Below are positions 1-64,000 of a DNA stretch of 64,000 nt, piece after piece; the first letter of the stretch is position 1, and the number at the start of each line of letters is the position of its first letter. Source of the DNA: an uncultured Chryseobacterium sp. GTDB taxonomy: Bacteria; Bacteroidota; Bacteroidia; Flavobacteriales; Weeksellaceae. The stretch covers positions 1 through 64,000 of the forward strand of contig CAJYXJ010000013.1 in assembly GCA_913778085.1 (NCBI GenBank). Reading direction: 5' to 3'. The notes beneath the pieces were generated by a model. That model saw only the letters and a list, made by a program, of their open reading frames with translations, searched no databases and had not been told where the DNA came from. Both the position numbers and the translations under genes were made by a program.

Positions 1-192
1 GTCCTTTCCTACCGATGATGCCGTAATGAAATCAGTGTATCTCGCATTAAAAGAAGCTACTAAAAAATGGTCGATGCCTATTCAGAATTGGGGTATTGTT
101 CTTAACCAGTTTATGCTTATTTTTGAAGAAAGGCTCAGATTATAAAATCCAAGCCCTAACTTTTTAACTTACACACTTTGTGGGATAGTGTC
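1..192 (+). mobile_element. Right end of an IS256-type insertion sequence (truncated by window edge)
   Basis: The first 145 bases encode a transposase C-terminus. They are followed by an AT-rich spacer and a terminal-repeat-like sequence around 166-192 (ACACACTTTGTGGGATAGTG), which is typical of IS256-family ends in Bacteroidetes. The left part of the element is outside the window, so neither the opposite inverted repeat nor the target duplication can be checked. The insertion lies downstream of the 283-1449 lipoprotein gene and does not break it. Confidence 0.7.
2..145 (+). CDS. IS256 family transposase, C-terminal fragment
   Basis: Frame 2 reads from the window edge to a TAA at 143-145 and gives a 47-residue tail beginning [20 protein letters not shown] and containing [17 protein letters not shown]. 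This is the conserved C-terminal end of Mutator/IS256 transposases (the N-W-x-x-x-L-N-Q-F block). These enzymes are DDE transposases. The catalytic residues lie upstream of the window, so activity cannot be judged. The frame is intact within what is visible. Confidence 0.75.
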
Positions 193-282
193 AGTTTTTT
201 GGGAAGATTACAATCCCTTTTTAAGGGTTTTTAAATTTCTGTCGATAGCTTTAAAGGCTGCTAACTTTTCATAATTTTTTAT

Positions 283-1449
283 TTACAGCAACCCAGACCA
301 CCCAATCGCCCACGCCGGATTTCCCATCTTATTTCCGGCACCGGTAGCATCAGATTTTTCAGTGTAAGTGTTGCTGAGCAGGGTGACAGTGGCTCCTGAG
401 GTTGAGGTAGCTGTAACTTTACTTGTTACATTCGTATCGAAAAACACGTTGGTGATTTTACTCTGTCCGTTTAGATAAGCTACCGTGGCATCTCCGGTGA
501 TGTTGAACCCTTTGGCCCAGTTGGAAACCACCACGTTGTCGAAGCTTGCATATGTGCCTGAAGATAAACTGATGGCGTTGGATTCTCCCGAGGTTCCGCC
601 AAGCAAGGTAATGTTTTTAAGGGTAGGGCTGGAAACCGGAGTTGCGGCGGAATTGGAAGCATTGTTCATTCCTTTGATCCCGGTATTTCCTGTACCGTTG
701 GTCTTTCTTTGGGTAAAGACGGAATTGGCAGTCCCGATCCATCCGTCGGTCCAGACAAAAGCATCGTCGTCATTGCCTACGGATACGATATTGGTAACAT
801 TTACCGAGCCTCCGTAGAGCTGGATTCCGTCTTCCGCACCATTGATCAGAGCGATGTTTTCCACTTTGGTGCCGCTTCCTGTACCAAACAGGGAAAGCCC
901 GTTGAATTTCACGGTAGTGGAGAAATTGATTCCTGCATTTTCAATCCGTACATAGGTTAATGATCCCGAGTTATCTGTTGCTAAAGTGCCTCCGTAGGTT
1001 GCAGCTCCAACTTCAGAAGTTCCAGTCGTTCCCGTGTTGATAGGTGCTTTTCCACAGATGATTATGCCGCCCCATGTTCCTGTGGTGGTGGCTGATGAGG
1101 TAAAGGAAACCGGGGAAGCGGGGGTCCCGTTGGCATAGATCTGCCCGCCCTGTTCTACAAGAACATAGGATGAAGCTCCGGCCGTAGCTACAATTCTGGT
1201 CCCGGCCGGAATAACCAGTTTTCCGCCGTCTTTTACTTTTACCGTACCGTTCAGGACGTATACTTTGGTAGGGTCAAGGGTGACCACCTGCCCGCTGGTA
1301 ACATCACCTTTAAAATTGTTGGGATCCTGCGCAATGCCTACAACGGCAGTGGTTGCAATCTCGTCATCCTCTTTGCTGCATGAATTTATGACAAATGCAG
1401 AACCGAAGATCAGGACTGCTGCGAATATAGATAAACAATTTTTCTTCAT
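283..1449 (-). CDS. Beta-helix lipoprotein, paralogue of 1638-3062
   Basis: A 388-residue protein with a lipoprotein signal (hydrophobic segment ending in VINSCSKEDDE, lipobox Cys at about residue 24). The mature part is rich in Gly, Thr, Asn and Ser with repeating short strands such as DGGKLVIPAGTRI and TWGGIIICGKAPINTG, the pattern expected of a right-handed parallel beta-helix. It aligns by eye along its length with the 474-residue protein at 1638-3062 (shared 'PGT.I', 'FTS', 'WGG', 'G.API', 'DNSG.L.YVR.E.AG' and 'GG..N' blocks) and ends in a similar Trp-rich tail (AWAIGW). It is probably surface or periplasmic and anchored by lipid. It is the last gene of the receptor/lipoprotein group transcribed leftward, separated from its paralogue by 188 bp and a strong hairpin. 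The ligand is unknown. A role alongside the TonB-dependent receptor at 3107-5902 is inferred from position only. Confidence 0.75.
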   Translation of the reverse strand: MKKNCLSIFAAVLIFGSAFVINSCSKEDDEIATTAVVGIAQDPNNFKGDVTSGQVVTLDPTKVYVLNGTVKVKDGGKLVIPAGTRIVATAGASSYVLVEQGGQIYANGTPASPVSFTSSATTTGTWGGIIICGKAPINTGTTGTSEVGAATYGGTLATDNSGSLTYVRIENAGINFSTTVKFNGLSLFGTGSGTKVENIALINGAEDGIQLYGGSVNVTNIVSVGNDDDAFVWTDGWIGTANSVFTQRKTNGTGNTGIKGMNNASNSAATPVSSPTLKNITLLGGTSGESNAISLSSGTYASFDNVVVSNWAKGFNITGDATVAYLNGQSKITNVFFDTNVTSKVTATSTSGATVTLLSNTYTEKSDATGAGNKMGNPAWAIGWSGLL

Positions 1450-1572
1450 AGTATTTCAGATTACTTCTTTATTTCAGATATTTAAGACAAAGTCTTTTTT
1501 AAAAGACCAAATTACCATTTTTCCGGGTATTTTCCCAATACTATTCTGTAAAAGACGGGCAATTGTACAAAC

Positions 1573-1606
1573 AAAACGGCCTTGGAAAATTTTCCAAGGC
1601 CGTTTT
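1573..1606. terminator. Perfect 34-nt palindrome between paralogous lipoprotein genes
   Basis: AAAACGGCCTTGGAAAA is followed immediately by its exact reverse complement, giving a 17-bp stem with A/T tracts on both sides. It works as a bidirectional rho-independent terminator by sequence. It lies 32 bp downstream of the 1638-3062 stop on the minus strand and 123 bp before the start of the next lipoprotein gene. It probably ends or attenuates read-through from the receptor operon into the second lipoprotein. Confidence 0.75.
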
Positions 1607-1637
1607 AAATTTAATATGAAGAAACTAATTACTAATC

Positions 1638-3062
1638 TTATAAGTTATAGTTTGTCCAACCTGCATACCAGGTATCGGTAGCATCTTTTACAGCTCCTCT
1701 GTAGGTTACCGGTGTAAACCAGCTTGTTAATTTAGCATTGGTAAAGACTCCGCCTGTCAGTAAAGCAGAACCTGAAGCAGGAGAGAAGTTTGGTGTGGTT
1801 CCTGCCGGAGCCCATGCGTTTGTTAATTTTACGTCAGCAGTATAGGTCAGGGTAGAATTTCCGTTTGCTGTATACCAGTTCGTAAGATCGGTCAGGGTAT
1901 AACCTGTAGCTGAAGAAGTAGACGCTCCGTATTTTAAAGGAGTGGTGTTACCTGCCAAAATATTGTTCTGGAATACAAGGCTGGAATTTCCAATGTTGTT
2001 GTCTGTAGGCGTTCCCTTTGTAGCATCAATAAATAACCCTACCGGATAACCTGTGAAAACGGAATTGAATATGGATATAGAAGAGTTTCTTCTGATCTGC
2101 AATGCATTCTGGAATAATGAATTGATCGTGCCTGAGTTTGTACCTGAGCTTGAAGAGTTGATCGGGCCGATAATCGTCATGTTCGAGAACGTAGCTGAAG
2201 TCTGAGGCGTTAAGGAAGATCCGTTGGCATCATTATCAGATTCAAAAGCATTCGATCCCGAAACGTCGGCTACCTGGGAATCTCTTACCGCAATACCGAA
2301 CTGAATTTTTCCTGCAAATCCGTTATCGGTATCGAAATCGTCATCAAGACCTTTATAAGCAATAAGGTGAGAACAGTTTACCGTTCCTCCGAACCACTCG
2401 AAACTGTCGTCGTTGGCGTAAGAAACCTGTACATAATCTACTGTAGTTCCGTTACCCACACCACCAAAAGTGATTCCGTTGATCTCTTTATCCGGTAAAA
2501 ATGCATATCCTGCATATTCTACTCTTACATATTTCAATACACCGCTGTTGTCCGCTGCATTGGAACCTCCGTAAAGACCTAATCCTTCGGTGTTATTGAT
2601 TCCGCCTTCTATTTCACCTACACCAGCCTGTCCGTTGAAAGAAGCATTCGTAGGAGCAGCTCCAAGGATTACCAATCCTGCCCAGTCGCCTCTTTTTGGG
2701 CTCGGCTTTTCTGAAGTGAAGATAATCGGGTTGCTGGCGGAACCTTCAGCCATAATTTTACTTCCTCTTGTAATGATCAGGGCTCCGTTTTTGTCGGCTT
2801 CCCCAACGATTTTGGTTCCCGGCTCAATAGTTAAGGTCGCACCGTTCGTTACATATACTAATCCTCTTAACTTATAAGTATTGTTGGCTTTAAGCGTAAG
2901 ATTTGAAGTAATCTTTCCGGAAAGGATCAGGTTCTCAGTCGTTCCGGTACCGGAGTTTCCGTTCTGTACGATAGTTTCTCCGTCTTCCTCGATATTTCTG
3001 CAAGCCGTTAGAGTAGTGGCCAGAGTACCAAGCATTAAAGCGTGTAAAACAAATTTTTTCAT
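1638..3062 (-). CDS. Beta-helix lipoprotein paired with TonB-dependent receptor
   Basis: A 474-residue protein starting MKKFVLHALMLGTLATTLTACRNIEED: a lipoprotein signal with the lipobox Cys at residue 21. The body is repetitive Gly/Asn/Ser-rich beta-helix sequence (for example NGATLTIEPGTKIVGEADKN and FGGVGNGTTVDYVQVSYAND), and the C-terminus is Trp-rich (TWYAGWTNYNL). No type IX secretion sorting domain is visible. It follows the TonB-dependent receptor at 3107-5902 by 44 bp on the same strand, so the two are probably co-transcribed. A lipoprotein partner encoded next to a receptor often helps ligand capture at the outer membrane in Bacteroidota. That role is inferred here, since this is not a SusD-type protein. 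It is a paralogue of the 388-residue protein downstream. Confidence 0.78.
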   Translation of the reverse strand: MKKFVLHALMLGTLATTLTACRNIEEDGETIVQNGNSGTGTTENLILSGKITSNLTLKANNTYKLRGLVYVTNGATLTIEPGTKIVGEADKNGALIITRGSKIMAEGSASNPIIFTSEKPSPKRGDWAGLVILGAAPTNASFNGQAGVGEIEGGINNTEGLGLYGGSNAADNSGVLKYVRVEYAGYAFLPDKEINGITFGGVGNGTTVDYVQVSYANDDSFEWFGGTVNCSHLIAYKGLDDDFDTDNGFAGKIQFGIAVRDSQVADVSGSNAFESDNDANGSSLTPQTSATFSNMTIIGPINSSSSGTNSGTINSLFQNALQIRRNSSISIFNSVFTGYPVGLFIDATKGTPTDNNIGNSSLVFQNNILAGNTTPLKYGASTSSATGYTLTDLTNWYTANGNSTLTYTADVKLTNAWAPAGTTPNFSPASGSALLTGGVFTNAKLTSWFTPVTYRGAVKDATDTWYAGWTNYNL

Positions 3063-3106
3063 GATATAAAGACTTATTTTTTATTTAGATAATTGATTGA
3101 TTTTAA

Positions 3107-5902
3107 TTAAAAGCTGTATCCGAAAGTAAGGCTAATGTTAGTTCCCGTTACCCGGTCGATAGCCAGTGCATCGGCACTGTCGTATTTTTTGTTATTGTTC
3201 AGGTCGTGGTAAAATTTCGCATGCCGGTTCAGGATATCGGAAATGTTCAGTTTAATCTCTCCTTTATTCTGTAAAACTTTTTTAGCCACCTGGAAATCAA
3301 GAAGCGGTCTCGGATTTTCCCAGATCGGCGGAACCTGGTCGTTTCCTACATAAAGGATTCTTCTTCCGATCATGTTGAAAAGTACGGTAGAAGACCATCC
3401 GGATTTTTCCGTATCATACTGAAGGCTTACATTCACCGTGTAAGGAGACTGTCCCTGCATCGGCCGGTCTACATTCGTTTCTGCATCGGTTACCCTGTTT
3501 TTGATCAGTGCGAAGTTACCGCCCAGCGTGAAGTTTTTAAGCGCGCTGAAGAAATCAAGTTTCTTTCTGAACTCCAATTCTGCTCCGTAGGCATCCGCTT
3601 TATCTACGTTCAGGTAGTTGAAGGTATTACTGGTTCCTACACCCGACTGGTTGAAGTATAATTCGATAGGATTTTTAAAGTTTTTATAGAAACCTGCAAA
3701 GGAAAGGATTTCTCCATTTCTGGGATACCATTCCCAACGTACATCGGCATTGGTGATTTTGGTTCTCTGGATATATTTATTACCGATTACCGTAGCACCT
3801 AAATCAAAATCATAATATGCCAGTGGCGAAACCTCTCTGAATTCCGGTCTTACAACGGTTTGTGAACCGGCAACCCGTAAATTCATATTGTTTGTGAGCT
3901 TGAACGTCATGTTCAAAGCAGGCAGGAAATCCGTCACTTTGGTATTTACAAAACGATCATCGCTTCTTTTGGTGCTTCCTACCAGCTGGTCGAAGTTTTC
4001 AACTCTCAGTCCCCAGACTGCCCTGAACCATGAGGTAATATTGCTGTCGAACTGCAGATATCCGGCATTTAAGATTGTGTTGGCGATATATCTGTACTGG
4101 TTTCCGGCAATTTCGTCGAAAGTAAATTTATTACCGCCTGTTCCGAAATTATCAGGACTGAAAATCGTTTCAAACGGCTGCGAAAGCAATCCCTGATTAT
4201 AAGATGCCAGCCTTACGGAGAAAGGTCTGGAATTATAAATCCTGTCTTTTACCTGGAATAAGTATCCTCCTTTGATCGTCTGCTTCTGTCCGAACATTTC
4301 AAAAGTCTTGGATACATCTCCACCCGCATTGTACAGATAGTCGCTGAGCGTGGAGTAGAACACACTTCCCGATTTCTGGGAAAGTCCGTTGGAGATCAGG
4401 GCCAGGTAAGGGCTTCCGTTCATATCAGGATACTGGTTGTACTGCAGACGCTGCAGTAAAGGAATATACTGATCAAGAATACCGAAACTTCCGTACCAGT
4501 TAAAAGTAAGACCTCCCAGTGCATCGATTTTGTGAGTTCCGTTCAGGGTTGAATTATAGAAAGTCGTCTCTTTGAAACCGATTTCTCTCGCGATGATATT
4601 TGTACCGTTGATCGGGTCAAACTCAAAATCCTTACCGGTCCTGAAAGACATGTGGTTCACCGTATTGTTGGTGATGATGTTTTTCAGGGAAATTTTATTA
4701 TTGGTATTCAGCTTTAAAGTCAGGTTAAGCAATCCGCCTAAAATAACATCATTCTGGTATTTTTCAGTATAGTAATCGAAGTTTGTGTCAGCCAGTGGTC
4801 CGTTGATGGTAAAGAAGCTGTTCCGGGTCTCGATTCTTCTTTTATTATTGCTGTAGTTTAAAACGGCAATTACCCCCAAATCTTTTCCGAAAAGCTTGGT
4901 ATTGAAACCGCCGTCAAGCTGTAAGCTTACATTCTGAGGAAAACCGTTGGAATCATAGCCTAAATTTTTAACATATTTTTTTCCAAATTCCGTTTTATTG
5001 GCTTCACTCAAAAGACTGAATGCGTTTTTAGCCGGCATTCCTTCAGGAAGCTTTCGGGAACCGTCGTCAATTCCGAGAAAATCCCATTTGCCGCCTTTCT
5101 GCATTTTAAACTCCTGGCCCATCGTGATGGAGTTTCCTCCTACACCCAGCTGCATGTTGAAAAAGTTCTTATTTGGAATATCTTTGGTATTTACCTGGAT
5201 CAGTCCGCCGCCCCATTCTCCACTGTATTCAGGAATGAATGTTTTGTTGATGACAAGAGTTTCGATAACGTTTGCCGGGAAAAGGTCGAAAGAGAACGTT
5301 TTTCTGTCAGGTTCTGTACTGGATAACTGAATCCCGTTAAGCATCGCCTGGTTATATCGGTCTGAAAGACCTCTTACCACAATATATTTTCCGTCGAACA
5401 AACTTACCCCGGAAACTCTTTTCAGAACTTCCCCCGTATTTCTGTCCGGACTTCTTTTGATAGCTTCAACACCAATTACCTGTGAAACAACACCTGAGTT
5501 TCTTTGCAAGCCGATAGTAGATGCAATCGTTTCTTTTCTGGCGTTTGATCTAATCACCACTCCCTCGATTTGCTTCTCTTTGGTAGAAGCAGGTTTATCA
5601 AGGACAATATCAAGGTGGGTGTTAGCGTCACCTTTTACCACGACCTCACTTATTTCTTTTCTGTTATAGCCGTTAGAAGTTACGGTGATTACGTAATTGG
5701 TTCCCGGCGGAAGGCTGAGAGAATAGTTTCCGGAAATATCAGTCGTTACCTCCTGATCATTTACCTTCACTTTTACTCCCTCAATGGGAGTGTTGTCTTT
5801 CTCGTCCAATACCCTACCTTCTAGAACCTGGCTTTGGGCGAATGCGAAGCCAGCGGAAAACAAGGCAAGCAGCATAATGCTCTTGTGGATTTGTCTTTTC
5901 AT
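3107..5902 (-). CDS. TonB-dependent receptor with carboxypeptidase-regulatory-like N-domain
   Basis: An outer-membrane receptor of about 931 residues. The chosen start is the ATG at 5902 (MKRQIHKSIMLLALFSAGFAFAQ), which gives a compact signal peptide; a longer frame to 5935 adds 11 non-signal residues. Order of domains: signal peptide; CarboxypepD_reg-like beta-sandwich (VLEGRVLDEKDNTPIEGVKV and GNYSLSLPPGTNY); plug domain (GEVLKRVSGVSLFDGKYIVVRG and FDLFPANVIETLVINKT); then a long beta-barrel ending in ISLTFGYSF with a terminal Phe. TonB/ExbBD supplies the energy for uptake of a large or scarce ligand. The two lipoprotein genes downstream and the divergent PhoB/PhoR-like pair suggest a regulated uptake system, perhaps for a phosphorus-containing ligand. 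That substrate is only an inference. The 5-prime region between 5903 and 6093 is shared with the response regulator promoter. Confidence 0.88.
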   Translation of the reverse strand: MKRQIHKSIMLLALFSAGFAFAQSQVLEGRVLDEKDNTPIEGVKVKVNDQEVTTDISGNYSLSLPPGTNYVITVTSNGYNRKEISEVVVKGDANTHLDIVLDKPASTKEKQIEGVVIRSNARKETIASTIGLQRNSGVVSQVIGVEAIKRSPDRNTGEVLKRVSGVSLFDGKYIVVRGLSDRYNQAMLNGIQLSSTEPDRKTFSFDLFPANVIETLVINKTFIPEYSGEWGGGLIQVNTKDIPNKNFFNMQLGVGGNSITMGQEFKMQKGGKWDFLGIDDGSRKLPEGMPAKNAFSLLSEANKTEFGKKYVKNLGYDSNGFPQNVSLQLDGGFNTKLFGKDLGVIAVLNYSNNKRRIETRNSFFTINGPLADTNFDYYTEKYQNDVILGGLLNLTLKLNTNNKISLKNIITNNTVNHMSFRTGKDFEFDPINGTNIIAREIGFKETTFYNSTLNGTHKIDALGGLTFNWYGSFGILDQYIPLLQRLQYNQYPDMNGSPYLALISNGLSQKSGSVFYSTLSDYLYNAGGDVSKTFEMFGQKQTIKGGYLFQVKDRIYNSRPFSVRLASYNQGLLSQPFETIFSPDNFGTGGNKFTFDEIAGNQYRYIANTILNAGYLQFDSNITSWFRAVWGLRVENFDQLVGSTKRSDDRFVNTKVTDFLPALNMTFKLTNNMNLRVAGSQTVVRPEFREVSPLAYYDFDLGATVIGNKYIQRTKITNADVRWEWYPRNGEILSFAGFYKNFKNPIELYFNQSGVGTSNTFNYLNVDKADAYGAELEFRKKLDFFSALKNFTLGGNFALIKNRVTDAETNVDRPMQGQSPYTVNVSLQYDTEKSGWSSTVLFNMIGRRILYVGNDQVPPIWENPRPLLDFQVAKKVLQNKGEIKLNISDILNRHAKFYHDLNNNKKYDSADALAIDRVTGTNISLTFGYSF

Positions 5903-6041
5903 TTTACTATATCTTACTCGATTCTTTCGGTGCAAAGAAATAAAGAATTGGCGGGGTAGTTGGTTTAGGGAAATTTAATTTTTTTTTAACTAAACATTAA
6001 GAAAAGGATATAATTGTTAACTTTATGTGAACGATACCCGT

Positions 6042-6076
6042 TTTGTTAAACCGTGATTAAAATATTATTAACTTTG
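6042..6076 (+). promoter_or_regulatory. Bacteroidetes-type promoter for the response regulator
   Basis: TTTG at 6042-6045 (-33 element) and TAACTTTG at 6069-6076 (-7 element, consensus TAnnTTTG) with a 23-bp spacer. Transcription should start near 6082. This supports the ATG at 6094 rather than the TTG at 6088 as the start of the regulator gene. Confidence 0.7.
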
Positions 6077-6093
6077 ACGCGTAAAAATTGAAA

Positions 6094-6771
6094 ATGAACC
6101 AAAAGAAAATCCTCTTAATAGACGACGAACTGGATATTTTAGAGATTCTGTCTTACAATTTAGAAAAAGAGGGCTACGATATTTATACGGCCACCAATGG
6201 TAATGAAGGTATCGACAAAGCCAGAGAAATTATCCCCGATCTGATCTTACTTGATGTAATGATGCCCGAAAAAGACGGGATCGAAACCTGTCAGGAACTC
6301 CGCAAGATCAAAGAACTTCAGAAAACACTGATCGTTTTTCTTTCCGCAAGAAGCGAGGAATTTTCCCAGTTGGCAGGCTTTCAGGCTGGAGCAAACGATT
6401 ATATTGTAAAGCTGATCAAACCGAAAATTCTGATCTCAAAAGTAAATGCTTTACTGCAACTCACTTCCCAGGTTTCAGATAATGCCAAGCTGATCGAAAT
6501 CGGAGATCTGGTAATCGATAAGGACAACTTCAGGGTTTCTAAAAGCGGGCAGCAGTTCCTGCTTCCGAAAAAAGAATTTGACCTGTTGTATCTGTTGGCA
6601 TCAAATACCGAAAAAGTTTTCAAGAGAGAAGAAATTCTTGAGAAGGTCTGGGGTAATGATGTGATCGTGGGCGAAAGAACCATCGACGTACACATCAGAA
6701 GACTGAGAGAAAAACTTGGAATCAATACGATTCAGACATTAAAAGGAATTGGGTATAAACTTATTGTTTAA
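6094..6771 (+). CDS. OmpR/PhoB-family response regulator with atypical receiver loop
   Basis: 225 residues from the ATG at 6094. The N-terminal receiver (about 1-120) has the acidic pair D10-D11, phosphoacceptor D54 (ILLDVMMPEKDG), Ser84 and Lys106. The C-terminal half is a winged-helix Trans_reg_C domain (KKEFDLLYLLASN, ERTIDVHIRRLREKLG and TLKGIGYKLIV). The histidine kinase follows after 53 bp, so they form a two-component pair like PhoB/PhoR. One odd feature is that the Pro normally following the conserved receiver Lys (K-P, cis-proline) is Leu107 (IVKLIKP). It also has GANDY in place of the usual GADDY. The gene diverges from the TonB receptor operon and may control it. The cognate signal cannot be read from sequence. 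Confidence 0.88.
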   Translation: MNQKKILLIDDELDILEILSYNLEKEGYDIYTATNGNEGIDKAREIIPDLILLDVMMPEKDGIETCQELRKIKELQKTLIVFLSARSEEFSQLAGFQAGANDYIVKLIKPKILISKVNALLQLTSQVSDNAKLIEIGDLVIDKDNFRVSKSGQQFLLPKKEFDLLYLLASNTEKVFKREEILEKVWGNDVIVGERTIDVHIRRLREKLGINTIQTLKGIGYKLIV

Positions 6772-6824
6772 TACTCAATTTCAATTCTTATCTTTATATC
6801 CATAACCCATAAAACTTTGTAAAA

Positions 6825-7856
6825 TTGAAATTTTACAGGCTTACCCTCGTCGCCTCTTGTCTTTTGACATTGGTGATGTTTTTGTTAGTGATCACCTTCG
6901 ATTCGCTGAAGGATATCTATTACAGTACCCCGTTCTTCAAAATCGGGCTTTTCATCTGCCTCATCCTTATCTTTATCATTAATTATATCGTCCTGGAGCT
7001 GCTCTTTAACTATTATGGTAAAAAGCAGGTTCGCGGGCTTTCCCAGCTGTTGCCCCAGGAGATTGTTCATAACGATAATGAGAATATCACCATTAAAGAA
7101 TTAGGGGAAAGATTTTCAGACCTTAACCAGCAGAAAGTAACCGAGCTTGACATGATGAAAGAAATGGAAAGTTACCGGAAAGAATATATCGGCAATGTTT
7201 CCCACGAGCTGAAAACGCCGCTTTTTTCCATTCAGGGTTATGTGGAAACCCTGCGAGACGGAGGCGTGGATAACCTCACGATCCGCGATAAATATCTTGA
7301 AAGAATCGATAAGTCGGTGGAAAGATTAATCGCCATCGTTACCGATCTGGATATGATCAACCGGCTGGAAGCAGGGGAAATCAATCTTACCGTTTCAAAA
7401 TTTGATGTCAATCTCTTGATCAAGGAAATTTTTGATCTACTGGACCTTGAAGCGGAAAAACATAATGCCACCATGCAGATCCAGACCTTACAGCCGCAGA
7501 TTTTTGTAGAGGCAGATAAACAGAAAATCTCCCAGGTGTTCATCAATCTGATATCGAATGCCATTCATTATGCCAACAGGCAGGAAGCAAAAGTGGTCGT
7601 GAAAACAAGCATCCTCAAAAATAAAGTGCTTATTGAGGTGATCGACAACGGAATGGGTATCAAATCCGAAAGCCTTCCGAGGATTTTCGAGAGGTTCTAC
7701 CGCGTGGAAACCAGCAGAAGCAGGAGGGAAGGCGGTTCCGGCTTGGGGCTGGCTATCGTGAAGCATATCCTGGAGGCGCATAACGAAAATATTACCGTTG
7801 AAAGTGTCTACCTGGAAGGAACGAAATTCAGCTTCATGCTCGAAAAAAATAAATAA
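6825..7856 (+). CDS. PhoR-like sensor histidine kinase
   Basis: 343 residues starting at a TTG codon at 6825 (MKFYRLTL). The first downstream Met lies inside the first membrane helix, so the TTG start is favoured. Two N-terminal membrane helices (about 7-24 and 39-60) are joined by a very short loop, leaving no real periplasmic sensor domain. Next come a HisKA domain with the phosphoacceptor H127 (NVSHELKTPL) and a HATPase_c domain with N box (NLISNAIHYA), G1 box (VIDNGMGI), F box (RIFERFYRVE) and G2 box (GSGLGLAIVKHIL). All catalytic boxes are intact. It phosphorylates the preceding regulator. The lack of an extracytoplasmic domain resembles PhoR-type kinases, which sense through a partner or within the membrane. 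That assignment is family-based. Confidence 0.88.
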   Translation: MKFYRLTLVASCLLTLVMFLLVITFDSLKDIYYSTPFFKIGLFICLILIFIINYIVLELLFNYYGKKQVRGLSQLLPQEIVHNDNENITIKELGERFSDLNQQKVTELDMMKEMESYRKEYIGNVSHELKTPLFSIQGYVETLRDGGVDNLTIRDKYLERIDKSVERLIAIVTDLDMINRLEAGEINLTVSKFDVNLLIKEIFDLLDLEAEKHNATMQIQTLQPQIFVEADKQKISQVFINLISNAIHYANRQEAKVVVKTSILKNKVLIEVIDNGMGIKSESLPRIFERFYRVETSRSRREGGSGLGLAIVKHILEAHNENITVESVYLEGTKFSFMLEKNK

Positions 7857-7908
7857 TCCGGGCAAAATGTAAGGAAAAAAAATAATTTAAAAAATCCTCA
7901 AATATTTT

Positions 7909-7937
7909 TTTGTCACATCTCATTTATTTTATATTTG
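7909..7937 (+). promoter_or_regulatory. Promoter of the pRiA4b ORF-3-like gene
   Basis: TTTG at 7909-7912 and TATATTTG at 7930-7937 with a 17-bp spacer match the Bacteroidetes -33/-7 consensus. The start codon is 49 bp downstream of the -7 box. Confidence 0.65.
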
Positions 7938-7985
7938 CAACAGAGATTTATCATAATAACAAAGGCAAAAAAGTAATTTAAACTG

Positions 7986-8579
7986 ATGGTTTACAAAATC
8001 CGCGTAATATTAGATGCGAAAGAAGATATTTTCCGGGATATCGAAGTTAAAGGAAAACAGACGCTGTGGAACTTACATTTAGGAATTAAAAGTGCGTTCA
8101 GCTTACAGGGAGATGAGCTTTCTACTTTTAACCTGCTGGAAGAGGACGGAACGATCGTTAAAAGTGTCCCGCTGGAAGATATGAGCGACGATGGAGACGG
8201 CGAAATTATGTCGGATGTGTACATTGATGAGGCTTTCGAAAAAACGGGAGATAAGGCACAGTTCCAGTACGGACTTTTAGATCTTTGGGAGTTTTTCTGC
8301 GAATTGGTGGAAGTGATTGAAGAAACAAAAGGCGTTAATTACCCGATTACCGTGTACCGTTTCGGAAATGTTCCTTTAAAAGCTCCGAGTAAGAGCAGCA
8401 CCGGAGGTTCCAAAAAGAAATCGGCAATGCCTCTGATGGATGATGATTTCGGTTTTGAAGATGATTTTGCAACAACCGGCAGCTTCGAGGATGAAGACGA
8501 CGATGCATTCGATGACGAAGAAGAAGACTACAACGATGATGTGTTCGACGATGAAGAAGACAACGACGACGAGAGATAA
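7986..8579 (+). CDS. Plasmid pRiA4b ORF-3-like protein with acidic tail
   Basis: 197 residues. The N-terminal ~135 residues (VYKIRVILDAKEDIFRDIEV, LWNLHLGIKSAF) match the pRiA4b ORF-3/IS1096 TnpR-passenger fold, a widespread family of unknown biochemical role. The C-terminal ~45 residues are an extreme acidic run of Asp and Glu (DEDDDAFDDEEEDYND), which suggests interaction with a basic partner. There is no signal peptide or membrane segment, so it is cytoplasmic. It has its own promoter and is followed by a terminator at 8601, so it is probably monocistronic. Despite the family name it need not be mobile; in Flavobacteriia it is chromosomal. Confidence 0.75.
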   Translation: MVYKIRVILDAKEDIFRDIEVKGKQTLWNLHLGIKSAFSLQGDELSTFNLLEEDGTIVKSVPLEDMSDDGDGEIMSDVYIDEAFEKTGDKAQFQYGLLDLWEFFCELVEVIEETKGVNYPITVYRFGNVPLKAPSKSSTGGSKKKSAMPLMDDDFGFEDDFATTGSFEDEDDDAFDDEEEDYNDDVFDDEEDNDDER

Positions 8580-8600
8580 CCGGATATTCTGAAAATATAC

Positions 8601-8628
8601 AGCCCTGAATGAAAATTCGGGGCTTTTT
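8601..8628 (+). terminator. Rho-independent terminator after 7986-8579
   Basis: AGCCCTGAAT ... ATTCGGGGCT forms a 10-bp stem (one mispair) followed by TTTTT. Confidence 0.7.
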
Positions 8629-8676
8629 GATGTTAAAAAATATCAGTTACAGAGTATCAGAGCACGGATGGTTGGA

Positions 8677-9445
8677 GATTCTCGTCTGGATTCTACGGAA
8701 ATCGAAGATTCGACGAAGTCAATGACAAACTAAACGTAAATTTTCCATACTGTTTGTCTTTCCCGCAGGGAATCTCAACATAGTATTAGAAAACTGATGA
8801 CTGGAAATTCGCGCATTGATTTCTACGGAATGACAACCGAACGTAAATTTCCATACTGCTTGTTATTACCGCGGGGAATCTCAACATAGCATAAAGAAAT
8901 CATTGCGGAAAGATTCGCACTCAGATTCTTTCAGAATGACAAACAGACGGGGAAAATATGTTTGCAAAAATTCAACACGTCGTTTGTCATTCCCGCAGGG
9001 AATCTCAACATAGGATTAGAAAACTGATGACTGGAAATTCGCGCATTGATTTCTACGGAATGACAACCGAACGTAAATTTCCATACTGCTTGTTATTACC
9101 GCAGGGAATCTCGATATAGTATTAGAAAACTGATGACTGGAGATTCGCGTCTGGATTCCTGCGAAATGACAACCAAATGTAAATTTCCATACTGCTTGTC
9201 ATTCCCGCAGGGAATCTCGACATAGTATTAGAAAACTAACGACTGGAGATTCGCGCCTGGACTCCTGCGGAATGAAAACCCAACGTAAATTTCCATAATG
9301 TTTGTCACTCCCGCAGAGAATCTCAACATAGTATAAAGAATGAATACAGGCAATTAGCACTAAGATTCTTTCAGAATGAAAATAGGCCGGGAAAATATGT
9401 TTGCAGAAATTCAACACGTCGTTTGTCATTCCCGCAGGGAGTCTC
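8677..9445. repeat. Tandem array of ~106/122-bp palindromic units
   Basis: Seven copies of a core like CCCGCAGGGAATCTC start at about 8762, 8868, 8992, 9098, 9203, 9309 and 9430. Spacings are 106, 124, 106, 105, 106 and 121 bp. Each core is preceded by a partial inverse copy such as GATTCCTGCGGAATGAC, so each unit can fold into a long hairpin. Two unit types alternate as A-B-A-A-A-B, where B carries CTCAGATTCTTTCAGAATGA and a CAACACGTC stretch. There is no convincing ORF. The array ends about 90 bp before the amylase-family promoter. The same family recurs at 57840-58150. Confidence 0.85.
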
Positions 9446-9537
9446 CTCAGCCGGCGCAGGCATCGGTGCTTATGCCTACCATACAATTACTTTTGGAAAT
9501 TTTTATAGCCGGTTTCCTGTTTTCCGATCACAATTCC

Positions 9538-9545
9538 TATTTTTG
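9538..9545 (+). promoter_or_regulatory. -7 promoter box for GH13 gene
   Basis: TATTTTTG matches TAnnTTTG and lies 14 bp before the ATG at 9560, giving a very short 5-prime leader. Confidence 0.5.
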
Positions 9546-9559
9546 TTAAAAGAGAATTA

Positions 9560-10912
9560 ATGAAGAAATTAATTTTAATGGCGGTCATGGGGCTGGGGCT
9601 CGTTTCCTGCACCACGGCCCAAAAAGCAACGAAAGATATGACGGATTTGCCTAAAAACTGGAAACATACCACCAATATTTACGAAGTCAACTTAAGACAA
9701 TATACCAAAGAAGGAACGTTCAGGGCTTTTGAAAAAGAAATGCCGCGAATAAAATCAATGGGCGTAAAAACCCTATGGTTTATGCCCATCACGCCGATTG
9801 CGCAGCTGAATAAAAAAGGAAGCCTCGGAAGCCAATATGCGGCTTCGGATTATACGTCTGTCAATCCGGAATTCGGAACGCTGGATGATTTCAAGCACCT
9901 AGTGAATGAAGCGCACCGTTTGGGCTTTAAGGTTATTCTCGACTGGGTAGCGAACCATACGGGATGGGATCACATCTGGACAAAAACGCATCCCGAATTT
10001 TACCTGAAAGATCCGGACGGCAGTTTCCACCGCGCCTCAGGAATGGATGATATCATCGAGCTGGATTATAAAAACCAGGAAATGCGCCTGGCGATGATCG
10101 ATGCCATGAAATATTGGGTAAAAGAAACCAATATCGACGGATTCCGTTGCGATCTGGCTTCCTGGGTGGAAGTGGATTTCTGGGAACAGGCACGTCCCGA
10201 AGTGGAAAAAGTAAAGCCGCTGTTCTGGCTGGGAGAGTATGACGAGCTGGAAAACCCAGATTACGGTAAGGTATTCGACGCCAGCTATTCCTGGAAATGG
10301 ATGCACAAATCGGCGGATTATTACAAGAATAATGAACCGCTTCATGAACTGACGGATCTCTTAAAAAACTATTCCGCTATCGGCGACAACTCCATGCGTG
10401 CCTGGTTTACAACCAACCACGACGAAAACTCCTGGAACGGAACCGAGTATGAAAAATATGGAGTTATTACAAAACCGATGGCCGTGTTTTCTGCAACCTG
10501 GAACGGTGTTCCTCTATTGTACTCAGGCCAGGAGCTGCCAAATATGAAACGTCTCGAATTCTTTGAAAAAGATCCGATCGAATGGACCAATACTTATCAG
10601 GTAGCTGATTTTTACAGGGTTCTTCTGAATCTGAAATCTTCCAATCCGGCTTTGCGTGGCGGAGATCCGACAGTCACCACTTATCTTCTGAATACCACAG
10701 CAAATGAGAAGATTTTGGCTTACGTCAGAAAAAATGGAAATGACGAAGTCCTGGTCGTACTGAACATGTCAAAAGAGCCGGTAAATTTCACTATTGAAGA
10801 TGCGCAGGTATCAGGTTCCTTTAAAAATGTTTTCGATAAAACGAAAAGGAATTTCGACGAAGGAAAAACCTTTAATTTCAAGCCTGGCGATTACGCTGTT
10901 TTTGAAAAATAG
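9560..10912 (+). CDS. GH13 alpha-amylase-family lipoprotein
   Basis: 450 residues with a lipoprotein signal (LILMAVMGLGLVSCTT, Cys at 17), so probably tethered in the periplasm or on the cell surface. The (beta/alpha)8 barrel shows the conserved regions: DWVANH (128-133), GFRCD with nucleophile D198, acid/base E226 in FWLGEYDE, and TTNHDENSW with transition-state D288. A small C-terminal beta domain follows (about 370-450). Family GH13 enzymes hydrolyse or transfer alpha-glucosidic bonds in starch, glycogen or maltodextrins. The exact specificity is not clear from motifs. There is no Sus-type neighbour, so it is not part of a recognisable polysaccharide utilisation locus. A terminator follows at 10928. 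Confidence 0.88.
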   Translation: MKKLILMAVMGLGLVSCTTAQKATKDMTDLPKNWKHTTNIYEVNLRQYTKEGTFRAFEKEMPRIKSMGVKTLWFMPITPIAQLNKKGSLGSQYAASDYTSVNPEFGTLDDFKHLVNEAHRLGFKVILDWVANHTGWDHIWTKTHPEFYLKDPDGSFHRASGMDDIIELDYKNQEMRLAMIDAMKYWVKETNIDGFRCDLASWVEVDFWEQARPEVEKVKPLFWLGEYDELENPDYGKVFDASYSWKWMHKSADYYKNNEPLHELTDLLKNYSAIGDNSMRAWFTTNHDENSWNGTEYEKYGVITKPMAVFSATWNGVPLLYSGQELPNMKRLEFFEKDPIEWTNTYQVADFYRVLLNLKSSNPALRGGDPTVTTYLLNTTANEKILAYVRKNGNDEVLVVLNMSKEPVNFTIEDAQVSGSFKNVFDKTKRNFDEGKTFNFKPGDYAVFEK

Positions 10913-10927
10913 AATTAAAATAATAAG

Positions 10928-10957
10928 TCTCCGTCCGAAAAAGGCGGAGATTTTTTT
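10928..10957 (+). terminator. Terminator after the GH13 gene
   Basis: TCTCCG ... CGGAGA stem followed by TTTTTTT. Confidence 0.7.
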
Positions 10958-11102
10958 ATTATTCGATTTAAATAAAGCGATCTCTTCACAGAATCACAAA
11001 CAATATTATTCAATAGTCAGAACTGTTGGCAGTGATGTGCACAAAGGATTTCCAGCCTTCAGCTTCCCTTTTCCAGCTTTTTCAGTTTTACATTAATTTT
11101 AA

Positions 11103-11110
11103 TACATTTG
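11103..11110 (+). promoter_or_regulatory. -7 box setting the start of the GreA-like gene
   Basis: TACATTTG exactly matches TAnnTTTG. Transcription would begin near 11115, so the long open frame back to 11026 cannot be the coding start. Candidate ATGs are 11125, 11131 and 11140. Confidence 0.6.
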
Positions 11111-11139
11111 ATACTTTATGTTCAATGAAAATGTTTGCT

Positions 11140-11580
11140 ATGGATAAATCGAAAATACTGGCTGTTGTAAAAGAAAAAATCACCGATAAAATTCAGAAGT
11201 TTGAAAACCTTATCGGAGAAACCCGTGCTTCAAACAACGATACCAAAAGTTCGATGGGTGATAAATACGAAACCGGCCGCGAAATGCTCCAGCAGGAGAT
11301 CAACAATTTACAGGGACAGCTGAATGAAGTAGTAAAACAGCAGAATTTCCTGAAAACAATCCTCCCGAAAACTTGTGACAAAGCAGAAAAAGGAGCTTTG
11401 GTAACCACAGAAAACGGCCTGTTCTTTATCTCAGTTTCGCTGGGCGAAATCATTATAGAAAATCAAAAGATCATCTGTATTTCTCCCGAATCGCCCTTGG
11501 CGAAAGCCATGAACGAAAAAAAAGAAGGCGATGCTTTTTTCCTTAATAACATCAGCCAGAAAATTGTAGAGATCCAATAG
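11140..11580 (+). CDS. Small GreA/GreB-like coiled-coil protein
   Basis: About 146 residues from ATG 11140 (MDKSKILAVVKEKITDKIQ); ATGs at 11125 and 11131 are in frame and also lie after the promoter. The N-terminal half is a helical hairpin rich in Lys, Glu and Gln, with SSMGDKYETGREMLQQEI, the pattern seen in a Flavobacteriia family distantly related to transcription elongation factor GreA (coiled coil followed by a small FKBP-like beta domain). The C-terminal half (GALVTTENGLFFISVSLGEI, ISPESPLAKAMNEKK) fits that second domain. Similar proteins are sometimes labelled 3-oxoacyl-ACP synthase in databases, which I think is a carried-over error. It is cytoplasmic and monocistronic. The function is not demonstrated. 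Confidence 0.6.
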   Translation: MDKSKILAVVKEKITDKIQKFENLIGETRASNNDTKSSMGDKYETGREMLQQEINNLQGQLNEVVKQQNFLKTILPKTCDKAEKGALVTTENGLFFISVSLGEIIIENQKIICISPESPLAKAMNEKKEGDAFFLNNISQKIVEIQ

Positions 11581-11623
11581 TCTGACGTATTGAACCCCTT
11601 GTGATTTTCAGAATTAATGTCGA

Positions 11624-11653
11624 TGGTCGATTATTATGGACGTTGGTCGATTA
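11624..11653 (+). promoter_or_regulatory. Two direct repeats 20 bp apart upstream of the peptidase
   Basis: TGGTCGATTA occurs at 11624-11633 and again at 11644-11653, exactly 20 bp (two helical turns) apart. It is followed by a weak -7 (TACATTTA, about 11681) and the ATG at 11706. The geometry fits binding by a dimeric regulator. The regulator is unknown. Confidence 0.4.
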
Positions 11654-11705
11654 CCGGTTTTAATTTGGTTTTTATCGGATTACATTTATCCTTTAAAAAC
11701 AAAGT

Positions 11706-13871
11706 ATGAAAGCTAAAAACATCCATACAAGAATCAGGCTGTCACTGTTCAGCTGCACCATCTTTGCGGCAGTTTCTGCCCAATACACTTATCCGGCAAC
11801 CAAAACAGATCAGGTATCTGAAACCTACTTCGGAACAAAAGTAGATGATCCTTACCGATGGCTGGAGAATATTAAAAATCCGGAAGTCATCAGCTGGTTT
11901 AAAACCGAAGCGGAATTTACTGCCAGACAGCTTGGAAAAATCCCCGGACAGGATATGCTGATGAATGAAATGCTGACCTTCGATAAAGCGATACCTGAAA
12001 AAATAACACCGGTTTCTTACCAGAACGGAATCTATTTTTATAAAAAAAGAAAAACGGGAGAACCGGTAGACAAGCTGTATTACAGAGAAGGGATATCCGG
12101 ACAGGAAAAACTCCTGTTTGATCCGGAAGCTTATATCCCCGGAAAAGTAATGGATTTCAGCAGTGTCGTCAGTTCCGACGGCAGCAGGGTACTTCTTAAT
12201 CTGAGCGAAGCAGGCTCCGAGTTGGGAGACATCAAAATCCTAAATGTTGAAAATGCGAAAGTTTTAGACGACAAAATTGAGCACAGCTTTGGGGAATTCC
12301 TGGATGGCAGTAACGATAAAATCATTTACTATCAGGCCAAAAGCTACGATACCCATGATAAGGAAGTCTGGCAGAACACACCGGCCAAAATGCATATTTT
12401 GGGTAAAAATTCCGAAGCAGACATGCTGCTCGCCAATTCCAAAAAATATCCTGAGCTAATGCTTGATCCTCCGCAACGTCCGGAAATTTACTATTATCAG
12501 GATTCCCCCTACATGATCTTATCAAAATCTTCCGTAGAAACCGATCTGGATTTGTACTATGCACCGGCTTCGGAACTGATGTCCGAGCATATAAAATGGA
12601 AACGTCTGAGCACCCTAAAAGACCAGATCAAAGGATTTTATCTGAAAGGAAAATTCCTTTATGCATGGACTGCAAAAGGCAATCCTAATTTTAACATCAT
12701 TAAAGTAAATCTCGATAAGCCGGACCTGAACACTGCGGAAAAAATAATAACAGGCGATACTACCTGGAAAATTTCCAATGTATCGCAGACCAAGGATTAC
12801 CTGGCGGTTATTAAAAGTAAAAACGAGCAGGTTTTCGAAACATGGGTCTACAGTTTCGATACCGGCAAATCGGAAAAAATCATAACGCCAATCGTTGGAA
12901 ATGTGGAAGGAACAGCGCTTTCAAGACACAATAATGAAATGATGCTCGCTAACTATTCGTGGATCAGGCCTTTCAATTTTTATAGCTACAATTTGGACAA
13001 TAAGCATTTTTCAGAAGAGCCGTTTTCTATGAAGGTAAATTTGCCCAATCTGGATAACCTTGTCCTTGAAGAAATTGAAATCCCTTCTTTCGACGGTACG
13101 ATGATGCCGCTGAGTATTTTTTATGACAAGACCAAAATGAAAAAAGATGGCAGCAATCCTGCATTCATGAGAGGATATGGCGCTTACGGGATGTCGCAGC
13201 TTCCCGGTTTTATGCCTAGCGTTCTAAGTCTTCTGAATCGCGGCGTTGTGATTGCCGTAGCCCATGTAAGAGGTGGTGGTGAAAAAGGGAACGACTGGTA
13301 TCTTGCCGGTAAAAAAGCAACCAAGCCCAACACCTGGAAAGACCTGAATGCCATTGCAGAGTACCTGATCAAAAACAAATATACGTCACCTGAAAAACTG
13401 GGCATCACCGGAGCCAGTGCCGGAGGAATACTCATCGGAAGAGCCATTACTTCCCGTCCCGATTTATACAAAGTTGCCATACCGAAGGTAGGATGCCTTA
13501 ATGCCCTGAGAATGGAATTTTCTCCGAACGGACCGGTCAATATACCGGAGTTCGGGACGGTCAAGGATGCGGCTGAATTTAAGGCACTGCTGGAAATGGA
13601 CGCTTATCAGCATATCAGGAAAGGTACCAGATATCCTGCACAGCTTATCACCACAGGCTTTAACGACCCCCGTGTGGAAAGCTATATTCCTGCCAAATTT
13701 GCAGCGAAAATGCAGGCTGACAACGCTTCTTCCAATCCTGTATTCTTATATGTAGATTACAAGGCCGGGCATTTTGGTGGGACAACCATCGAAGAAAAAT
13801 TCAGGCAGAGCGTTCAGGAATTTGCCTTTTTTCTTTGGCAGACCGGGGATCGGGATTTTCAGATTAAATAA
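11706..13871 (+). CDS. Prolyl oligopeptidase family serine peptidase (S9A)
   Basis: 721 residues with an N-terminal secretion signal (LSLFSCTIFAAVSAQ), so it is exported. The N-terminal beta-propeller (about 40-450) begins with DDPYRWLEN, a hallmark of the S9A group. The C-terminal alpha/beta hydrolase domain has RGGGEKG, nucleophile S571 in GASAGG, D654 in GFNDPRV and H689 in KAGHFGG. The full catalytic triad is present and the length matches the family (about 700). It cleaves after proline in short peptides. It stands alone between terminators, with thyA downstream. Confidence 0.88.
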   Translation: MKAKNIHTRIRLSLFSCTIFAAVSAQYTYPATKTDQVSETYFGTKVDDPYRWLENIKNPEVISWFKTEAEFTARQLGKIPGQDMLMNEMLTFDKAIPEKITPVSYQNGIYFYKKRKTGEPVDKLYYREGISGQEKLLFDPEAYIPGKVMDFSSVVSSDGSRVLLNLSEAGSELGDIKILNVENAKVLDDKIEHSFGEFLDGSNDKIIYYQAKSYDTHDKEVWQNTPAKMHILGKNSEADMLLANSKKYPELMLDPPQRPEIYYYQDSPYMILSKSSVETDLDLYYAPASELMSEHIKWKRLSTLKDQIKGFYLKGKFLYAWTAKGNPNFNIIKVNLDKPDLNTAEKIITGDTTWKISNVSQTKDYLAVIKSKNEQVFETWVYSFDTGKSEKIITPIVGNVEGTALSRHNNEMMLANYSWIRPFNFYSYNLDNKHFSEEPFSMKVNLPNLDNLVLEEIEIPSFDGTMMPLSIFYDKTKMKKDGSNPAFMRGYGAYGMSQLPGFMPSVLSLLNRGVVIAVAHVRGGGEKGNDWYLAGKKATKPNTWKDLNAIAEYLIKNKYTSPEKLGITGASAGGILIGRAITSRPDLYKVAIPKVGCLNALRMEFSPNGPVNIPEFGTVKDAAEFKALLEMDAYQHIRKGTRYPAQLITTGFNDPRVESYIPAKFAAKMQADNASSNPVFLYVDYKAGHFGGTTIEEKFRQSVQEFAFFLWQTGDRDFQIK

Positions 13872-13941
13872 ACTTTTTTAAGCGCCCTGATCCCATCTTT
13901 TAAAAAGCTGAATCGATAAAATCAAAATGACAAAACTTAAA

Positions 13942-13973
13942 AATCCCTCATTTTTTCTTACATTTGAGGGATT
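13942..13973 (+). terminator. Terminator hairpin overlapping the thyA promoter
   Basis: AATCCCTCA (13942-13950) pairs with TGAGGGATT (13965-13973) and is followed by AATTTTTATTTT. The loop contains TACATTTG (13959-13966), a perfect -7 box for thyA. The terminator of the peptidase gene and the promoter of thyA therefore share the same bases. Confidence 0.6.
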
Positions 13974-13988
13974 AATTTTTATTTTCAG

Positions 13989-14783
13989 ATGCAGAATTAT
14001 CTTGACCTCTTACAGCATATTTTAGACAAAGGAACCGACAAAACCGACAGAACCGGAACCGGAACAAGAAGTGTTTTCGGCTATCAGCTGAGGTATGACC
14101 TGTCCGAAGGCTTTCCCTTGGTAACGACCAAAAAAGTGCATTTGAAATCCATTATTTATGAACTGCTGTGGTTTCTGAAAGGCGATACCAATATCAAATA
14201 CCTGAAAGACAACGGGGTTTCCATCTGGGACGAATGGGCGGATGAAAACGGAGATCTTGGGCCGGTATATGGCGCGCAGTGGCGAAGCTGGACCGGAGCA
14301 GATGGAAAAGTGGTAGACCAGATCATGGAAGTAATCGATCAGATCAAAAAAAATCCTGATTCCAGAAGGCTTATCGTTTCAGCCTGGAATGTCGCGGAAA
14401 TCCCGAATATGGCTTTGGCTCCATGTCACGCCTTATTCCAGTTTTATGTTGCAGACGGTAAACTTTCCCTTCAGCTGTATCAGAGAAGTGCCGATGTATT
14501 TCTGGGAGTGCCGTTTAACATCGCGAGCTACGCCCTATTACTGATGATGGTCGCGCAGGTGTGCGATTTGGAAGTAGGGGATTACGTTCACAGCTTTGGG
14601 GATGTTCATATCTACAACAACCATTTCGAGCAGGTTCAACGGCAGCTTTCAAGAGAACCGAGACCGCTTCCGGTGATGAAACTTAATCCTGAGATCAAAA
14701 ATATATTTGATTTTGATTTTGAAGATTTTACACTGGAGAATTACGATCCGCATCCGGGGATTAAGGCACCGGTAGCCATTTAA
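13989..14783 (+). CDS. thyA: Thymidylate synthase
   Basis: 264 residues, the same length as the Escherichia coli enzyme. It converts dUMP and 5,10-methylene-tetrahydrofolate to dTMP and dihydrofolate in the cytoplasm. Visible motifs are the N-terminal [11 protein letters not shown] (with the phosphate-binding Arg), catalytic C146 in [28 protein letters not shown] and the C-terminal APVAI tail. The start is the ATG at 13989, 22 bp after the -7 box. Dihydrofolate reductase, its usual partner, is not next door. The downstream gene is a toxin-antitoxin pair with its own promoter. Confidence 0.97.
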
Positions 14784-14801
14784 TTGTAGCAATAATTTCA
14801 T

Positions 14802-14809
14802 TAACTTTG
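14802..14809 (+). promoter_or_regulatory. -7 box of the toxin-antitoxin operon
   Basis: TAACTTTG matches TAnnTTTG and lies 17 bp before the antitoxin ATG at 14827. Confidence 0.55.
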
Positions 14810-14826
14810 ATATAAAATATTGAATT

Positions 14827-15069
14827 ATGGAAATCAAGATCAGTCTGGATGAATATGCCGATGTCCCGTTTATTAAAAAACTTTTATCCCAGATAAAAGG
14901 TATCAAGAATATTGAAGTTTCTGAAGACGATAAAACGTATTCCTGGGAAGAAATTGAGAATTCAGAGTATTTTGCGAAGGTGATGGAGCAAAGTGAGAAC
15001 GATTACAAAAACGGGAAAACTCAGGAACTGACCGATGATGTATTAAATGAAATATTTGGTGCAAGATGA
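14827..15069 (+). CDS. Antitoxin of a type II toxin-antitoxin pair
   Basis: An 80-residue acidic protein directly upstream of a RelE/ParE-like toxin, overlapping it by 4 bases (ATGA). The N-terminal half (IKISLDEYADVPFIKKLLSQ) and the IKGIKNIEVSEDD block resemble the 72-residue protein at 15642-15860. The C-terminal half (DYKNGKTQELTDDVLNEIFG) is the expected toxin-wrapping tail. There is no recognisable DNA-binding motif, but antitoxins of this group are short and divergent. The assignment rests on gene order, size, charge and translational coupling. Confidence 0.65.
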   Translation: MEIKISLDEYADVPFIKKLLSQIKGIKNIEVSEDDKTYSWEEIENSEYFAKVMEQSENDYKNGKTQELTDDVLNEIFGAR

Positions 15070-15377
15070 AAATAACGATTTCTGAAACGGCAAGGATATC
15101 ATTGGATGAAATTATTGATTTCCTGAAAGTCCGATGGACTGAAAAAGAAATCAATGTTTTAAAAAATGACATCAAAAAGTTCAGAAAAACAATAATGGAT
15201 GATCTTGTAAAACATCCGTCCTTAGAAATACTTCCGGATATAAAATATGCACTGATTGCTAAAAAACAGATTAAGCTGTTTTATGAAGCCAAGAAGAATG
15301 AGATTGTAATTAAACTATTCTGGCACTGTAAACGGGATCCTGTAAAATTAAAAAATATTCTTAAAGCAAATAACTAA
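15066..15377 (+). CDS. RelE/ParE family toxin
   Basis: A 103-residue basic protein, translationally coupled to the antitoxin upstream. The pattern ITISETARISLDEIIDFLKVRW, followed by KKFRKTIMDDLVKHPSLEIL and the strand IVIKLFWHCKRDPVKL, matches the RelE/ParE superfamily (N-terminal helical hairpin, then a beta-sheet ending in a basic strand: 'LF.....R.P..L'). RelE members cut mRNA at the ribosome and ParE members poison gyrase; motif reading does not separate the two here. A terminator follows directly at 15376. Confidence 0.78.
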   Translation: MKITISETARISLDEIIDFLKVRWTEKEINVLKNDIKKFRKTIMDDLVKHPSLEILPDIKYALIAKKQIKLFYEAKKNEIVIKLFWHCKRDPVKLKNILKANN

Positions 15378-15405
15378 AAGTGAAGTCTAAAACTTCACTT
15401 TTTTT
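15376..15405 (+). terminator. Terminator after the toxin gene
   Basis: AAAAGTGAAGT pairs with ACTTCACTTTT across a short loop, then a T run. The hairpin overlaps the toxin stop codon. Confidence 0.75.
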
Positions 15406-15451
15406 GTAACATCCTCTGAAATTTTTCAACTTATCGGTAAATCTCAAAAGT

Positions 15452-15636
15452 ATGTTAAAAAAATTACTTTTTCTTTCAGCGACCGGAATTTCAGATCTTG
15501 TTTTCTCTCGGAACTATGTAAGAGAAAAACAGATAACTACCGAAATTCTTTCTATATACATAAACCCATGGGAAATTTTGCCATTGAGGAAAACGGCCGT
15601 CCGACATTTATAAAAGATCTATTTAGCAAAGAATAA
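15452..15636 (+). pseudogene. Possible frameshifted small secreted-protein gene
   Basis: An ATG at 15452 opens MLKKLLFLSATGIS, which resembles a signal-peptide start. After the A5 run at 15525-15529 the meaningful frame switches. Restoring one A joins it to NYRNSFYIHKPMGNFAIEEN and GRPTFIKDLFSKE, ending at TAA 15634-15636, for a 61-residue protein. Neither half is complete alone. I do not recognise the family. It sits 5 bp before the orphan antitoxin-like gene. It could also be chance open frame, because the segment is short. Confidence 0.35.
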
Positions 15637-15641
15637 AAACA

Positions 15642-15860
15642 ATGAAATATTTAAAAATAAATACCGTACAAAATGCCGATCTGGAAGCACTGAAAAATGC
15701 CATTCTCCAAATGAAAGGCGTAGACTCCGTGGAAATCATCGACGATGAAAACCCGGAAAGTGAACTGAAAAAAGCCTTTGCCAAAACCAAGGAACAGTTT
15801 AAAAAAGGGGACTATGAAACTCTGGTAAACGATATTTTTGATATTCTAACAAAAAAATAA
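15642..15860 (+). CDS. Orphan antitoxin-like small protein
   Basis: A 72-residue acidic protein. It aligns by eye with the antitoxin at 14827-15069: LKINTVQNADLEALKNAIL against IKISLDEYADVPFIKKLLS, then MKGVDSVEIIDDE against IKGIKNIEVSEDD, and the tail KGDYETLVNDIFDILTKK against NGKTQELTDDVLNEIFGAR. No toxin gene follows: the next gene, 12 bp downstream, is an aminopeptidase. It could be a duplicated antitoxin that lost its toxin, or an anti-toxin acting in trans on the neighbour. Confidence 0.6.
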   Translation: MKYLKINTVQNADLEALKNAILQMKGVDSVEIIDDENPESELKKAFAKTKEQFKKGDYETLVNDIFDILTKK

Positions 15861-15872
15861 TTTTTAAAATAC

Positions 15873-18386
15873 ATGAAAAAAGCCATTTTATCGATTGCTT
15901 TACTGGGTGGGATCTTCTTTTCCACAAATGCAGCGGCACAGACCGAAACTTCGGGCCGGGAAAAAGTATACAGAGCTACTCATACCAAAGTAACGGAGCT
16001 GAAGCACACCAAGCTTAAAGTAAATTTCGATTATCAGAAAGAACAGATGAACGGGGAAGAATGGCTAACCGCCGCTCCTTTTTTCTATCCGACCAACGAA
16101 CTGACGCTGGATGCCAAAGGCATGCTGATTCACGAAGTAGCCCTAGAGGCAAACGGTAAAAAATCTCCTTTAAAGTACGATTATAAAGATGATGTTTTAA
16201 AAATTACACTGGATAAGACCTATCAGAAAAACCAGGATTATACGGTTTACATCAAATACACGGCGCGTCCCAACGAAGTAAAACAGGAGGGAAGTGCAGC
16301 CATCAGCGATGCGAAAGGTCTTTATTTCATCAACGCGCAGGGAACGGATCCCGATAAGCCGACCCAGATCTGGACACAGGGTGAAACGGAATCCTCATCG
16401 GCCTGGTTCCCGACCATCGATAAATCCAACCAGAAAACCACTCAGGAAATCTACATGACGGTTCCTGATAAATACGTTACCCTTTCCAACGGAATTCTCA
16501 AAGATTCCCAGAAAGAGTCAAACGGCCAGAGAACGGATCATTGGGTAATGGATAAAAGGCATTCCACCTATCTTTTCTTCATGGGTGTGGGAGAATATGC
16601 CATCGTGAAAGACAAATGGAAAAACATCCCGGTCGATTACTACATCGAGAAAGAATACGAGCCGTATGCGAAGCAGATCTACGGAAATACACCGGAAATG
16701 ATCGACTTCTTCTCTAAAAAATTAGGCTACGACTATCCGTGGGCAAAATATGCGCAGATCTCAGGAAGAGATTATGTGAGCGGAGCCATGGAAAATACGA
16801 CGGCGACCCTTCATGGAAGCGGTGTTCTGCAGAAGCCGGGGCAGCTGATCGATGAAAATGCGTGGGAAGATACCATCGCGCATGAGCTTTTCCACCATTG
16901 GTTCGGAGACCTGGTAACCGCGGAAAGCTGGAGTAACCTTACGGTAAATGAGTCTTTTGCCAACTATTCCGAATACCTGTGGAACGAATACAAATACGGA
17001 AAAGACCAGGCCGATTATCACCAGATGACCGATGTGAATATGTATCTTCATAATCCAGGGGATTTCAAGAAAGATCTGGTAAGGTTCGATTATGCTTCCC
17101 GTGAAGATGTTTTCGATTTGGTAACCTACCAGAAAGGAGGAGGAATTCTTCATATGCTGAGAAACTATCTGGGCGATGATGCCTTTTTTGCCGGAATGAA
17201 CGATTACCTGAAAACTTACGAATACGGAAACGCTGAGGCCCACCAGTTGAGATTGTCCTTTGAAAAGGTTTCGGGAAGAGACCTGAACTGGTTTTTCAAC
17301 CAGTGGTATTTCGGAAGCGGTAACCCGAAGTTGAAATATTCCTACACCTTCGAGCCGGTGAAAAAACAGGTAGCCGTTATTATCGAGCAAACGCAGGACC
17401 AGCCGTTCCAGTTTCCATTGGCTATCGATGTATACGACAACGGTAAGCCGAAAAGATACAATGTCTGGGTAAATGCAGAGGCAAAAAATACATTTAATTT
17501 TGATGTTTCAAAAAATGCTGACCTGGTCAATATCAATGCAGACGGCATTTTAGTAGCAGAAATTACCAATGCCAAAACCCCTGAACAGAATCTGATGCAG
17601 TTTATGGGTTCAAAAGAATTCAAAAGCAAATATGAGGCACTAAACGGGATTAAAGATCAGGTAGGAAAAAATCCGGCAGCAACAAAGCTATTGGCAGCAG
17701 CAATCAAAGATCCTTTTTTCCGTACAAGAATAAAGGCCTTAAAAATGATGGACCTTTCCAATGCGGAACAATTCAAGGCAATGGGCGCAGAGGTTGAAAA
17801 ACTGGCATCCAACGATCCTAAAACACTGGTACAGGCGGCAGCTATTTCAGCACTGGCAAAAACCAAGGACAAAAAATATCTTCCTGTTTTTGAAAAAGGC
17901 ATGAATGCAGTTTCCAATGCGGTAAGAGGAAGTTCCGTAAGTGCCATTATCGAAGTTGATCCTACGAGAGCCGCTGCACTGGCAGAAAAGATCGATCTGA
18001 AAAACGCTTCAGAGGAGCTTATGGGTAAATTATTGCCGGTTATTGTTAAAAACAAGGTGGCTTCACAGATGGAGAATATTACCCAATTGGTTGCTTTCTA
18101 TCCTTTTATCAAATTTCAGAATCCCGAATTGGGCAAGTCTGCAGAGGAGGGTTATAACTGGATCATGAGTTCGGATAACATGAAAGCTACGGAAAATATT
18201 ACCAAGATGCTGGGACAGGCAAAAGGAGAGATCGGTAACAATCCTCAGGTTAAAATGATGATAAGCCAGATGCTGAAAGACGGATTAAATAAGAAAATGG
18301 AATTGCTCAAACAGAATCCACAAAGTGCTGCCAGCATCAATAGACAGATTGATGCCATTAATAAAGCCATTGAAGACTTCAAATAA
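15873..18386 (+). CDS. M1 family zinc aminopeptidase
   Basis: 837 residues with a signal peptide (AILSIALLGGIFFSTNAAAQ), so periplasmic or secreted. The N-terminal beta-sheet saddle precedes the catalytic domain with GAMEN (304-308) and the zinc site HELFHH (H337, E338, H341) plus E360 in NESFANY, the HExxH-x18-E arrangement of family M1. The C-terminal third (about 560-837) is helical and Lys/Ala-rich with HEAT-like pairs, as in other M1 enzymes. It releases N-terminal residues from peptides. It may work with the exported prolyl oligopeptidase in peptide nutrition. A strong terminator lies 33 bp downstream. Confidence 0.93.
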   Translation: MKKAILSIALLGGIFFSTNAAAQTETSGREKVYRATHTKVTELKHTKLKVNFDYQKEQMNGEEWLTAAPFFYPTNELTLDAKGMLIHEVALEANGKKSPLKYDYKDDVLKITLDKTYQKNQDYTVYIKYTARPNEVKQEGSAAISDAKGLYFINAQGTDPDKPTQIWTQGETESSSAWFPTIDKSNQKTTQEIYMTVPDKYVTLSNGILKDSQKESNGQRTDHWVMDKRHSTYLFFMGVGEYAIVKDKWKNIPVDYYIEKEYEPYAKQIYGNTPEMIDFFSKKLGYDYPWAKYAQISGRDYVSGAMENTTATLHGSGVLQKPGQLIDENAWEDTIAHELFHHWFGDLVTAESWSNLTVNESFANYSEYLWNEYKYGKDQADYHQMTDVNMYLHNPGDFKKDLVRFDYASREDVFDLVTYQKGGGILHMLRNYLGDDAFFAGMNDYLKTYEYGNAEAHQLRLSFEKVSGRDLNWFFNQWYFGSGNPKLKYSYTFEPVKKQVAVIIEQTQDQPFQFPLAIDVYDNGKPKRYNVWVNAEAKNTFNFDVSKNADLVNINADGILVAEITNAKTPEQNLMQFMGSKEFKSKYEALNGIKDQVGKNPAATKLLAAAIKDPFFRTRIKALKMMDLSNAEQFKAMGAEVEKLASNDPKTLVQAAAISALAKTKDKKYLPVFEKGMNAVSNAVRGSSVSAIIEVDPTRAAALAEKIDLKNASEELMGKLLPVIVKNKVASQMENITQLVAFYPFIKFQNPELGKSAEEGYNWIMSSDNMKATENITKMLGQAKGEIGNNPQVKMMISQMLKDGLNKKMELLKQNPQSAASINRQIDAINKAIEDFK

Positions 18387-18419
18387 GCTTGCAAGACAAA
18401 ATTTTCACTGAAATATGAT

Positions 18420-18454
18420 AACCGCTATTCCCCATAGCGGTTATTTTTATTTTT
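18420..18454 (+). terminator. Terminator after the M1 peptidase
   Basis: AACCGCTAT (18420-18428), loop TCCCC, ATAGCGGTT (18434-18442), then an AT/T-rich tail. Confidence 0.85.
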
Positions 18455-18519
18455 ACCCATTTTAATTAAAATTAATTTAGTTTTTTAACAAAATATTTGA
18501 TTTATCTGTTTTTTTACCG

Positions 18520-18800
18520 TATTTTCGCTGTCAAATTAATACCGATAATCATTCAGTAAATACGGTTTGTCACACAGACTAATTTAGATTAAATGTATGA
18601 TCATCACAGGTATACTTGCCATTCACAATTACAGTACTTCATTTAAATTTTATAGCTGATGATCAATAAGATCTGCATACAAAAAATATTAAGTACAGGA
18701 AGGGTTATGGAAAAATTATTTTTTTTGATTTATAGCTGAACACAAATTTAATTAATAATTTACACCTTGGACATCTCTATTATTGAGATGTCCTTTTGAT
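18520..18800 (+). ncRNA. Candidate small RNA: non-coding segment with its own terminator
   Basis: The 18455-18931 gap holds no credible gene. GGACATCTC (18769-18777), loop TATTATT and GAGATGTCC (18785-18793), followed by TTTTGATTT, form a perfect 9-bp terminator more than 380 bp beyond the previous gene and its own terminator. TTTG (about 18496) and TATTTTCG (about 18520), one mismatch from TAnnTTTG, could start a transcript of about 270 nt. The string TTTATAGCTGA occurs twice (about 18648 and 18730). Very short ORFs of 10-20 codons end at these copies but lack support. The rest is low-complexity AT-rich sequence. Confidence 0.3.
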
Positions 18801-18931
18801 TTAACCCATATAGATATTTTTGAATCAAATTCATTTATTTCACCTAATATTCAATAAAAAAGAATAATCAGATAAAAATCATATATGATTAAACGTTTAC
18901 ATTTTTTAAATTCGTATTAAAATAAATAAAT

Positions 18932-20260
18932 ATGACTTTTGGAATCGAGGCGGCAAGTTACCATGTGCCTTCATTATATCTTGAAATTAAAGAGCTGGCG
19001 GAAAAAAGAGGAATCGAACCGGCAAAACTGGAAAAAGGTCTTGGTCTTCACAGAATGGGCTTTCCCGACGTACATGAAGATGCGGCCACATTCGCGGCGG
19101 AAGCTTTGCTCAAACTGATCAGGGATTACAATCTTGATCCGAAAGAAATAGCAAGAATTTATCTGGGAACCGAAAGTGCTCTGGATGCGGCCAAGCCTAC
19201 TGCATCTTATGCTATGCAAATGGTGGAGGAAGTCTTGGAACCGGAATTCGGCAAGAGGGCTTTTGTGAACTGCGATGTAGTAGATATGACGTTTGCGTGC
19301 ATCGGTGCTGTAGATGCGCTTCATAATTCACTGGATTTTGTGCGGGCAAATCCGGATAAAAAAGCAGTAGTCATTGCGAGTGATTACGCGAAATATGAAT
19401 TGGCGTCGTCCGGAGAATATACGCAGGGCGGTGGGGCAGTCGCCGTATTGGTTTCTTCAAAGCCGGATCTTCTGGAAATCGAAAACAGCTGGGGCGTGGC
19501 TACAGAAAGCGTTTTTGACTTCTTTAAACCGCGTCGGCATTTTCAAAAGGGAGATTTAGACGGAGCCCCCGAAAGTTTCCCGGATAAAATCGAAATTTTT
19601 ACCGATGAACCGGTTTTTGACGGGCAGTACTCCAATCAGTGTTATCAGGACCGGATCAGGGAAGCCTATTATCATTATAAAGAGATCACAGGCAAGGAAA
19701 AGCCTTTTGAAAACTGGAAATACCTCATTTTCCACCTTCCGTATGCGTTTCATGGAAAGCGGGTATTCACAGAAATTTACAGCCTTGAGAACGGATTATC
19801 GTACGAAACGCCTGAAGAACAGAAAGCTGTGGCAAAATCAGAAGAATACATTGCGTTTATCAATGAAAAAATTGAAAAATCGCAAAGGGCATCTTCCGAA
19901 ATCGGGAATATGTACACTGCTTCTATTTTCATGGCTTTGCTTTCCGCTTTACAGACTTCATTTAATGAAAATGAAGAACTGGCAGGACAGGAGGTCGGAT
20001 TTTTAGGTTACGGAAGCGGTTCCAAATCCAAAGTCTTCGCCGGAAAAATTTCAAACAACTGGAAAAAGGTTGCTGGAAAGTGGAATATTTTTAAAGGACT
20101 GGAAAACCGGACGGCTATTGATTTCGATACTTATGAAAAGCTTCACCGGAAACAACTGGAAACATCCGTCAACGCAAATTATAAAGGTTTCGGACTTAAA
20201 TCCGTAGAACTCGAGAACCCGGTGCTAAAAGGGGCGAGATTTTACGGTTTTCAGAAATAA
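18932..20260 (+). CDS. mvaS: Hydroxymethylglutaryl-CoA synthase
   Basis: 442 residues with the thiolase/HMG-CoA synthase fold. It condenses acetyl-CoA with acetoacetyl-CoA to HMG-CoA, the first committed mevalonate-pathway step, which Flavobacteriia use for isoprenoids. The catalytic Cys is C123 in DMTFACIGAVDAL, and the catalytic His lies in IFHLPYAFHGK. The motif GYGSGSKSKVF is near the C-terminus. The length fits bacterial and archaeal HMGCS (about 390-450). The gene is monocistronic, with a terminator just after the stop. Confidence 0.92.
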   Translation: MTFGIEAASYHVPSLYLEIKELAEKRGIEPAKLEKGLGLHRMGFPDVHEDAATFAAEALLKLIRDYNLDPKEIARIYLGTESALDAAKPTASYAMQMVEEVLEPEFGKRAFVNCDVVDMTFACIGAVDALHNSLDFVRANPDKKAVVIASDYAKYELASSGEYTQGGGAVAVLVSSKPDLLEIENSWGVATESVFDFFKPRRHFQKGDLDGAPESFPDKIEIFTDEPVFDGQYSNQCYQDRIREAYYHYKEITGKEKPFENWKYLIFHLPYAFHGKRVFTEIYSLENGLSYETPEEQKAVAKSEEYIAFINEKIEKSQRASSEIGNMYTASIFMALLSALQTSFNENEELAGQEVGFLGYGSGSKSKVFAGKISNNWKKVAGKWNIFKGLENRTAIDFDTYEKLHRKQLETSVNANYKGFGLKSVELENPVLKGARFYGFQK

Positions 20261-20281
20261 AATCAGCTTTAATACAACCTC

Positions 20282-20313
20282 AACCGGAATTTCAATGAGT
20301 TCCGGTTTTTTTT
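20282..20313 (+). terminator. Terminator after mvaS
   Basis: AACCGGAA ... TTCCGGTT stem with a run of Ts. The following 262 bp up to the esterase pseudogene shows nothing recognisable. Confidence 0.8.
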
Positions 20314-20575
20314 ATTTAAACAAATTCTAACTTTATAATCAAAGTTACTGTCTTTTGTGACTTTTGGCTTTGTCGCATCTTCGATCGTGAATAGTTTTTA
20401 GATCACATCAAATTCGTCTAAATCATTGTAAGATAAACAAATGAGGTAGGAGATCTGAATCTGGTCACTGAAAGATCTTTGATTTTTCATGTGTTATGAA
20501 CTCTTTCCAAAACTTCATACTTCATCTTACATAGCGCATGTATTAAATCTGCTTCATATTAAAGCATAGCTTGAA

Positions 20576-21504
20576 TTATTTTTTCCAGAATCCGTTGCGC
20601 TGTGCCCAGCTCTTAAAGAGATTCGGCCACTGAACAACCTCACTTCCCGGTTTCCCTAAACCCCAGCCATGTCCGCCAGTCTTGAAAATATACATTTCCA
20701 CAGGAACGGCTGCCTTTTTTAAAGCGGCCTCCATAAGATAGCTGTTCGCTACAGGGGAAATAGGATCGTCGGCAGCATGCACCAGGAAAGCAGGCGGCGT
20801 ATCTTTGGTTACCTGTTTTTCCACAGAGAAATCGGTTTCTTCCTTAAGGGTAGGATGGTTTCCTAAAATACTTTTCAGGGAATGTGTCTTATTATTAGGC
20901 GGAAGCATGGAAATAACAGGATAAACAAGCCCCATAAAATCGGGCCTTGAAGATAATGAATCGGTGGGATCCTCCGGTTCGTAGAATTTCTTATTATAGA
21001 GAGTCGCGGTAATTCCTGCCAGATGCCCGCCTGCGGAAAAACCTAAAACCCCGACTTTATGAGGATCAATTCCGTATTTGTCTGCGAGGCTTCTGATCAG
21101 TCTTACAGCACGTTGTGCATCTTCAAAAGGAACATCGGTTGTGGGCCAGCCCTCCTGCGGAAGCCTGTAAATAAGCTCGAATGCAGTAATACCTTGCGAT
21201 TGCAGCCAGCGGGCAGCGGGAGTGCTCTCTTTTCCCAGTTCGATATGGGCATACCGCCGCCGCTTATTACCAGAATAGCTGTTCCGTTAGAATGTTCAGG
21301 CCGGTGGACGATCAGTCTGGGTATCGAAACGCCGGTAACAGAACCTTTACTGCTGATGATCTCGGAACCTCTGGATCCGCCATGATCAGGTATATTGCCA
21401 TTCCATAAATCAATTGATTCCAGATTCCTTGATAAACTAAAATTCTGTCCATAAGAATGGCTGAACGTCAGAAAAATTAGTGCAAAAACAATAATTTGTC
21501 TCAT
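20576..21504 (-). pseudogene. Alpha/beta hydrolase (xylan-esterase-like) broken by a 1-bp deletion
   Basis: An N-terminal signal peptide (MRQIIVFALIFLTFSHSYGQ) and the oxyanion region AILVISGGG read in one frame down to about 21253. The family sequence then continues in the next frame (YAHIELGKESTPAARWLQ, TAFELIYRLPQEGW, nucleophile motif GFSAGGH, DDPISP, GGHGWG) to TAA at 20576. Adding one G in the GGCGGCGG run restores a single protein of about 309 residues with Ser-Asp-His triad positions. The family is acetyl-esterase/BD-FAE-like. The AraC-family gene upstream overlaps its start (ATGA at 21501-21504), so they are one operon. It is either decayed or a sequencing error. Confidence 0.85.
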
Positions 21505-22424
21505 TCAAAGAAAATCGTTTTATCCTGAAAGCTTTTTGGGGTAACGCCTACCAGTTGCTTAAAAACCCGGGTGAAATAATTCGTATCTGAAAATCCGGTC
21601 TGGAAAGCGGTTTCCTTAATGCTGTTGCGGCTGGCCAAAAGCTCTTTTGCCCTGCTGATTCTTTCCTGGAGGATAAAATCGTTCGGCGAAGTACCCAGCT
21701 CCTCCTTAAACATTTTAAAAAAATTCGATTTACTGACGTAAGCCATTTTGGCAATGCTTTCCACCGATAGCTTCTGATGCAGGTTCTTCTTAATATAATC
21801 CACCACGAATCCGATCCTGGATTTATTTTTGGCTATATTCTTTTCCACAATCCCTCTTCCCTGGGTCTGCATCAGCCGGATCAACAGCTCTTTCAGCGCA
21901 AAATCCGCCATAATATCCTTTTGGGAATTGTCATCCATCGCAATTCTCATAATATTATTGGTAGCAGAAGCAAGAGAGGTGTTGTTGAAAAGATAATACT
22001 CATCCAGTTCAATATTCCAGTGGGAAGTTTCGTCGGCTTTCGGGAGATGGTAGTTGAGATAGTTCAGAGAGTCTTCAATAAATTCAGCATTAAGGCTCAG
22101 CGAAATACACTGGGTAGGGGTTTCATCGGCCTCCGGAAAATCGATCACCATGGTTTCTCCCGGTGAGACCAGGACGCTTTCTCCGGGGAAATAATCAAAA
22201 TACCCGCTCTTTTCATCCAGTTTCATGTGTTTTTTACCCCGGAGCATGGCAGTGAAAGCGATCGTTTCAAAATGCAGTTTCACCCCGAAAGCAGCCTGGT
22301 GAGTTTCATAAATACTGAACTCGCAGTTGTTTAGATTGAAGATGGTCCGATTTTCAACCAGGCTTGTCAGCTGGTTTTCCTTTTGCAATGCAGGAGTTTC
22401 TAATAAAATCTTGTTACTGTTCAT
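21501..22424 (-). CDS. AraC-family transcription regulator
   Basis: 307 residues. The N-terminal ~180 residues form a cupin-type sensor domain of the AraC_N kind (AMLRGKKHMKLDEKSG, YFPGESVLVSPGETMVIDFP). The C-terminal ~100 residues carry two helix-turn-helix motifs (KLSVESIAKMAYVSKSNFFK and SIKETAFQTGFSDTNYFTRV) ending in VGVTPKSF. It diverges from aldehyde dehydrogenase, and repeated TGTACGATT sites lie between them, so it probably controls that gene and its own operon. It overlaps the broken esterase gene. AraC_N proteins next to aldehyde dehydrogenases commonly respond to aldehydes or alcohols. Confidence 0.88.
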   Translation of the reverse strand: MNSNKILLETPALQKENQLTSLVENRTIFNLNNCEFSIYETHQAAFGVKLHFETIAFTAMLRGKKHMKLDEKSGYFDYFPGESVLVSPGETMVIDFPEADETPTQCISLSLNAEFIEDSLNYLNYHLPKADETSHWNIELDEYYLFNNTSLASATNNIMRIAMDDNSQKDIMADFALKELLIRLMQTQGRGIVEKNIAKNKSRIGFVVDYIKKNLHQKLSVESIAKMAYVSKSNFFKMFKEELGTSPNDFILQERISRAKELLASRNSIKETAFQTGFSDTNYFTRVFKQLVGVTPKSFQDKTIFFE

Positions 22425-22452
22425 CTCTCAACATTTTTTATGCCTGTTTACT

Positions 22453-22460
22453 CAAATATA
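22453..22460 (-). promoter_or_regulatory. -7 box of the AraC-family regulator
   Basis: CAAATATA on the plus strand is TATATTTG on the minus strand, a perfect TAnnTTTG, 28 bp before the ATG at 22424. Confidence 0.6.
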
Positions 22461-22511
22461 GAAAATATCTGCTGATCAATTTGTTAAGGAAACTATAAAA
22501 AATAAATGCCG

Positions 22512-22605
22512 TGTACGATTTTGAAGTTTTTTTGTACGATTATGCTATGCAAATCGTAGAGGGAAGTGTAATTTGGTGCATATAAAAATTAAAAATTGTA
22601 CGAAT
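22512..22605 (+). promoter_or_regulatory. Repeated TGTACGATT sites in the araC/aldehyde dehydrogenase intergenic region
   Basis: TGTACGATT at 22512-22520 and 22533-22541 (21 bp apart, same orientation), an inverted half AATCGTA at 22552-22558, and a close variant TGTACGAAT at 22597-22605 next to the ATG. Direct repeats two helical turns apart are typical AraC-family operators. The divergent regulator is the obvious ligand. Confidence 0.6.
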
Positions 22606-22606
22606 T

Positions 22607-24136
22607 ATGAGCACTACAACACAACAGCAGCCGGAAACGGTATTGCAATGGCCGGAATTTAAAAACCGGTATGATAATTATATCAACGGACAGTTCACTG
22701 CACCTGCAAACGGAAAGTATTTCGACGTGGTTTCCCCGGTAACCGGTAAGAACTTTACCCAGGCGGCCCATTCTTCCAAAGAAGACCTTGAGCTGGCCGT
22801 CAATGCTGCCGAAAAAGCTTTTGAAACCTGGAAAAATACTTCCTCAACCGAAAGAAGCATCATCTTGAATAAAATTGCCGACCGGATCGAGCAGAACCTG
22901 GAATACATGGCCACCGTGGAAACCATCGACAACGGGAAAGCCGTAAGGGAAACACTGGCAGCCGATATTCCGCTGGCAATTGACCATTTCCGGTATTTTG
23001 CCTCCGTCATCAGGGCGGAAGAAGGTTCTCATAACGAACTGGACAAAGATACCGTTTCCCTGATCGTTCACGAACCGCTGGGCGTTATCGCACAGATTAT
23101 CCCATGGAATTTCCCGATCTTAATGGCGGTATGGAAACTGGCTCCGGCACTGGCTGCAGGAAACTGTGTAGTTTTAAAACCGGCAGAAAGTACTCCGGTT
23201 TCCATCATGGTACTGATGGAGTTAATTGGTGACCTGCTGCCTCCTGGCGTTGTCAACATTGTGAACGGCTTCGGTGCAGAACTCGGAAGGGCTCTGGTAA
23301 CCAACCCGAAAGTAAATAAAGCGGCATTTACCGGTTCTACGGCAACAGGCCGTCTGGTGATGCAGTATGCTACGGAGAATATTATCCCGGTAACACTGGA
23401 ATTGGGTGGGAAATCCCCGAACGTTTTCTTCAGTTCCGTCATGGAGGCCGACGACGAATTCTTAGATAAAGCCATTGAAGGAGCCGTACTCTTTGCTTTA
23501 AACCAGGGTGAAATATGTACCTGTCCGTCAAGATTGCTGGTGCAGGAAGATATCGCCGATGCTTTCATCGCCAAGGTGATCGAAAGGGTAAAAGCCATTA
23601 AAGTCGGAAACCCGCTGGACAAAACCGTGATGATGGGCGCGCAAGCCTCACAGATCCAGAAAGATAAAATCCTTTCCTACATTAAATTAGGAAAAGAAGA
23701 AGGCGCCGAAGTACTTGTCGGCGGTGATGTGAACAATGTAGGCGAAGGACTGGAAGAAGGATATTATATCCAGCCTACCATTTTCAAAGGAACAAACCGG
23801 ATGAGGATCTTCCAGGAAGAAATTTTCGGGCCTGTACTCGCTTTCACCACCTTTAAGGATGAGGAGGAAGCCGTGAAAATTGCCAACGATACCATCTACG
23901 GGCTTGGCGCAGGAGTCTGGACCAGGGATGCGCACCAGCTGTACAACGTTCCGCGTCAGATCCAGGCGGGTAGGGTATGGGTCAACCAATACCATTCTTA
24001 TCCGGCAGGAGCTCCTTTCGGGGGATACAAGCAGTCGGGAATCGGGCGTGAGAACCACAAGATGATGCTCGACCATTACCGTCAGACCAAAAACATGCTG
24101 ATCTCCTACAACAAGAACAAACTCGGTTTCTTTTAA
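22607..24136 (+). CDS. NAD-dependent aldehyde dehydrogenase (acetaldehyde type)
   Basis: 509 residues, the full length for the ExaC/AldB group. It oxidises aldehydes, probably acetaldehyde, to carboxylates with NAD(P)+. Visible motifs are the nucleotide-binding [30 protein letters not shown], general base E265 in LELGGKSPN and catalytic C304 in [11 protein letters not shown], followed by the [10 protein letters not shown] and [13 protein letters not shown] blocks. A DUF779 protein gene follows on the same strand, a pairing known for acetaldehyde dehydrogenases. The divergent AraC gene and its direct repeats suggest aldehyde-responsive control. Confidence 0.93.
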
Positions 24137-24152
24137 TTTTTAATACATGATG

Positions 24153-24250
24153 GCGTGTCCGTTTCCCCGTCTTGCAACGGGGAAACGGTCGGGCTATCCA
24201 GGGCTCCACTTCGTTCCGGTGCTTTGCACGCCGCTTTCAGCGGCCCCTTC
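24153..24250 (+). repeat. GC-rich structured element between aldehyde dehydrogenase and DUF779 genes
   Basis: CCGTTTCCCCGT (24159-24170), loop CTTGCA and ACGGGGAAACGG (24177-24188) form a perfect 12-bp hairpin with no T-run. A second palindromic stretch follows (GCCGCTTTCAGCGGC, about 24230-24245). Its base composition is much richer in G+C than its surroundings, which fits an inserted repeat of the palindromic dispersed kind. It lies in the 245-bp space between two functionally linked genes. Confidence 0.6.
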
Positions 24251-24381
24251 CTATCCCTCACGCAAACAACTTTGGCCATTGGCTGAACATTTGGGATACC
24301 TTTCACGATAATGCGGGATTGGTCTTTAAACAGGATATACCCTCTGTGATCAGAATTACTTTATTCTTAAAAAACAAGATT

Positions 24382-24765
24382 ATGCAAAATAAAATACCCA
24401 GGCTCTCTGCTACTGAAAAAGCGTTGGAAGTTATCTGGGAACTGGAGAAACAATACGGCGACCTGATGTTCTACCAGGCCGGAGGATGCTGTGAAGGTAC
24501 CCAGCCGCAGTGTTTTGAGAAAGGCGGATTTTTCCCGAGAATGAACGATGCCATGATCGGAACCATCCACAACCACGAGTTCTGGATCGACCGCGACCTT
24601 TTCGAATACTGGCAATATTCCCATTTTACCTTAGACGTCACCGACGGCTTCGGCCCCGGCGGATTTTCACTGGAAACCCCTTTGGGAAAAACGTTCAAGG
24701 TCATCTACAGGCTCTTCACCCCGGAAGAATTCAAAAACCTGGAGCCGGTGAAACGGAGCGAATGA
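24382..24765 (+). CDS. DUF779 family protein
   Basis: 127 residues from ATG 24382; the open frame further upstream runs through the GC-rich repeat and is not coding. The sequence has the DUF779 features AGGCCEGTQPQCF (three Cys), IHNHEFWIDRDLFEYW and FGPGGFSLETPLGK. It is encoded after an ExaC-type aldehyde dehydrogenase, the usual genomic context of DUF779. The biochemical role is not established; the conserved Cys and His could bind metal. It is cytoplasmic. Confidence 0.85.
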   Translation: MQNKIPRLSATEKALEVIWELEKQYGDLMFYQAGGCCEGTQPQCFEKGGFFPRMNDAMIGTIHNHEFWIDRDLFEYWQYSHFTLDVTDGFGPGGFSLETPLGKTFKVIYRLFTPEEFKNLEPVKRSE

Positions 24766-24766
24766 T

Positions 24767-25339
24767 TTATTCGATACTCTTAAACCGGTTATTTTTCCGT
24801 AAAATAAAATGCAGTTCTCTTTCAAAATCATACCTGTCTTTTTTCAGGCTTCGTTTTAGTTTAAAATAAAGGATCATTATTACAATAAAAGGTAAAACAG
24901 CAAAAATGAAATTGCTGTTTTCTTTCATAAGATCCAGACCGATAAGCGTACTTGTCAGGAACACAAAAAGTAAGGCAAATAAGTGATGAAAAAAAGGTAT
25001 GAATACTACAGTCACAAGGATTTTATTATTTTCCTCAGCGATTTTTCCTTTGATGAGAACATGTAAAACATGAAAATCAAAAAAATGCAGTCTTCGTTTA
25101 ATCCTAAAGTTATGTTGATTGACCATTCCACGGTATTCAAATCTTGTAGGAATTCCGTTATCAGGAACTAACGACAGAAAGGTCGGATTGGTTTTATAAG
25201 TTATTTTCCTGAGGCTTTTTGTAAAATCAGAAGGATCCATTTCCATACTGAGTACAAGGCTTTCGTAAAGTCCGATGTTTTTGTAAAAAGAAATCATGGC
25301 AAAGTGATAGAAAAAATTTAATACAAAATCAGAGTTCAT
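24767..25339 (-). CDS. Hypothetical membrane protein
   Basis: 190 residues. The N-terminal part is soluble (Phe/Tyr-rich, with PSDFTKSLRKITYKTNPTF). Two membrane helices lie at about 112-135 (VTVVFIPFFHHLFALLFVFL) and 143-160 (FAVLPFIVIMILYF), followed by a basic tail. I do not recognise the family. It overlaps the symporter gene upstream by 4 bases (ATGA), so it is translationally coupled and may be a partner or regulator of the transporter. It converges with the DUF779 gene, with only 1 bp between them. Confidence 0.6.
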   Translation of the reverse strand: MNSDFVLNFFYHFAMISFYKNIGLYESLVLSMEMDPSDFTKSLRKITYKTNPTFLSLVPDNGIPTRFEYRGMVNQHNFRIKRRLHFFDFHVLHVLIKGKIAEENNKILVTVVFIPFFHHLFALLFVFLTSTLIGLDLMKENSNFIFAVLPFIVIMILYFKLKRSLKKDRYDFERELHFILRKNNRFKSIE

Positions 25340-26535
25340 ACCTTCACAAACCTGCTCACAAACATCGAGGCCACCAATTGTCCTACGGCATTCAGTACCG
25401 TTGCCAGCGGATCCACCAGAGTCCCGATAATCATCACAGCCGGAACCGCTTCCTGAGGAAGCTGGTACACTGAGATCATTAGCATTTCCCCTATATAGCC
25501 GCCATTCGGAATCCCGCCGGCGACAATGCTTACAAAGATGGTAATTCCCAAAGCCAGAAGCAGGTTCACCGGATCAAAAAAATCCCTTCCAATAATCAGG
25601 AACGCCACATAAATCTTAATGATCGACGACATCGACGAACCGTTTTTGTGCAGGGTCGTCCCGATCGGAATAACGATATTTGAAATCTGGCCCGGAATCC
25701 CGATGTTTGAAGCCGCCTGTAGATTGGCGGGCATAGTGGCAAAGCTGCTGCAGGTACTCAAAGCTGTTAATGTTGGAAACGGAGCGTTGGTCCAGAAGCT
25801 TTTTACCCCGTTTTTTCCGTTGGCCATAAAAGCATACAGCGAAAAGAAAACGATAAAATAAACCACTCCGGCAACATAATACAGTCCTAGCGGTTGAGCA
25901 TAAAATCCGAAAAGCTGAGGTCCTAACGTGGCAACCTGGTAGGCGAAATAAGCACCCAGGCCGATTGGTGCTGCTTTCATAATGATCAGAAGCAGTTCTT
26001 TCATCACTTCATATCCTGAGGCGATGAACGACCTGAAGACGTATCCTTTTTCTCCTGCTTTTCTGGCAGAAAAGCCTGTCATAAAAGCAAAGATGAGAAG
26101 AGCCAGCATATTCTGCCTGGAAAAAAGCTGGGTAAATTCCCCAACGGTAAAAAAGCCCACAATCCTGTCGCCCCAACTGCTTTCACCGGCTGATGCTTCC
26201 ACCACTTCACTGCTTCCCGTAACACCCGAAACCGGAAACAGGTATACTGTCCCAATGGTAAACACGGCCGCCGTTACAATGAAGAACAAGAATGTAAGCA
26301 CCATCACAAACATAATCCTCCCGAATTTCGACTGCTGTTCCAGCGAGGCAATGGAATTGGATACGGCAAAAAATACAAGCGGTACCACGCTTACAAACAA
26401 CAAGTTAAGAAAAATGTCACCCAGAGGTTTTAAATACTCTACTATACCGGGTGCAACGATTCCGATGATGCTTCCAATGGTAATTCCGAGGAGCAGGAGT
26501 AAAATTCCGGAGTAGTTTTTCAGGACTTCGTTCAT
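25336..26535 (-). CDS. Dicarboxylate/amino acid:cation symporter (DAACS family)
   Basis: 399 residues from ATG 26535. The longer frame to TTG 26553 is ruled out because that TTG lies inside a perfect -7 box. Eight or so membrane segments are visible, along with hairpin/substrate motifs typical of GltP/DctA-like proteins: LTALSTCSSFATMPAN (serine-rich hairpin), IVIPIGTTLHKNG (NMDGT-like region) and GGIPNGGYIGEMLM. It imports dicarboxylates or acidic amino acids with Na+ or H+. A coupled membrane protein gene follows. Confidence 0.88.
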   Translation of the reverse strand: MNEVLKNYSGILLLLLGITIGSIIGIVAPGIVEYLKPLGDIFLNLLFVSVVPLVFFAVSNSIASLEQQSKFGRIMFVMVLTFLFFIVTAAVFTIGTVYLFPVSGVTGSSEVVEASAGESSWGDRIVGFFTVGEFTQLFSRQNMLALLIFAFMTGFSARKAGEKGYVFRSFIASGYEVMKELLLIIMKAAPIGLGAYFAYQVATLGPQLFGFYAQPLGLYYVAGVVYFIVFFSLYAFMANGKNGVKSFWTNAPFPTLTALSTCSSFATMPANLQAASNIGIPGQISNIVIPIGTTLHKNGSSMSSIIKIYVAFLIIGRDFFDPVNLLLALGITIFVSIVAGGIPNGGYIGEMLMISVYQLPQEAVPAVMIIGTLVDPLATVLNAVGQLVASMFVSRFVKV

Positions 26536-26550
26536 GGGTTGCTTTTTAAC

Positions 26551-26558
26551 CAAAGATA
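26551..26558 (-). promoter_or_regulatory. -7 box that fixes the symporter start
   Basis: CAAAGATA on the plus strand reads TATCTTTG on the minus strand. It overlaps the upstream alternative TTG start and places the ATG at 26535 about 16 bp downstream. Confidence 0.65.
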
Positions 26559-26629
26559 GAGGTAATTTTTAATATTCCGGCAGCTGTTTTCGGTCTCAAA
26601 TTTGTTAATTTTAAGAAAAAATTGTTTCT

Positions 26630-27550
26630 ATGGCTTATATAGATTACTATAAAATTTTAGGCGTAGACAAAAACGCAACTCAGGAAGACATTAAAAAAGC
26701 CTACCGTAAGCTTGCCAGAAAGCTGCATCCCGATCTTAATCCCAATGATAAGGAAGCGGAAAGGAAATTCAAGGAGCTTAATGAAGCCAATGAAGTCCTC
26801 AGTAATCCCGAAAACAGGGCTAAATATGACAAATATGGTGAACACTGGAAACACGGTGAGGAATATGAAAAAGCACAGCAGCAACAGCAAAGGCAGTATC
26901 AGAGCCAGGGCGGAAGTTTCGGAGGCGGATTCTCCGGTGCTGATTTTGGTGAAGGAGAAGATTTTTCAGATTTCTTTCAAAATATGTTCGGTGGAGCGGG
27001 TGGAGGTTTCGGAAGAGGTTCACGGGGAAGTGCGTCGGGAAAATTTAAAGGACAGGATGTACATGCAGAACTGAATCTGAGTCTAAGGGATGCTGCCGTT
27101 ACGCACCCACAGACCTTTGAAATCAATGGTAAAAAAGTAAGAATCACCATTCCGGCGGGTGTCTACGATGGACAGCAGATTAAACTGAAAGGCCACGGAG
27201 AACCCGGCTACAATGGAGGTCCAAACGGGGATCTGTATATTACTTTCAATATTTCTGCCGATCCGGATTTTGAAAGGGCAGGAGATGATCTGAAAACCAA
27301 AGTAACGGTTGATCTTTATACGGCCGTTTTAGGCGGTGATGTAAAAGTAAACACCCTGGACGGAAGCGTCAGCCTGAAAGTAAAACCCGGTACCCAGAAT
27401 GGAACAACAGTAAGACTGAAAGGAAAAGGGTTCCCGGTATACAAGAAAGAAGGGCAGTCGGGCGACCTGTTTGTGACCTATGAAGTGAAACTTCCGACTG
27501 ATCTTACGGATAAGCAGAAAGAACTTTTTGAACAACTTAAAAATTCCTGA
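26630..27550 (+). CDS. cbpA: DnaJ-type co-chaperone (CbpA-like)
   Basis: 306 residues, near the length of E. coli CbpA (306). J domain at 1-70 with the HPD motif in [10 protein letters not shown], then a Gly/Phe-rich and Gln-rich linker (about 85-145), then two beta-barrel substrate-binding domains. There is no zinc-finger (CxxCxGxG) region, which separates CbpA from DnaJ. It stimulates Hsp70 (DnaK) ATPase. The CbpM-like modulator follows 3 bp later, as in the cbpAM operon. Confidence 0.92.
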
Positions 27551-27553
27551 GCC

Positions 27554-27856
27554 ATGAGTGAAAGAATATCGAGGGAAGAACTCGTAAAAATATACAATAT
27601 CGAAATTACTTTTTTTGATGAACTGGTCGATTCCGGCCTGCTGAATATCCAGACTGAAAATGAAGTGCGTTACCTGATGTATGAGGATCTGCCGAATTTC
27701 GAACGGTTTACCAACTGGCACTATGATCTCGACATCAATCTTCCGGGACTTGAGGTGATTCATGACATGCTAAAAAAAATGGAAGATCTCAGACAGAGAA
27801 ACCGGGAATTGATGAACAGGCTGTCAACAATCGGTAATCAATATGAGGAGGGTTAG
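27554..27856 (+). CDS. cbpM: CbpM-like chaperone modulator
   Basis: 100 residues, MerR-like helix-turn-helix at the N-terminus (ISREELVKIYNIEITFFDEL) and a C-terminal coiled coil (VIHDMLKKMEDLRQRNRELM). CbpM binds the J domain of CbpA and blocks its activity. Three bases separate it from cbpA. Size, order and architecture all fit. Confidence 0.85.
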   Translation: MSERISREELVKIYNIEITFFDELVDSGLLNIQTENEVRYLMYEDLPNFERFTNWHYDLDINLPGLEVIHDMLKKMEDLRQRNRELMNRLSTIGNQYEEG

Positions 27857-27917
27857 GTTTTAGAGTGAAGTGTAAGAATGTAGTGAAGAATGACGGTTTC
27901 AGAGTTTAAGAGTATAA

Positions 27918-27944
27918 GGGTTGGAGTGGAAAAACTTATATTTG
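27918..27944 (+). promoter_or_regulatory. Promoter of the YcxB-like gene
   Basis: GGTTGG around 27918-27923 and TATATTTG at 27937-27944 fit the -33/-7 spacing. The ATG is at 27964. Confidence 0.5.
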
Positions 27945-27963
27945 CATCCATAACTTAACCGAT

Positions 27964-28491
27964 ATGAGTGAAGAGAGAGTCATCGTTCTGAAACCTAAGA
28001 GAAAGGACTTCGAGGAAATATATTTTAATGGTAACCAGGGAAGTCTGTTTTTTTCGGCAACTACCCGAGGGAAAACAATCACCACCATTGTTGTGGGAGC
28101 CATTCTCCTCATCGTCTTTATCTTCAGGAATGATTTTACGCGGGAAAAAGCCGGCATTTTATATTTTGTAAGCTTCCTTTTTTTATTGTGCGCCGTTTTC
28201 CTTTCGGTAAGCATTAATAAGGTATCCCGGTGGAAAAAACAGGTAAATCATTATTTAACAAAGCTTGAAAATTGTAGCATTTACGAAATTCGGTTTGACG
28301 AGAATTTTTTCACGGTAAATATCGACGGCGAAAAAGAAACCAGCGAGTGGAAGGACTTTGAATATTTCGACAGCAATAACGACTGTATTGTCCTTGAAGG
28401 AAAATACAGCTACATGTTTCCCAAGAGATCAATGAGCGAGAAAGACTACAGCTTCCTGAAGCAGGTTTTAAAGAAAAACATTACCGCATAA
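27964..28491 (+). CDS. YcxB-like membrane protein
   Basis: 175 residues with two adjacent membrane helices (about 37-56, TITTIVVGAILLIVFIF, and 65-82, ILYFVSFLFLLCAVFLSV). They are followed by a soluble beta-rich domain (SIYEIRFDENFFTVNIDG, EWKDFEYFDSNNDCIVLEG, YMFPKRSMSE) in the arrangement of YcxB-like proteins. The function is unknown. The gene ends in a strong bidirectional terminator shared with the convergent cysteine-synthase-like gene. Confidence 0.65.
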   Translation: MSEERVIVLKPKRKDFEEIYFNGNQGSLFFSATTRGKTITTIVVGAILLIVFIFRNDFTREKAGILYFVSFLFLLCAVFLSVSINKVSRWKKQVNHYLTKLENCSIYEIRFDENFFTVNIDGEKETSEWKDFEYFDSNNDCIVLEGKYSYMFPKRSMSEKDYSFLKQVLKKNITA

Positions 28492-28528
28492 AACAAAAAC
28501 TCAGAGCGAACGCTCTGAGTTTTTGTTT
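28491..28528. terminator. Perfect bidirectional terminator
   Basis: AAACAAAAACTCAGAGCG and its exact reverse complement flank AA, giving an 18-bp stem with A and T tracts on the two sides. It serves the two convergent genes. Confidence 0.9.
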
Positions 28529-28541
28529 ATCATTAAGCTGA

Positions 28542-29525
28542 TTAATCCAGCCAGCCCATTTCTTTCATCCACTCGTCATTGTAGATCTTTCCCACATAGC
28601 GCGAACCGTGGTCGTGAAGGAGCACTACGATCACATCATCTTTGGTGAATTGGTCTTTCATCTGAACCATGGAAGCGATGGCGCTTCCTGCTGAATACCC
28701 GCAGAAAATCCCTTCTTCCTTTGCCAGTTTTCTGGCGTAGATGGCACCGTCTTTATCCGTTACTTTCTCGAAATGATCGATCACCGACATATCATAGTTT
28801 TCAGGAAGAATATCTTCTCCGATTCCTTCGGTAATGTATGTGTAAGCATTTTCTAATTTGATTTCCCCGGTTTCGTGGATTTCTTTCAGGATCGAACCGT
28901 AGGTATCAACACCGATCACTTTGATGTTTTCATTTTTCTCCTTGAAGAACTTCCCGCAGCCTGTAATGGTTCCTCCCGTTCCGGCACCGACAACGAAATG
29001 AGTCAGCTTGCCTTCCGTCTGTTCCCAGATCTCGGGAGCAGTAGACTCATAATGCGCAGCCCTGTTGGATAGGTTGTCGTATTGGTTGACATACCATCCG
29101 TTTTCTGTCTCCTTTGCCAGTCTTTTCGATACTGAATAATAAGAACGTGGGTCAGTAGGTTTTACGTCAGTCGGGCATACAATTACTTCAGCACCTACTG
29201 CACGGAGAATATCACATTTTTCTTTAGACTGTTTGGAGTTGGTTACAAAGATGCACTTGTAGCCTTTGATGATGGCAGCCAGCGCCAGCCCCATCCCTGT
29301 ATTTCCCGAAGTTCCTTCGATAATCGTTCCTCCGGGTTTCAATCTTCCATCTTTCTCGGCGTCTTCAATCATTTTCAGGGCCATTCTGTCTTTCACAGAG
29401 TTCCCGGGATTGAAAGTCTCCACCTTTGCCAAAACCAATGCCGGAAAATCTTCGCCCAAAACCTTATTAAGTTTTACTAATGGCGTATTTCCGATAGTTT
29501 CGAGGATGTTGTTTGCGTATTTCAT
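28542..29525 (-). CDS. PLP-dependent cysteine synthase/cystathionine beta-synthase-like enzyme
   Basis: 327 residues, fold-type II PLP enzyme. The PLP Lys is K45 in NPGNSVKDRMA. The substrate/phosphate loops are EGTSGNTGMGLAL and GAGTGGTITG. The EGIGEDILPENYD segment is typical of cystathionine beta-synthases rather than CysK or CysM. No regulatory CBS domain is present, so it is only the catalytic core. Likely reactions are Ser (or O-acetylserine) plus homocysteine (or sulfide). A good promoter lies upstream and it stands alone. Confidence 0.85.
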   Translation of the reverse strand: MKYANNILETIGNTPLVKLNKVLGEDFPALVLAKVETFNPGNSVKDRMALKMIEDAEKDGRLKPGGTIIEGTSGNTGMGLALAAIIKGYKCIFVTNSKQSKEKCDILRAVGAEVIVCPTDVKPTDPRSYYSVSKRLAKETENGWYVNQYDNLSNRAAHYESTAPEIWEQTEGKLTHFVVGAGTGGTITGCGKFFKEKNENIKVIGVDTYGSILKEIHETGEIKLENAYTYITEGIGEDILPENYDMSVIDHFEKVTDKDGAIYARKLAKEEGIFCGYSAGSAIASMVQMKDQFTKDDVIVVLLHDHGSRYVGKIYNDEWMKEMGWLD

Positions 29526-29546
29526 AAATGTTTTTTAAAGCACGGG

Positions 29547-29554
29547 CAAAGATA
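29547..29554 (-). promoter_or_regulatory. -7 box of the cystathionine-beta-synthase-like gene
   Basis: CAAAGATA on the plus strand is TATCTTTG on the minus strand, 22 bp before the ATG at 29525. Confidence 0.6.
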
Positions 29555-29773
29555 CAGCTTTCGTCTAATTAATTATGACCCATAGATGATTAAAAATGCA
29601 AAACAACTGTAAACCTGTATGGTAGATGTGAAAGTATCACTAAATTATTTAGAATAATCTTACGTAAATGAGATGAATTTTTTAAAATCCGTAAATCAGC
29701 ATTTTTATTTCAATGCCTGAATTCGACCGTATCGATCAATGAGAATAATTACTACACAATAATTATTTTTCAT

Positions 29774-29984
29774 GATTTTAGATTCACCAGCAGAGCAAAT
29801 TTATCATTCGTCATTGACATTTCTAAAACCACCCCGTCAAAAATTCAAAGAATTTTTGATACCCTTTCGGATCAGAGAGGAATTTCGGTTAAGGATATTT
29901 ATTGTTGGGATTTGATGCAAATCACCCGTCAGTTTTTATGATTCTGAATTCACCCGCAAAGCAAATTCAGTATTCATCATTAAC
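29774..29984. repeat. Two ~45-bp direct repeats in a 430-bp non-coding gap
   Basis: ATTCACCAGCAGAGCAAATT (within 29774-29817) and ATTCACCCGCAAAGCAAATT (within 29939-29984) share flanking GAT-T and ATTC-TCATT-AC sequence. A third, inverted copy lies at 32442-32496. Between the two copies is a CACCCCGTCAAAAATTC stretch with an inverted AATTTTTGA, also repeat-like. The rest of the 29555-29773 gap is AT-rich, with a small hairpin AATAATTA ... TAATTATT at about 29743-29766, and no gene. Confidence 0.65.
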
Positions 29985-31214
29985 CTAATTGTATTTAATC
30001 GCTTTCACCGGAGAAATTTTGCTGATCAGGTAACTTGGAACAATCAGTGCCAGGCCGGAAATAATCAGGATTCCGAGAGAAATGGAGATGATGGCAATCG
30101 GATTAAGATCTACCGGTACGGTGCTGACGTAATAATTCTCCGGATTTAATTTAATAACCCCAAAAATCTTCTGGATGAAAATCAACCCGAGACCGATCGC
30201 ATTTCCGTACAATAATCCGGGAATCATGATAATCAGGGTATAGTTGATAAAAGTGGCTCTGATCTGTGCATTGCTTGCTCCCAGTGTTTTCAGTAAGCCG
30301 ATAGAGTTTGTTCTTTCAATAATCAAGATCAGAAGAACCATGATAATGTTGATAACCACTACAATGAGCATGATGATGATAATCAGAGCTATGTTTGTAT
30401 CAAAAATACTGATCCAGTCGGTAATCTGCGGAAATTTCTCCGTTGCTTTTTCCGCATAGTTTTTATATCCGATCAGTTTCTCGATTTCCGGCATATTGCG
30501 GTCGATATCATTCACATTTTTGAAGAAAATATCAAGACCGCCAATCTCATCCGGCTTCATATCCTGGATCTTGCGGACCTGGTTGATTCCTCCCAGCACA
30601 AACTGGTCGTCGATCATCTTAATATCAGTCCTGTAGATCCCGACTACTTCAAACTTCCTGTAAATGGGCTTCTGATCTGCCTTAGAAAAAACGGTGACGA
30701 TGCTGTCCTTTACTTTTAAATGAAGATCGCCGGCGATCTTCTGTGAAATGATAACACCGTTGTAATAGCCTTTTTCGGTAACTTTAGGTGAGGTTCCAGC
30801 TACCAGGAATTTCTTAAACCTCAGACTATCGAAATCTTTCCCCACCCCTTTGAAGATAATGCCGGCAAAATTATGTTCATTTCTCATAATCCCTGTCACC
30901 GTAGCATATTTCTGAACACTTTCCACATCCGGAAGCTCCCTGATCTTTTTCAGATCCAGCCCCTGGTTATCGAGGACGGAAGTATTGTATGAGGAATTGG
31001 ATCGTGTAGACCGCACGGTAATGTGCCCGCTGAAGTCTGCCAGTCTTTCCTTGATCGCTTTTTTGGATCCGAATCCGGTAGAAACGGTAATCAGCGAAAC
31101 AATGATTCCCAGTGCCACGGAAAGCCTGCCGATGAAGATAATCACCCTGGACAGGTTATTTTTGTTATCTTTGGAAAACGCTATTTTTCTGGAAAAATAT
31201 AAAGGAAAGTTCAA
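29985..31214 (-). CDS. FtsX-like ABC transporter permease (LolC/LolE type)
   Basis: About 410 residues from a TTG start at 31214 (MNFPLYFSRKIAFSKDN), matching the usual MNFPLY start of this family. The open frame extends to 31283, but that extension is antisense to the namZ signal peptide and lies upstream of a -7 box. Topology: one N-terminal helix (about 30-50), a long periplasmic MacB_PCD-like domain, then three C-terminal helices (IALIIIIMLIVVVINIIMVL and others) of the FtsX fold. Such permeases move lipoproteins out of the inner membrane or power periplasmic machines. The ATPase is not adjacent. Confidence 0.82.
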   Translation of the reverse strand: MNFPLYFSRKIAFSKDNKNNLSRVIIFIGRLSVALGIIVSLITVSTGFGSKKAIKERLADFSGHITVRSTRSNSSYNTSVLDNQGLDLKKIRELPDVESVQKYATVTGIMRNEHNFAGIIFKGVGKDFDSLRFKKFLVAGTSPKVTEKGYYNGVIISQKIAGDLHLKVKDSIVTVFSKADQKPIYRKFEVVGIYRTDIKMIDDQFVLGGINQVRKIQDMKPDEIGGLDIFFKNVNDIDRNMPEIEKLIGYKNYAEKATEKFPQITDWISIFDTNIALIIIIMLIVVVINIIMVLLILIIERTNSIGLLKTLGASNAQIRATFINYTLIIMIPGLLYGNAIGLGLIFIQKIFGVIKLNPENYYVSTVPVDLNPIAIISISLGILIISGLALIVPSYLISKISPVKAIKYN

Positions 31215-31240
31215 GACTATGAATTTAGATTTCAAAATTA
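31166..31240. promoter_or_regulatory. Overlapping divergent promoters inside each other's genes
   Basis: TATCTTTG at 31166-31173 (plus strand) is a -7 box for namZ and lies within the first codons of the permease. CAAAATTA at 31233-31240 (TAATTTTG on the minus strand) is a -7 box for the permease and lies within the first codons of namZ. Predicted transcripts start near 31179 and 31228 and face each other, so their 5-prime ends would be complementary over about 50 nt. Confidence 0.6.
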
Positions 31241-32430
31241 AAAATTTACTTCTGATTTGCCTAATTTTTTTAGGAGTATTCAATCAATATTATTCTCAGA
31301 CTCAACAGGCCGGTGATTTTAAGACCGGCGCAGATCAGCCTGCATTGTACCTGCCACTTCTAAAGGGAAAAACTGTAGGTGTGGTAACAAACCAGACCGG
31401 ACTGATGAGTGACAGAACCCATGTGGTGGATTTCCTGGTAAAAAACGGAATCAGAATCAAGTCTATTTTTGCACCGGAACATGGTTTCAGGGGAGATGCA
31501 GATGCCGGCGAAAAAGTGAAGAACGGAGTCGATGTAAAAACCGGAATTCCTATTGTTTCCCTTTATGGCAACAACAAGAAGCCAAGTGCTGAACAGCTGA
31601 AGGGAATTGATATAATTGTATTTGATATCCAGGATGTCGGTGTCCGTTTCTATACCTATATTTCTACATTAACCTATGTAATGGAAGCGGGAGCGGAAAA
31701 TAATGTGGAGGTGATCGTGCTCGATCGTCCCAATCCGCATGACGGCTATACGGATGGTCCGGTTCTTAAGAAAAACTGGACAAGCTTCGTTGGAATGCAT
31801 GAAGTTCCTGTGGTATACGGTTTAACCATCGGCGAATACGGTAAAATGGTAAATGGCGAGGGATGGCTTAAAAATAACGTTCGGGCAAAATATACCCTGA
31901 TCCCTATGAAAAATTACCATAAAACAAAGCGTTACCCCATGCTGGACCGGCCTTCGCCCAATCTTCCGAATGACAAATCGATCAATCTGTATCCCAGCCT
32001 TTGCTTTTTTGAGGGCACCCAGGTTTCCGTGGGCCGGGGTACTGAGCTTCCATTTCAGATTTACGGTTCGCCCTGGATCAAAAGCCTGCCTTATCAGTTT
32101 ACCCCAAAACCGACAGCCGGTGCAAAAGAGCCTTTCTTAAACGGTAAATTGTGTTATGGTGAAAATCTTTCAGCCTATAAAGAGGATCTGAAGCAACTTA
32201 ATCTGGAATGGCTGATGAAAGCCTACAAAAATTATAGAAATCCGGAACTGGATTTTTTTCTAAAATCCGCTTCGGGAAAAAATTATTGGTTTGATACGCT
32301 GGCAGGAAGTGATGAGCTAAGGAAGCAGATTGCAGCCGGAAAATCAATCTCCGAAATCAAAGCATCCTGGAAATCCGGTTTGGACGCATTTGAAAATATC
32401 CGGAAAAAGTATGTTGTTTACGAAAAATAA
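31219..32430 (+). CDS. namZ: Exo-beta-N-acetylmuramidase NamZ (DUF1343)
   Basis: 403 residues from ATG 31219, chosen because it begins a signal peptide (LLLICLIFLGVFNQYYSQ) and lies after a -7 box; the frame is open further upstream but runs antisense to the permease. The DUF1343 features are VGVVTNQTGLM, FAPEHGFRGDADAGEKV, VFDIQDVGVRFYTYISTL, DRPNPHDG and FEGTQVSVGRGT. The characterised Bacillus subtilis member (NamZ/YbbC) removes terminal MurNAc from peptidoglycan fragments. Here it would act in the periplasm in cell-wall turnover. It is head to head with the FtsX-like permease. Confidence 0.88.
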   Translation: MNLDFKIKNLLLICLIFLGVFNQYYSQTQQAGDFKTGADQPALYLPLLKGKTVGVVTNQTGLMSDRTHVVDFLVKNGIRIKSIFAPEHGFRGDADAGEKVKNGVDVKTGIPIVSLYGNNKKPSAEQLKGIDIIVFDIQDVGVRFYTYISTLTYVMEAGAENNVEVIVLDRPNPHDGYTDGPVLKKNWTSFVGMHEVPVVYGLTIGEYGKMVNGEGWLKNNVRAKYTLIPMKNYHKTKRYPMLDRPSPNLPNDKSINLYPSLCFFEGTQVSVGRGTELPFQIYGSPWIKSLPYQFTPKPTAGAKEPFLNGKLCYGENLSAYKEDLKQLNLEWLMKAYKNYRNPELDFFLKSASGKNYWFDTLAGSDELRKQIAAGKSISEIKASWKSGLDAFENIRKKYVVYEK

Positions 32431-32441
32431 AAAGAGGAAGG

Positions 32442-32496
32442 GTCAATAGTGAATGGTGAATGGTGAATTTGCTTCGCAAGTGAATTTAGAATCACA
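32442..32496 (-). repeat. Inverted third copy of the 29.8-kb repeat
   Basis: On the minus strand this reads GTGATTCTAAATTCACTTGC then GAAGCAAATTCACCATTC, matching the direct repeats at 29774-29817 and 29939-29984. A weaker version may follow at about 32549-32600. It fills the gap between namZ and the convergent 32624-32830 gene. Confidence 0.6.
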
Positions 32497-32623
32497 AAAA
32501 TTAAACATTCATTCGCAGAAATTAACTATTGGCATTAAACGTAAAGATGGTGAACGGCCAATTTGTTACGCATGTTGTAATTGACTATTGACTGGCGCAG
32601 CCAAATTGAACGTTCACTTTATA

Positions 32624-32830
32624 TCAGTCGAAATTCTGCGGAGGAGTCTTATCGTCTTTTCCTTTGTTCATGATAACCAATCCGATGGAAAGCCCGATAA
32701 CACCTGCACCGGCGATCATCAGGGCTGTTTCAAGTTTATCTGCCTGGTCGTTACCAAGGTAATTCATCAGGAAAAGAATGATAAATGTAATAATACAAAT
32801 GATGATATGATTTTTTCCGAATAATTTCAT
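32624..32830 (-). CDS. Small two-helix membrane protein
   Basis: 68 residues: helix 1 at about 8-24 (IIICIITFIILFLMNYL), a short acidic loop, helix 2 at about 36-55 (ALMIAGAGVIGLSIGLVIM), and a polar Lys/Asp tail. I know no family function. It follows the DUF3575 gene by 4 bp and is the last gene of the thioredoxin operon. Confidence 0.6.
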   Translation of the reverse strand: MKLFGKNHIIICIITFIILFLMNYLGNDQADKLETALMIAGAGVIGLSIGLVIMNKGKDDKTPPQNFD

Positions 32831-32834
32831 AAGA

Positions 32835-33467
32835 TTATTTTAATTTGTAGGAAATCATCACGCCGCCTCTGTAGGGAATGATTTCACCGCTTTTATTGAA
32901 TTTTTCAGCTTTGTCATACCGATCGCCTCTTGCGCGGTCATATCCCCTGTAATAGTCCTGTGAAGTACCTACAGTACCATAGATGTCGATGTTCCACCGA
33001 TCTGAAACTTTAAACTGGTATCCTGCAGTAACCCCAAAAATTACTGAATATCCTTTCTGGTAAAGGTCAGAAGATTTCCTTGTAATTCCGGTTTCTTCAT
33101 CAGTAGTAAGGTTGTCACTCCAATAATTCCATTTTTGTACATTAAATTTTGATCCTGCAATATTAGCTCCGACGTACCAGTGTTTAAAAGCTTCATCGAA
33201 ATAATACCTTCCTTCCAAAGAAATAGAGTAATACTGCAACTCGTGTCCGGCAAAAGATTTCCATGGAGAAATCAGGACATCTCCCTGTACCGTAAATTTT
33301 TTGCTTACCTGATGCTCCAGTCCCAGGTTTACGATTCCAATAGGGATAAATAAAGCATTTCCTTTTAGATACACCCTTTTTTCAGAAGATTGTTCCTGTT
33401 CCTGAGCATGTAAGTTTACCAATAAAAACAGGGCAAGAAATCCTGTGATAAATTTAATTTTTGACAT
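32835..33467 (-). CDS. DUF3575 outer-membrane-type protein
   Basis: 210 residues with a cleavable signal (FITGFLALFLLVNLHAQ). Alternating strands rich in Tyr and Trp (VYLKGNALFIPIGIVNLGLE, YYSISLEGRYYFDEAFKHWY, GVMISYKLK) fit a small beta-barrel of the DUF3575 family, widespread in Bacteroidota. No ligand is known. It is encoded 3 bp after the thioredoxin-like gene, in the same operon. Confidence 0.75.
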   Translation of the reverse strand: MSKIKFITGFLALFLLVNLHAQEQEQSSEKRVYLKGNALFIPIGIVNLGLEHQVSKKFTVQGDVLISPWKSFAGHELQYYSISLEGRYYFDEAFKHWYVGANIAGSKFNVQKWNYWSDNLTTDEETGITRKSSDLYQKGYSVIFGVTAGYQFKVSDRWNIDIYGTVGTSQDYYRGYDRARGDRYDKAEKFNKSGEIIPYRGGVMISYKLK

Positions 33468-33470
33468 CCT

Positions 33471-34646
33471 TTATTTCAATTGTTTTAATAATTCATTCGC
33501 TAAAGTGGAATCTTTCTGTGATTGGGTGGCGATATTTTTAGACATTTCTGCATAGGTTTTTGCCATCTCTTTATTTCCCGTTAAAAAATAAAGTCTGGCG
33601 AGAATGTAGGTGTTTTCGGAAGTTTCACCCTGCATAACGGATTTTTCGGCCCATTCGGTTGCTTTTTTTAGTGAGGATGGGGTTTTGATATGTTCGGAAA
33701 ATACCCATGCTGCCTTTAAAAGTTCATTGGGTTCAAAGGCTTCAGAATTTTTATAATAAGCCAGGGCTGCCTTTTCATATTCCGGGAAATTGGAATTTTG
33801 CTCGTAATAACTTAACTTGGTCTGGTTGAGCTTTACTTCTGCATCATGCTTCCCTATAAGCGGTTCGGCATTTTTCATAAAATATTCGTCATTGATCTTC
33901 TTGTTCCGGGAATCGATCGATTGCTCCACGATTTTTCCAAGTTTGATCTGGCTATCGAATTCTTTATAGGTTTCTTCAGGTAAGAATTTAACGATATCCG
34001 CTTTTCTGTCTAAGAATGTCTGATAATTTTTATCTTCAGTGGATTTCAGGAAGAATAACAGGAACCCGACCTCGTCTTTCGTAAATTCGTCGGTTTTTTT
34101 CTTATTCTCGAAATACCTTTCGGAAGCCTGCTTGGCAAAAGGATAATCCGTAGAAGAATTAAGCTTCATAATATTGATCAGGAATTCCGGATTTTTTTCG
34201 CCTTGCGCAAAGCGTTCTTTCAATGAGCCTTTTTTATTGTTTGGAGAATTTACATCCTGTGCCATGGTGAGAAACATACTTTCTTCCATATAGCCGAAAT
34301 TCTGCGAAACCACTTCTCCGTCGCCGTTCAGGAAAAGGTAAGTAGGATAGGAGCGTACCCCGTATTTTAAAGCAATATCCCTGCCTTCGCCTTTTTCCAT
34401 ATCAAATCTCGCGTTCACGAAATTCGCATTAAAATAATCTCCGACCGATTTCTGGGTAAAAATATTTCTTTCCATCATCTTGCACGGCCCGCACCATGAA
34501 GCATAGGCATCCAGAAAAACAATTTTCTTTTCCTTTTTTGCTTTGGCAATAAGGTCCTTAAAAGGCAGGTCCTGAAATTGGATGGCTTCCTGGGCAAATG
34601 CTGCTATTGCAGAAAACAGAAATAAACCGGAGACGATCTTCTTCAT
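33471..34646 (-). CDS. Exported thioredoxin-like protein with TPR-like tail
   Basis: 391 residues from ATG 34646 (MKKIVSGLFLFSAIAAFAQ); the frame to 34664 adds six residues before the signal peptide. Thioredoxin fold at about 20-135 with active site W51-CGPC-K (C52, C55) and the cis-Pro loop YPTYLFL. The C-terminal ~250 residues are helical with repeated Ala/Tyr/Glu patterns that suggest TPR-like packing (for example AALAYYKNSEAFEPNELLKA and TYILARLYFLTGNKEMAKTY). It probably acts as a periplasmic thiol reductase or isomerase. It leads an operon with the DUF3575 and small membrane proteins, downstream of the RiPP-type exporter after a 150-bp gap. Confidence 0.85.
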   Translation of the reverse strand: MKKIVSGLFLFSAIAAFAQEAIQFQDLPFKDLIAKAKKEKKIVFLDAYASWCGPCKMMERNIFTQKSVGDYFNANFVNARFDMEKGEGRDIALKYGVRSYPTYLFLNGDGEVVSQNFGYMEESMFLTMAQDVNSPNNKKGSLKERFAQGEKNPEFLINIMKLNSSTDYPFAKQASERYFENKKKTDEFTKDEVGFLLFFLKSTEDKNYQTFLDRKADIVKFLPEETYKEFDSQIKLGKIVEQSIDSRNKKINDEYFMKNAEPLIGKHDAEVKLNQTKLSYYEQNSNFPEYEKAALAYYKNSEAFEPNELLKAAWVFSEHIKTPSSLKKATEWAEKSVMQGETSENTYILARLYFLTGNKEMAKTYAEMSKNIATQSQKDSTLANELLKQLK

Positions 34647-34796
34647 TTTCAAATAAAATTTCAAAAAGCGAAGATACTTATTTTTCAGGTAAATGAATTG
34701 TGATTGATGTGGGATTTATGATTTGTTTTTAATCGGTATACGTTTAAATAGTATGAGAAATGGATCGTCAGTTAATATATTCAGGATAAGAGATGA

Positions 34797-36998
34797 TCAG
34801 TTTCCTAATTCCAGCTGATTCTTTACTAAATTAAAATAATCAGACTTCTTTTCAACGAGAGATTCATGGGTACCCTGTTCTGTAATACTACCCTGTTTGA
34901 GAACGATAATCTGATCTGCATTTTTTACTGTTGAAAGACGGTGTGCAATAACGATTACTGTTTTTCCTTTAAAAAATTCCTGCAGATTATTGTGGATGAT
35001 TTTTTCATTTTCAGCATCTAATGCAGAAGTTGCCTCATCGAATAAAATAAATTGAGGATTCTTATACACTGCCCTTGCAATAAGGATCCGCTGTTTTTGG
35101 CCTCCAGAAATTCCGTTGCCAGAAGCACCGATCTTAGTTTTCAAGCCTAAGGGAAGATCATTAACAAATGATTGTATATTAGCGGTACGTAATGCCATCT
35201 GCATTTTTTTTTCATTGATCATTTCATCGCTTGTTGCAATGTTTCTTTCGATGGAATCCGAAAAGATATGCCCGTCCTGCATGACAACCCCACAGTTGTT
35301 TCTTAGGTCTTTCGGAGATATATCAATAAGGTTGGCATGGTTGAAATAAATTTCCCCGTCTGTAGCATCATAGAATTTTAACAATAGCTTCATGAGGGTT
35401 GTTTTACCACTTCCACTTGCACCTACAATAGCTGTAATTTTTCCTTCAGGAATAAAGAGATTGATATCTTTCAGTACATGCGGAGACTGAGGACCTTCGT
35501 ACTGAAAAGATACATTTTTAAAGTAAATTCCTTTTTCTATACCATTCTGCCGGGTAAATCTTTCGTTCATCAGCGGAAGTAAATTTTTCTGTTCTTCTTC
35601 AGGATGATTCTGGACCTCATTAAGACGGGAAAGGCTGAGTTTCGCTTCCTGCATAGATCTGAAAAATGCAATAAGCTGTCCTACAGGAGAGTTCATCTGG
35701 CCGATGATATAAGAAACACTTAGCAGTGCCCCCAAAGACATGCTTCCATGAACCACAAATGAAGCAGAGAGAAAAATGACGATAATATTTTTCAGTTGAT
35801 TAATGAAATCAAATCCGGAAAGCTGGATCTGGTCAACTTTCAGTATTCTCAAATTGATTTTAAACAGTTTTTGCTGGATTTCTTCCCACTCTTTACGTTT
35901 ATATTCTTCAAATTGATTAAGTTTCATTTCGGAAATTCCGTTTATGATCTCATAAATGGATTCCTGATTTTCACTTTTTTCCTGAAAGCGATAATAATCC
36001 AGCACTTTTAATTTTTTGAGCCAATATAATGACCAGGCGATAGAAAGTGCAGTAAGGGTGAAATAGGTGGCCAGGATTCTGAAATCGTAGCTCCATAGCA
36101 CAATAAAGAAGACGGAAAAAGTAAAAACAGAAAAAATAGTAACCAGGCTGCTTGAAGTAAGAAAAAGCTCGATCTTTTCATGATCCTGTATCCTCTGATT
36201 AAAATCCCCCATAAATTTTGTTTCGAAAAATTTAATCGGAAGGTTCATCAGCTTTTTTAAGAAGTCGGAGATGATATTGATATTCAGGCGGCTGCCGACA
36301 TACAGCATAATCCAGTTGCGGAAAATACCCAAAATAATGTTTCCTGCAAAGAATGCAAGCTGAGCGACAAGAATATACGTAATGATCCCCATGTTTTTTT
36401 TTGATACTCCGTCATCGATCAGTTTTTGTGTGAGAATGGGTAGGGCCAAAGTGCTCACCGTACCTAAAAGAAGGATCAGCGAAAGCCAGATAAACTGTTT
36501 CTTATGTGGCTTTAGATAGTTGTAGAGATAATTCAGTGATATCTTTTGATCCGGAATGTCTTTGCTGTTAAAAAATTCATCGGTAGGCTGTAGTAATAGT
36601 GCGATGCCTTTATCGCTATTTTTCTGCCATGACTTTGTAAACTCTTCCTCCGTTAATTTTAATATTCCGTGTGCCGGATCAGCAATTGTAAAAGATTTAT
36701 TACGAGTAAAAACGGAATTTGAAATTTTTATAAGCACCACAAAATGATTTTGGTTCCAGTGCAGAATGCAGGGTAAAAATTCGTTTTTTAAATCCTCAAC
36801 CGAAATTTGTGTGGCCAGTGTTTCGAAGCCGATTTTCTGTGCGGCATTGTTAATGGCCAGAACCGAAACACCCTCCCTTGATATAAAGGAATGGTCGCGT
36901 AAATACTGCAGACCATATTCTTTGCCATAATATGAAGTGATCATGGCTAAGCAGGATGGTCCGCAGTCCATTTTATCATGTTGAGGAATAAATTTCAT
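34797..36998 (-). CDS. C39-peptidase ABC exporter (PCAT) of the putative RiPP locus
   Basis: 733 residues. N-terminal C39 protease (1-135): oxyanion Q6, nucleophile C12 in DKMDCGPSC, H85 in NQNHFVV and D107 in IADPAHG, all present, so it should cleave GG leaders. Membrane domain of about six helices (165-445). ATPase: Walker A GASGSGKT (526-533), signature SGGQ (631-634), Walker B ILFDE (651-655) and H-loop AHRLST. It removes the leader of the peptide encoded at 38403-38579 and exports the core. Its start codon shares a base with the oxygenase stop (TAATG), so they are translationally coupled. No HlyD-type adaptor or TolC gene is nearby. The protein is complete and probably functional. Confidence 0.92.
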   Translation of the reverse strand: MKFIPQHDKMDCGPSCLAMITSYYGKEYGLQYLRDHSFISREGVSVLAINNAAQKIGFETLATQISVEDLKNEFLPCILHWNQNHFVVLIKISNSVFTRNKSFTIADPAHGILKLTEEEFTKSWQKNSDKGIALLLQPTDEFFNSKDIPDQKISLNYLYNYLKPHKKQFIWLSLILLLGTVSTLALPILTQKLIDDGVSKKNMGIITYILVAQLAFFAGNIILGIFRNWIMLYVGSRLNINIISDFLKKLMNLPIKFFETKFMGDFNQRIQDHEKIELFLTSSSLVTIFSVFTFSVFFIVLWSYDFRILATYFTLTALSIAWSLYWLKKLKVLDYYRFQEKSENQESIYEIINGISEMKLNQFEEYKRKEWEEIQQKLFKINLRILKVDQIQLSGFDFINQLKNIIVIFLSASFVVHGSMSLGALLSVSYIIGQMNSPVGQLIAFFRSMQEAKLSLSRLNEVQNHPEEEQKNLLPLMNERFTRQNGIEKGIYFKNVSFQYEGPQSPHVLKDINLFIPEGKITAIVGASGSGKTTLMKLLLKFYDATDGEIYFNHANLIDISPKDLRNNCGVVMQDGHIFSDSIERNIATSDEMINEKKMQMALRTANIQSFVNDLPLGLKTKIGASGNGISGGQKQRILIARAVYKNPQFILFDEATSALDAENEKIIHNNLQEFFKGKTVIVIAHRLSTVKNADQIIVLKQGSITEQGTHESLVEKKSDYFNLVKNQLELGN

Positions 36999-38335
36999 TA
37001 GTTTTCTTCTTCTAATAACAGATTTTCTGCTTCCTGGATCACTGTATGAGTTTCTCCTACAATCTCAACTCCTTTTTTGTCATAGATCATCGAAAGGAAA
37101 TATAAACCAGCCTCTATTGGCCATTCATTTTCCAAATCTTTTAATAATTCTGATACTTTCCATACTTTATGGGTATTTAAATGATCAACGATGTTTAATA
37201 ATTCCGGATGGTATCTCATCTCTATTTTTGTACCTCTTACATATAAGAAAAGTTGATCTTTTACCTCATCTACTTTGTAAATCATTTTGAACGGCTCGTT
37301 TACATAAATTTCTTTTTCAAGAAGGAACTCATAATTCTCTACATTGTATTTGTCTTCTTTTTCTCTCGATTGTGGAGGAGCTTGCCATCCTGCATTACTT
37401 ACTAATCCATATTTAAACTCATTATAAAAATATCTGAAGAAATCTCTTGCTGATCCGTTAAGAATATCTTCATCAATTTTTAAAATAGATAAAAATTCAT
37501 CAAACGTCTGATTGTTTTCAAGGAAATTATGTTGTGGGCCAATAATTTCTTTATTCACATCTACGTAATCGGTATACAGAGTATTTAAAATCCGGTCGAA
37601 GAATTTTACTTTTGAAGGGTTATTAAACCAGAAGGTTACGCCTATTGATAATTCATCGCTTTTTCCGATATGAAATTTGTCCCAAGGCATAAAGAAAAGA
37701 TCTCCTGTTCCGAAACCATATTTTTCGGCGTGTTCCAGTAGCGGTTCGATTTCAAAATTGTTATGCTTGGTTCCTGTAAGATCTTTGTATTTTTCCTGGT
37801 CCCATATGTACATCGTTTTGTCACCGGGTCCCAGATGGAAATGCAAGACATTTTCGCCTTGATGATCCTGATGTATCCCCAGAGGTGTCCAACCATAATT
37901 TCCGATAAAAACAGTAACATCTACTCCGGTTGCCGGTATTCCGATAATTTCAAGAAGAGGCTCTGTAATGATTCTCAGTTCTTTAGAGATGAAATTTGAA
38001 TGTCTTTCTAAAAAATTGATAATCAATCCAAATTTTTCTTTAAACATTCTATTGCAATATTCTGTTATTTCTTCGTTTTCAAACGGCGGATTTTTATATA
38101 ATTCTTCAATGAAATCTGCATTTTCTTTTCCTTTACCTTGTGAGGGAAAGTATAGCCTGAAACCATCGTGATCTTTTGTTCTGAATCTGTTGATAAGGCC
38201 ATCTGTTACGGCCTCTTTTAGTTTCTTTATCAAATCCTGAGGGATTACATCCTTAATTACACAAGTTTGTGTAAAGTTTTTATTGGTTGCAATAAAGTCC
38301 TGCCAGAAATCTTTATTAAACTCTTTAGTACTCAT
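36998..38335 (-). CDS. JmjC/cupin-type oxygenase, candidate peptide-modifying enzyme
   Basis: 445 residues. A double-stranded beta-helix domain (about 130-245) holds a likely Fe(II) facial triad H155-x-D157 (PLGIHQDHQGENVLHF) and H222 (PWDKFHIGKSDELSIGVTFW). K173 in GPGDKTMYIW is a candidate 2-oxoglutarate ligand. This resembles JmjC/cupin_4 ribosomal oxygenases, which hydroxylate protein side chains (YcfD on an Arg of uL16). The C-terminal region (about 340-430) reads as three short strands (KMIYKVD, QLFLYVRG, TKIEMRY) followed by three helices (PELLNIVDHLN, VSELLKDLE, AGLYFLSMIYDK), a topology shared by PqqD-like RiPP recognition elements. Oxygenase winged-helix domains are an alternative. 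It sits between the precursor and exporter genes, so the precursor is the expected substrate. It is not an annotated RiPP enzyme type that I know. Confidence 0.75.
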   Translation of the reverse strand: MSTKEFNKDFWQDFIATNKNFTQTCVIKDVIPQDLIKKLKEAVTDGLINRFRTKDHDGFRLYFPSQGKGKENADFIEELYKNPPFENEEITEYCNRMFKEKFGLIINFLERHSNFISKELRIITEPLLEIIGIPATGVDVTVFIGNYGWTPLGIHQDHQGENVLHFHLGPGDKTMYIWDQEKYKDLTGTKHNNFEIEPLLEHAEKYGFGTGDLFFMPWDKFHIGKSDELSIGVTFWFNNPSKVKFFDRILNTLYTDYVDVNKEIIGPQHNFLENNQTFDEFLSILKIDEDILNGSARDFFRYFYNEFKYGLVSNAGWQAPPQSREKEDKYNVENYEFLLEKEIYVNEPFKMIYKVDEVKDQLFLYVRGTKIEMRYHPELLNIVDHLNTHKVWKVSELLKDLENEWPIEAGLYFLSMIYDKKGVEIVGETHTVIQEAENLLLEEEN

Positions 38336-38402
38336 ATTTGAATATTTTTGATAGTGAAAAAAGTAATAGAGAAAAATATTTTTTCTCTATTACAATTGTT
38401 AT

Positions 38403-38579
38403 TTATAAACCGATAACACGTTGAACTTGTTGAACTTGCTGAACAATTCTGCGTACTTGCTGTACAACACCGTCAGCTGCTTCGGCGTCACCGAAACCAC
38501 CTCTTAATTGATTTTGCTCAAGTGGAGAAAGAGTTTTTGCCTTTAAGAACTCTTTTGCGTTGAATTTTGCTTTTTTCAT
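38403..38579 (-). CDS. GG-leader RiPP precursor peptide
   Basis: 58 residues, ATG at 38579 to TAA at 38403-38405, too short for an ordinary ORF cutoff. The leader (1-28) begins MKKAKFNAKEFLKAKT and ends LSPLEQNQLRGG, the Bacteroidetes double-glycine pattern L-S-x-x-E-x-x-x-L-R-G-G recognised by C39 exporters. The predicted 30-residue core starts FGDAEAADG and continues as a Gln/Val/Arg repeat (VRRIVQQVQQVQRV) ending IGL. The core contains no Cys, Ser, Thr, Lys, His, Tyr, Trp, Asn or Pro. Hydrophobic residues every third or fourth position (V39, V42, I45/V46, V49, V52, V55/I56) suggest an amphipathic helix, with Arg at 43, 44 and 54. It lies 67 bp upstream of the oxygenase gene and 84 bp after the receptor gene. 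Confidence 0.85.
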   Translation of the reverse strand: MKKAKFNAKEFLKAKTLSPLEQNQLRGGFGDAEAADGVVQQVRRIVQQVQQVQRVIGL

Positions 38580-38614
38580 GATAATGAAAGTTTAAAATGA
38601 TTTGTTTTATGGAT

Positions 38615-38622
38615 CAAAGTTT
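38615..38622 (-). promoter_or_regulatory. Possible separate promoter for the precursor
   Basis: CAAAGTTT on the plus strand is AAACTTTG on the minus strand, one base from TAnnTTTG, in the 84-bp space between receptor stop and precursor ATG. It would allow precursor expression above that of the upstream receptor. Confidence 0.35.
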
Positions 38623-38663
38623 ATCGACATTAGCTCCTTCGCTGGTCTCTTCTTGCAAGAAAA

Positions 38664-41036
38664 TTATTTTGTAATCCTATCGATTTCTTCCTGATTTTTG
38701 GTCTCTCTTTCTTTTACGGTGCCTTCTAATTTGCCACCGAAATTATATGTGATTGCTAACCGGAAAAAACGATTGTCATAATAGTTTTTAAATGTGTTTT
38801 TTAGACCATTGCTATAAGTGGTATATTCTGGTCTGTTGCTGCTTAAAATATCGTTTAGCTGGAAAGATGCGGTCAGCTTTTTTTTAAGCATCAAATATTT
38901 TAATGTTGCATCAAGCTGATTTATTCCGGAGACGTAATTGATATTATCAACGCCTTTACTGCTTATGTTATAGGTAATATTTAATGATAAAGTTTTTGCT
39001 TGATTTAAAGTCACATCATTGCTTATATTTAAATTAGCATTCCAGCCATTTAATTGATTTGGTGTTTCAGGGATATAAGATTTTGAGTGGCTGTAAAAAA
39101 CTGTTCCAGAGATATTTGTAATAATATTCTTACTGATATTAATATTTAAAATTTCACTCAGTCCCAGATCATAAGAATTGATGAAGTTTAAATATTTTAT
39201 TTGGCTTACTTTTGTTTCCTGATCAATAAGTGAAAACTGATTAAATCCATCTTTCAGAAAATTAATGAAAAGTGTACTTATCAAAATACTTTTATAAGTA
39301 TGTGATAACTCGAAATTATCTGAAATTGAAGGTTTTAGTATTGGGTTTCCTTCTGAATAAGTAAAAGGAGAAAGTATCCATCGAAAAGGATTCAGTGCAT
39401 CAAAAGCCGGTCTGTTTATTCGTTTTCCGTAATTGAACGAATAGGTGTTTTTTTCATCAGGGCTGTACACAATATAAAATGTCGGAAAAAATTTAATGTA
39501 ATTGTTTGTGGTTATTATATTCCTGAGTACTGAGTTTCCCTCAAGCTGCGTATTTTCTATTCTCAAGCCAAACTTTGCTTCGACGGGAACCGTGAATTTT
39601 TTACTTGCAGAAGCATATAATGCCTGAGTATTTTCTTTTAGAATGAAATAATCGGTAAGGCCCGTGTTTTCAGTTAAAATATCATCAGCAATGTCGAAAT
39701 GATTATATCTGTTTTTAGTAGTAATGAAAGAAAATCTTGCTCCGTAATTTAAGTTTATACCATCCTCTTTTAAAGGGTGCTCCATATCAATATTCACAGA
39801 ATAATTGCTTACTTTTTGGTTTCCTTTCGCTAACGAATTTTGTAAAGTGTTTCCTTCACTTACTGTTGTAAATCTTCTGTTGGTTTTATCATTGAGATTC
39901 AAAAGATCAAAATCCGCAGATAGTATTCTTCCCTTTTCATCAATATTATAGATAAAATGATAATTGAAAGTATGTAGCCTGTCTTTTATATCCGCTGATC
40001 CTTTCGTATTTAAAGTCGTCAATTCTCCGTTATCAATATCCGTTACGGAATTATCCAGAATTTCAGGATTGGAAAAAATGCCGTTATATTTTAACCCGTT
40101 GGTTATTTTTTTTGATTTATATTCCAGGTCCAGCTTTGTATTGAATCTGTCTGAAAGGTCTTTTCTCTTGTTTGCCGTATTCCATCTTTCGGTAGGGTAA
40201 AAGATGCTGTTGGTTTCTACCGGAGCCGTTTTACCTTTAGTGTAGCCCAGATTGGCTAATAAAGACAGATTATTCTTATTGTAGTTTAATGTGCCACCCA
40301 GACCTCCCGTAGGATAGGTTGCCTGATGGTAGACAGATCTCAAAGAGGTATTCCACGTATCCTTTTTTTGTTTTTTCATGACGATATTGATCAGCCCGGA
40401 ATTTCCTTCTGCAGAGTATTTTGCAGGAGGATTTGTAATTAGCTCAACCGACTTTATATCGTCGGATTTTATGGTTTTTAAATATTCAGTCAAATCATTT
40501 CCTGTAAGCTGAACCAATCGGTTGTCGATCATAATCATTAAGTTTGATTTCCCTGTTATTGAGATATTCTCATTAGCTACCCGTACACCCGGTACTTTTC
40601 CTATAGCATCTAAAGCATCTCCGCCGGAGGCTGCAATAGAGTTCTCAATATTCAGGATAAGGCGGTCTACTTTTCTCTCTATTAATTTTCTTTGATGCTG
40701 AATAACAATACCTTCTATATTTTTTATGGCTTCAATTCTGTAGTTTTTTGTTATGTCACTGCTTACAGTAAGATTTTCACTGAAAACCTTATTTGTATTT
40801 TGAAAAATTTCTATCAGGTAATTGCCCGGTGTTAAACCTTTCATATTATATTCTCCTTTTTCGTTGGTAATGGAAGAATATTTTTGCTGATTTTCTTTAG
40901 TAGCAATTATCTCCAAATCTTTCATCCCAATTCTTGAATCATTGGTAACCACACCTGACAGGTTTTGTGCAAAAAGAGGTATTCCATAGCAAATAAATAA
41001 AATGAATAATAATATTTTGCGCAGCTTCGTTTTCAT
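38664..41036 (-). CDS. Outer-membrane beta-barrel receptor of the RiPP locus
   Basis: 790 residues: signal peptide (ILLFILFICYGIPLFAQ), a CarboxypepD_reg-like domain (25-105, GVVTNDSRIGMKDLEI), a plug (about 120-225 with GGDALDAIGKVPGVRV and YSAEGNSGLINIVMKK) and a C-terminal OMP_b-brl_3 barrel. It belongs to the TonB-dependent-receptor-like outer-membrane beta-barrel proteins common in Bacteroidota, and is frequently found beside GG-leader peptide clusters. It is the first gene of the leftward operon before the precursor, oxygenase and exporter. It could take up the mature peptide, sense it, or help it across the outer membrane; sequence alone cannot decide. Codon usage is markedly AT-rich (many ATA, AAT, TTA) compared with housekeeping genes nearby. 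Confidence 0.85.
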   Translation of the reverse strand: MKTKLRKILLFILFICYGIPLFAQNLSGVVTNDSRIGMKDLEIIATKENQQKYSSITNEKGEYNMKGLTPGNYLIEIFQNTNKVFSENLTVSSDITKNYRIEAIKNIEGIVIQHQRKLIERKVDRLILNIENSIAASGGDALDAIGKVPGVRVANENISITGKSNLMIMIDNRLVQLTGNDLTEYLKTIKSDDIKSVELITNPPAKYSAEGNSGLINIVMKKQKKDTWNTSLRSVYHQATYPTGGLGGTLNYNKNNLSLLANLGYTKGKTAPVETNSIFYPTERWNTANKRKDLSDRFNTKLDLEYKSKKITNGLKYNGIFSNPEILDNSVTDIDNGELTTLNTKGSADIKDRLHTFNYHFIYNIDEKGRILSADFDLLNLNDKTNRRFTTVSEGNTLQNSLAKGNQKVSNYSVNIDMEHPLKEDGINLNYGARFSFITTKNRYNHFDIADDILTENTGLTDYFILKENTQALYASASKKFTVPVEAKFGLRIENTQLEGNSVLRNIITTNNYIKFFPTFYIVYSPDEKNTYSFNYGKRINRPAFDALNPFRWILSPFTYSEGNPILKPSISDNFELSHTYKSILISTLFINFLKDGFNQFSLIDQETKVSQIKYLNFINSYDLGLSEILNINISKNIITNISGTVFYSHSKSYIPETPNQLNGWNANLNISNDVTLNQAKTLSLNITYNISSKGVDNINYVSGINQLDATLKYLMLKKKLTASFQLNDILSSNRPEYTTYSNGLKNTFKNYYDNRFFRLAITYNFGGKLEGTVKERETKNQEEIDRITK

Positions 41037-41238
41037 ACATCAGCATCAGGTTTTATTAATTTAAGAAATGAGTATCATTTTATTCAATCATATTATTAGC
41101 TTCCAAATATTCCAACCTCCTTCCGGTTTACAAGTTTTTAGCAGTTTATAACAGCTGTATTTTTCATTTTTAAAAATCTTGGCTGACACTATCTGATCAT
41201 AATCTGATCTTAAAAAGATTTGTCTTGGTCATGTGAAT

Positions 41239-41246
41239 TATTTTTG
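41239..41246 (+). promoter_or_regulatory. -7 box upstream of the LuxR-type regulator
   Basis: TATTTTTG matches TAnnTTTG, with TTG at about 41220-41222 as a possible -33. The regulator ATG is 90 bp downstream, leaving room for the dyad at 41277-41292 inside the leader. Confidence 0.45.
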
Positions 41247-41276
41247 TAAATTTATATGGATTGATTTATTTAGTTA

Positions 41277-41292
41277 CTACACAATAGTGTAG
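41277..41292. promoter_or_regulatory. Perfect dyad in the divergent intergenic region
   Basis: CTACAC-AATA-GTGTAG: 6-bp inverted repeat with a 4-bp spacer, 45 bp before the regulator ATG and 240 bp upstream of the receptor ATG. The size fits a LuxR/FixJ-type operator. The encoded regulator is the obvious candidate to bind it. No clear -7 box was found for the leftward operon. Confidence 0.45.
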
Positions 41293-41336
41293 AATTTTCA
41301 ATAAAACAGAAAAATCGATAAAAACTAATAGCTAAA

Positions 41337-42104
41337 ATGAATTTTATGAATGAGAATATAAATGGTTTATTTTTCGTTAACAGTATAGTAAACGAGATTT
41401 CATCTGAAAAAAATCATCAGTTAAACGCTTACCTTCAAGTGACCGAAGCCTTTTCAAGGATAAATTATATGAGTGTTTATATAATTGACTATCAAAATAA
41501 AAATTTCGAATATGTATCGGATAATCCTCTGTTTTTATGTGGACATACGGCTGCAGAAGTAATGAAAATGGGATATAGTTTTTACTTTAAATGTGTAAAA
41601 GAAGATGATCTTGATCTTTTGCTTAAAATCAATCAGGTTGGATTTGATTTTTATAATAAAATTCCCGTTGTTGAAAGAAAACAATATACGATATCTTATG
41701 ATTTTCACATGTTAAATAAAAAGAGACCTATTCTTATTAATCATAAATTAACGCCTATTTTCCTTACTGAATCCGGACAAATATGGAAAGCAATCTGTGT
41801 AGTTTCTCTTTCTGCTCATACCAATGCCGGAAACATGACAATTTTTAAAGAAGGTGAAAGCCAATTTTGGCGCTACGATTTTAATGGTGATTATTGGAAA
41901 AATGAGCATAAAATAAAATTATCGGATCGCGAGCTTGATGTACTGATATATTATGCCCAAGGTTATACCATTAATGAAATTGCAGACAAGATTTTCGTTT
42001 CGCCTGACACGGTAAAATTCTACCGTCGGAAATTATTTGAAAAAATGCAGGTATCCAGTATTTCGCAAGCCCTATCATATGTTACAAATCATAAGCTCTT
42101 ATAG
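41337..42104 (+). CDS. PAS-LuxR transcription regulator of the RiPP locus
   Basis: 255 residues; a second in-frame ATG at 41346 is possible. The N-terminal ~170 residues form a PAS-like sensor (YMSVYIIDYQNKNFEYVSDN, MKMGYSFYFKCVKEDDL). The C-terminal 60 residues are a GerE/LuxR helix-turn-helix (LSDRELDVLIYYAQGYTINE then IADKIFVSPDTVKFYRRKLF). There is no phosphoacceptor receiver. It diverges from the receptor-precursor-oxygenase-exporter operon with a dyad between them and shares its AT-rich composition, so it probably controls the cluster. The ligand is unknown. Confidence 0.82.
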   Translation: MNFMNENINGLFFVNSIVNEISSEKNHQLNAYLQVTEAFSRINYMSVYIIDYQNKNFEYVSDNPLFLCGHTAAEVMKMGYSFYFKCVKEDDLDLLLKINQVGFDFYNKIPVVERKQYTISYDFHMLNKKRPILINHKLTPIFLTESGQIWKAICVVSLSAHTNAGNMTIFKEGESQFWRYDFNGDYWKNEHKIKLSDRELDVLIYYAQGYTINEIADKIFVSPDTVKFYRRKLFEKMQVSSISQALSYVTNHKLL

Positions 42105-42139
42105 AAAAAGATTACGGAAACGATTATAAATAAAACAAA

Positions 42140-42165
42140 AAAGTCATCTCAGATGAGATGACTTT
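42140..42165 (-). terminator. Terminator of the first tRNA-Phe transcript
   Basis: AAAGTCATCTC (42140-42150), loop AGAT, GAGATGACTTT (42155-42165). On the minus strand the stem is followed by TTTTTTGTTTT, so it mainly serves the tRNA gene. It also ends the convergent regulator gene. Confidence 0.85.
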
Positions 42166-42168
42166 AAG

Positions 42169-42241
42169 TGGTTTCTCCAGGAATCGAACCAGGGACACAT
42201 GGATTTTCAATCCATTGCTCTACCAACTGAGCTAAGAAACC
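42169..42241 (-). tRNA. tRNA-Phe(GAA), copy 1
   Basis: 73 nt. The minus strand starts GGTTTCTTAGCTCAGTTGGT and has a 7-bp acceptor stem (GGTTTCT/AGAAACC), D loop AGTTGGTAG, anticodon stem-loop ATGGATT-GAA-AATCCAT with anticodon GAA, and T arm CCTGGTTCGATTCCTGG. CCA is not encoded. The sequence is the same as that of copy 2 over the whole tRNA by eye. Confidence 0.97.
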
Positions 42242-42271
42242 GTTAAGGGGTACTTCATTTTTGAAGTGGTG

Positions 42272-42279
42272 CAAAAGTA
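42272..42279 (-). promoter_or_regulatory. -7 box of tRNA-Phe copy 1
   Basis: CAAAAGTA on the plus strand is TACTTTTG on the minus strand (TAnnTTTG), 31 bp before the tRNA 5-prime end. The same box precedes copy 2. Confidence 0.65.
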
Positions 42280-42329
42280 ATAATAATTATTACATTCTGC
42301 AAGGTTTATTTTAAAACCGTTTTGAAGAG

Positions 42330-42355
42330 AAAACCACCTTTTTACAGGTGGTTTT
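42330..42355 (-). terminator. Terminator between the two tRNA-Phe genes
   Basis: AAAACCACCT and AGGTGGTTTT flank a 6-base loop. It lies directly after copy 2, so each tRNA is transcribed separately. Confidence 0.8.
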
Positions 42356-42361
42356 TCTAAG

Positions 42362-42434
42362 TGGTTTCTCCAGGAATCGAACCAGGGACACATGGATTTT
42401 CAATCCATTGCTCTACCAACTGAGCTAAGAAACC
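42362..42434 (-). tRNA. tRNA-Phe(GAA), copy 2
   Basis: 73 nt, the same sequence and cloverleaf as copy 1 (anticodon GAA). Promoter box and tRNA are duplicated together, which points to a tandem duplication of a promoter-tRNA unit. Confidence 0.97.
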
Positions 42435-42464
42435 ATTCTGTTACTTCGTTGTTTTAAAGTGATG

Positions 42465-42472
42465 CAAAAGTA
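42465..42472 (-). promoter_or_regulatory. -7 box of tRNA-Phe copy 2
   Basis: CAAAAGTA on the plus strand (TACTTTTG on the minus strand), 31 bp upstream of the tRNA, embedded in GTGATGCAAAAGTAGTAA, which parallels GTGGTGCAAAAGTAATAA before copy 1. Confidence 0.65.
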
Positions 42473-42531
42473 GTAAGTTTTCGTATATGAAGCAAGTATT
42501 AATAATACTTTTTTTAACAAAACTTAAAAAC

Positions 42532-44373
42532 TTACTGATTTTCAGCCGGATTATTTTCCTGTTCTCTTCTGATCTGCTCGCTCATTTCCTCCAGCACAGG
42601 CTTAATCGTGCTTTCAGGAAGATCACTTATCCTGATATACATCAGCCCGTCAATAGCGTCGTTGAAATTAGGATCCACATTAAAAGCGATAACCTTTGCA
42701 TTCTGCTTGATGTATTTTTTAATTAAAACAGGCAGTCTGAGTTCGGGTTCAAGATCGTCGATGATTTTATCCAGTTTGTTAAGGTCGGATTCCATTTCTT
42801 CAAAGAACAGATGTTTATCCCTATCCCGCAGTTTCACCTTATATTCGTTTCTAGGGGTGATGTACTGCGCCACCGCAGAATCATAATAATTCGACCGCAT
42901 AAATTCGATCATCAGCGATTTTGAGAATTCCGAAAATTTGTTGGAAATGCTTACACCGCCCATCAGGAACTTATGATCCGGATTTCTCAGGCAGACATGT
43001 ACGATTCCTCTCCATAAAAGGAAAAGGGGGAGCGGCTTCTGCTGGTACTCCTGGCAGATGTATGCCCGGCCCATTTCGATCACTTTTTTAAAGAAAGGGT
43101 GGATGTCCTGCTCGAATTCAAAGAGCGAACTGGTATAGAATCCCCTGATGCCGGACTTTTTCATCACTTCTTTACCCAAAGCCATCCGGTAGGCACCTAC
43201 GAGTTTTTCTGCTGCGCTGTCCCAAAGGAACAGATGGTGGTAATGTTTATCGTACTCATCCAGGTCAAAAGGAAGGTTGCTGCCTTCACCCACGGCCCGG
43301 AAAGTCAGTTCACGCTGACGTCCGATTTCCCTCATGATCGAAGGAATCTCTTCGTAAGTGGTAAAGTAAACTTCATAGTTTCCATTGCTGAAAAACATCT
43401 TATCCGTTCCTCTCAGTTTGGAAATGTCCTTTAAAATATCTTCTTTTGGGGTTTCATCAATTATATTCTGGACGATGTTCTCTTCTTTTAACAAAGGGAA
43501 CTTTACCGACAGGTTTTTAAGATTGATGCTTTGCGCCAAAGATTTTCTCTTTTCATAATAAGACTGCATCATGTAAACCTTACGTTTCAGGTATTCGCCC
43601 AATTCTTCAATCGTCTCCATATCGTCCATGGCTTTTACCGTTATTGGTTTTCCGATCCTGATCCTGATCGGTTTTTCCCGGTCTTTCATCATTTCAGCAG
43701 GAAGCATGACGGTCTGTAAATTGGGATGGAGCTTTGCCACCTGGTAGAACATCCTGCTGTTCTTCGCATGGAAATACATAGGTACCACCGGCACTTTTGC
43801 CATTCGGATGAGCTTCAGTGCCGGTTTTTCCCAGTCTTTATCCAGTATTTCGCCGTAAGGATTGTTCTTGTTTGAAACTTCCCCTGCCGGAAAAATTCCT
43901 ACACATCCACCGTTTTGCAGGTGTTTTAAAGTTTCCCGCATTCCGGAAGAGCTGCTGTATGCTCCTTTTCTGTTTTCAAAAGGGTTAACGGAAATCACGT
44001 ACGGTTCCATCGGCTTGATCTTTTCCAGAAGAAAATTGCCCATTACCTTAAAATCCGGACGTACTTCCGATAAGATCTTGCACATGAGGATTCCGTCGAT
44101 TGCACCCAGTGGGTGGTTCGAAACCAGGATGAAGGGTCCTGTCTTCGGAATTTTGGCAAGATCCTCTTCAAAGGCGATGTAGCTTAAATTACGCTCTCTC
44201 ACAAATGAGTCGAAAAAGTCTTTACCTTCCTTGTCTTTCAGTTTGTCGTATAACTTATTTACTTCGTTTATTTTAGCAATGCTCATCACAGCAGATGCCA
44301 CAGGATTTTTCAGAAATCCTATTTTATTCAAACCGGAAGCATTTATTAAATCATTTTTCGAAATTAAACTCAT
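42532..44373 (-). CDS. olsF: Bifunctional acyltransferase OlsF (ornithine lipid synthesis)
   Basis: 613 residues with two acyltransferase domains. The N-terminal PlsC-like part has NHPLGAIDG (H87, D93) and FPAGEVSNKNNPYGE (glycerolipid-acyltransferase FPEG-like block). The C-terminal ~300 residues are an OlsB/GNAT-like N-acyltransferase (RGFYTSSLFEFEQDIHPFFK and EMGRAYICQEYQQKPLPLFL). In OlsF of Flavobacterium and Serratia the C-terminal domain N-acylates ornithine and the N-terminal domain adds the second acyl chain. Domain order and length here fit. It follows aspartate kinase by 22 bp on the same strand. Confidence 0.82.
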   Translation of the reverse strand: MSLISKNDLINASGLNKIGFLKNPVASAVMSIAKINEVNKLYDKLKDKEGKDFFDSFVRERNLSYIAFEEDLAKIPKTGPFILVSNHPLGAIDGILMCKILSEVRPDFKVMGNFLLEKIKPMEPYVISVNPFENRKGAYSSSSGMRETLKHLQNGGCVGIFPAGEVSNKNNPYGEILDKDWEKPALKLIRMAKVPVVPMYFHAKNSRMFYQVAKLHPNLQTVMLPAEMMKDREKPIRIRIGKPITVKAMDDMETIEELGEYLKRKVYMMQSYYEKRKSLAQSINLKNLSVKFPLLKEENIVQNIIDETPKEDILKDISKLRGTDKMFFSNGNYEVYFTTYEEIPSIMREIGRQRELTFRAVGEGSNLPFDLDEYDKHYHHLFLWDSAAEKLVGAYRMALGKEVMKKSGIRGFYTSSLFEFEQDIHPFFKKVIEMGRAYICQEYQQKPLPLFLLWRGIVHVCLRNPDHKFLMGGVSISNKFSEFSKSLMIEFMRSNYYDSAVAQYITPRNEYKVKLRDRDKHLFFEEMESDLNKLDKIIDDLEPELRLPVLIKKYIKQNAKVIAFNVDPNFNDAIDGLMYIRISDLPESTIKPVLEEMSEQIRREQENNPAENQ

Positions 44374-44395
44374 GTGTGTTTAGTCGTAATTAGTT

Positions 44396-45634
44396 TTATT
44401 GTGTTACCATTTGAAGTGTATTCTTCGAAATCTGCTCCAATAATACGTTTTTTTCCTGGTAAAATTGGTCTATGTTTTCGATCTTCGCATTTCTTACGGT
44501 AAATAAAGATACATTTTTTACAACTTCCGTCTTAAAAACTTTCTGAAGTTCTTCATTTAATTCTTCAATGGTGTGGAATTTATCTTCCAGGCATAAAGCT
44601 AATGAGATCGCAGAATTCTGCATCAGCGAAACTTTAATTTTATATTTCGATAAATATCCGAAAATCAGGCTCATATGGTCTTCCGCAATAAATGAGAAAT
44701 CTCTGGTTGAAATTTTCAGTAACGTCTGGTTTTCCTTTAAAATATAAGATTCTTCGCTCTGGTTCTTTTCTGAAGCCCCGACTTTCGTCCCTTCTTTGGC
44801 AGGATCAACGAAGGATTTTACATAAAAAGGAATATTTTTCTGCTGAAGCGGCTGTAAGGTTTTCGGGTGTATAACACTTGCCCCGTAATAAGCCATTTCA
44901 ATAGCTTCTTCGTATGAAATATTGGAGAGCAGGGTAACATCTTTGAATTTTCTCGGGTCTCCCGTCATAACTCCCGGCACATCTTTCCAGATCGTCATCG
45001 CCTCGGCATTCAGGCAGTAAGCGAAAATCGCAGCCGAATAGTCGGAACCTTCTCTTCCTAAAGTTACCGTAAAATTGTTTTCATCTGACCCGATAAAGCC
45101 TTGGGTGACATAACAGATTTCCTTATTCAGATTAGAGATAAATTCTTCCGTCTTTGTCCAGTCTACAACACCTTCACGGTATGAATTGTCGGTTTTCACA
45201 TAATCCCGGGCATCGAGCCACTGGTTGGTAAACTGAATCTCGTTCAGGTATTCGCTTACAATTTTTGTGGAAATCATTTCTCCACAGCTTACTACCTGAT
45301 CATAGACAAAACTGTAGTTCGGCGATTTGTTTCGCCGTAAAAAAGAATCGATATCGTCAAAAAATAAATTGATCTCCGCAAATACAGCGTGATTCTCAGG
45401 GAATAATCCTTCCGCAATCTCAATATGTTTCCGTTTTATCTTTTCAATCTCCGTTTGATAGTTATCCTTTTTGAAATAAAGCTCCACTACTTTTTCCAAC
45501 TCATTCGTCGTCTTGCCCATCGCTGAAATTACCAGCAGACATTTGGCAAATCCCTGGCTTTTTAAAACCATAGATACGTTCTTTACGCTTTCGGCATCCT
45601 TTACCGATGCTCCACCAAACTTGAAAATTTTCAT
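44396..45634 (-). CDS. lysC: Aspartate kinase
   Basis: 412 residues: N-terminal kinase domain with KFGGASVKDAESV (catalytic KFGG), VTLGREGSDYSAAIFA, IWKDVPGVMTGDPR and YYGASVIHPKT, then two ACT-like regulatory segments (about 300-400). It phosphorylates aspartate for lysine, threonine and methionine synthesis. It is monofunctional, with no fused homoserine dehydrogenase. It has a -7 box upstream and OlsF downstream as a likely operon partner, an unusual pairing without obvious metabolic logic. Confidence 0.93.
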   Translation of the reverse strand: MKIFKFGGASVKDAESVKNVSMVLKSQGFAKCLLVISAMGKTTNELEKVVELYFKKDNYQTEIEKIKRKHIEIAEGLFPENHAVFAEINLFFDDIDSFLRRNKSPNYSFVYDQVVSCGEMISTKIVSEYLNEIQFTNQWLDARDYVKTDNSYREGVVDWTKTEEFISNLNKEICYVTQGFIGSDENNFTVTLGREGSDYSAAIFAYCLNAEAMTIWKDVPGVMTGDPRKFKDVTLLSNISYEEAIEMAYYGASVIHPKTLQPLQQKNIPFYVKSFVDPAKEGTKVGASEKNQSEESYILKENQTLLKISTRDFSFIAEDHMSLIFGYLSKYKIKVSLMQNSAISLALCLEDKFHTIEELNEELQKVFKTEVVKNVSLFTVRNAKIENIDQFYQEKNVLLEQISKNTLQMVTQ

Positions 45635-45690
45635 TAAATTGTTAATAATAAAATTGTTAGATAAAAATTACGGGAATATTTTACGGGGCT

Positions 45691-45698
45691 CAAAATTA
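45691..45698 (-). promoter_or_regulatory. -7 box of aspartate kinase
   Basis: CAAAATTA on the plus strand is TAATTTTG on the minus strand, 57 bp upstream of the ATG. Confidence 0.5.
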
Positions 45699-45781
45699 TA
45701 AATTTACAACGAGATATGAAAGAGCCCATGAATCTGACTTGATTAAGATTTTATTAAAATAATCAATACTGTCGGATTATG

Positions 45782-45815
45782 CAGCTTGCCGTATCCAAAA
45801 AGGGAAGCTGTTTTT
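45782..45815 (+). terminator. Isolated terminator-like hairpin in the lysC-fbp gap
   Basis: CAGCTTGCC ... GGGAAGCTG (one mispair) followed by TTTTT. No gene ends here: the 316-bp gap between the divergent lysC and fbp starts holds only this hairpin and AT-rich sequence. It may belong to a small RNA or a leader. Confidence 0.4.
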
Positions 45816-45950
45816 ATGATAAGGCCCGGTTTTTTGGAGGGTATTAAATATTTATATAGCTTACAGACAGAGGGTTATCAGCTTTTGTTAATAATTCTTT
45901 TACATTGTAATAAATTTTACGAAATTTGAGCAAATCGTAAAAAGAAAAAT

Positions 45951-46967
45951 ATGTCAGAGCAACCATTACAGACTTTAGGAGAATTCCTTATTGAGAGGCA
46001 GGATGATTTTCAGTATTCCACCGGAGAATTTTCTCGCCTTTTAAGTGCAATAAGGCTGGCTTCAAAAGTTGTAAACAGAGAAGTAAATAAAGCAGGAATC
46101 GTAGACATTGCAGGAGCCGCCGGAAACCAGAACATTCAGGGGGAAGAGCAGCAAAAACTGGATGTGATTGCCAATGAGATTTTTATTACGGCTCTGTCTC
46201 AGCGTGAGGTGGTATGCGGAATCGCTTCCGAGGAAAATGATGACTTTATCGATATCAAATGCGGTGAAAACGGGCATTTAAGTAAATATGTTGTGTTGAT
46301 TGATCCCTTGGATGGATCTTCCAATATCGATGTAAATGTTTCTGTAGGAACTATTTTCTCGATTTTCAGAAGGGTAACCGAACCGGGAACTCCGGTGCAG
46401 CTCGAAGACTTTTTACAGAAAGGAGTCAACCAGATCGCAGCGGGATATATTATCTATGGTTCATCCACCATGATCGTTTATACTACAGGAAACGGGGTGA
46501 ACGGATTTACCCTTGATCCTTCTCTGGGAACGTACTATCTGTCTCATCCGAACATGACATTCCCGAAAACCGGAAAGATCTACTCAATTAATGAAGGAAA
46601 CTATATTAAATTTCCGCAAGGAGTAAAAAATTATCTTAAATATTGCCAGATGGAAGAGGGAGACCGGCCTTATACTTCAAGATACATCGGTTCATTGGTG
46701 GCCGATTTCCACAGAAATATGCTGAAGGGCGGAATTTATATCTATCCTTCTTACTCGCAGGCTCCAAACGGGAAATTAAGGCTGCTGTATGAGTGCAACC
46801 CGATGGCTTTCATCGCAGAACAGGCCGGAGGAAAAGCAACTGACGGTTTCAGAAGAATTCTTGAGATTGAACCTACTGAGCTTCACCAAAGAATCCCTTT
46901 TTTCTGCGGAAGCGTCGATATGGTGGAAAAAGCGGAGGAATTTATGCGAATCGATAGCGTAAAATAA
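45951..46967 (+). CDS. fbp: Class I fructose-1,6-bisphosphatase
   Basis: 338 residues, full length for class I FBPase. It hydrolyses fructose 1,6-bisphosphate to fructose 6-phosphate in gluconeogenesis. Motifs are EENDDFI (metal ligands), the signature [56 protein letters not shown] and [15 protein letters not shown] near-consensus -7 box (GAAATTTG, 45921-45928) precedes it. Its stop overlaps the start of the next gene (TAATG). Confidence 0.95.
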
Positions 46968-47971
46968 TGAAAGCGGAATATTTAAAATATCTGTTAGAAT
47001 TCAAACGCCCGAGTGGAACATCTCGCGGCGTTTTACTTGAAAAGGAGACCTTTATCCTAGAAGTTTCAGATAACGGAAAGAAAGGAACCGGCGAGTGTGC
47101 CATTTTCCGAGGACTGAGTTTCGACGACCGGCCGGACTACGAAGAAAAGCTCCAATGGCTCTGCACCAATATTGAGAAAGATCCTGAATTTTTAAAAAAA
47201 CATTTAATTGATTTTCCATCCATCTGGTTCGGATATGAACAGGCCATGCTGAATTTAAAATTCGGGGAAAATCTCTATTTTCCAAGTGAATTTACAGAGG
47301 GCACTGTACCAATTCCCATTAACGGGCTGATCTGGATGGGCAGCATGGATTATATGGAGGAACAGATCCGCGATAAGCTGAACCACGGGTTTCACTGTAT
47401 CAAATTAAAGATTGGGATCGACTGGAAATCCGAGTTTGAAATTTTGAAAGCTCTGAGAAAGAAATTTTCTGCTGAAATGCTGGAACTTCGTGTAGATGCC
47501 AATGGCGGATTTACCAAAACTGAAGCGGAAACTGTGCTGCAACAGCTGGCAGACTTACAGATCCATTCTATTGAACAGCCGATAAAAGCGGGAAATCTAA
47601 ATCACATGGCTGAGTTATGTGCTGAAACACCAACACCAATTGCCCTGGATGAGGAGTTGATCGGAGTTACGGATTTTCATGAGAAGAAGAAGCTGCTGGA
47701 ACTTATAAAGCCGCAATATATCATTCTGAAGCCTGCTCTTGTTGGAGGCTTTGCCGGTTCTGATGAGTGGATTTCTCTGGCAGAGCAGCAGAATATCGGA
47801 TGGTGGATTACTTCTGCATTGGAAAGCAATATCGGGCTGAATGCCATCGCCCAGTATACTTTTACAAAAAAAAGCCCGATGCCGCAAGGATTGGGAACCG
47901 GAGCTTTGTTTGTCAATAATTTTGAATCACATCTCAATCTCCAAGGTGAGTGGCTGTGGTTTAAAATATAA
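46967..47971 (+). CDS. menC: o-Succinylbenzoate synthase-like enolase-superfamily enzyme
   Basis: 334 residues, muconate-lactonising subgroup. Visible catalytic elements: K-x-K in CIKLKIG, metal ligands D in RVDANGG, E in SIEQPI and D in ALDEELIG, and the second Lys in ILKPALVGG. OSBS (MenC) dehydrates SHCHC in menaquinone synthesis, and menaquinone is the quinone of Flavobacteriia. Dipeptide epimerase is the main alternative in this fold. It shares one base with the fbp stop (TAATG), so they are translationally coupled. Confidence 0.75.
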   Translation: MKAEYLKYLLEFKRPSGTSRGVLLEKETFILEVSDNGKKGTGECAIFRGLSFDDRPDYEEKLQWLCTNIEKDPEFLKKHLIDFPSIWFGYEQAMLNLKFGENLYFPSEFTEGTVPIPINGLIWMGSMDYMEEQIRDKLNHGFHCIKLKIGIDWKSEFEILKALRKKFSAEMLELRVDANGGFTKTEAETVLQQLADLQIHSIEQPIKAGNLNHMAELCAETPTPIALDEELIGVTDFHEKKKLLELIKPQYIILKPALVGGFAGSDEWISLAEQQNIGWWITSALESNIGLNAIAQYTFTKKSPMPQGLGTGALFVNNFESHLNLQGEWLWFKI

Positions 47972-47984
47972 ACTAAAAATTTCA

Positions 47985-48152
47985 TTAACAGGCTGGAGGA
48001 GGAGAATCCGGGCAAGTGGTTTTTCCACAGTAATCAGGATCCCATGACCTGCAGCACATGGCTGTCGGATTCCAATTGTTACATCCCAAAGGAGGCCTTC
48101 CCCCTTTAATGGCTTTTAATTCTTCTCTCTTGATTTTCTTTAGATTTTTCAT
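47985..48152 (-). CDS. Orphan GG-leader, six-cysteine bacteriocin-like peptide
   Basis: 55 residues on the minus strand, ATG at 48152, stop at 47985-47987, convergent with menC (13 bp between stops). The leader MKNLKKIKREELKAIKGG is the short GG type found in many Chryseobacterium bacteriocin-like proteins. The 37-residue core contains six Cys (positions 24, 33, 34, 42, 47, 55), three Trp-/Asp-/Pro-rich patches (GCNNWNPTAMCCRSWDPDYC) and a C-terminal PDSPPPAC. Paired disulfides or thioethers are possible. No processing enzymes are adjacent; the C39 exporter 11 kb away could mature it in trans. Confidence 0.8.
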   Translation of the reverse strand: MKNLKKIKREELKAIKGGRPPLGCNNWNPTAMCCRSWDPDYCGKTTCPDSPPPAC

Positions 48153-48330
48153 AAAACATTGAATTATTTGATTGGTTATGTAAATATGAAAATCTTTTTG
48201 GAGACACGCAAAAATTTCAGCGTAATTAACAGATATTAAAGAATTTATTTCTTTAACTTAAATCCACTAATTACCCCGAATTCTGACTGATAAAAATCTC
48301 GTTTTATGCTCTAAATCTTAGACGCTTTAT

Positions 48331-48515
48331 TTAGATCACGTCCTTTACGAAAATTGCTTTCTTGATGTATTCTAACAATACAGAAAACTTTGTTCTGAAT
48401 TTTTCCATGATATAAGTTGTATTTCCCCAATAGTTGTAATAATCAATTCTGCAATCTCTATGCCAGACTGTACTACCACAATTTTTCAATAATGTGTGAT
48501 ATTTTATTGTTTTGT
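48331..48515 (-). other. Possible gene remnant in the 48153-48515 gap
   Basis: The minus strand carries about 60 codons open in one frame ending at 48331-48333, without a suitable start: CGSTVWHRDCRIDYYNYWGN then TYIMEKFRTKFSVLLEYIKK. Trp, Tyr and Cys content looks protein-like, but I cannot name a family. The frame begins inside the tail of the 48516-49658 hydrolase. The rest of the gap (48153-48330) is AT-rich with nothing recognisable. Confidence 0.25.
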
Positions 48516-49658
48516 TTAATGATTTGGTTGATAGTTTATTGTGAATGTGTTTTCGTTGTTTTTTATTCGATTCGTAATCAGATTCCGGTCAACTCCGTTT
48601 AAATTCTGAAAGATGTCATTCTGCACCATCGAGCTGGAGAGATATCCCCAATGGTTACCGATCTCAAATTTAAAAGTATTCAGAATATCATCTTCCACAA
48701 AAGTACAGTCGATGATGGAGACAATATCTTTTAAATGATCAATATTGCCCGGTCCGTTTTTCCCAAGTCTTGGCGTAAGGATGTTCTTGGTAAACTGTGA
48801 AATGCCGAGAATTACATCTTTCCTGTTCAGGTAAACGGAAACCCGGTTGGAAAGAAGAGGGAGCTTATTAAAAGAGTCTTCCTGATCCTCAAAGACTTTG
48901 TAGCTTACATCCGAATTCAGCAATACCACCTGATCGATCACGCGCAGGATGTTTTCTTTCTTTAAGCTGTAAAGCATACTCTGAAGCACACGGTTACCCA
49001 TCGAATGGGCCATGATATGGATTCTCTGGTTACACGGTGCCAGGTCGCGGTTTGAAAAAATATCCTTCAGAAACTGAGTGTAAAAGTAAAAAAGCCTCAC
49101 CAGCGAAGTCCCGGAATTGATGCTGGAAGCTTTATCGTCAAAATACGTCAGCGGAACGATACTGCTTGAGGCTGGCCAGCTGACAAACAGAATGTGTTCA
49201 ACAGGTGATGCCGGATTATCGATAAAGATTTTTTTAAGATCGATAATCGCTTTCAGTTCATCATCAAAATCATAAGCATAACCATGAATGAAAATCATAA
49301 CGTCGCTCCGGGTTTTTGCAGACGACATATTTTTATAGAGCTCGTAGAACATCCTTTGGGTTCCTCCCAGATTATTAGCGGTTAGAGAAGATTCCCGAAT
49401 TCCTTTCTCTTTCAGCAAAACGTCCAGTACTTCCTGGTAACCCTGCTTTTCAGGCTCCGAGAAAAGGGTATAATTTAAAATGTTACGATTAGTGTAGTCC
49501 TTTTTCTTTCTGGCTGCTTTTGTAGGCTCCTGATAATCTTCAAAGTCACATTTGGCAATTCTGAAATTTGGAATTGAATATTCATCATTGGAGAAAGAAT
49601 CAATTTTTTCTCCTTTGTAGCGAACGATTTTTCTGTTGCTCAGGATGTAGACGGCCAT
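48516..49658 (-). CDS. Alpha/beta hydrolase (DUF900-like)
   Basis: 380 residues from ATG 49658; the frame to 49715 crosses a -7 box and is not used. It has FIHGYAYDFDDELKAI (oxyanion/HG region) and nucleophile motif IMAHSMGNRVLQ (A-H-S-M-G), typical of lipase-like DUF900 hydrolases. The Asp may lie in VVLLNSDVSY and the His near the end (IGNHWGYLSS). No signal peptide is visible, so it is cytoplasmic. The substrate is unknown. Confidence 0.72.
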   Translation of the reverse strand: MAVYILSNRKIVRYKGEKIDSFSNDEYSIPNFRIAKCDFEDYQEPTKAARKKKDYTNRNILNYTLFSEPEKQGYQEVLDVLLKEKGIRESSLTANNLGGTQRMFYELYKNMSSAKTRSDVMIFIHGYAYDFDDELKAIIDLKKIFIDNPASPVEHILFVSWPASSSIVPLTYFDDKASSINSGTSLVRLFYFYTQFLKDIFSNRDLAPCNQRIHIMAHSMGNRVLQSMLYSLKKENILRVIDQVVLLNSDVSYKVFEDQEDSFNKLPLLSNRVSVYLNRKDVILGISQFTKNILTPRLGKNGPGNIDHLKDIVSIIDCTFVEDDILNTFKFEIGNHWGYLSSSMVQNDIFQNLNGVDRNLITNRIKNNENTFTINYQPNH

Positions 49659-49703
49659 GGTACTGTTAATTTGAATAAAGGTTTTTAGTCGGTCTAAATT
49701 AAG

Positions 49704-49711
49704 CAAAAATA
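49704..49711 (-). promoter_or_regulatory. -7 box of the DUF900-like hydrolase
   Basis: CAAAAATA on the plus strand is TATTTTTG on the minus strand, a perfect TAnnTTTG. It overlaps the upstream alternative ATG and so fixes the start at 49658. Confidence 0.6.
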
Positions 49712-49744
49712 TCATATCCGGATCATTATCGGTTTAAATTATCA

Positions 49745-49776
49745 TTTGGGTAAACCCCTAAATTTCCCTAAATTTG
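49745..49776 (+). promoter_or_regulatory. Promoter of glnS
   Basis: TTTG at 49745-49748 and TAAATTTG at 49769-49776, spacer 20 bp. It lies upstream of ATG 49816 and overlaps the alternative start at 49774. Confidence 0.65.
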
Positions 49777-49815
49777 CAAATTGTCGTTTTATACGGCATC
49801 TTAAAGCGAACTTTA

Positions 49816-51489
49816 ATGGAAGAAGAAAAAAAATCACTCAATTTTATTGAGCAAATTATCGAAGATGATTTGGCAAACGGCCTGAAAAGAGATCAGATCC
49901 GTTTCCGTTTTCCGCCTGAACCAAACGGTTATCTGCATGTAGGTCATACCAAAGCGATCTGCATCAACTTCGGTTTGGGCGAAAAATACAATGCTCCCGT
50001 AAACCTTCGTTTCGACGATACGAATCCTGAAAAAGAAGAGCAGGAGTTCGTGGATTCTATTATGAAAGACGTTGAATGGTTAGGTTTCAAATGGGATAAA
50101 GTACTGTACGCCTCCGATTACTTCCAGCAGCTTTACGATTGGGCAGTCCAGCTTATTAAAGAAGGAAAGGCGTATGTAGACGAGCAGCCTTCTGAAGTGA
50201 TTACCGAACAGCGAAAGAATCCTACAGAACCGGGAGTGGAATCCCCATACCGAAACCGTCCTGTTGAAGAATCTCTCGATCTTTTTGAGAGAATGAAAAA
50301 CGGTGAATTTGAAGAAGGGGCAATGTCACTTCGGGCTAAAATCGATATGACGTCACCGAATATGAATATGCGTGATCCGGTGATGTACAGAATTCTTAAA
50401 AGACCGCACCACAGAACGGGAACCGCGTGGAAAATTTACCCGATGTACGACTGGGCACATGGAGAATCCGATTATATCGAACAGATTTCGCACTCGCTTT
50501 GTTCCCTGGAGTTTGAAAACCACAGGCCGTTGTACAACTGGTACCTCGATCAGGTTTATGAAGAAGGAAAAGTAAAGAACAAGCAGCGGGAATTCGCCAG
50601 GATGAACGTTTCCTACATGATTACTTCCAAAAGGAAACTGCAGAGGCTGATCGCTGAAAATGCAGTGAACGGCTGGGATGATCCACGGATGCCTACCATT
50701 TCCGGGATGAGAAGAAAAGGATTTACCCCTGCTTCCATCAGGAATTTTATTGAAAAAGTAGGGGTCGCCAAAAGAGAAAACCTCATTGAGCTTCAGCTAT
50801 TGGAATTCTGTGTCCGTGAAGATCTGAATAAAGTAGCCAAAAGAGTAATGACGGTAGTAGATCCTGTGAAATTAATCATTGAGAACTATCCTGAAGGTCA
50901 GGAAGAATGGCTGGAAACTGAAAACAACCCGGAACAGGAACATGCAGGAACGAGGGAAATTCCGTTCTCCAGAGAGCTTTATATTGAGCGTGAAGACTTT
51001 AAGGAAGAAGCCAATAATAAATTTTTCAGACTGAAATTAGGCGGAGAAGTACGTCTGAAATCTGCCTACATCATCAAAGGAGAAAGGGTGGAGAAAGATG
51101 AACACGGAAACATCACGACCATTTATGCTACCTACGATGCCAAATCCAAATCGGGAAGCGGTACGGAAGAAAGTTTAAGAAAAGTAAAAGGAACCATTCA
51201 CTGGGTATCTGCGAAACATGCCATTCCTGTGGAAATCAGGAACTACGATAAATTGTTTACAGTGGAGCAGCCGGACGCTGAAAAGGACGTGGACTTCCTA
51301 AATTTCATCAATCCGGATTCCGTAACCACCGTTCAGGGATTTGCCGAGCCAAATTTAAAAGAAGTGGCAGTTGGGGAACCGTTACAGTTCCAGAGAATTG
51401 GCTATTTTACAAAAGATCAGGATTCTACGGATACAAATTTTGTATTCAACAGAACCGTGACCTTAAAAGACTCTTATAAGCCGGAGTAG
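49816..51489 (+). CDS. glnS: Glutaminyl-tRNA synthetase
   Basis: 557 residues from ATG 49816 (MEEEKKSLNFIEQII); the 14 extra residues of the longer frame overlap the promoter. Class I synthetase: HIGH-type motif HVGH (41-44) in PPEPNGYLHVGHTKAI, FDDTNPEKE, the GlnRS-typical YDWAHGESDYIE, KMSKS-type motif ITSKRKL, and the C-terminal anticodon-binding beta-barrels with GTIHWVS. It charges tRNA-Gln directly, so the organism need not use the transamidation route for Gln. Confidence 0.96.
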   Translation: MEEEKKSLNFIEQIIEDDLANGLKRDQIRFRFPPEPNGYLHVGHTKAICINFGLGEKYNAPVNLRFDDTNPEKEEQEFVDSIMKDVEWLGFKWDKVLYASDYFQQLYDWAVQLIKEGKAYVDEQPSEVITEQRKNPTEPGVESPYRNRPVEESLDLFERMKNGEFEEGAMSLRAKIDMTSPNMNMRDPVMYRILKRPHHRTGTAWKIYPMYDWAHGESDYIEQISHSLCSLEFENHRPLYNWYLDQVYEEGKVKNKQREFARMNVSYMITSKRKLQRLIAENAVNGWDDPRMPTISGMRRKGFTPASIRNFIEKVGVAKRENLIELQLLEFCVREDLNKVAKRVMTVVDPVKLIIENYPEGQEEWLETENNPEQEHAGTREIPFSRELYIEREDFKEEANNKFFRLKLGGEVRLKSAYIIKGERVEKDEHGNITTIYATYDAKSKSGSGTEESLRKVKGTIHWVSAKHAIPVEIRNYDKLFTVEQPDAEKDVDFLNFINPDSVTTVQGFAEPNLKEVAVGEPLQFQRIGYFTKDQDSTDTNFVFNRTVTLKDSYKPE

Positions 51490-51512
51490 AAATTTATTTA
51501 TAGATATAAATG

Positions 51513-51548
51513 AAACAGGGCTTAATTTTTTAAGTCCTGTTTTTGTTT
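51513..51548 (+). terminator. Terminator of glnS
   Basis: AAACAGGGCTTAA and TTAAGTCCTGTTT (one G-T pair), loop TTTT, followed by TTG and T-rich sequence. Confidence 0.75.
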
Positions 51549-51549
51549 T

Positions 51550-51770
51550 TTAACACTGATGACACGAATAGGCTCACAAATATCACAAATAGTAGTTGTG
51601 TCGTTTGTGAAAAAAAATGAGTGCTGTTTGTGGTTAAAAATGGAAGAGATGATGGCTTAATGCTGATTAACCACTAATGTCACGAATAGGCTCACAAATA
51701 ATAGTTGTGTCGTTCGTGAAAAAAAATGAGTGCTGTTTGTGGTTAAAAAATGGAGCAGGCAATGGCTTAA
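51550..51770. repeat. Tandem duplicate of a ~105-110-bp dispersed repeat
   Basis: Copy 1 (51550-51660) and copy 2 (51667-51770) share CACGAATAGGCTCACAAATA, AGTTGTGTCGTT, GTGAAAAAAAATGAGTGCTG and TTTGTGGTTAAAAA. Copy 2 begins AACCAC and its core ends GTGGTT, giving a palindromic outline. Copies differ at scattered positions and by small indels. AACCAC...GTGGTT elements of this kind recur in Flavobacteriia. Confidence 0.8.
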
Positions 51771-51802
51771 TTTCAAATAATAAAATATAAAAAATCAAAA
51801 TT

Positions 51803-53020
51803 GTGAAACTATTAAAAATATATATCAGTTCATTCAGAGGGCTGTCGGCGGAAAGCTGGATGCTTGCCCTGGTGATGCTGATCAACCGCTCGGGCTCAAT
51901 GGTACTTCCTTTCCTGGGCGTATACATGACCGATCATTTGAAATTTGACATTGAAAGTGCCGGTATTGTGCTCAGCTTTTTCGGGATCGGCTCGGTTGTC
52001 GGTTCCTGGCTTGGCGGAATGATTACGGATAAAATCGGAGAGTTTAAAGTACAGAGCATGAGTCTTTTTCTGAGTGTTCCCATGTTCTGCCTGATCCCGC
52101 TCTTCCACACCGAAGCGGGGCTTGCGGCGATTATTTTCATCCAGAGCTCCATCAGTGAAGCTTTCCGGCCTGCCAATTCCGTGGCGGTTTCCAAATATGC
52201 CAAACCCGGAAACATTACGCGGGCATTTTCACTGAACCGGATGGCGGTAAACCTCGGCTTTTCCGTAGGTCCGGCGTTGGGTGGCATTCTGGCCGCTATT
52301 TCGTATGACTTCCTGTTTTATTCCAATGCAGCGGGTGCTTTATTGGCTGGATTAACCTACGTTTTCTTTTTCAGAAACCGGAGCTACAGAAATAAAGAAA
52401 AGTCTGACGTCGTTTCGTCTGATACGACGGTATCTCCTTATAAAGATTCAAGATTTATCCTTTTTGCAGCAGCCTGTTTCCTGTTTTCCGTATGTTTTTT
52501 CCAGATATTGAACACGCTCACCATCTTTTACAAGCAGGAAGCCCGTCTGTCTGCCGAGAAAATTGGCTATATCCTGGGCTTCAGCGGGGTTATCGTTGTG
52601 GTCATGGAAATGATCATGGTACAGATCGCAGAAAAATATTTAAAGCTGAAAACAACTATGCTGCTGGGCACACTTTTTTGCGCGGTTTCTTTTGGAATGC
52701 TGGCTGGAGGAACTTCGTTATGGATTCTGGTGATTTCCATTACCATTTTAAGCATCGGCGAAATCTGGGCACTTCCGTTTATGGCCACCATTACGTCGCT
52801 CCGTTCCGGAGCCCATAATAAAGGAGCTTATATGGGATTGCTGGGTATTGCTTTTTCACTTTCATTCATCATCACCCCTTCACTGGGAACCTTTGTCGCG
52901 GAACGTTTGGGGTTTACCTTTTTATGGTCAGCTACAGGAATTATTCTCGGAATGACAGCGGTCGCTTTCTACTATATTGTTCCGTGGATGATCGGTAACA
53001 GAAAAGAAACGCATGAATAA
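51803..53020 (+). CDS. MFS transporter (multidrug-efflux type)
   Basis: 405 residues from a GTG start at 51803. Twelve predicted membrane helices in two halves. Motif A-like GSWLGGMITDKIGEFK follows helix 2, and GGILAAISYDFLFYSNA is in the first half. It is a DHA1-like major facilitator that probably exports drugs or metabolites with proton antiport. It stands alone, and a hairpin lies downstream at 53040. Confidence 0.85.
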   Translation: MKLLKIYISSFRGLSAESWMLALVMLINRSGSMVLPFLGVYMTDHLKFDIESAGIVLSFFGIGSVVGSWLGGMITDKIGEFKVQSMSLFLSVPMFCLIPLFHTEAGLAAIIFIQSSISEAFRPANSVAVSKYAKPGNITRAFSLNRMAVNLGFSVGPALGGILAAISYDFLFYSNAAGALLAGLTYVFFFRNRSYRNKEKSDVVSSDTTVSPYKDSRFILFAAACFLFSVCFFQILNTLTIFYKQEARLSAEKIGYILGFSGVIVVVMEMIMVQIAEKYLKLKTTMLLGTLFCAVSFGMLAGGTSLWILVISITILSIGEIWALPFMATITSLRSGAHNKGAYMGLLGIAFSLSFIITPSLGTFVAERLGFTFLWSATGIILGMTAVAFYYIVPWMIGNRKETHE

Positions 53021-53039
53021 ATTAAAAATAAGGTTAGAT

Positions 53040-53075
53040 GAAAGAACCTTTGGGCAAACGGGTTCTTTCCTTGTA
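53040..53075 (+). terminator. Hairpin after the MFS gene
   Basis: GAAAGAACC (53040-53048) pairs with GGTTCTTTC (53061-53069), a perfect 9-bp stem with a weak T tail. The short frame 53013-53201 that spans it is not considered coding. Confidence 0.6.
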
Positions 53076-53157
53076 GATCAGGTGATTCTGTCAGTATTAC
53101 GATGGTTCATGTATTATCGTGAATTCAATTTAGTTAACGTGAACCGGGTACTAAAAA

Positions 53158-53420
53158 AAGTTGGAAGAAGGATGCTGGATGCTGGAAGCACCTTCTGTTA
53201 AGATATTACCAGGAATTTTGAATATCAACAGATTTTTTTGTTAAGCCCACGGTTTTTAAAATCTCCACTTTTTTATACATTAAAAAGCTTTAATATAATT
53301 AATTATCATTGAATTCACGTTAATTAAGGTTTATCAGTAGCGTCGGGCTTTAGCCCGATGTGATTATATCAGTTTAAAATCCGGCTTTAACCGAAACTTA
53401 TCATAATTTGGCTAAAGCCT
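53158..53420. repeat. Repeat-rich intergenic stretch (53021-53538)
   Basis: This 518-bp gap holds two repeat types: GTTGGAAGAAGGATGCTGG with ATGCTGGAAGC (53158-53193), found again in degraded form at 55608-55640; and TCGGGCTTTAGCCCGA (53343-53358), a perfect 16-bp palindrome echoed by GGCTTTAACC and GGCTAAAGCC at 53382-53420. No gene is seen. Confidence 0.6.
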
Positions 53421-53538
53421 ATTTAAATTAACCGGAAAACCCTGAAATGCATACGCAATCTTTAAGATTAATTGAAAACTTTAGTTTAAATATCCCCTGA
53501 TTATAAATGAAAGTATGGTTTTTGCATAGCATCAGGCA

Positions 53539-55569
53539 ATGACAAAACTTTACTTTTTCCTTCCTTTGTTTTCGGCTTCCCTACTGCTGGCTCAGCAGAA
53601 CGATTCTACACGTCTGATTTCTGAAGTCCGTATTGATGCTTACAAGAAACCGACGGCCTTCATCTCATCTACAAAGTCCGTTTCCGTGGTTTCAGAAAAT
53701 CTGCTGAATCAGAATCCACCGGAGAGGATGCTCGAATCCATCAACCAGATTGCGGGAGCGAGAATGGAGGAGCGTTCACCGGGCAGCTACCGGATTTCCC
53801 TGCGTAGCAGTACATTGAGATCGCCCTTCGGAGTACGGAATGTCAAAGTCTACCTCGACGATTTTATTTTGTCCGATGCTTCAGGAAATACCTATTTTAA
53901 TGTGATCTCCCCGGAACTCATCGACCGGATGGAAATTTATAAAGGCCCGGAAAGCGGCGATTACGGAGCGGCTACAGGAGGAACGGTTCTTCTGAAAACA
54001 AAACGGTCAGATCAGGTTTTGGCAAACCTGTCAGCCGGAAGCTACGGAACTTTCAATCAGAGCTTTGATCTTTCAAAACAGCTCGGAAAACATTTTGTTG
54101 AGGTTTTTCAGAACTATTACCAGACCGATTCTTACCGGGAGCAAGCTAAGGTTCAGCGGAAACAGGTTTTTCTTAAAGATTATTTCAAATATTCTGAGAA
54201 AGGTTTGCTGAAGGCTATGCTGATGTATTCCGATCTGAATTACCAGACGCCGGGCGGACTGACGCTGGAACAGATGGCTGCCGACCGGAGACAGGCCAGG
54301 CCGGCAACAAAAACAGTACCCGGAGCCAAAGGCCAGGATGCCGGAATCCGCAATAAAATGATTCTGGCCGGACTCTCACACGAATTTAATATGACACCGG
54401 AATTTTCCCATTTCGTGATGGTCCAGGGCTCCTATGTCGATTTTGAAAACCCGTTCATTACCAATTTTGAAAACCGTTTTGAAAAGAACTTTGCTCTCAG
54501 GACGCACTTTAATTATGAAAGAAACTGGAATTCGGTTTCCCTGGCTTACCGTCTTGGATTTGAAGGAGGAATCAATGATATATTAGTTAGAAATTATGAC
54601 AACAACCGGGGAGCAGAGGGGAATCCCCAGAATTTCGACCGGCTTAAAAATACCTCCGGATTCTACTTTTTATCCCAAAAGCTGAATATTGGCGAAAGTC
54701 TGTTTACCGATATTTCCTTGAGTTTAAATTCAAATGCCTACGATTGGGAACGGCAGTATCCGCGGGAAGAACAAGGAAATGTGAAATTCAGGAACCAGTG
54801 GCTCCCGAATTTCGGCATCGTTTATCTCCTGGAAAAAGGTTTTTCGGTCCGTGGAAAAATAGGGAAGGGAAATTCGGCTCCGACCAATGAAGAGATCCGC
54901 TCCTCAACACAGCAGTTCAACAGCGGTTTAAGGCCTGAATCCGGCTGGAACAAAGAGGCCGGCATCAGGAAACAGTTCGGGAACTCTATTTTTGTTGAAG
55001 GGAGCTACTTCGATTTCCGGATGAAAGACGCAATTGTAAGAAGGCAGAACGAAGCCGGACAGGAATATTTTGTCAATTCCGGGGAAACGGTTCAGAAAGG
55101 GGTAGAGGTGTTGATCGAATCTAAAAATTTTGATTTAAAAAATGATTTCCTGAGCCGGTTCAGATTCAGGTTCTCGGGAAGTTTCTATGATTTTAAATTT
55201 AAAGACTACCGTCAGAATAAAAATGATTTTTCAGGGAATGATCTCACCGGGGTCCCGAAAACCACCATCAACAGTTTGCTGAATTTTACATTCTTCAGGA
55301 AATTATCCGTCGACTATTCCCATTTTTATACTTCAAAAATTCCTCTGAATGATGCTAACTCGGTATGGTCGGACGCCTACCTGATTGGAAATATCCGTTT
55401 TGGCTTTCCGGTAGACCTGGATAAAACGAGGCTGAACTTATATCTCCAGGTTCAGAATCTATACAATGAAGGCTATGTGCTGGGCTTTGATATCAATGCT
55501 TTCGGAAACCGGTATTACAATCCTGCTGCCAAAAGGAATTTCGTGTTTGGGATGAAAATCGATTTTTAA
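53539..55569 (+). CDS. TonB-dependent receptor (siderophore-type)
   Basis: 676 residues with a signal peptide (LYFFLPLFSASLLLAQ). There is no carboxypeptidase-regulatory domain, so it is a classical short receptor: plug domain at about 35-165 (MLESINQIAGARMEERSPGS, IYKGPESGDYGAATGGTVLL) and a 22-strand-type barrel ending KRNFVFGMKIDF with terminal Phe. The length fits iron-chelate receptors. No Fur box was recognised upstream and no siderophore genes are adjacent. The ligand is unassigned. Confidence 0.88.
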   Translation: MTKLYFFLPLFSASLLLAQQNDSTRLISEVRIDAYKKPTAFISSTKSVSVVSENLLNQNPPERMLESINQIAGARMEERSPGSYRISLRSSTLRSPFGVRNVKVYLDDFILSDASGNTYFNVISPELIDRMEIYKGPESGDYGAATGGTVLLKTKRSDQVLANLSAGSYGTFNQSFDLSKQLGKHFVEVFQNYYQTDSYREQAKVQRKQVFLKDYFKYSEKGLLKAMLMYSDLNYQTPGGLTLEQMAADRRQARPATKTVPGAKGQDAGIRNKMILAGLSHEFNMTPEFSHFVMVQGSYVDFENPFITNFENRFEKNFALRTHFNYERNWNSVSLAYRLGFEGGINDILVRNYDNNRGAEGNPQNFDRLKNTSGFYFLSQKLNIGESLFTDISLSLNSNAYDWERQYPREEQGNVKFRNQWLPNFGIVYLLEKGFSVRGKIGKGNSAPTNEEIRSSTQQFNSGLRPESGWNKEAGIRKQFGNSIFVEGSYFDFRMKDAIVRRQNEAGQEYFVNSGETVQKGVEVLIESKNFDLKNDFLSRFRFRFSGSFYDFKFKDYRQNKNDFSGNDLTGVPKTTINSLLNFTFFRKLSVDYSHFYTSKIPLNDANSVWSDAYLIGNIRFGFPVDLDKTRLNLYLQVQNLYNEGYVLGFDINAFGNRYYNPAAKRNFVFGMKIDF

Positions 55570-55665
55570 ATTAACATAAATTTGAAATGTAAATCAGAAG
55601 AATGGGCTGGAAGAGGGGTGCTCGATGCTGGACGTTGATCTTTGCCGATATTAGTTTTACAGGTA

Positions 55666-55854
55666 TTAATTATCAAATGAAATCATATATCTAAGGGACA
55701 ATTCTTCCCAGTTCATCTTTGATTTGTTAACGGATTTATGCTGCATAATATCCAGCGCTTCAGAAACATATTGCTGAATACTGTCTTTCTGAGCCGAAAT
55801 CCGGATGGAAAAAAGGACCGCTGCAAGCGATGCGGCAATTAAAAATTTATTCAT
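55666..55854 (-). pseudogene. N-terminal remnant of an S41-type peptidase
   Basis: 62 residues: signal peptide (FLIAASLAAVLFSIRISAQ) plus SIQQYVSEALDIMQHKSVNK and MNWEELSLR. The second part resembles the helical start of secreted S41 family peptidases of Flavobacteriia ('ALDIM..NS.N...IDW..LR'). The protein stops after 62 residues without any protease domain. A degraded GCTGGAAG-type repeat lies just past its 3-prime end (55608-55640), a plausible deletion junction. A genuine small secreted protein is the alternative. Confidence 0.5.
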
Positions 55855-55927
55855 ACTTTGCTTAATGGGATAGCGGTTTAAAGATAGCTGAAATAATTAA
55901 CAAGACGATCTTTAAAATAAGAGAATA

Positions 55928-56893
55928 TCAATGTTTTGCAAGAATATTCCTGATAATTATTTCCGCATGGATCCTGGAGTTTTCAATGAACCACAGATGG
56001 GTATCCTTTCCGCCGCAGACTACACCGGCAAGGTATAAATCCGGAACATTTGTTTCCATAGTTTCAGGGTGGTAAAGAGGGTTCAGGCATTCGCCCTGCA
56101 GTTCGATGCCTGAATCTTTCAGGAAATCGAAGTTGGGAAGATAGCCGGTCATGGCCAATACAAAGTCGTTTTCAATCTCATTGATTTCTCCGTTTCTATC
56201 TTTAAAAACAACGGAATGCTCTTTAATTTCAATTAGCTCAGATTTGAAATGCGCGGTAATGCTTCCTTCTGCGATCCGGTTTTCAATATCCGGCTTTACC
56301 CAATATTTTACACTGGGCGAAATTTCGTCATGGCGGATGATCATGGTGACTTCCGCACCTTTCCGGTAAGTTTCCAAAGCGGCATCCACCGCCGAATTGC
56401 TGGAGCCGACAACTACAATTTTCTGTCTGGCGTAAGGATATGGTTCGGTGTAATAATGTTTTACTTTGGGTAAGTATTCACCCGGAATATTCATCAGATT
56501 AGGAATATCATAAAACCCGGTAGAGATAATAACGTTTCGGGCTATATATTTTCCTTTTGTTGTTTCAATGGTGAAAATCTCATTTTCCTTGGAAACTTTT
56601 TCCACCTTTTCATATAGGTTGATATTGATATTTCGCTGCCGGGCAATGCCCTGGTAATATTCCAGTGCTTCCTGCCGTCCCGGTTTAGGAGCGGTAGAAA
56701 TAAAAGGAATACCATCAATCTCCAGCTTTTCCGCGGTTGAGAAAAAACGCATGTATAAAGGATAGTTGTATAAGGAATTCACAATGGTTCCTTTTTCGAT
56801 AATTAAATAGCTGAGGTTGTTTTTTCCGGCTTCCAGGGCACAGTTCAATCCGATAGGGCCGCCTCCGATAATAAGAATATCTAAAATGTCCAT
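55928..56893 (-). CDS. ypdA: YpdA-like FAD/NAD(P) disulfide reductase
   Basis: 321 residues of the YpdA family. FAD-binding IIGGGPIGLNCALEAGK, NAD(P)-binding VVVGSSNSAVDAALETY, and C-terminal VPDLYLAGVVCGGKDTHLWF, with the single Cys typical of YpdA in place of the CxxC of thioredoxin reductase. YpdA reduces bacillithiol disulfide in Firmicutes, and several Bacteroidota also make bacillithiol. Cytoplasmic redox control is expected. There is no bsh gene nearby. Confidence 0.88.
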   Translation of the reverse strand: MDILDILIIGGGPIGLNCALEAGKNNLSYLIIEKGTIVNSLYNYPLYMRFFSTAEKLEIDGIPFISTAPKPGRQEALEYYQGIARQRNININLYEKVEKVSKENEIFTIETTKGKYIARNVIISTGFYDIPNLMNIPGEYLPKVKHYYTEPYPYARQKIVVVGSSNSAVDAALETYRKGAEVTMIIRHDEISPSVKYWVKPDIENRIAEGSITAHFKSELIEIKEHSVVFKDRNGEINEIENDFVLAMTGYLPNFDFLKDSGIELQGECLNPLYHPETMETNVPDLYLAGVVCGGKDTHLWFIENSRIHAEIIIRNILAKH

Positions 56894-57050
56894 AAAACAA
56901 AATTACAAAAAACGATAAAGCAATAGGTTTAAATCCAGCAAAAACCGTACACTAAACAATCAGTTTTCGTTTTAAAGGATAAAAGTAAGTTTAGAGATTA
57001 AAATGTGGCATCTGTTTTGTTGCATAGCAAGGTTAAATATGGTGAGAAAT

Positions 57051-57689
57051 ATGAAAAAAGCAGTATTCCTATTATCTTTTTTAGCAGCGTTTTCCTGTAA
57101 AAAGAATCCGGAAAAATTTGTCAACGACAATCCTGAATCTGCCAAGCCTTTACAAACAGAGACTGTTCAGGAAAAATCAGGGGCAATGGATAAGGAAACT
57201 GCGCTGAAAGCGGCTAATGAAGCAGTACTTCAGGCGTTACACGACAAAAATTATAAAAGATTTTCCGAATTCATTCATCCCCAAAAAGGCGTGCGTTTTT
57301 CCATGTATGCCTTTGTAAGCCCTGAAGGCGATAAACTTTTTTCTAAATCTGATTTCATCAAATACCAGCCGACGAAAACCATTTTTACCTGGGGTGCATT
57401 GGACGGCTCGGGAGATCTTTACAAATCGACGATTACCGATTATCTGATTAAATGGGTTTATTCAAAAGATTTTGCAACGGGGCAGGTATCTATTAATGAA
57501 TTTCAGGGAAGAGGAAATTCACTGAACAATTTAAAAGAAATTTATCCCAAAGCCGATTTTACGGAGAACTTCGTGAAAGGTTCAGGAGAAAGTGCTGAAA
57601 TGGACTGGAAATGCCTCCGTCTGGTCTTTGAACCGTTTCAAGGAAAATATTATCTGGTAGGAGTTATTAATGACCAGTGGACGATTTAA
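57051..57689 (+). CDS. Putative lipoprotein
   Basis: 212 residues from ATG 57051 (MKKAVFLLSFLAAFSCKKNPEK, lipobox Cys at 16). The upstream frame from 57003 precedes the signal and is not used. The mature part (KETALKAANEAVLQALHDKN, SEFIHPQKGVRFSMYAFVSP) recalls a single-domain NTF2-like or DUF-type fold with mixed alpha/beta. I cannot name the family. No operon partner: YpdA is divergent and repeats follow. Confidence 0.6.
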   Translation: MKKAVFLLSFLAAFSCKKNPEKFVNDNPESAKPLQTETVQEKSGAMDKETALKAANEAVLQALHDKNYKRFSEFIHPQKGVRFSMYAFVSPEGDKLFSKSDFIKYQPTKTIFTWGALDGSGDLYKSTITDYLIKWVYSKDFATGQVSINEFQGRGNSLNNLKEIYPKADFTENFVKGSGESAEMDWKCLRLVFEPFQGKYYLVGVINDQWTI

Positions 57690-57839
57690 AGCTTCCCCGG
57701 ATGGTGTACTGTGTTTTTGACACATAAGTCACAAAGAAAGATTTTTTTGTTTGTGTCTATTTTAGAGCACATAAGATAAAAATCAAAGATTTTTTCAATA
57801 TTCCCCGAAAGGAGTATAAAGACAGTTTAGAGATAAGCA

Positions 57840-58150
57840 TGGAAAGATTCAGGTGTAGATTCCTACAGAATGACAAACTTAGCGTTTAAAAACTTCTTTT
57901 TTTGGCAAATTGTTTATACGTCCTATTTGTCATCCCCGCAGGGGTTCTCGATAATATTGGATGTACATAGCAAGATCCGCATCTGGATTCCTACGGAATG
58001 ATAAACTTAGCGTCTAAATTTCTTTTTTTGGCAAATCGTTTAGACACTCTATTTGTCATCCCCGCAGGGGATCTCAATATAGTATTAGAGATACGCTTGG
58101 GAAAGATTCGCGTCTGGATTTCTACCGGAAATCGCAGATTCGACGTAGTT
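57840..58150. repeat. Second locus of the CCCGCAGGG palindromic repeat
   Basis: Two units 126 bp apart with cores CCCCGCAGGGGTTCTC (57934) and CCCCGCAGGGGATCTC (58060). Each is preceded by GGATTCCTACGGAATGA-like inverse arms and linked by CTTAGCGT and TTTTTTTGGCAAAT sequences. They belong to the 8.7-9.4 kb family but to a distinct subtype (linker differs). The 57690-57839 segment before it has degraded GTGT/ACAC repeat sequence. No gene is seen in 57690-58182. Confidence 0.75.
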
Positions 58151-58182
58151 ACTAATGTCCAGGTACCACCTTGACTTATGGG

Positions 58183-59514
58183 TTACATCTTGTACGGTTT
58201 TAAAAATCCATTTAAAATTTCAGCCAGCTTTTTCGTCAGGTTTCTTCTGGAAAACTGTTCGATGTTTTGGGTATTCTCTATCAGTTGATTTTTCTTCCAA
58301 AGTTCAAATTTTTCAAGGATGAAATCTGTAATGGTTTCAGTATCCTGATAGCTGAAATGTTTACCAGCCTGGGTTTCTTCCAGTATTTTTGCAACATCGG
58401 CTTCATCCGGACCGAAAGAAATGATTTGCTTCCCGGTAGCAAGGTATTCAAAAATTTTTCCCGGAATAATTCCTTTTGAAGAAGGGTTGGGGAAATTGGT
58501 AATCAGTAATATATCCGAGGCCCTCATTTCTTCGATTGCTTTGTCATGGGAAAGGTAGCCTAGGTTTGCAATATGGTCTTTTAAAGCTGATTGTTCAATC
58601 GAGTTTAAAATCTTATCATCGACCCTTCCGGCGAATTTCAAAGTGAAACTTTCCGCAAAATCAGGATTTGTTTTCACCAGTTCATCCAAAGCTTTCCATA
58701 AGTTTTCCGGATTTCTCAGCTGCTCCAGAACCCCGATGTAACTGAAGGTGAACTTTCGTTGCTGATGCTCGTCCGATATCTGTTTCTGGCTTTGAGATTG
58801 GGAATCAGCTTCATCGAACCCGTTGGTAATACAAATGGCATTGGCTCCGTTCTTCCTGAAATTTTCGGCATCGGTGTAGCTGGTGGCCAATGTAATATCG
58901 GCATTTCTGAAGACCGCACTTTCCAGCTGACGGTGCTTTTTATCAGAACTTTTCGTAAGCTTCAGGTGTTTGTAATAAGAAATTTCCGTCCAGGGATCGC
59001 GGAAATCGGCTATCCATTTCAGATCTGGAAATTTTTCTTTCAATGCTAAGCCGATAAGATGTAGCGAGTGCGGCGGTCCTGAAGAAACCACAACATCGAT
59101 TTTGTTTTCCTGTAAATACTGTTCCAGAAATTTAACGGAAGGTTTTACCCAGAATACCCTTGCATCAGGAATGAAGAAATTTCCCCGTACCCAGATCGAA
59201 AGCCTGGATTTCCAGCTTTGGTTTTGCCCGACATCAAACTGCCCGGCTTTAAATTTTTTATTGCTTTTATTCAGCTTTTCAGCCAGCTGGTACGGTTCCC
59301 AGATTTTTATTTTTACCATCTCAAGACCTTCCGGAATATCTTTCATCAGACTTTCATCCAGTAAAGGGTAGCTTGGGTTTTCCGGCGTATAGATCACGGG
59401 GGTCCAGCCGTTCTCCGGCAGGTACTTGGCAAACTTCAGCCATCTTTGAACACCTGGGCCTCCCGCAGGAGGCCAGTAATAGGTAATGATAAGTATTTTT
59501 TTTTGAGAATTCAT
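58183..59514 (-). CDS. GT4-like glycosyltransferase
   Basis: 443 residues. The N-terminal domain begins ILIITYYWPPAGGPGVQRWLKF, the donor/acceptor loop of many GT4 enzymes that start with a glycine-rich 'PP.GG.GVQR'. The C-terminal Rossmann half has FSYIGVLEQLRNPENLWKAL, the E-x7-E-like region NPSSKGIIPGKIFEYLATGK, and a helical tail. It transfers a sugar from a nucleotide donor, probably in surface polysaccharide assembly. There is no signal or strong membrane helix. YfhO is downstream in the transcriptional sense only on the same strand further right. Confidence 0.82.
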   Translation of the reverse strand: MNSQKKILIITYYWPPAGGPGVQRWLKFAKYLPENGWTPVIYTPENPSYPLLDESLMKDIPEGLEMVKIKIWEPYQLAEKLNKSNKKFKAGQFDVGQNQSWKSRLSIWVRGNFFIPDARVFWVKPSVKFLEQYLQENKIDVVVSSGPPHSLHLIGLALKEKFPDLKWIADFRDPWTEISYYKHLKLTKSSDKKHRQLESAVFRNADITLATSYTDAENFRKNGANAICITNGFDEADSQSQSQKQISDEHQQRKFTFSYIGVLEQLRNPENLWKALDELVKTNPDFAESFTLKFAGRVDDKILNSIEQSALKDHIANLGYLSHDKAIEEMRASDILLITNFPNPSSKGIIPGKIFEYLATGKQIISFGPDEADVAKILEETQAGKHFSYQDTETITDFILEKFELWKKNQLIENTQNIEQFSRRNLTKKLAEILNGFLKPYKM

Positions 59515-59599
59515 TGATTTTTATTTTAACCGCAAAAGAGACAAAAGATGAATATGGCTTTTCAGTTATTCAAAAGTTGACAAAATGTAAACTGATATT

Positions 59600-59996
59600 T
59601 TAATCAAGTTGGTCAAAGTACTTATTAATGAATAAATGATAGATGTTTTTTACATTAAAATTTACCAGAATTCCTTTAGGAACTTTTAACAAATTTATAT
59701 AATTAATAACCTGTGATCTGTGAATCTCCAGAATAGAAGCAACTGCTTTTATTTCCAAAACAATTAAATCTTCTATTAAAAAATCACATTTAAAATCACA
59801 ATTCAAATGCTCATCTTTATAAATTACAGGAATCTGAAACTCAGACTTATATTCTATATCTCTTAGTTTAAATTCTTTTTCCAAAGCTTTGTGATAAACG
59901 ATTTCTGCCAATCCTGCACCCAAAATTTTATGAACTTCAATACAAGCCCCATTAATTACGATAGGTAAGGTCCGTTATATATTTTTGAGTAATCAT
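59600..59996 (-). pseudogene. GxxExxY protein gene with a 1-bp frameshift
   Basis: ATG 59996 opens MITQKYITDLTYR, then the frame stops. Removing one A near 59957 continues as INGACIEVHKILGAG and joins LAEIVYHKALEKEFKLRDIE to the end at 59600 (about 131 residues). The consensus GxxExxY appears as GACIEVH. C-terminal features KCDFLIEDLIVLEIKA match the family (PD-(D/E)XK-like fold). The frame alone can start at TTG 59923, but that would lack the conserved N-terminus. Decay or an A-run sequencing error. Confidence 0.8.
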
Positions 59997-60027
59997 TAAT
60001 ATATCGCTTTTTCAAACTTTTGAATTT

Positions 60028-62562
60028 CTACAATTCAGCCACTTTTCTTTTGTCCCTTTTGCGGTAGAAAAAATAAATTCCCAGACCGCTCAAAAGAAGG
60101 AACAATCCGAAAGAGATCAGTGAAATCCATTTTCCTTTTTCGATAACTTCCGGCTCGAAGACCATCCGTACATGATGGCTTCCTGCCGGAACATGCACGG
60201 CACGCAGCAGGTAATCGGCTTTGATGTAAGGCACTTCTTTTTCATCCACAAAAACCTTCCAGCCATGAGGGTAATAAATCTCGGAAAATACAGCCAGCTG
60301 CGGCGTTTTTGACTGTGATCTGAATTCCAGTTCGTTCGGCTGGTATTTCGTTAAATTTATAAATGCGGTGGAATCGGCCTGAACCGGTTTTCCTTCAAAA
60401 TATTTTCTGTCTGAAGAGGCGATAACCGCCGTCTTTTTACTGTTTATGGTACCGATGGCCTTGATTTCCTGGTTCGGGGAATCCATAAATTTAAGATCGC
60501 TGACAAACCATGCATTTCCGTTGGCCTTCGGATTCGGCATTGCCTGTGGCTGTTCCGGGCCACCCAGAACAAGGTATTTGGTATTCAGGAGATTCAAGAT
60601 ATTCGGAACTTTTACCGAGTCCATCACCTGGAAATATTCATTGATGACGTCATCATATCTTCTCAGCTTTACCGCATGGTAGCCTCCGATGGACGACTTG
60701 AAATAAGAAGTATTGGTCTCGCTGAACGTTCCCAGAATATTGTTGAAAATCCGGTAATGGGTTTTGTCTTTTTCAGCAATGGTTTCCAGTGTTTTATTCA
60801 CATTAACATTGGCTAGGATCGATTCCAGGTTCGGATTTCCCTGTGCCTTTTCAGCCAGAAGATCCGAGCTTTCCGTCTGGAAAGGGTTTTCGGCAAAGAT
60901 TTTATCCACGTAGTTTTCATCATTCAGATATCGTTTGTTTACCGTCCACAAGTCGAATAAACTGACCACCCCGATAATCACCAGAGCGATGTTCTGATTA
61001 AGCTTCTGTTTTAAAACCATGAATAAGGCTGCAAAGGTAATCGCCACATAGAAAAAGGCTTTAATGGCGTCAATCCGGAACATCTTAAATCTTTCATCGA
61101 CCAGATAGTCCAACAGGAAAGGAGGGAGGTACGTCTTTTCATTTTCCGTCTGGAAACCCAGAAGGGATTTTCCGAAAAGCAAAAGGATCAGGACAAAGCC
61201 TAAGGTTCCGCCGCCTACATACAGAAGAATTTTCTGTTTGTATTCCTTAGTTAATTCATTATCTGTAAAAAACCGGTACAGTCCGATAATGGCTATTAAT
61301 GGGAATAATAATTCAACCACTACTAAGATAGAAGACGGTGCCCTGAACTTATTGTAGAAAGGAATAAAATCGATAAAGAAATCGGAAAGCGCCATGAAGT
61401 TGCTTCCCCATGCCAGAAAAATCGTAAGCACCGAAGCACCCAGGATCCAGTAACGGTATTTTTTGGAAGCGAAGAAAAAGCCTAACAGGGCTAAGAAACA
61501 TACAATTGCTCCCTGGTACGCAGGTCCAGAAGTTCCGGGCTGGTCGCCCCAATAGGTAAGGCTTCCAAAGCCTTTGGAAATCCTGTCGTATTCAGCCTGT
61601 GAACTTACATTCTGCTGGACCATCTCCTGGATTTTTGCCATCATTTCCTTACCTTCCGGCTCCTGGCTTCCGCCGCCCATCAGTCTCGGAATGAAAAGGT
61701 TCAGGGTTTCCAGCTTTCCGTAGCTCCACATCAGCATGCTTTCCTTGTCCATGCCGGAATCTCCTCCGGTATGGCTTTCGTTGGTCAGGATCTGCTTTCC
61801 GCGGACGGTTTCTTTAATGTATTCGGAGTTGGCCATGATCCTCTGGGAGTTCATTCCGACCCCTATCAAACAGGAGGCTGCAATGATTCCGGAAGAGATC
61901 AGGAAGTGTTTGGCCGTCGTTTTTTTCTGAATCGTTCTGATCAGTTCAGACAGGAATAAAAATCCTAGTGCAAGGAAAAGATAATACGTCATCTGCGGGT
62001 GGTTCGCAGCGATCTGAAGCCCCATAAACAGGGTCGTAACGATGAATCCCCAGATGTATTGTTTCCGGATATAAACCAGCAGGATCCCGGCTAATAACGG
62101 GGCAAAATACTCGATGGTATTAATTTTACCGTTATGTCCGGCTGCAATAGCGATATAAAAATAAGTGGAAAGGCCGAAGAAAGTGGCTCCCAGAAGGGCA
62201 TATTTCCAGTTTCTCACCACCACCATCCCCAGCAGGAAAAAACCTGCGGCAAGTAAGAAAAGATAATTGACGGGCCGCGGGAAAAAGTTCAGCTTGGAGT
62301 CGATATTTTTAATAATATCCCCTTCAAACCGGCTTCCCATCTGGTACGTCGGCATCCCGCCGAACATAGAGTCGCTCCAGTAGGTTTCCTTTCCGGCAGC
62401 ATCCCGGTAATCCAGGAGTTCTTTGGCTCCGCCGCGATACTGCACGATGTCATGCTGAAAAAGCTGTTTTCCCGTAATGACAGGGGTGGAGTATAAAAAT
62501 GCTAAAACGATAAATACAACTAATGAAATTGCAATATAAATCAGGTTTTTATTTTTCGCCAT
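60028..62562 (-). CDS. YfhO family multi-spanning membrane protein
   Basis: 844 residues with about 12-14 membrane helices in the N-terminal two-thirds (starting LIYIAISLVVFIVLAFLY), a soluble extracytoplasmic region (about 550-800; FVDEKEVPYIKADYLLRAV) and a final helix (FGLFLLLSGLGIYFFY) before a basic tail. YfhO proteins are GT-C-like glycosyltransferases that use lipid-linked sugars (in Bacillus they glycosylate lipoteichoic acid). Here the acceptor is unknown. It follows DUF4834 by 33 bp on the same strand. Confidence 0.85.
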   Translation of the reverse strand: MAKNKNLIYIAISLVVFIVLAFLYSTPVITGKQLFQHDIVQYRGGAKELLDYRDAAGKETYWSDSMFGGMPTYQMGSRFEGDIIKNIDSKLNFFPRPVNYLFLLAAGFFLLGMVVVRNWKYALLGATFFGLSTYFYIAIAAGHNGKINTIEYFAPLLAGILLVYIRKQYIWGFIVTTLFMGLQIAANHPQMTYYLFLALGFLFLSELIRTIQKKTTAKHFLISSGIIAASCLIGVGMNSQRIMANSEYIKETVRGKQILTNESHTGGDSGMDKESMLMWSYGKLETLNLFIPRLMGGGSQEPEGKEMMAKIQEMVQQNVSSQAEYDRISKGFGSLTYWGDQPGTSGPAYQGAIVCFLALLGFFFASKKYRYWILGASVLTIFLAWGSNFMALSDFFIDFIPFYNKFRAPSSILVVVELLFPLIAIIGLYRFFTDNELTKEYKQKILLYVGGGTLGFVLILLLFGKSLLGFQTENEKTYLPPFLLDYLVDERFKMFRIDAIKAFFYVAITFAALFMVLKQKLNQNIALVIIGVVSLFDLWTVNKRYLNDENYVDKIFAENPFQTESSDLLAEKAQGNPNLESILANVNVNKTLETIAEKDKTHYRIFNNILGTFSETNTSYFKSSIGGYHAVKLRRYDDVINEYFQVMDSVKVPNILNLLNTKYLVLGGPEQPQAMPNPKANGNAWFVSDLKFMDSPNQEIKAIGTINSKKTAVIASSDRKYFEGKPVQADSTAFINLTKYQPNELEFRSQSKTPQLAVFSEIYYPHGWKVFVDEKEVPYIKADYLLRAVHVPAGSHHVRMVFEPEVIEKGKWISLISFGLFLLLSGLGIYFFYRKRDKRKVAEL

Positions 62563-62595
62563 GTGGATGGTTATGATCTTTACTTTTCGGAATGG

Positions 62596-62820
62596 TTATT
62601 TTTTGTCCTTGTTTTCTTTTACCTCTTCATAGTCTACGGTTTCTGCATCCCAGTTGAGGCCCTGGTTATTCTTGTCAGAGTTTTGTAAATCCGGCTTGCT
62701 ATTATTGTTCTGGTTGTTGAACCGGTAACTGTAGAACGTCTTGAAGAATACCCTTTTCAGAATATTCCAGACGAAGAAAATAATAATGGCGCTGAGTACG
62801 AGCTCAAGAATATATTTCAT
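62596..62820 (-). CDS. DUF4834 family small membrane protein
   Basis: 74 residues: one N-terminal membrane helix (ILELVLSAIIIFFVWNIL), then a basic and Asn-rich stretch and an acidic Glu/Lys tail (DAETVDYEEVKENKDK). This is the DUF4834 architecture found in Bacteroidota. The function is unknown. It is operonic with YfhO (33-bp gap). Confidence 0.75.
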   Translation of the reverse strand: MKYILELVLSAIIIFFVWNILKRVFFKTFYSYRFNNQNNNSKPDLQNSDKNNQGLNWDAETVDYEEVKENKDKK

Positions 62821-62914
62821 AATTTTTATGTAAGGTTTTACGTTAAAGTCCGGTTTTGCAGACCGCCGGTCAGGCGGTTACGCGCTCAAACTCTTCAACC
62901 CTAAAGTCCTGTAT

Positions 62915-63967
62915 TTATTTAGCCGTAGGGTTTACCATCACGGAAGAATTGGAAACACTGGTCATCGACTGTGATTCTTTTCCTTTCGAAATGCTTTCAA
63001 TCTGGGTGGTCTTTACGGAAATGTTCTGGTTCTTGATCCATCCTGTATTCTGGTCAAACTTAATGGTTCCATTCTGGGCCAGTTCGCTGCTTAAGCTATG
63101 AACCACATCACCTTGGTTTTGCTTTTCCACCTTTTTAGGAATTCCTCCCGTTACAGAAATTTCCACCACCCCGTTTCCTGCGCTTTTCAGCGTATAATTT
63201 GAAGTTACTTTAATTCTTCCCTGCGCATCGGCATTTTCACTGTTGGACCATTTTCCGCCGATCTTGGCTCCTTTTTTAGGGATGATCGTCAGGTTTTTGG
63301 TAAACTGGTCTTTCAGTACTTTTTCATTAAAAGATTCTTTAAGACTGGCCACTACGCTTTCTTTCTGATTTTTGTCTTTTATAAGCGTTCCTACGGAATT
63401 GGCCACTTTATTGTAAATGGGATCGAAGCCGGTAATGGAGATCACGTTTCCTTTCGTATCCATTTTCATGTTCAGCTTATTTCCTGTCAGTGCCCGGTTG
63501 ATGTTCCAGATCATTTTCAGGTCGTCTTCTTTCGGGATCGGCAATTTGGTATCTACAACAAGGGTTTTCCCCTGAGCCGTCTGCGAGTTTCTTTTAGCAA
63601 TAAGATTCAGGGTAATGTCGTAAACATTTCCTTTGATGTCATTTACCGTAAAAGACATTTCGTCCGTAGATTCGTTGGTGGCATTGATGGTTTTTCCGTT
63701 AGGATCCGTCATGGTTTTGGTATCCCTCTGATAGGTCGTCAGAGGATAAGTTTTTCCTTTTTCCAGTTTAAAAGTCTGGGTATAAATACCTGCAGAATCC
63801 TTGATGGCAGGATTTTCTTCCACTTTCGCCACGGAGTCGGCCGGAACTTCCACCGTAATGGTTTTTCCCGTTTTAGGATCAACTTTCGTTATTTTTGCCG
63901 TTTCTTTTTTGTTGCACGAAACTAAAGCTATGGTTGAGATCAGCGCAAATGCTGCTATGTTTTTCAT
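62915..63967 (-). CDS. DUF6263 family lipoprotein
   Basis: 350 residues with a lipoprotein signal (FALISTIALVSCNKKE, Cys at 19). The mature chain is beta-rich with repeated DPKTGKTITVEVP-like strands. It has YTQTFKLEKGKTYPLTTYQR and MKMDTKGNVISITGFDPIY segments typical of DUF6263. It is probably attached to the outer-membrane inner face or the cell surface. No partner is evident. The 94-bp gap to DUF4834 contains an ACCGCC...GGCGGT palindrome at about 62864-62880. Confidence 0.78.
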   Translation of the reverse strand: MKNIAAFALISTIALVSCNKKETAKITKVDPKTGKTITVEVPADSVAKVEENPAIKDSAGIYTQTFKLEKGKTYPLTTYQRDTKTMTDPNGKTINATNESTDEMSFTVNDIKGNVYDITLNLIAKRNSQTAQGKTLVVDTKLPIPKEDDLKMIWNINRALTGNKLNMKMDTKGNVISITGFDPIYNKVANSVGTLIKDKNQKESVVASLKESFNEKVLKDQFTKNLTIIPKKGAKIGGKWSNSENADAQGRIKVTSNYTLKSAGNGVVEISVTGGIPKKVEKQNQGDVVHSLSSELAQNGTIKFDQNTGWIKNQNISVKTTQIESISKGKESQSMTSVSNSSVMVNPTAK

Positions 63968-64000
63968 TTAAATTTTTTTAATGTTGTTAAATTAATTGAC

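Follow-up and report, generated by a model that had tools for sequence, protein, structure and literature searches.

Organisation of the locus

In the window, as we call the whole stretch of 64,000 nucleotides that was analysed, four genes follow one another on the minus strand: they code for an outer-membrane receptor, a precursor with a GG leader, a JmjC-type protein and a C39 exporter, the arrangement described in an earlier note on this DNA. A LuxR-family gene diverges from them, and each of the five reading frames is uninterrupted at the coordinates below.

34797..36998, minus strand: C39 peptidase-ABC exporter, 733 aa (PF03412, PF00005, PF00664)
36998..38335, minus strand: putative JmjC-type oxygenase, 445 aa, with H155-x-D157/H222, G171-x-K173 and a C-terminal domain of ~110 aa
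38363..38393, minus strand: terminator-like hairpin, 14 bp, with a T-tract, between the precursor and oxygenase genes
38403..38579, minus strand: precursor peptide gene, 58 aa (ORF and leader HMM)
38496..38579, minus strand: leader MKKAKFNAKEFLKAKTLSPLEQNQLRGG, 28 aa (leader HMM, E=3.8e-17)
38406..38495, minus strand: core FGDAEAADGVVQQVRRIVQQVQQVQRVIGL, 30 aa, of low complexity (entropy and repeat score)
38664..41036, minus strand: TonB-type outer-membrane barrel protein (OMP_b-brl_3), 790 aa (PF14905, E=1.2e-80)
41277..41292, no strand: short dyad CTACACAATAGTGTAG between the divergent genes
41337..42104, plus strand: LuxR-family regulator, 255 aa (PF00196, E=4.1e-16)

The stop codon of the oxygenase gene overlaps the start of the exporter gene in a TAATG junction, and the short dyad is present between the divergent genes, both as reported before. 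Pfam was run on ten flanking ORFs of the window, a set that does not include ORF 44396-45634; nine were matched and one matched nothing. None of these matches is to a radical SAM, LanM, YcaO or ATP-grasp protein or to another enzyme of the lanthipeptide, graspetide, sactipeptide or YcaO classes. As the scan shows no further RiPP maturase of a known kind in these ORFs, the oxygenase keeps its place as the sole tailoring candidate. Promoter scans (sigma-70 type; TAnnTTTG) gave matches at chance level only.

The exporter combines a C39 peptidase domain (PF03412, E=6.3e-34) with PF00005 and PF00664. C12, H85 (in HFVV) and D107, which we take to be its catalytic residues, can be read from the sequence, in line with the peptidase triad claimed earlier. 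The protein thus has the C39, membrane and ABC domains and the candidate Cys/His/Asp of C39 exporters of GG-leader peptides, although it falls below the cut-offs of the named NCBIfam C39 exporter models, among those listed. It is predicted to cut after the GG motif and to export the core.

Precursors with a conserved leader and repetitive cores

The precursor leader ends in LSPLEQNQLRGG, as read from the translation, which bears out the GG leader proposed earlier. The leader HMM matches it with E=3.8e-17, the window leader being one of the 20 from which the model was built. Over the same eight V/Q-type precursors, mean identity is 87.5% in the leader vs 59.2% in the core. The locus encodes what the broad definition of a RiPP asks for in the first place, namely a gene-encoded precursor with a conserved leader and a variable core.

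Compared with protein segments of the same size, the window core is of low complexity, by its entropy (p=0.0022) as well as by its repeat score (p=0.0003). This test covered 54 cores and did not include those of L072 (run of N), L080, L081 and L119. Throughout the family the leader is conserved and the cores are low-complexity sequences, of types V/Q/R, (VT)n, (KV)n, (EK)n, poly-Q of 7-17 residues and His-rich, with His/Asp-rich cores found in two Chitinophaga loci and in G922. No obvious target residue is common to the cores, and K, R, Q and H are all missing from the (VT)n core. Across 56 cores, counted without the near-duplicate L031, Trp occurs in none, Tyr in three and Cys in six. In all eight poly-Q tracts listed, CAA and CAG codons are mixed, and slippage was set aside as their sole origin on this ground.

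The earlier note expected a helical product. For the family as a whole this expectation has weakened: in a hand-chosen set of 16 cores, poly-Q excluded, a helix-like hydrophobic moment at uncorrected p<0.05 was found in only three (the window, 0.018; L026, 0.019; L033, 0.003) and a strand-like moment in five (L034, L042, L060, L066 and L085), with neither in the remaining eight.

The hairpin 3' of the window precursor gene has a z-score of -6.0. Folding covered 24 of the 50 loci assessed below, and hairpins at z<=-3.5 follow the precursor gene in 20 of these 24 gaps. The 58-aa precursor has no credible match in Pfam or NCBIfam. Among 22 precursors and 49 enzymes scanned, no NCBIfam model matched credibly, so that annotation will probably overlook such loci or give them vague names.

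The putative oxygenase

The metal-ligand triad H155-x-D157/H222 noticed earlier holds up well. An alignment of 49 enzymes, in which tandem copies were counted separately, shows it together with K173 in 48; only the second copy in L083 departs from it. Outside this alignment, the homologue in two loci of one genus (L121 and L122) shows HxE instead of HxD, and these loci lack a GG precursor. Several loci carry two or three oxygenases in tandem. The window enzyme reaches 14.9 bits against PF08007 (JmjC_2), below the gathering cut-off of 22, and the same model matches 30 of 49 relatives at E<=0.1 (best 2.9e-5), so that the JmjC assignment is a weak one in the window protein and a firmer one in the family. 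No solved relative was found by sequence search. In hhalign, the ribosomal oxygenase RoxA/YcfD of E. coli lines up with no more than 50 columns, near the second metal-binding His, at a low probability (22%, P=0.00093), and the C-terminal domain is not matched in RoxA/YcfD (20 columns, P=0.19).

The C-terminal domain may be RRE-like, as the earlier note proposed, which would mean a PqqD-like beta3-alpha3 domain. When it was compared with 21 PqqD domains by hhalign, the expected helices were in register, at a score (14.7) that is not significant, since 2 of 100 column shuffles did as well. Pfam PqqD matched none of ten C-terminal pieces, and a PDB profile search gave weak matches only, mostly to PI3K SH2 domains (best E=0.051).

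An enzyme tree was computed without the second L083 copy and without L046, L119, L121 and L122. Placing 12 core-type labels on it requires 15 changes, compared with a mean of 35.6 after shuffling. Several enzyme clades, including that of the poly-Q loci, track core type; the labels K (five changes) and V-K-E-T (four) form no clades. This clustering partly reflects relatedness.

Recurrence of the precursor-oxygenase-exporter unit

The genes for precursor, oxygenase and exporter are conserved together, as one unit, in other Bacteroidota. A GG-leader peptide is encoded beside the oxygenase in 48 of 50 assessable distinct loci, and a C39 exporter is present in 45 of them. Of the 50 loci, 26 come from a similarity search and 24 from a scan with two active-site motifs, which would miss HxE kin such as L121 and L122. 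Duplicates had been removed (12 of 40 motif-scan loci and 2 of 5 in another locus set), and the assessment did not include L045 (whose contig begins inside the gene), L083 (a 4.1-kb contig) and L084 (where the match is in pieces). Counting the similarity-search loci only, the GG peptide is found in 24 of 26. The earlier note had suggested looking for the leader next to enzyme homologues, and had held that homologues mostly occurring without a GG peptide would speak against it; by either count, the peptide is nearly always there. These 48 loci also show a second broad trait of RiPP loci, namely a precursor gene with that of a candidate modifying enzyme next to it.

The conserved leader is found across many genera. 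In the collected loci (868 kb with duplicates, 7334 short ORFs), all 73 leader-HMM matches at E<1e-3 have an oxygenase gene no farther away than ~1 kb. In Chryseobacterium, the oxygenase is present in 17 of 174 genomes and the precursor profile matches 16 of 173, all 16 of them enzyme carriers. This recurring trio with its strikingly repetitive peptides suggests a kind of bacterial peptide product that has been little described.

Known systems and a proposed pathway

Jumonji-related peptide-modifying dioxygenases were reportedly predicted in bacterial secondary-metabolism operons by Iyer et al. in 2010 (Nucleic Acids Res.), a situation like the one described here. JOR/JmjC enzymes are named in predicted peptide operons in the available part of a sister paper, PMC2922099. 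Hydroxylation by a JmjC-type enzyme in RiPPs is already known, and JmjC-RRE fusions in RiPP-like contexts have been noted before. BipG, as described in the accessible part of PMC12707348, gamma-hydroxylates Orn in the biphenomycin precursor. In BipG/BpmG systems, as here, a JmjC-type enzyme is encoded with a RiPP precursor, but biphenomycin loci also involve an MNIO, a B12-type radical SAM enzyme, an Arg-to-Orn step, an HExxH hydroxylase and a TldD-type peptidase (PMC12707348, PMC12257519, both available in part). In the present locus no candidate maturase was seen besides the JmjC-type enzyme, and repetitive cores are a further difference; of the biphenomycin-type hallmarks, there is no MNIO or radical SAM gene in the ten flanking ORFs of the window and no FRF in the core. 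Fusions of JmjC (PF08007) with a proposed RRE-like domain, with bacterial homologues in RiPP-like contexts, are noted in a 2025 RRE-Finder paper (PMC12710340) and may include the present family; they are covered there in one sentence, which, in the part of the paper available, comes without a precursor family, an exporter or a description of cores. A literature search, which left most subscription papers outside its reach, listed no paper that deals with these precursors or with RiPP cores of poly-Q.

We consider it likely that this is a RiPP-type locus in which a JmjC-type enzyme, guided by the leader, oxidises a repetitive core before C39 cleavage and export. As a terminator-like hairpin follows its gene, the precursor would be made in excess, through an excess of transcript. 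The enzyme would recognise the conserved leader, perhaps by its C-terminal domain, and would use Fe(II) and 2-oxoglutarate to oxidise side chains of the core; hydroxylation is the most likely reaction, and more than one position of the repeats would probably be affected. The exporter would then cut after GG and move the modified core out of the cytoplasm, and the TonB-type barrel would complete the unit in many relatives. The proposal builds on gene content and order, conservation, co-occurrence, the metal-ligand pattern, the division into leader and core and the hairpin, all observed, and on the precedent of BipG; its chemistry is predicted. The RiPP reading of the earlier note stands as regards the conserved unit, and is weakened as regards a dedicated regulator, a constant receptor and a family-wide helix. 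Points against the leader-guided oxidation pathway are the negative result with PbsQ (see below), the sub-cut-off Pfam score, the failure to find a solved relative by sequence, the lack of an obvious common target residue, the HxE kin and the core labels that form no clades.

The enzyme might act on the core other than by simple hydroxylation, for instance by desaturating, cross-linking or macrocyclising side chains. Enzymes that depend on 2-oxoglutarate are versatile and carry out many kinds of oxidation, and where a locus has oxygenases in tandem, as several do, the modification may proceed in more than one step. PMC12710340, in its available part, cites a 2025 report whose title announces alpha-ketoglutarate-dependent dioxygenase-catalysed macrocyclisation in RiPPs. 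However, the usual cross-link partners Trp, Tyr and Cys are nearly absent from the cores, and the characterised JmjC RiPP enzyme, BipG, hydroxylates (PMC12707348, as far as available), so that we regard such chemistry as improbable.

C39 exporters also process unmodified GG peptides, and the peptide could be exported as such, like a class II bacteriocin or a signal peptide, with the oxygenase idle or modifying another protein. The case of PbsQ, a cupin-like relative of BipG, fits this view: under the conditions reported, its co-expression with the precursors of its own RiPP cluster led to no further modification (PMC12257519, available part). The joint presence of precursor and enzyme in nearly all loci and the enzyme clades that follow core type argue against it, and we give it little credence.

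The barrel protein and the LuxR-family neighbour

A barrel gene was detected by tblastn in 31 of 46 loci; with L044 and L046, recognised by Pfam, the count is 33 of 46. The receptor was not seen by tblastn in L021-L029, which are among the nearest relatives, nor in the ORF list of L048. The receptor that the earlier note made a member of the unit is thus a recurrent, not a constant, partner.

Pfam recognises only GerE in the LuxR-family protein, the N-terminal PAS-like region being the earlier note's reading. Of 119 Chryseobacterium genomes, 76 have a homologue at E<=1e-30, often without the cluster, vs 17 of 174 for the oxygenase. In all 23 genomes that encode a certain 218-aa protein, its gene lies within ~350 bases of the LuxR homologue, and 21 of these 23 have no oxygenase. 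The 218-aa protein itself has one weak PADLOC match (E=0.0034). As the family is common without the cluster and adjoins the 218-aa gene in 23 of 119 genomes, a role as dedicated regulator has become less likely; the protein is a neighbour whose membership of the cluster is doubtful. A defence function was set aside, as PADLOC, run on five proteins, gave similarities to ABC-ATPase, HTH and E1/ThiF that we read as generic.

Were receptor and regulator integral after all, the product might be a ligand imported via TonB, a metallophore or a signal, and sensed through the LuxR protein. The frequency of the barrel gene, the His/Asp-rich cores and the position of the LuxR gene beside the cluster in the ten V/Q-type loci and in L063, L064, L065, L068, L072 and L073 are compatible with such a role. 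Against it are the wide distribution of the LuxR family and its association with the 218-aa gene, the nearest relatives in which no receptor was seen and the poly-Q tracts, which would offer no usual metal ligands; we judge it, too, to have a small chance of being right. Finally, the precursor is short and has no family match, but a chance ORF with a GG motif in an ordinary transporter operon is ruled out for practical purposes by the leader conserved across genera, the clustering of its HMM matches near oxygenase genes and its co-occurrence with the enzyme in Chryseobacterium.

Implications

It is tempting, if rather far-fetched, to imagine a RiPP class in which a single leader-guided JmjC oxygenase iterates along low-complexity cores, each lineage of the enzyme being adapted to one type of core. 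Once oxidised and exported, the repeats would self-assemble outside the cell as a strand- or fibre-forming material, oxidation tuning their solubility before export. Leaving such speculation aside, two genes, for a 58-aa peptide and one enzyme, offer a compact test of whether repeats are oxidised under the guidance of a leader. Relatives carry bacterial poly-glutamine peptides encoded by mixed CAA and CAG codons. If the oxygenase works along repeats, it could become a tool for hydroxylating designed repeat peptides. The JmjC superfamily acts on histones and ribosomal proteins; if our reading is true, a bacterial peptide pathway would be linked to that superfamily.

Association of the oxygenase with GG-leader peptides

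Duplicate removal left 53 distinct loci, the window among them, of which 50 could be assessed. A GG-leader peptide adjoins the JmjC-type oxygenase in 48 of these 50 (46 recognised by a leader HMM at E<1e-3 and two, L080 and L081, on visual inspection), and the situation that the earlier note had named as fatal to its RiPP proposal, homologues mostly without such a peptide, is thus not what we found. As the HMM was trained on 20 of the loci's own leaders, its matches to them are partly so by construction; the informative part of the result is that no further short ORF passes it at E<1e-3 in 868 kb of loci, duplicates included. The peptide is absent beside the enzyme in L121 and L122, two loci from one genus in whose oxygenase homologues HxE replaces HxD.

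HxE-type oxygenase relatives, no GG-leader peptide gene found nearby
L121, 6419-7615
L122, 6181-7368

The active-site motif scan is blind to such relatives; of the 26 loci found by similarity search alone, 24 have a GG-leader peptide beside the enzyme. A C39 exporter is present in 45 of the 50 assessable loci. It was not seen in the stretch examined of L058, L081, L121 and L122, the last two having no C39 ORF of exporter size in their ORF lists, and the contig of L042 ends.

A profile built from 22 precursors, several being Chryseobacterium sequences, matched 16 of 173 genomes of that genus (E<=0.001), at one site per genome, and all 16 carry the enzyme, which is the pairing that the earlier note had proposed to look for. 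The seventeenth enzyme-bearing genome, G077, lies outside the profile matches, presumably because it was not drawn; its precursor was found in locus L024.

With the window's own genome counted each time, the enzyme occurs in 17 of 174 Chryseobacterium genomes and, in wider samples, in 19 of 297 genomes at family level (a set overlapping that of the genus), 10 of 346 at order level (with a different query) and 2 of 395 at phylum level (by a profile search that scored no more than four candidates in each genome). A two-motif active-site scan of named genomes yielded 40 loci, 39 from genomes with Bacteroidota names and one in Massilia; the genera include Chryseobacterium, Aquimarina, Flavobacterium, Zobellia, Kordia, Tenacibaculum, Pedobacter, Niastella and Chitinophaga. 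In the Massilia sp. H-1 locus (L084) the oxygenase match is broken into several pieces and is perhaps a decayed transferred gene.

Organisation of the cluster

The five ORFs described in the earlier note are all present, as is the TAATG junction that places the exporter start inside the oxygenase stop codon. The precursor consists of MKKAKFNAKEFLKAKTLSPLEQNQLRGG followed by FGDAEAADGVVQQVRRIVQQVQQVQRVIGL, and Pfam identifies a C39, a membrane and an ABC domain in the exporter. The earlier note had listed no radical SAM, LanM, YcaO or ATP-grasp gene, and Pfam likewise detects no known RiPP maturase in ten flanking ORFs of the window, nine of which belong to ordinary families and one of which has no match. 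Elsewhere in the window, other features were recorded.

42168-42241 and 42361-42434, two neighbouring tRNA-Phe (GAA) genes beside the cluster
8721-9445, tandem array with a unit of about 106 bp, containing GTCATTCCCGCAGGGAATCTCAACA

The predicted H155/D157/H222 triad is kept in 48 of 49 aligned enzymes, as is K173. In some related loci the oxygenase gene is present in two or three copies in tandem.

A 14-bp hairpin with a T-tract lies between the precursor and enzyme genes of the window. Of 24 folded gaps from precursor to next gene, 20 are structured at z<=-3.5 relative to mononucleotide shuffles, L055 (z = -2.6) and L076 (z = -2.8) are weaker, and the shortest two, L035 and L065, lack structure. 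Stem sequences differ from clade to clade and are not always accompanied by a T-run, which is missing in L086. This layout would be expected if the precursor is made in large excess over the enzyme.

Neighbouring genes

The receptor fits the proposed unit partially: a TonB-type barrel gene recurs in 31 of 46 loci (tblastn), as well as in L044 and L046 (Pfam) and L119, but was not seen in the closest relatives, L021-L029 (tblastn) and L048 (ORF list). Inclusion of the regulator in the unit is doubtful. LuxR homologues (E<=1e-30) are found in 76 of 119 Chryseobacterium genomes; 23 of the 119 encode a 218-residue protein without Pfam match, in every case at most about 350 bases from the LuxR gene, and 21 of these 23 lack the oxygenase. 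In several loci the pair forms a trio with a ThiF-like gene (PF00899).

ThiF-like, LuxR and 218-residue protein genes beside the cluster
L021, 8896-11164; also L022, L025, L063, L064, L065 and L068

The trio looks like an independent module. Given these distributions and the trio's position, the LuxR regulator probably belongs to a module of its own, next to which the cluster is often located, and a regulatory role toward the cluster is possible.

Small, weakly similar accessory proteins (pattern SYxxSxTF...IELKxxxLKIxY) are encoded near the precursor, oxygenase and exporter in each of the nine distinct poly-Q loci and in some further loci; some have a signal-peptide-like start.

Accessory proteins of 105-143 residues
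L035, 7377-7808; also L046, L044, L071, L073, L074, L086, L057, L061, L070 and L063

Low-complexity cores and enzyme lineages

Judged by sequence, cores diverge sharply while leaders stay alike: mean identity among eight V/Q-type precursors is 87.5% for the leader versus 59.2% for the core. Compared with equal-length windows of neighbouring proteins, 45 of 54 distinct cores have entropy below 95% of them and 44 of 54 exceed 95% in short-period repeat, counts that are not independent because the cores are related. Core types comprise V/Q/R (in the window and its closest relatives), (VT)n, (KV)n, (EK)n, V-K-E-T, K-rich, poly-Q (tracts of 7-17) and His/Asp-rich; L080 and L081 fall outside all of them. 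Val, Lys and Gln are commonest over 56 cores, with Trp in none, Tyr in three and Cys in six. All eight poly-Q tracts examined mix CAA and CAG codons. Loci carry up to six precursor copies, and odd copies stand among K-rich and poly-Q siblings.

L064, 5641-5793, and L074, 7475-7648: copies with KCKCKCKCK / QCQCQ stretches

We labelled 48 enzymes by the type of their cores and placed them in a tree, where single clades unite the partners of V/Q (seven enzymes, SH-aLRT 100), (KV)n (three, 100), His-type (four, 99) and, with moderate support, poly-Q cores (seven, 82). K-rich and V-K-E-T enzymes form no clade, since five and four label changes are required. Jointly, the 12 labels need 15 changes, versus 35.6 in shuffles, so that enzyme and core type appear, in part, to go together. 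The poly-Q clade spans Chryseobacterium, Riemerella, Altibacter, Kordia, Aquimarina and two uncultured bins, and the remaining Chryseobacterium enzymes fall outside it; the association is therefore not merely species kinship.

Proposed pathway and relation to known systems

In our best reading, the leader would guide a putative Fe(II)/2OG-dependent oxidation of the core by the JmjC-type enzyme, followed by predicted cleavage at GG and export of the core. A characterised parallel is BipG, described in PMC12707348 as a JmjC enzyme that gamma-hydroxylates Orn in a RiPP precursor. Against core oxidation counts PbsQ, a cupin-like relative of BipG from a different RiPP cluster, whose co-expression led to no further modification according to PMC12257519. 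A 2025 RRE paper places bacterial relatives of JmjC-RRE fusions in RiPP-like contexts (PMC12710340). The RRE-like tail suggested for the enzyme here is a candidate domain, its alignment score against 21 PqqD domains (14.7) being reached by 2 of 100 column shuffles.

No Pfam or NCBIfam model matches the window precursor or enzyme above cut-off, PF08007 reaching 14.9 bits with the enzyme against a Pfam cut-off of 22 bits. NCBIfam scans of 22 precursors and 49 enzymes and a Pfam scan of the precursors gave nothing credible; in Pfam, the 49 aligned enzymes have plausible matches to PF08007 (30, E<=0.1) and Cupin_8 (8) only. Our literature search found no description of this precursor/oxygenase family. 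RiPP-associated JmjC hydroxylases as such are already known, and are said to have been predicted earlier (Iyer 2010). What is unusual here is that the JmjC-type enzyme is the sole apparent maturase, and that the cores are of low complexity, their type tracking the enzyme lineage in several clades.
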